A stretch of 8,675 nt of DNA from a bacterium (GTDB lineage: Bacteria > JAJVIF01 > JAGGVT01). The notes beneath the pieces were generated by a model. The model was not told where the DNA came from, ran no database searches, and was given only the letters and a program-made list of their open reading frames with translations. Within the stretch, counting starts at the first letter, position 1. Every line of letters begins with the position of its first letter. The stretch spans positions 1 to 8,675 of the forward strand of contig JAGGVT010000101.1 in NCBI GenBank assembly GCA_021157815.1. Reading direction: 5' to 3'. A program made the translations under genes and the position numbers. Shown here one piece after another: positions 1-8,675 of this stretch.

Positions 1-107
1 GCAACTCGTGGAATGTAACGCAAACCGCAAAGGAACTCGGCCTGGAGCGCAGCCATTTATATAAGAAGATGAAAGGCCTCGGCATCCAGAAACCGGATAT
101 TGGTTGA
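1..107 (+). CDS. C-terminal end of an NtrC-type sigma-54 activator (Fis-type HTH), partial
   Basis: Only the last 34 codons lie in the window (reading frame from base 3, stop TGA at 105-107). The peptide contains NVTQTAKELGLERSHLYKKM followed by KGLGI, the Fis-type helix-turn-helix (HTH_8) that closes NtrC/AtoC/NtrX-family sigma-54-dependent activators; the ERSHLYKKMK recognition helix is typical of the family. In such proteins this segment binds upstream enhancer DNA, while the missing receiver and AAA+ domains sense phosphorylation and drive open-complex formation. The gene enters from the left and is convergent with the next gene. The target genes and signal cannot be read here. The family call rests on the HTH alone, so a standalone Fis-like protein is not strictly excluded. 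Confidence 0.8.
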   Translation, partial: NSWNVTQTAKELGLERSHLYKKMKGLGIQKPDIG

Positions 108-191
108 TTGAGTTTGTGAACATTCAGAAGAGCAGGTTTAATCAGGTGTATAATAATGGCAACTTTCCCATTTTCGGATGGCTTCTCTTTA

Positions 192-224
192 CCCTTCGAC
201 TCTGCTGCGCTCCGCTCAGGATGA
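192..224. repeat. Possible dispersed intergenic repeat (CCTTCGACTC...CTCAGGATGA type)
   Basis: The short stretch between the regulator and queA reads like a dispersed intergenic motif I recall from many bacterial genomes (CCTTCGACTC then CGCTCAGGATGA). It occurs once in this window, so the repeat status is recalled rather than shown here. It lies between two convergent stop codons. Confidence 0.3.
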
Positions 225-230
225 TTTATT

Positions 231-1283
231 CTAAGTCACCATCATCGCGTCGCCGAATGAATAGAAGCGGTAGTTGTTTTCTATCGCGGATTTGTACGCT
301 TCAAACATGAAATCCAATCCCATGAATGCTCCGACCAGTGCCAGAAGCGTTGTTCGCGGAAGGTGGAAATTGGTCAGAAGGATATCTGTCGCTTTGAATT
401 CATGCCCGGGCACGATGAACAAATCGACATTGCCATCGAAAGATGCGATTCCATTTGAATTGTGAGCTGCATACTCAAGCAGGCGTGTCGATGTTGTCCC
501 GACTGTCATTATTGGTTTACCCTCGCTTTTTGCCTTTGCGATATGGCACGCGCTGTTTGCTGAAATAATCCCTCGCTCGGTGTGAATGGTGTGTGTTTTC
601 AGATTGTCTGTTCTTATCGGCGAGAAAGTATCAAGGCCGATTTGAAGTTCAACCGGGATAAACTCGAATCCTGAGTTTTCCAATTGGGCAATCAGATCAT
701 CGGTGAAATGCAGTCCGGCGGTCGGCGCGGCGGCTGAACCTGATTTATCGGCGTAAACGGTTTGGTATCGTTCAGGCTCGATATTGTGATTTGTAATATA
801 CGGCGGCAGCGGAGTCGAGCCGTGGGACGCCATCAACTTACGAAATAAATCCGGTTTGTCTATTTCGATAATGTCTTTGCCGTCTGAGATTCGCTCAACA
901 AGAGTGGCAGTGATTTGATTATCGAACAGGTAAATGCGCCGTCCGAGGGGCATTCTAGCGCGCCTGGAAAAAATCGCGCGCCATTTGCCGGATTCAATTT
1001 CTCTCAAAAAGAGAATCTCAACTTTCCCCTCGGTTTCTTTTATACCATCCACTCTCGCGGGGAATACTCGACTTGTGTTGATAACAATCGCGGTTTCAGG
1101 CGGAATCAGGTCGGGAAGTTCATTGAAAACATGATGGCTAATTGTGCGGCTTGACCTGTCGCAGACAAGCAGCTTGCTGTCATCACGCTTTTCAAGCGGT
1201 GTTTGCGCTATCATATCCTGTGGTAGATCATAATCCAGCAGGGATACAGGTAAATCCACTATTTTTCTTTCCGTTTTGCTCAT
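231..1283 (-). CDS. queA: S-adenosylmethionine:tRNA ribosyltransferase-isomerase
   Basis: QueA transfers and isomerises the ribose of S-adenosylmethionine onto 7-aminomethyl-7-deazaguanine at position 34 of GUN-anticodon tRNAs, giving epoxyqueuosine, the penultimate step of queuosine synthesis; it is cytoplasmic. The 350-residue product has the usual family length and all the family landmarks: DYDLPQDMIAQTP near residue 17, VINTSRVFPAR (68-78), PLPPYI (158-163), GSAAAPTAGLHFT (182-194), VGTTSTRLLE (261-270) and TNFHLPRTTLLALVGAF (304-320). The ATG at 1281-1283 is the only sensible start, though no clear Shine-Dalgarno sequence precedes it and the first about 12 residues are a little longer than in many homologues. 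The gene is convergent with the regulator at the left edge and has no queuosine partner gene in the window. No preQ1 aptamer is visible upstream. Confidence 0.97.
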   Translation of the reverse strand: MSKTERKIVDLPVSLLDYDLPQDMIAQTPLEKRDDSKLLVCDRSSRTISHHVFNELPDLIPPETAIVINTSRVFPARVDGIKETEGKVEILFLREIESGKWRAIFSRRARMPLGRRIYLFDNQITATLVERISDGKDIIEIDKPDLFRKLMASHGSTPLPPYITNHNIEPERYQTVYADKSGSAAAPTAGLHFTDDLIAQLENSGFEFIPVELQIGLDTFSPIRTDNLKTHTIHTERGIISANSACHIAKAKSEGKPIMTVGTTSTRLLEYAAHNSNGIASFDGNVDLFIVPGHEFKATDILLTNFHLPRTTLLALVGAFMGLDFMFEAYKSAIENNYRFYSFGDAMMVT

Positions 1284-1341
1284 CGTATCAGTTGGTGTTT
1301 ATCAAACATGAATCGCAAGTGAATATCGAATCGTTCTATCC

Positions 1342-1473
1342 GTAAAAAGGGGCATTCCACAATCATGGGGTACGTCCACATGAGGCTTTAAATCTGATGT
1401 TATCAATATACCATACTGCAAACCCTCATTTATACTGTACTTATCCACCTGGTTGGGACAGTCCCCTTTTTAC
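1342..1473. repeat. 132-bp segment with 11-bp perfect inverted ends (possible REP/MITE remnant)
   Basis: GTAAAAAGGGG at 1342-1352 is exactly the reverse complement of CCCCTTTTTAC at 1463-1473. Just inside the right end is the palindrome GGGACAGTCCC (1454-1464). The interior has no ORF. Strings of the type AAAAAGGGGACAGTCCC recur in genomes carrying REP-associated or IS200-like transposases, as I recall, so this may be a mobile-element remnant. No transposase is present in the window. Confidence 0.5.
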
Positions 1474-1546
1474 TACCATCGTGGAGTATTCCCAGTTTTT
1501 CTGTGTTCCTTCAGCAAGATGCAAATATTTTCCAGGTTCACAAAAC

Positions 1547-1714
1547 CTTCTAACCTATTAACCTATTAACCTATTAACCTACTAACCTGCTAACTTGCTA
1601 ACCTATTAACCTGCTAACTTGCTAACCTATTAACCTGCTAACTTGCTAACCTACTAACCTGCTAACTTACTAACCTGCTAACCTGCTAACTTGCTAACCT
1701 GCTAACTTGCTAAC
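1547..1714. repeat. Octamer tandem repeat, 21 contiguous units (YTRYTAAC)
   Basis: Twenty-one gapless 8-bp units follow the pattern C/T-T-A/G-C/T-TAAC. The first (CTTCTAAC, 1547-1554) is slightly off consensus. From 1579 onward the units group into a 24-bp higher-order repeat (A = CTAYTAAC, B = CTGCTAAC, C = TTRCTAAC) at 1579, 1603, 1627, 1651 and 1675 (here the A unit is CTGCTAAC), then a B-C pair. Each unit contains TAA on the plus strand and TAG or TAA on the minus strand, so all six frames are closed and the tract is non-coding. It ends 4 bp from the stop codon of the DciA-like gene, so it would form that gene's 3' untranslated region. Confidence 0.95.
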
Positions 1715-1718
1715 TATT

Positions 1719-2021
1719 TTACGTGGGAACAACCTTGAAAATGATGTCCATGATGTTACTCTCGCCAAGATAATTATTCACCGCTTTAATCATCTTTTCT
1801 TTTGAGGCGTCCATTTCCTGTATCACCGCCGGATGCGATACGGACACAACCAACTTGTTCCTTCTTAGTTTACAGCCAACGATATATTCCCTGAAAGGCT
1901 CGTTTTTAAAGCGGGTTTCAATAATTTTCCAGAATGCCTTAACAACAGCGTCGCGGTCATCGACCACTTTAAGGGCGTAACGCTCGCAAATTTCTTTCAG
2001 TACTTCCTTGAGAGTAATCAT
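1719..2021 (-). CDS. DciA-like protein (DUF721 family)
   Basis: A 100-residue protein matching the DUF721/DciA pattern: an N-terminal helix (LKEVLKEICERYAL), a central Trp in AFWKIIETRF (about residues 29-38), the strand segment RRNKLVVSVSHPAVIQEM (about 53-70), then KEKMIKAVNNYLG and a final hydrophobic strand (MDIIFKVV). DciA proteins help load the replicative helicase DnaB in bacteria lacking DnaC; many DUF721 members are known only by this domain. The length is typical of the short, domain-only forms. It starts at ATG 2019-2021 with a weak Shine-Dalgarno sequence. It stands alone between repeats, with a candidate promoter 40-70 bp upstream. The call is by remembered family pattern, not alignment; the replication role is inferred from the family. 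Confidence 0.7.
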   Translation of the reverse strand: MITLKEVLKEICERYALKVVDDRDAVVKAFWKIIETRFKNEPFREYIVGCKLRRNKLVVSVSHPAVIQEMDASKEKMIKAVNNYLGESNIMDIIFKVVPT

Positions 2022-2062
2022 GGTTAAATTAAAAAAACACTGCTATTAAAATACTGGACATA

Positions 2063-2091
2063 ATTTTACATGATAATGGAGGTGGGCGCAA
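2063..2091 (-). promoter_or_regulatory. Candidate sigma-70 promoter for the DciA-like gene
   Basis: On the minus strand TTGCGC (2086-2091) and TAAAAT (2063-2068) are separated by exactly 17 bp, giving a predicted start near 2056 and a leader of about 35 nt before the ATG at 2021. The hexamers match consensus only partly. The -35 lies 6 bp from the end of the palindromic element at 2098. Confidence 0.35.
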
Positions 2092-2097
2092 AAGGGG

Positions 2098-2286
2098 CTG
2101 TTGAAAAAACCTTTGGGCGCAAACCGTAGGGGCGAACCTTGGAATCTGTCTCAGAACCTCCAAACAGCAAAAAACGTCATTCCGACATCCAACGAGTGAA
2201 ACGAGGAGGATGGTCGGAATGACAATTTTGGCGGGTTTTGAGACAGTTTCCTTGTGCTCGCCCCTACATTAGCGCTTTTTCAACAG
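2098..2286. mobile_element. MITE-like nested palindromic element, copy 1
   Basis: The segment is an imperfect palindrome built in layers. Outer ends CTGTTGAAAAA (2098-2108) and TTTTTCAACAG (2276-2286) are perfect inverted repeats. Next, GTAGGGGCGA (2126-2135) faces TCGCCCCTAC, and CTGTCTCA (2146-2153) faces TGAGACAG. The core GTCATTCCGACATCC (2176-2190) faces its inverse at 2208-2223 with one bulged base. There is no ORF, and a left-arm block of 32 nt recurs at 4796 with one mismatch. The size, inverted ends and lack of coding capacity fit a non-autonomous transposable element or a large REP-like element; the source transposase is not here. As RNA it would fold into a long hairpin just downstream of the protease gene and could end or stabilise that transcript. 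Confidence 0.7.
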
Positions 2287-2301
2287 GCACACAGACATTT
2301 G

Positions 2302-3144
2302 CTAAATCATTGTCGATATAAGAATCATACCGCTGATGTTTAATCCTACGTGCGCCCATATTGCGGGATATATCGATTTGAAATGTAGCGCCATCAGGCT
2401 GGGTACAATCGCGAACAGTACAAGTGAAAGCGCAACCGGAGAACCAAGGTGGGCGAATCCGAACAACACTGCTGTTATCAGCGCTGATGAAAATACGCTG
2501 AAACGTTTTCTGATTTGGCACAGCACATATCCGCGGAAGAAATATTCCTCAGCGAAAGGAACGAATATTCCAATCAGGAAGGCAATCAGAAGAAACTGCA
2601 TTGGATTCCGTGCTGCCTCTAACACAGCCTGCCCGATTTCCTCATCGCCTGTCGGGAAAAAATAGGCGAAAAAGCACCATGCGACAAGCGTAATAAATCC
2701 CGGAATCCAATTGCGGGATTTACATATTTGTGTCTCGAAAAAAGCAATGATAATAATTGCAGGGAAAGCGGCGATGTATGGGAAAACCGCCCAATCCGGA
2801 TAATGCGCCACATCGGGAAATTCAAGGATGCCGCACTGCCAGATTCCGGCGATGATACATACCGCGATTCCACTTGTGAGCGTCCGCTTGAAATCGGCAA
2901 AGCTCAAACCGGGAAACGATGTGCCTTTAAATATTTGTTTGGCGAAAAAATACGGGATGAATATCAGGGGTATGTAATTAATCCCCATGATAAAAACTAT
3001 CTGAGGACCTTTAAGCGCCTCTTTAAATCCAAACGCTTGAGAAAAAATAGCGGACAAAAAAAGAAATGCAAAAAAGGCAAGAATTAGGGTGAGCGCATCA
3101 TTCCTTACCGGTGGTTCGCTATTATCATTTCCGGGAGTTACCAT
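2302..3144 (-). CDS. CPBP (CAAX/Abi-type) intramembrane glutamic protease
   Basis: A polytopic membrane protein of 280 residues carrying the CPBP/Abi motifs in order: EEYFFRG (EExxxR, Glu199-Glu200 to Arg204), LFGFAHLG (FxxxH, Phe228 to His232) and HVGLN (HxxxN, His265 to Asn269), each in or next to a hydrophobic helix. Members include eukaryotic Rce1-type CAAX proteases and bacterial Abi proteins involved in peptide maturation, immunity or envelope functions; the substrate here is unknown. The open frame extends to an ATG at 3216, but that would overlap the preceding gene by 68 bp. The ATG at 3142-3144 leaves a 4-bp gap after that gene's stop and removes 24 charged, non-conserved residues, so I chose it. 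It is the second gene of an operon with the membrane protein at 3149-4117 and is probably translationally coupled to it. Confidence 0.88.
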   Translation of the reverse strand: MVTPGNDNSEPPVRNDALTLILAFFAFLFLSAIFSQAFGFKEALKGPQIVFIMGINYIPLIFIPYFFAKQIFKGTSFPGLSFADFKRTLTSGIAVCIIAGIWQCGILEFPDVAHYPDWAVFPYIAAFPAIIIIAFFETQICKSRNWIPGFITLVAWCFFAYFFPTGDEEIGQAVLEAARNPMQFLLIAFLIGIFVPFAEEYFFRGYVLCQIRKRFSVFSSALITAVLFGFAHLGSPVALSLVLFAIVPSLMALHFKSIYPAIWAHVGLNISGMILISTMI

Positions 3145-3148
3145 GAAT

Positions 3149-4117
3149 TTATTGAGCCGCCACGGTTTCATCCGAATCTGTGCTGAATGAACGGCGCGCA
3201 AGAATATCCAAGTCAAAATTCTCCTTGCGGATTCGAATATCCAGATAAAGCAGGAATACGATTGTTAAGGTAATCGGTTGGAAAGTAATTGTGAACAAGG
3301 TTGATATCGCCGCGACAAACGCATTTCCCGCTATTCCCGGAATCAACCCGCCTATTCCCTGACCAATAGAGAGGAATATTTGTGTGATAATCGCAACGAG
3401 TAAAGCTGCAAGGAGATAAATTCCAAATGTGCGCCACCAGAATCCTTTCAAAAGCCACCAGGTACGTTTTAGCGCCTCCTTTGAGCCAACGTCCTCCATG
3501 CATACAACACATGGCAGCAAAATATTGAAAACCACAATTGCAAGAACTAAAAATATGAAAAGAGGAACCAACAGAATAGGCAGAAAAATCATACTGGAAT
3601 CCAAGGCATAACCAAGTATCCCCAGAGCAATCGAAAAAACTATCGAGACTAAGTAGAATATCAAACTGCAAAGAATAAAAGCGCCGACTAATGTCCAGAA
3701 TCTGCCTGCGGCAAATCGTATTACGTCCCTAGTCGATGGCGTTCTGCCAAGTATGTGTTCCGACAGAATCCTGAAAACGCCCAAATAGACAAGAGGTGTT
3801 ATTGCCAGCATCAGAAATAACAGAAAGAAAGTAATACCCATCCCGGTCATCATTTCCTCATCGGAAAAAACCTTTTCAAATTCAGCCGCGATCTCATCCT
3901 CATCGGGGTTGTTCATAAGTTTATCAACGTAATTTGTTATGAAGTTCGTTCCCGCATTGCTTTCATCAAACCTGGCCATAAAAATATTAGCTGCGAAAAG
4001 GAATGGGCCAAAGAAAATGGCCATCAGGATAACCATAGGCACGAAGTTTGTTTTAAAGAGTTTAAATCCCCGATCCAGAATAGTGCCGAAATCCATTTTC
4101 CCAAGTTCAAATTGCAT
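3149..4117 (-). CDS. Six-helix membrane protein, glycerophosphodiesterase membrane-domain-like
   Basis: A 322-residue integral membrane protein. Hydrophobic segments lie at about 25-47, 94-115, 141-168, 176-205, 231-250 and 266-292. A charged acidic loop sits at 70-90 (NPDEDEIAAEFEKVF). The signatures LPCVVCMEDVGSKEALKRTW (201-220) before the fifth helix, and LLYLDIRIRKENFDLDIL closing the sixth, resemble proteins with the glycerophosphoryl diester phosphodiesterase membrane domain, which here occurs without any phosphodiesterase catalytic domain. Its biochemical role is unknown; such proteins are often annotated simply as membrane proteins. Translation starts at ATG 4115-4117 behind a good AAGGAT Shine-Dalgarno sequence, and an extended -10 promoter lies about 40 bp upstream. 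It is the first gene of an operon with the CPBP protease, suggesting a shared envelope function (inference). Confidence 0.75.
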   Translation of the reverse strand: MQFELGKMDFGTILDRGFKLFKTNFVPMVILMAIFFGPFLFAANIFMARFDESNAGTNFITNYVDKLMNNPDEDEIAAEFEKVFSDEEMMTGMGITFFLLFLMLAITPLVYLGVFRILSEHILGRTPSTRDVIRFAAGRFWTLVGAFILCSLIFYLVSIVFSIALGILGYALDSSMIFLPILLVPLFIFLVLAIVVFNILLPCVVCMEDVGSKEALKRTWWLLKGFWWRTFGIYLLAALLVAIITQIFLSIGQGIGGLIPGIAGNAFVAAISTLFTITFQPITLTIVFLLYLDIRIRKENFDLDILARRSFSTDSDETVAAQ

Positions 4118-4154
4118 AATTTATCCTTAAAACAATCTGATAAAAACTCCGCAT

Positions 4155-4183
4155 ATTATATCAAACCTTTACAGTTTTAAAGA
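4155..4183 (-). promoter_or_regulatory. Extended -10 promoter for the membrane-protein/CPBP operon
   Basis: Read on the minus strand, TGATATAAT (4155-4163) is a perfect -10 hexamer with the TGn extension. The hexamer 17 bp upstream (TCTTTA, 4178-4183) is a poor -35, as is common for extended -10 promoters. The predicted start is near 4148, giving a leader of about 30 nt with an AAGGAT ribosome site before ATG 4117. It is divergent from the pilin promoter at 4212-4240. Confidence 0.6.
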
Positions 4184-4211
4184 CAATACCAGTGTTTATC
4201 GGCGTTACCGC

Positions 4212-4240
4212 TTGATAGAACACCTGAAGTGTGGTATAAT
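4212..4240 (+). promoter_or_regulatory. Strong sigma-70 promoter upstream of the pilin gene
   Basis: TTGATA (4212-4217), a 17-bp spacer, and TATAAT (4235-4240) preceded by TGG (4232-4234), an extended -10. Only one base of the two hexamers departs from consensus. Predicted start is near 4247, so the pilin mRNA would have a leader of about 134 nt. Confidence 0.8.
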
Positions 4241-4265
4241 ACATCTTATATAAAGATTGGAGAGT

Positions 4266-4285
4266 AAAAGGCATGCGTGCCTTTT
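4266..4285 (+). promoter_or_regulatory. Leader hairpin overlapping the start codon of the leader ORF
   Basis: AAAAGGCA (4266-4273), loop TGCG, TGCCTTTT (4278-4285) is a perfect 8-bp stem, followed by a T-rich tract (CTTTGGTTTT). It starts about 20 nt after the predicted transcription start. It could be a weak terminator/attenuator or could mask the ATG at 4273-4275; the sequence alone does not decide. Confidence 0.45.
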
Positions 4286-4371
4286 CTTTGGTTTTACGGG
4301 GAGTTAATGCGATTTTTGCAAACTTAATGAAGATTATTTATTTAATGCCCCTGTTTGGGGCGATGACATAA
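4273..4371 (+). CDS. Possible 32-residue leader peptide upstream of the pilin
   Basis: An ATG at 4273 opens a 32-codon frame ending in TAA at 4369-4371. The product begins MRAFSLVLRGVNAIFANLMK and ends MPLFGAMT; it is hydrophobic with scattered basic residues, and I recognise no family. GGAG at 4259-4262 lies 10 nt before the ATG. The TAA is part of the pilin's ribosome site (TAAAGGGAGG), and the pilin is in the same frame only three codons later, so coupling or reinitiation is possible. The start codon is inside a hairpin. The frame may simply be open by chance; codon conservation in a relative would settle it. Confidence 0.3.
   Translation: MRAFSLVLRGVNAIFANLMKIIYLMPLFGAMT
4347..4361 (+). 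promoter_or_regulatory. GC hairpin just upstream of the pilin ribosome site
   Basis: GCCCC (4347-4351), loop TGTTT, GGGGC (4357-4361): a perfect 5-bp GC stem ending 8 nt before the AAAGGGAGG. Its position suggests an effect on translation or mRNA stability, but it matches no riboswitch class I know. Confidence 0.4.
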
Positions 4372-4380
4372 AGGGAGGCG

Positions 4381-4551
4381 ATTGAATTCCAGCACAGCAG
4401 AATATTTTCAAATGAATCCGGTCAGGGATTGACAGAGTACGCGCTGATTATCGCACTGATCGCAATCGCCGTCGTTGCAGCAGTTACAACTTTCGGGGGA
4501 TCTTTGAGTGATTTCTTTGGCCAAATCACTACTACTATAGCCGCCATCTAG
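4381..4551 (+). CDS. Flp/Tad-type pilin (short type IVb prepilin), apparent ATT start
   Basis: A 56-codon gene. After a short leader (IEFQHSRIFSNESG) comes QGLTEYALIIALIAIAVVAA, then VTTFGGSLSDFFGQITTTIA and AI. This is the Flp pilin plan: cleavage after Gly14 by a TadV/PilD-type peptidase, Glu at +5 and Tyr at +6 of the mature 42-residue protein, and one hydrophobic helix that packs into the pilus core. Such pilins are secreted by the Tad apparatus and mediate surface adherence. No ATG, GTG or TTG lies in frame between the TAA at 4369 and the cleavage site except a TTG inside the motif itself. ATT at 4381 follows AAAGGGAGG and gives a normal leader length, so it is either a rare AUU start or an ATG altered by mutation or sequencing error. 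No other tad genes are in the window. Confidence 0.85.
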   Translation: MEFQHSRIFSNESGQGLTEYALIIALIAIAVVAAVTTFGGSLSDFFGQITTTIAAI

Positions 4552-4581
4552 TTGTATGCAAACGACTGAGTTTTTAATATA

Positions 4582-4631
4582 CGGAATTCAAACCGGATAA
4601 CTTGACAATCCGGTTTCCCAAGGCAATTCCG
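4582..4631 (+). ncRNA. Nested stem-loop in the pilin 3' region, class unknown
   Basis: An inner perfect 9-bp stem, AAACCGGAT (4590-4598) with ATCCGGTTT (4608-4616), is enclosed by an outer perfect 7-bp stem, CGGAATT (4582-4588) with AATTCCG (4625-4631). It begins 30 nt after the pilin stop and has no T-run, so it is not a simple terminator. A stabilising 3' structure or a cis-regulatory element is possible. Confidence 0.5.
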
Positions 4632-4636
4632 GGAAG

Positions 4637-4711
4637 AAGGAGGTTAACATTTTCAGTGTTTCAACCGGGGATGGACGCATGGCAAAATTATATCATCACA
4701 GATTTGAATAG
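4637..4711 (+). other. Orphan strong Shine-Dalgarno (AAGGAGG) with only tiny frames after it
   Basis: AAGGAGG at 4637-4643 is followed, 5 nt on, by an ATT-started frame of 20 codons (4649-4711, IFSVSTGDGRMAKLYHHRFE). An overlapping frame runs from GTG 4656 or ATG 4671 to TGA 4713-4715. Neither resembles a known protein, and both end just before the terminator. This may be a very short gene, a decayed second gene of the pilin unit or a chance purine run. Confidence 0.3.
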
Positions 4712-4716
4712 CTGAC

Positions 4717-4743
4717 CGGGCAAATAAGAAGCCCGTTTTTTTT
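4717..4743 (+). terminator. Intrinsic terminator of the pilin transcript
   Basis: CGGGC (4717-4721), a 9-nt loop, GCCCG (4731-4735), then eight T residues (4736-4743). It is a clear rho-independent signal on the plus strand, 166 bp after the pilin stop; the T-run gives the direction. Confidence 0.88.
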
Positions 4744-4776
4744 GTGTCCTTCCTGGAAGCACGAGCGTCATGGGGA

Positions 4777-4953
4777 GTGTTGAAAAAACATTAATGTAGG
4801 GGCGAACCTTGGAATCTGTATCAGAACTAATAAACATCTAGTAAATATCCTGTGAATATCTAACAATTTTGTGCTGCTGTTTGTGCTGCGATCATCCTGC
4901 CTGCATCTTTTCAAATCTTAAGTTACATTAAAAACTATCCCTTTTTCAACAAC
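4777..4953. mobile_element. MITE-like palindromic element, copy 2 (right arm degenerate)
   Basis: The left end GTGTTGAAAAAAC (4777-4789) and right end CTTTTTCAACAAC (4941-4953) form inverted termini like those of the element at 2098. The left arm shares a 24-nt exact block (4796-4819 = 2126-2149) and then TCAGAAC after one mismatch. The facing CGCCCCTAC arm and the central GTCATTCC hairpin of copy 1 are missing; the interior right half is AT-rich and unrelated by eye. Both copies have the same orientation. No ORF is present. Confidence 0.6.
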
Positions 4954-4964
4954 CCTGTCCCATC

Positions 4965-5019
4965 GGCTGTGTCGCTCCCGTCTCGGAGGCAAGAGAAACG
5001 GGACGTTTCTCACACAGCC
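4965..5019. repeat. Nested inverted repeat between the MITE-like copy and the MFS gene
   Basis: GGCTGTGT (4965-4972) pairs with ACACAGCC (5012-5019), enclosing a second perfect stem, GAGAAACG (4993-5000), loop GGA, CGTTTCTC (5004-5011). The two right arms abut while the left arms are 20 nt apart. Flanking text (GCGGGACGCCAGCGCTACGA) reads like a dispersed repeat. Lying downstream of the minus-strand MFS gene, it may serve as its transcript end. Confidence 0.55.
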
Positions 5020-5057
5020 AGCGGGACGCCAGCGCTACGAGCTATGATTAATTCATT

Positions 5058-6314
5058 TTAATACTTCACTCCCAGTTCAATAAATATGGGACGGATTATT
5101 TTTCTCAATGCCGGCAGTTTTCTGTAGAAATCGAATGCGGCGATAAGGCAAATAATCCCGCTGATTATCAGCGTTGCAGGCGCGCCGATGAATTCAGCCA
5201 TGCTCCCCGCGATGATGCTTCCAAACGGAAGGAAACCAAGTATGGATGCCGCATAAAACGCCATGACCCGTCCGCGCTTGTCGTCATCAACGATGTTTTG
5301 AAGCGTTGTGTTGCACGATGAAAACATATTGAGCTGTCCGAAACCGACAATCGAGAGAAACAGCATTGAAAGAAATAAATTGTTCGACAGCGAAAACAAT
5401 ATGACACCCGTTGAGAAAATCGCTGTTGACAGCACGATATTTTTTCCTATTCCCTTAACGCTTTTCCGCATGGCGAAAGCAAGTCCGCCGATTATCGAGC
5501 CAACTCCAACCGCTGCCATCAGATATCCCAGCGTCTTTGCATCGCCGTCTAAAACAGTTTTGGCAAACACAGGCATGAGAATAACATAGGAAAGCGCTGA
5601 CAGGCTGATAATCGCGAGCAGCTGCAGTATTGCCCTGATTGGAGCGAATCCGAATGAATATCGCGCGCCCTCGATAAATTCCTCTTTCAGATTATGTCCG
5701 CGCAGTTCAACCAATCGGGGTTTTAGTTTCATCATCAAAAGCACGACTATAACAGAAAGGTAGCTAATCCCGTTAACAAGAAAACATATTCCTTCTCCGA
5801 AGGCCGCGATAACAATACCGGCCAATGTAGGCCCAATCAGCCTTGCGGAGTTGAACAGGATGGAGTTCAATGCGATTGCGTTGCTTAAATCCTCCTTTTT
5901 CTCCACGATGTCTGGCAGGAAAGCCTGTCTGGTGGGCATGTCAAATGCGAAGATTATTCCCTGAAATATACTCAAAGCGATAATGTGCCAAACTTCGATG
6001 CTGTTTGTTAAAACCAGGATTGTGAGTATCAACGCCTGAATCATCGCCAGAAACTGCGTTACGATTATTATCCTGAGACGGTTGTAACGGTCTGCCAGAA
6101 CGCCGACAAACGGAGCGATAATGAGATTCGGAATGAGACCGGCGAATCCGACAACTCCAAGAAGAATCTCAGAATCTGTCAAACGATAAACAAGCCACGA
6201 CATCGCGATTCGCTGCATCCATGTGCCGATAAGCGATACGACCTGGCCGCCGAAATAAAAGCGGTAGTTGCGATACGAGAACGCTCTCGCGAATATTTTC
6301 AGTCTGTCGTTTAT
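5058..6314 (-). CDS. MFS transporter, MFS_3/EntS-like exporter, apparent ATA start
   Basis: A major facilitator superfamily exporter of 418 residues when read from 6314. It has about 12 hydrophobic helices, a motif A loop (GVLADRYNRLRI, 71-82) and the family phrases SLIGTWMQRIAMSWLVYRLT and FDMPTRQAFLPDIVEKKEDL, typical of MFS_3 members such as enterobactin exporters; the substrate is unknown. The first ATG (6216-6218) gives 386 residues but cuts off NYRFYFGGQVVSLIGTW, which is the conserved start of helix 1. The frame stays open upstream to a TGA at 6360-6362 with no ATG, GTG or TTG. ATA at 6312-6314, nine nt after AGGA in an ACAGGAAACA context, begins (M)NDRLKIFARAFSYRNYRFYF, just where relatives start. 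Either AUA is used, an ATG was lost, or the base is an error. A repeat complex begins 35 bp upstream. Confidence 0.85.
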   Translation of the reverse strand: MNDRLKIFARAFSYRNYRFYFGGQVVSLIGTWMQRIAMSWLVYRLTDSEILLGVVGFAGLIPNLIIAPFVGVLADRYNRLRIIIVTQFLAMIQALILTILVLTNSIEVWHIIALSIFQGIIFAFDMPTRQAFLPDIVEKKEDLSNAIALNSILFNSARLIGPTLAGIVIAAFGEGICFLVNGISYLSVIVVLLMMKLKPRLVELRGHNLKEEFIEGARYSFGFAPIRAILQLLAIISLSALSYVILMPVFAKTVLDGDAKTLGYLMAAVGVGSIIGGLAFAMRKSVKGIGKNIVLSTAIFSTGVILFSLSNNLFLSMLFLSIVGFGQLNMFSSCNTTLQNIVDDDKRGRVMAFYAASILGFLPFGSIIAGSMAEFIGAPATLIISGIICLIAAFDFYRKLPALRKIIRPIFIELGVKY

Positions 6315-6348
6315 TTTGTTGTTTCCTGTTAGCGCCTCTGAAAAAGAA

Positions 6349-6548
6349 TGGATTCCGGGTCAAGCCCGGAATGACAGAAGCTTCTCACCTTAATATAAGC
6401 CCGGAATGACAGAAGCTTGTCACCTTAATATAAGCCCGGAATGACAGAAGCTTGCATCATGTAAAAGACCAACATGACAGAAATTTGTCATTACAGCATA
6501 AGTCCGGGATGGCAGTAATTTGTCATTCCGGGCTTGACCCGGAATCCA
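6349..6548. repeat. 200-bp repeat complex bounded by inverted 27-bp hairpin modules
   Basis: The left boundary (6349-6375) and right boundary (6522-6548) are perfect inverted copies of one 27-nt module that itself folds as ATTCCGGG, loop, CCCGGAAT. A third exact copy is at 8634-8660. Between the boundaries lies a decaying 35-bp tandem array. The module is a dispersed hairpin repeat of the kind that gives the spurious peptide CHSGLDPES when translated. The complex fills the space between the MFS gene and the terminator of the next gene; no protein is encoded. Confidence 0.85.
6362..6525. repeat. 35-bp direct tandem repeat, about five units
   Basis: Units start at 6362, 6397 and 6432 (AAGCCCGGAATGACAGAAGC then TTSTCACCTTAATAT); units 1 and 2 differ by one base. 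The third diverges in its last third, the fourth (6467-6499, 33 nt) is degenerate but keeps ATGACAG and TTGTCA, and the fifth (6500 on) merges into the right 27-bp module. Units are contiguous, without spacers. Decay increases left to right. Confidence 0.8.
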
Positions 6549-6605
6549 TTTTTTCTTTTATAAAGGTTGGCATCATTTCTCTTTGTCAGAAGCCACCTGT
6601 AAGAC

Positions 6606-6631
6606 AAAAACCGGGTACGATTACCGTACCC
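6606..6631 (-). terminator. Intrinsic terminator of the CoA-disulfide reductase-like gene
   Basis: GGGTACG (6613-6619) and CGTACCC (6625-6631) form a perfect 7-bp stem with a 5-nt loop. On the minus strand the stem is followed by GG and TTTTT (6610-6606). It lies 35 bp beyond the stop codon at 6667-6669. Confidence 0.75.
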
Positions 6632-6666
6632 AGTTTATCAAAACTACATTAGTATCGTGCCATGAA

Positions 6667-8373
6667 TTAAATCATGGATGCGTCTTTGACTTTCTTATTG
6701 GGAGCCAGAGGAAGCGATGTTCCTGTGATATCCCTATATGTCCGGTACCCGCCAATAAGATTGCGCACTTTGTATCCCTTCTGGATAAGGATTCTGTATG
6801 CGATATATCCTCTCAAACCAACCTGGCAATATGTGATGATTTCCTTGTCTTTGGGAAGTTCACTCAGTTTGCTTCGAACCTCAGTAAGCGGAATGTTGTG
6901 AGCGCCGGGAATGAGCGCTGTCTCTTCGACTTCATCACGGTTGCGAACATCCACCAGACAGAATTTGTCCGGATTTGCAAGAATTTCCTCAACCTGGCAT
7001 GAATGCATGTCATCCCGGAGGATATTTGACGCCGCGAATCCCAAAAAGTTAACCGGGTCTTTTGCTGAACCGAAAGGTGGAGCGTAACACAGTTCAACAT
7101 CCTCAAGATCGTAAACGGTAAGCCCTCCGCGAATCGCCATCGCGATGACATCAATTCGCTTGTCAATTCCTTTCCTGCCAACACAATGCGCGCCGAAAAT
7201 TTTCCCATCCTTCGGATCAAACATCAGTTTAAGCGTTGTTGGGCAGGCGTTGGGATAGTAACTCGCGTGTGAGAACGGATGGACATATATTTTTTCATAA
7301 TTCATATTATTAGCCTTGAGCGCTCTTTCACTCATACCGGTCATGCCAATCGCGAGATCGAACACTTTGCAGATTGCGGTTCCCTGTGTTTTCTTGTAAA
7401 CGCTGTCGCGACCTAAAATGTTATCCGCCGCGATTCGTCCCTGGCGGTTCGCCGGGCCTGCCAGAGGAATCAGTGTTTGAACATTGCTGACAAAATCAGT
7501 AACTTCGATTGCATCTCCAACAGCATAGATATCCGGGTCACTTGTTTGCATGTGATCATCAACCTTGATTCCACCGCGCTTACCAATCTCAAGTCCGGCA
7601 TCCTTCGCAAGATTAACCTCTGGCCTGACTCCAATTGCAAGAATGCAGAAATCGCATGTTACGCTTCCACCGGTGCTCAATTCAACATCGAGTTTGTCGC
7701 CATTATCCTTGAACCCCGCTGCGGATGTTTCAAGTTTGAGGTCAACACCGTGATTTTTTAATTCGTCGTGAAGCGGAGCCGCGAATTCAGCATCGGCAAC
7801 AGCCATAACCTGCGGAAGAAGTTCGACCAGCGTGACTTTGATTTCCTTATCCCTGAGAGCCTCGACCATTTCAAGCCCGATATATCCGCCACCAACAACG
7901 ACAACGTGTTTTGCATTTTTTCCATCAACCAGACTTTTTATTTTATCTGTATCTTCCATATTGCGAAGTGTGTGAATCTTATCAGACTCGATGCCCGGGA
8001 TGGGCGGTTTTATTGGGATAGCGCCGGGAGAAAGCACAAGAGCATCATAGGATACTGTTTTCTCCTTTCCAGTAGATAAATTCTTCGCGATAACCTCTTT
8101 CTTGTCTCGATTGATTTTAGTTACTTCGGTGTTCGTTCGGATATCGATATTAAACCATCCAAACATTTTTTCCGATGTCATCACGAGAAGGTCCTCGCGG
8201 TCCTCGATGACTCCGCCGATATAATACGGCAATCCGCAGTTGGCGAATGAGATATTGGCGCCCCGCTCAATCAGGATGATTTCCGCATCCTCGTTCAGCC
8301 GTCTGGCTCGCGCTGCGCATGACGCTCCGCCAGCTACCCCACCCACAATTACAATAGTCTTTTTATCTGCCAT
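6667..8373 (-). CDS. CoA-disulfide reductase / polysulfide reductase-like flavoprotein with rhodanese domain
   Basis: A 568-residue cytoplasmic fusion enzyme (numbering from the chosen ATG). It has an FAD motif VIVGGVAGGASCAARARRL (about 8-26), the single redox cysteine in SFANCGLPYY (Cys46), an NAD(P)H-binding GGGYIG (161-166), a second FAD motif YAVGDA (283-288) and the dimerisation-domain pair HASYYPNA (369-376). The C-terminal rhodanese domain carries its active cysteine in YCQVGLRG (Cys516). This is the CoADR-RHD architecture, whose members reduce CoA disulfide, CoA persulfide or polysulfide with NAD(P)H, with the rhodanese Cys passing sulfane sulfur. Which substrate applies cannot be told from sequence; NADH oxidase-like activity is also known in the family. 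A start at 8391 would place the AAGGAG ribosome site inside the gene, so ATG 8371-8373 is preferred. It is a single-gene unit with its own promoter and terminator. Confidence 0.92.
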   Translation of the reverse strand: MADKKTIVIVGGVAGGASCAARARRLNEDAEIILIERGANISFANCGLPYYIGGVIEDREDLLVMTSEKMFGWFNIDIRTNTEVTKINRDKKEVIAKNLSTGKEKTVSYDALVLSPGAIPIKPPIPGIESDKIHTLRNMEDTDKIKSLVDGKNAKHVVVVGGGYIGLEMVEALRDKEIKVTLVELLPQVMAVADAEFAAPLHDELKNHGVDLKLETSAAGFKDNGDKLDVELSTGGSVTCDFCILAIGVRPEVNLAKDAGLEIGKRGGIKVDDHMQTSDPDIYAVGDAIEVTDFVSNVQTLIPLAGPANRQGRIAADNILGRDSVYKKTQGTAICKVFDLAIGMTGMSERALKANNMNYEKIYVHPFSHASYYPNACPTTLKLMFDPKDGKIFGAHCVGRKGIDKRIDVIAMAIRGGLTVYDLEDVELCYAPPFGSAKDPVNFLGFAASNILRDDMHSCQVEEILANPDKFCLVDVRNRDEVEETALIPGAHNIPLTEVRSKLSELPKDKEIITYCQVGLRGYIAYRILIQKGYKVRNLIGGYRTYRDITGTSLPLAPNKKVKDASMI

Positions 8374-8380
8374 GTTTATT

Positions 8381-8386
8381 CTCCTT
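8381..8386 (-). promoter_or_regulatory. Ribosome binding site deciding the reductase start
   Basis: AAGGAG on the minus strand, 7 nt before ATG 8371-8373. It lies downstream of the alternative ATG at 8389-8391, which has no comparable site, so the shorter product is favoured. Confidence 0.85.
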
Positions 8387-8412
8387 AGCATAAATTTTAT
8401 AAAAGGAAATTT

Positions 8413-8440
8413 ATGATACTCTTAATTTTTGAAATTTCAA
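8413..8440 (-). promoter_or_regulatory. Candidate sigma-70 promoter of the reductase gene
   Basis: On the minus strand TTGAAA (8435-8440) and TATCAT (8413-8418) are 16 bp apart, each with four or more consensus bases. The predicted start near 8406 leaves a leader of about 33 nt. The surrounding DNA is very AT-rich, so other hexamer pairs are possible. Confidence 0.45.
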
Positions 8441-8446
8441 TTTAAG
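8421..8446. promoter_or_regulatory. Palindrome over the reductase -35 region (possible operator)
   Basis: TTGAAATTTCAA (8429-8440) is a perfect 12-bp palindrome that contains the proposed -35 hexamer. It is flanked by CTTAAT (8421-8426) and TTTAAG (8441-8446), extending the symmetry imperfectly. A dimeric repressor site is plausible; AT-rich DNA makes chance palindromes likelier. Confidence 0.35.
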
Positions 8447-8587
8447 ATTTGGAAATTTGTTGTTCTAAATTATTTTGAAGTTAAAAAGAGGCAGCCAATT
8501 TAAAATAGGCCTTTGTTGTGGTGCGGGCATCCTGGGGCTGTTGAGAATCCCTGTTTTAATTTTATCTTCCCTCAAAGATGGCAAATT

Positions 8588-8660
8588 GTCATTCTGAACT
8601 TGATTCAGAATCCACGTCTTCCAGGCTTGAAGATGGATTCCGGGTCAAGCCCGGAATGAC
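8588..8660. repeat. Inverted pair of 27-bp hairpin modules
   Basis: Module 8588-8614 (ATTCTGAA-CTTGA-TTCAGAAT core) faces module 8634-8660, which in the same orientation has ATTCCGGG-CTTGA-CCCGGAAT. The loop and outer bases are identical and the three changed stem pairs are compensated. The second module equals the boundaries at 6349 and 6522 exactly. The pair is separated by 19 bp and lies upstream of the reductase promoter. Confidence 0.85.
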
Positions 8661-8675
8661 ATTGAATATACTTGA

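Follow-up and report, generated by a model that had tools for sequence, protein, structure and literature searches.

Flp/Fap pilins (PF04964), the type IVb pilins of Tad pili, combine a short leader with a hydrophobic mature protein of about 43 residues. The two parts meet in the core G|QGLTEYALII, whose glutamate is residue 5 of the mature protein. The gene described here shares these features with the family and differs from it in having no standard start codon and in being a single gene.

The codon proposed as its start is ATT. In Escherichia coli, infC and pcnB are AUU-started genes. The original prediction named only these two, a list that is out of date: for cvfC1 of Staphylococcus aureus, which encodes a protein of 61 residues, ribosome profiling has revealed an AUU start. 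Staphylococci conserve this non-standard start, which, with an extended Shine-Dalgarno (SD) sequence, reaches about a tenth of the initiation of AUG (PMC13009471; pcnB is cited there as an AUU-started gene as well). What infC, pcnB and cvfC1 have in common with our locus is AUU as the first possible codon behind a strong SD, and cvfC1 is likewise small. In contrast to the conserved and ribosome-profiled start of cvfC1, the AUU discussed below is a proposal from sequence, with a spacing of 2 nt.

The window, by which we mean the whole stretch of DNA analyzed (8,675 nt), is contig C183 of a draft genome (G000) of 3.2 Mb in 221 contigs, which is about 91% complete. Comparisons were made among four genomes of the phylum, G000 itself and G001, G002 and G003. 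Apart from the pilin gene, the window contains several repeats: about 20 imperfect 8-nt units (AACCTATT/AACCTGCT/AACTTGCT) at 1544-1735, between queA and a dciA-like gene; intergenic REP-like repeats (GGATTCCGGGTCAAGCCCGGAATGACA) at 6343-6376, 6521-6554 and 8630-8661; and an intergenic repeat of 41 nt that is present twice, at 2126-2166 and 4796-4836.

The prepilin frame and other Tad components of the genome

The frame at 4381-4551 on the forward strand translates as IEFQHSRIFSNESGQGLTEYALIIALIAIAVVAAVTTFGGSLSDFFGQITTTIAAI* and matches the Pfam family Flp_Fap (PF04964) with an E-value of 2.6e-10 and 40.4 bits, above the cut-off of 32.2, which bears out the claim that it encodes a type IVb prepilin. 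Cleavage by a prepilin peptidase is predicted to occur after the glycine at 4420-4422, before QGLTEY. The segment G|QGLTEY is invariant between the window pilin and seven relatives, and the cleavage motif G|XXXXEY is present together with the hydrophobic N-terminal helix. The sequence marks this frame as that of a genuine prepilin of the Flp/Fap type (Tad, type IVb).

Pilin relatives are present in all four genomes of the phylum. The lone pilins among them, which come from other families of the class than G000, are 38-45% identical to the window pilin (38% for both G001 and G003). Our collection of genome contigs yielded no relatives above 57% identity, and there were none in viral contigs or in plasmids.

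Elsewhere on the 8.7 kb contig there are no tad genes. Four more flp genes of G000 form an array on contig C137; all of them start with ATG, as in the paralogues beginning ATG ACA (MTFDI, MTLDI), and in three of the four GGAGG is found 6-8 nt upstream of the ATG. The genome also encodes CpaB/RcpC on contig C11 and several ATPases of the T2SSE family or secretion type. Given these Tad parts and the window pilin gene, G000 plausibly makes Tad-type pili. A search of G000 for Peptidase_A24, the prepilin peptidase, gave no match, an absence that is not decisive in a draft of 91% completeness; as five flp genes and Tad parts are present, the peptidase may lie outside the draft or may have diverged.

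A conserved promoter and a long leader

Upstream of the frame, at 4212-4240 on the forward strand, lies an extended -10 promoter, TTGATA-N14-TGG-TATAAT (11/12 match), with the hexamers TTGATA and TATAAT at a spacing of 17 and a TG extension. The pattern TTGNTA-N14-TGGTATAAT was built from this promoter and two related loci, so that its matches to these are expected. It is informative that the three loci share the pattern and that the four genomes contain no other match. The pattern occurs exactly once each in G000, G001 (C19:2138-2166) and G003 (C296:9295-9323), the latter two copies also being near-consensus extended -10 promoters, and always directly upstream of a lone flp gene. Base composition alone predicts about 0.05 matches per genome, and a reversed-pattern control never matches.

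The presence of this unique promoter before a lone flp gene in three genomes suggests that transcription of the window pilin gene is conserved, and points to a conserved, stand-alone pilin locus that is probably expressed. It also makes the gene a likely orthologue of the lone pilins of G001 and G003, despite different gene neighbors: a gene similar to mannose-1-phosphate guanylyltransferase follows the lone flp gene in these two genomes, but not in the window. The loci on C19 and C296 share with the window the promoter hexamers, the 17-nt spacing, the TGG before TATAAT, the SD GGAGGC and the solitary pilin. At the other end of the gene, about 165 nt past the stop codon, a terminator-like stem (CGGGC-N9-GCCCG) followed by eight T is located at 4717-4743 on the forward strand. 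Promoter, ribosome site and terminator had been read as signs of an expressed unit, and this holds; the promoter is in addition conserved in three genomes.

The leader of the window gene is about 100 nt longer than those of its relatives, with 140 nt from TATAAT to ATT as compared to 41 nt (G003) and 43 nt (G001) from TATAAT to GTG. It contains a 32-codon ORF (MRAFSLVLRGVNAIFANLMKIIYLMPLFGAMT) at 4273-4371 on the forward strand, in the frame of the pilin; a GGAG precedes this ORF by about 9 nt in SD register. This ORF might encode a leader peptide, beside whose TAA (4369-4371) ribosomes would re-initiate and use a weak AUU at 4381 by translational coupling. Its position 32 nt behind the -10 hexamer, the acceptable distance of the GGAG, the shared frame and the end of the ORF inside the SD of the pilin gene would all suit such a coupling. 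We nevertheless regard it as very unlikely, because no counterpart of the ORF was found in the phylum, it scores neutrally for codon usage, the 41-43 nt between TATAAT and GTG in the two related loci leave no room for it, and re-initiating ribosomes would find the UUG at 4382 as readily; the ORF is probably incidental.

A terminator-like hairpin (AAAAGGCA-TGCG-TGCCTTTT, then a T-rich stretch) at 4266-4285 on the forward strand overlaps the ATG at 4273 and may be due to chance, as one was found and 1.0 is expected in shuffled sequences. We also considered a riboswitch or other known RNA in the leader, but no part of the window reached an Rfam gathering score, the sole match being one to a snoRNA with an E-value of 0.26, attributable to chance. 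A structured leader or tail was rejected as well, the folds of 4247-4440, 4340-4425 and 4552-4745 being not clearly better than those of shuffled sequences. The same applies to a possible GCCCC/GGAGGC hairpin that would hide the SDs of the lone flp genes in G001 and G003.

The start region

From the TAA at 4369-4371 to the glycine, the codons are AGG GAG GCG ATT GAA TTC CAG CAC AGC AGA ATA TTT TCA AAT GAA TCC. There is no ATG, GTG or TTG in frame between TAA 4369 and the glycine codon at 4420, in agreement with the original prediction of a pilin frame without a standard start codon. The SD core GGAGG is located at 4374-4378 on the forward strand, inside AAAGGGAGG, and AAGGGAGGC around it is common to the window and the lone pilin gene of G001. 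The ATT at 4381-4383, proposed as the start codon, is 2 nt away from GGAGG and overlapped by an out-of-frame TTG at 4382. Starting from this ATT, the leader up to the glycine would be 13 residues long, and homologues have leaders of 9-17 residues; from the next in-frame near-start, ATA 4402, only 6 residues would remain.

The ATT had been described as well placed, which the spacing contradicts. In about 270 kb of G000, SD spacing peaks at 5-9 nt, and starts at 3 nt or less from the SD are mostly non-ATG (GTG/TTG) or lie well within frames; where flp homologues have an SD, their best-supported start follows it by about 4-9 nt. Since the draft contains only the 5' half of the 16S gene, pairing with CCUCC was assumed from the peak in GGAGG spacing. 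Wider anti-SD pairing that includes GAU (4380-4382) would, we infer, cover the ATT codon itself.

Comparison with the relatives, which had been proposed as a check on the aligned start codon, gave no ATT start: the lone homologues begin with GTG in G001, ATG in G002 and GTG in G003, at SD spacings of 8, 7 and 7 nt, respectively, so that a non-standard start is not kept at the level of the class. G001 and G003 both read TTA ATT GTG, in which an ATT triplet, itself non-initiating, directly precedes the start. From GGAGG to codon 2 there are 10-11 nt in G003 and G001, whereas in the window, where GGAGG is followed by CG-ATT-GAA, there are 2 nt to the ATT. Compared with the loci on C19 and C296, where GTG follows GGAGG by 7-8 nt and the -10 hexamer by 41-43 nt, the window has 140 nt behind the -10 hexamer and no start, and gives the impression that bases beside the start have dropped out.

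These observations bear on whether AUU 4381 is a true and deliberately weak start, which a strong SD would guide and which would limit pilin synthesis. The precedent of cvfC1, the 13-residue leader and the intact promoter and frame are compatible with it; the gap of 2 nt to GGAGG, outside the usual range of the genome and of homologous genes, the GTG starts of G001 and G003, each directly preceded by a non-initiating ATT, and the competition from a standard UUG one base downstream and out of frame argue against it. We therefore consider initiation at AUU unlikely. It seems similarly unlikely that the pilin of this stand-alone locus, with its strong conserved promoter, is translated only through an inefficient AUU unusually close to the SD, possibly coupled to the 32-residue leader peptide, and so serves as a rare minor subunit.

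The competing UUG at 4382, a standard start codon separated from GGAGG by 3 nt, opens a frame that is a dead end of 16 codons (TGA at 4430-4432). It could serve the pilin if one base were missing at about 4385-4408, for example in the T run at 4405-4408, through a frameshift in the draft or in the cell line. Joined at the T run, the leader would have 13 residues, and in tests on the first eight codons both codon usage (1.4 vs 0.5 bits) and leader similarity (22 vs 14 homologues) lean slightly to the UUG frame, so that the AUU frame is not favored over it. On the other hand, 3 nt remains a small distance from the SD, a run of four T is short for a homopolymer error, and the joined leader would contain no lysine or arginine, as is the case in only 3 of 37 homologous leaders. 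Translation from this UUG is thus unlikely, if somewhat less so than from the AUU.

A start codon apparently lost

We favor, with some reserve, the reading that 4381-4551 is an orphan Flp/Tad-type prepilin gene without a usable start, which was lost by mutation or is missing through an error in the draft consensus. The gene would be a stand-alone prepilin gene, apart from the four-gene array of G000 and run by its own conserved, strong promoter. In the relatives the start stands 7-8 nt past the SD; here, a base substitution or a short deletion in the cell lineage, or else a faulty consensus, would have removed it. As frame and promoter are still intact, such a loss would be recent; little or no prepilin would be made from the AUU. 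A change or loss of the bases bearing the start beside the SD is the simplest account. The original prediction had likewise judged a sequencing error or mutation simpler than AUU initiation, and the 2-nt spacing and the GTG starts of G001 and G003 lean the same way.

Because the relatives are only 38-45% identical and belong to other families, they do not reveal which exact event removed the start. With four other flp genes on C137, a loss could be tolerable, and a comparably broken start (ATG-TAG) is seen in an acidobacterial flp gene, L042, described below. Against a lost start, it may be said that the intact pilin frame, promoter, SD and terminator-like stem also fit a working gene, and that a short-read consensus seldom errs at precisely one given codon.

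A start could also have been lost further upstream, if the original start was ATG 4363 (ATG ACA TAA AGG GAG GCG ATT ...) and TAA 4369 is a nonsense mutation. The array paralogues likewise begin with ATG ACA, the leader would have about 19 residues, and in locus L042 (QIAN01000218.1), from an Acidobacteria MAG, the second codon of a homologous gene is a stop. Yet there is no strong SD upstream of ATG 4363, and the GGAGG after the TAA would be coding sequence by chance, for which reason we find this origin most improbable. As for L042, it resembles the window in having an intact pilin body and a defective flp start, and differs in that the defect is a nonsense codon (ATG then TAG) rather than a missing start and in that an intact copy adjoins. 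Its sequence at about 4635-4676, AAAGGAGAAAAACA-ATG-TAG-AAT-CTG, may reflect either damage to the start of this second flp gene or readthrough of the stop.

If the start was simply lost, the window holds an ordinary degraded or mis-assembled gene. If AUU were truly used, a subunit of a surface structure would join the short list of genes limited by the choice of their start codon. The locus draws attention to small flp genes, which gene callers can overlook, and, in a phylum of which little has been sampled, to a pilin locus that is solitary, conserved and equipped with a strong and unique promoter.
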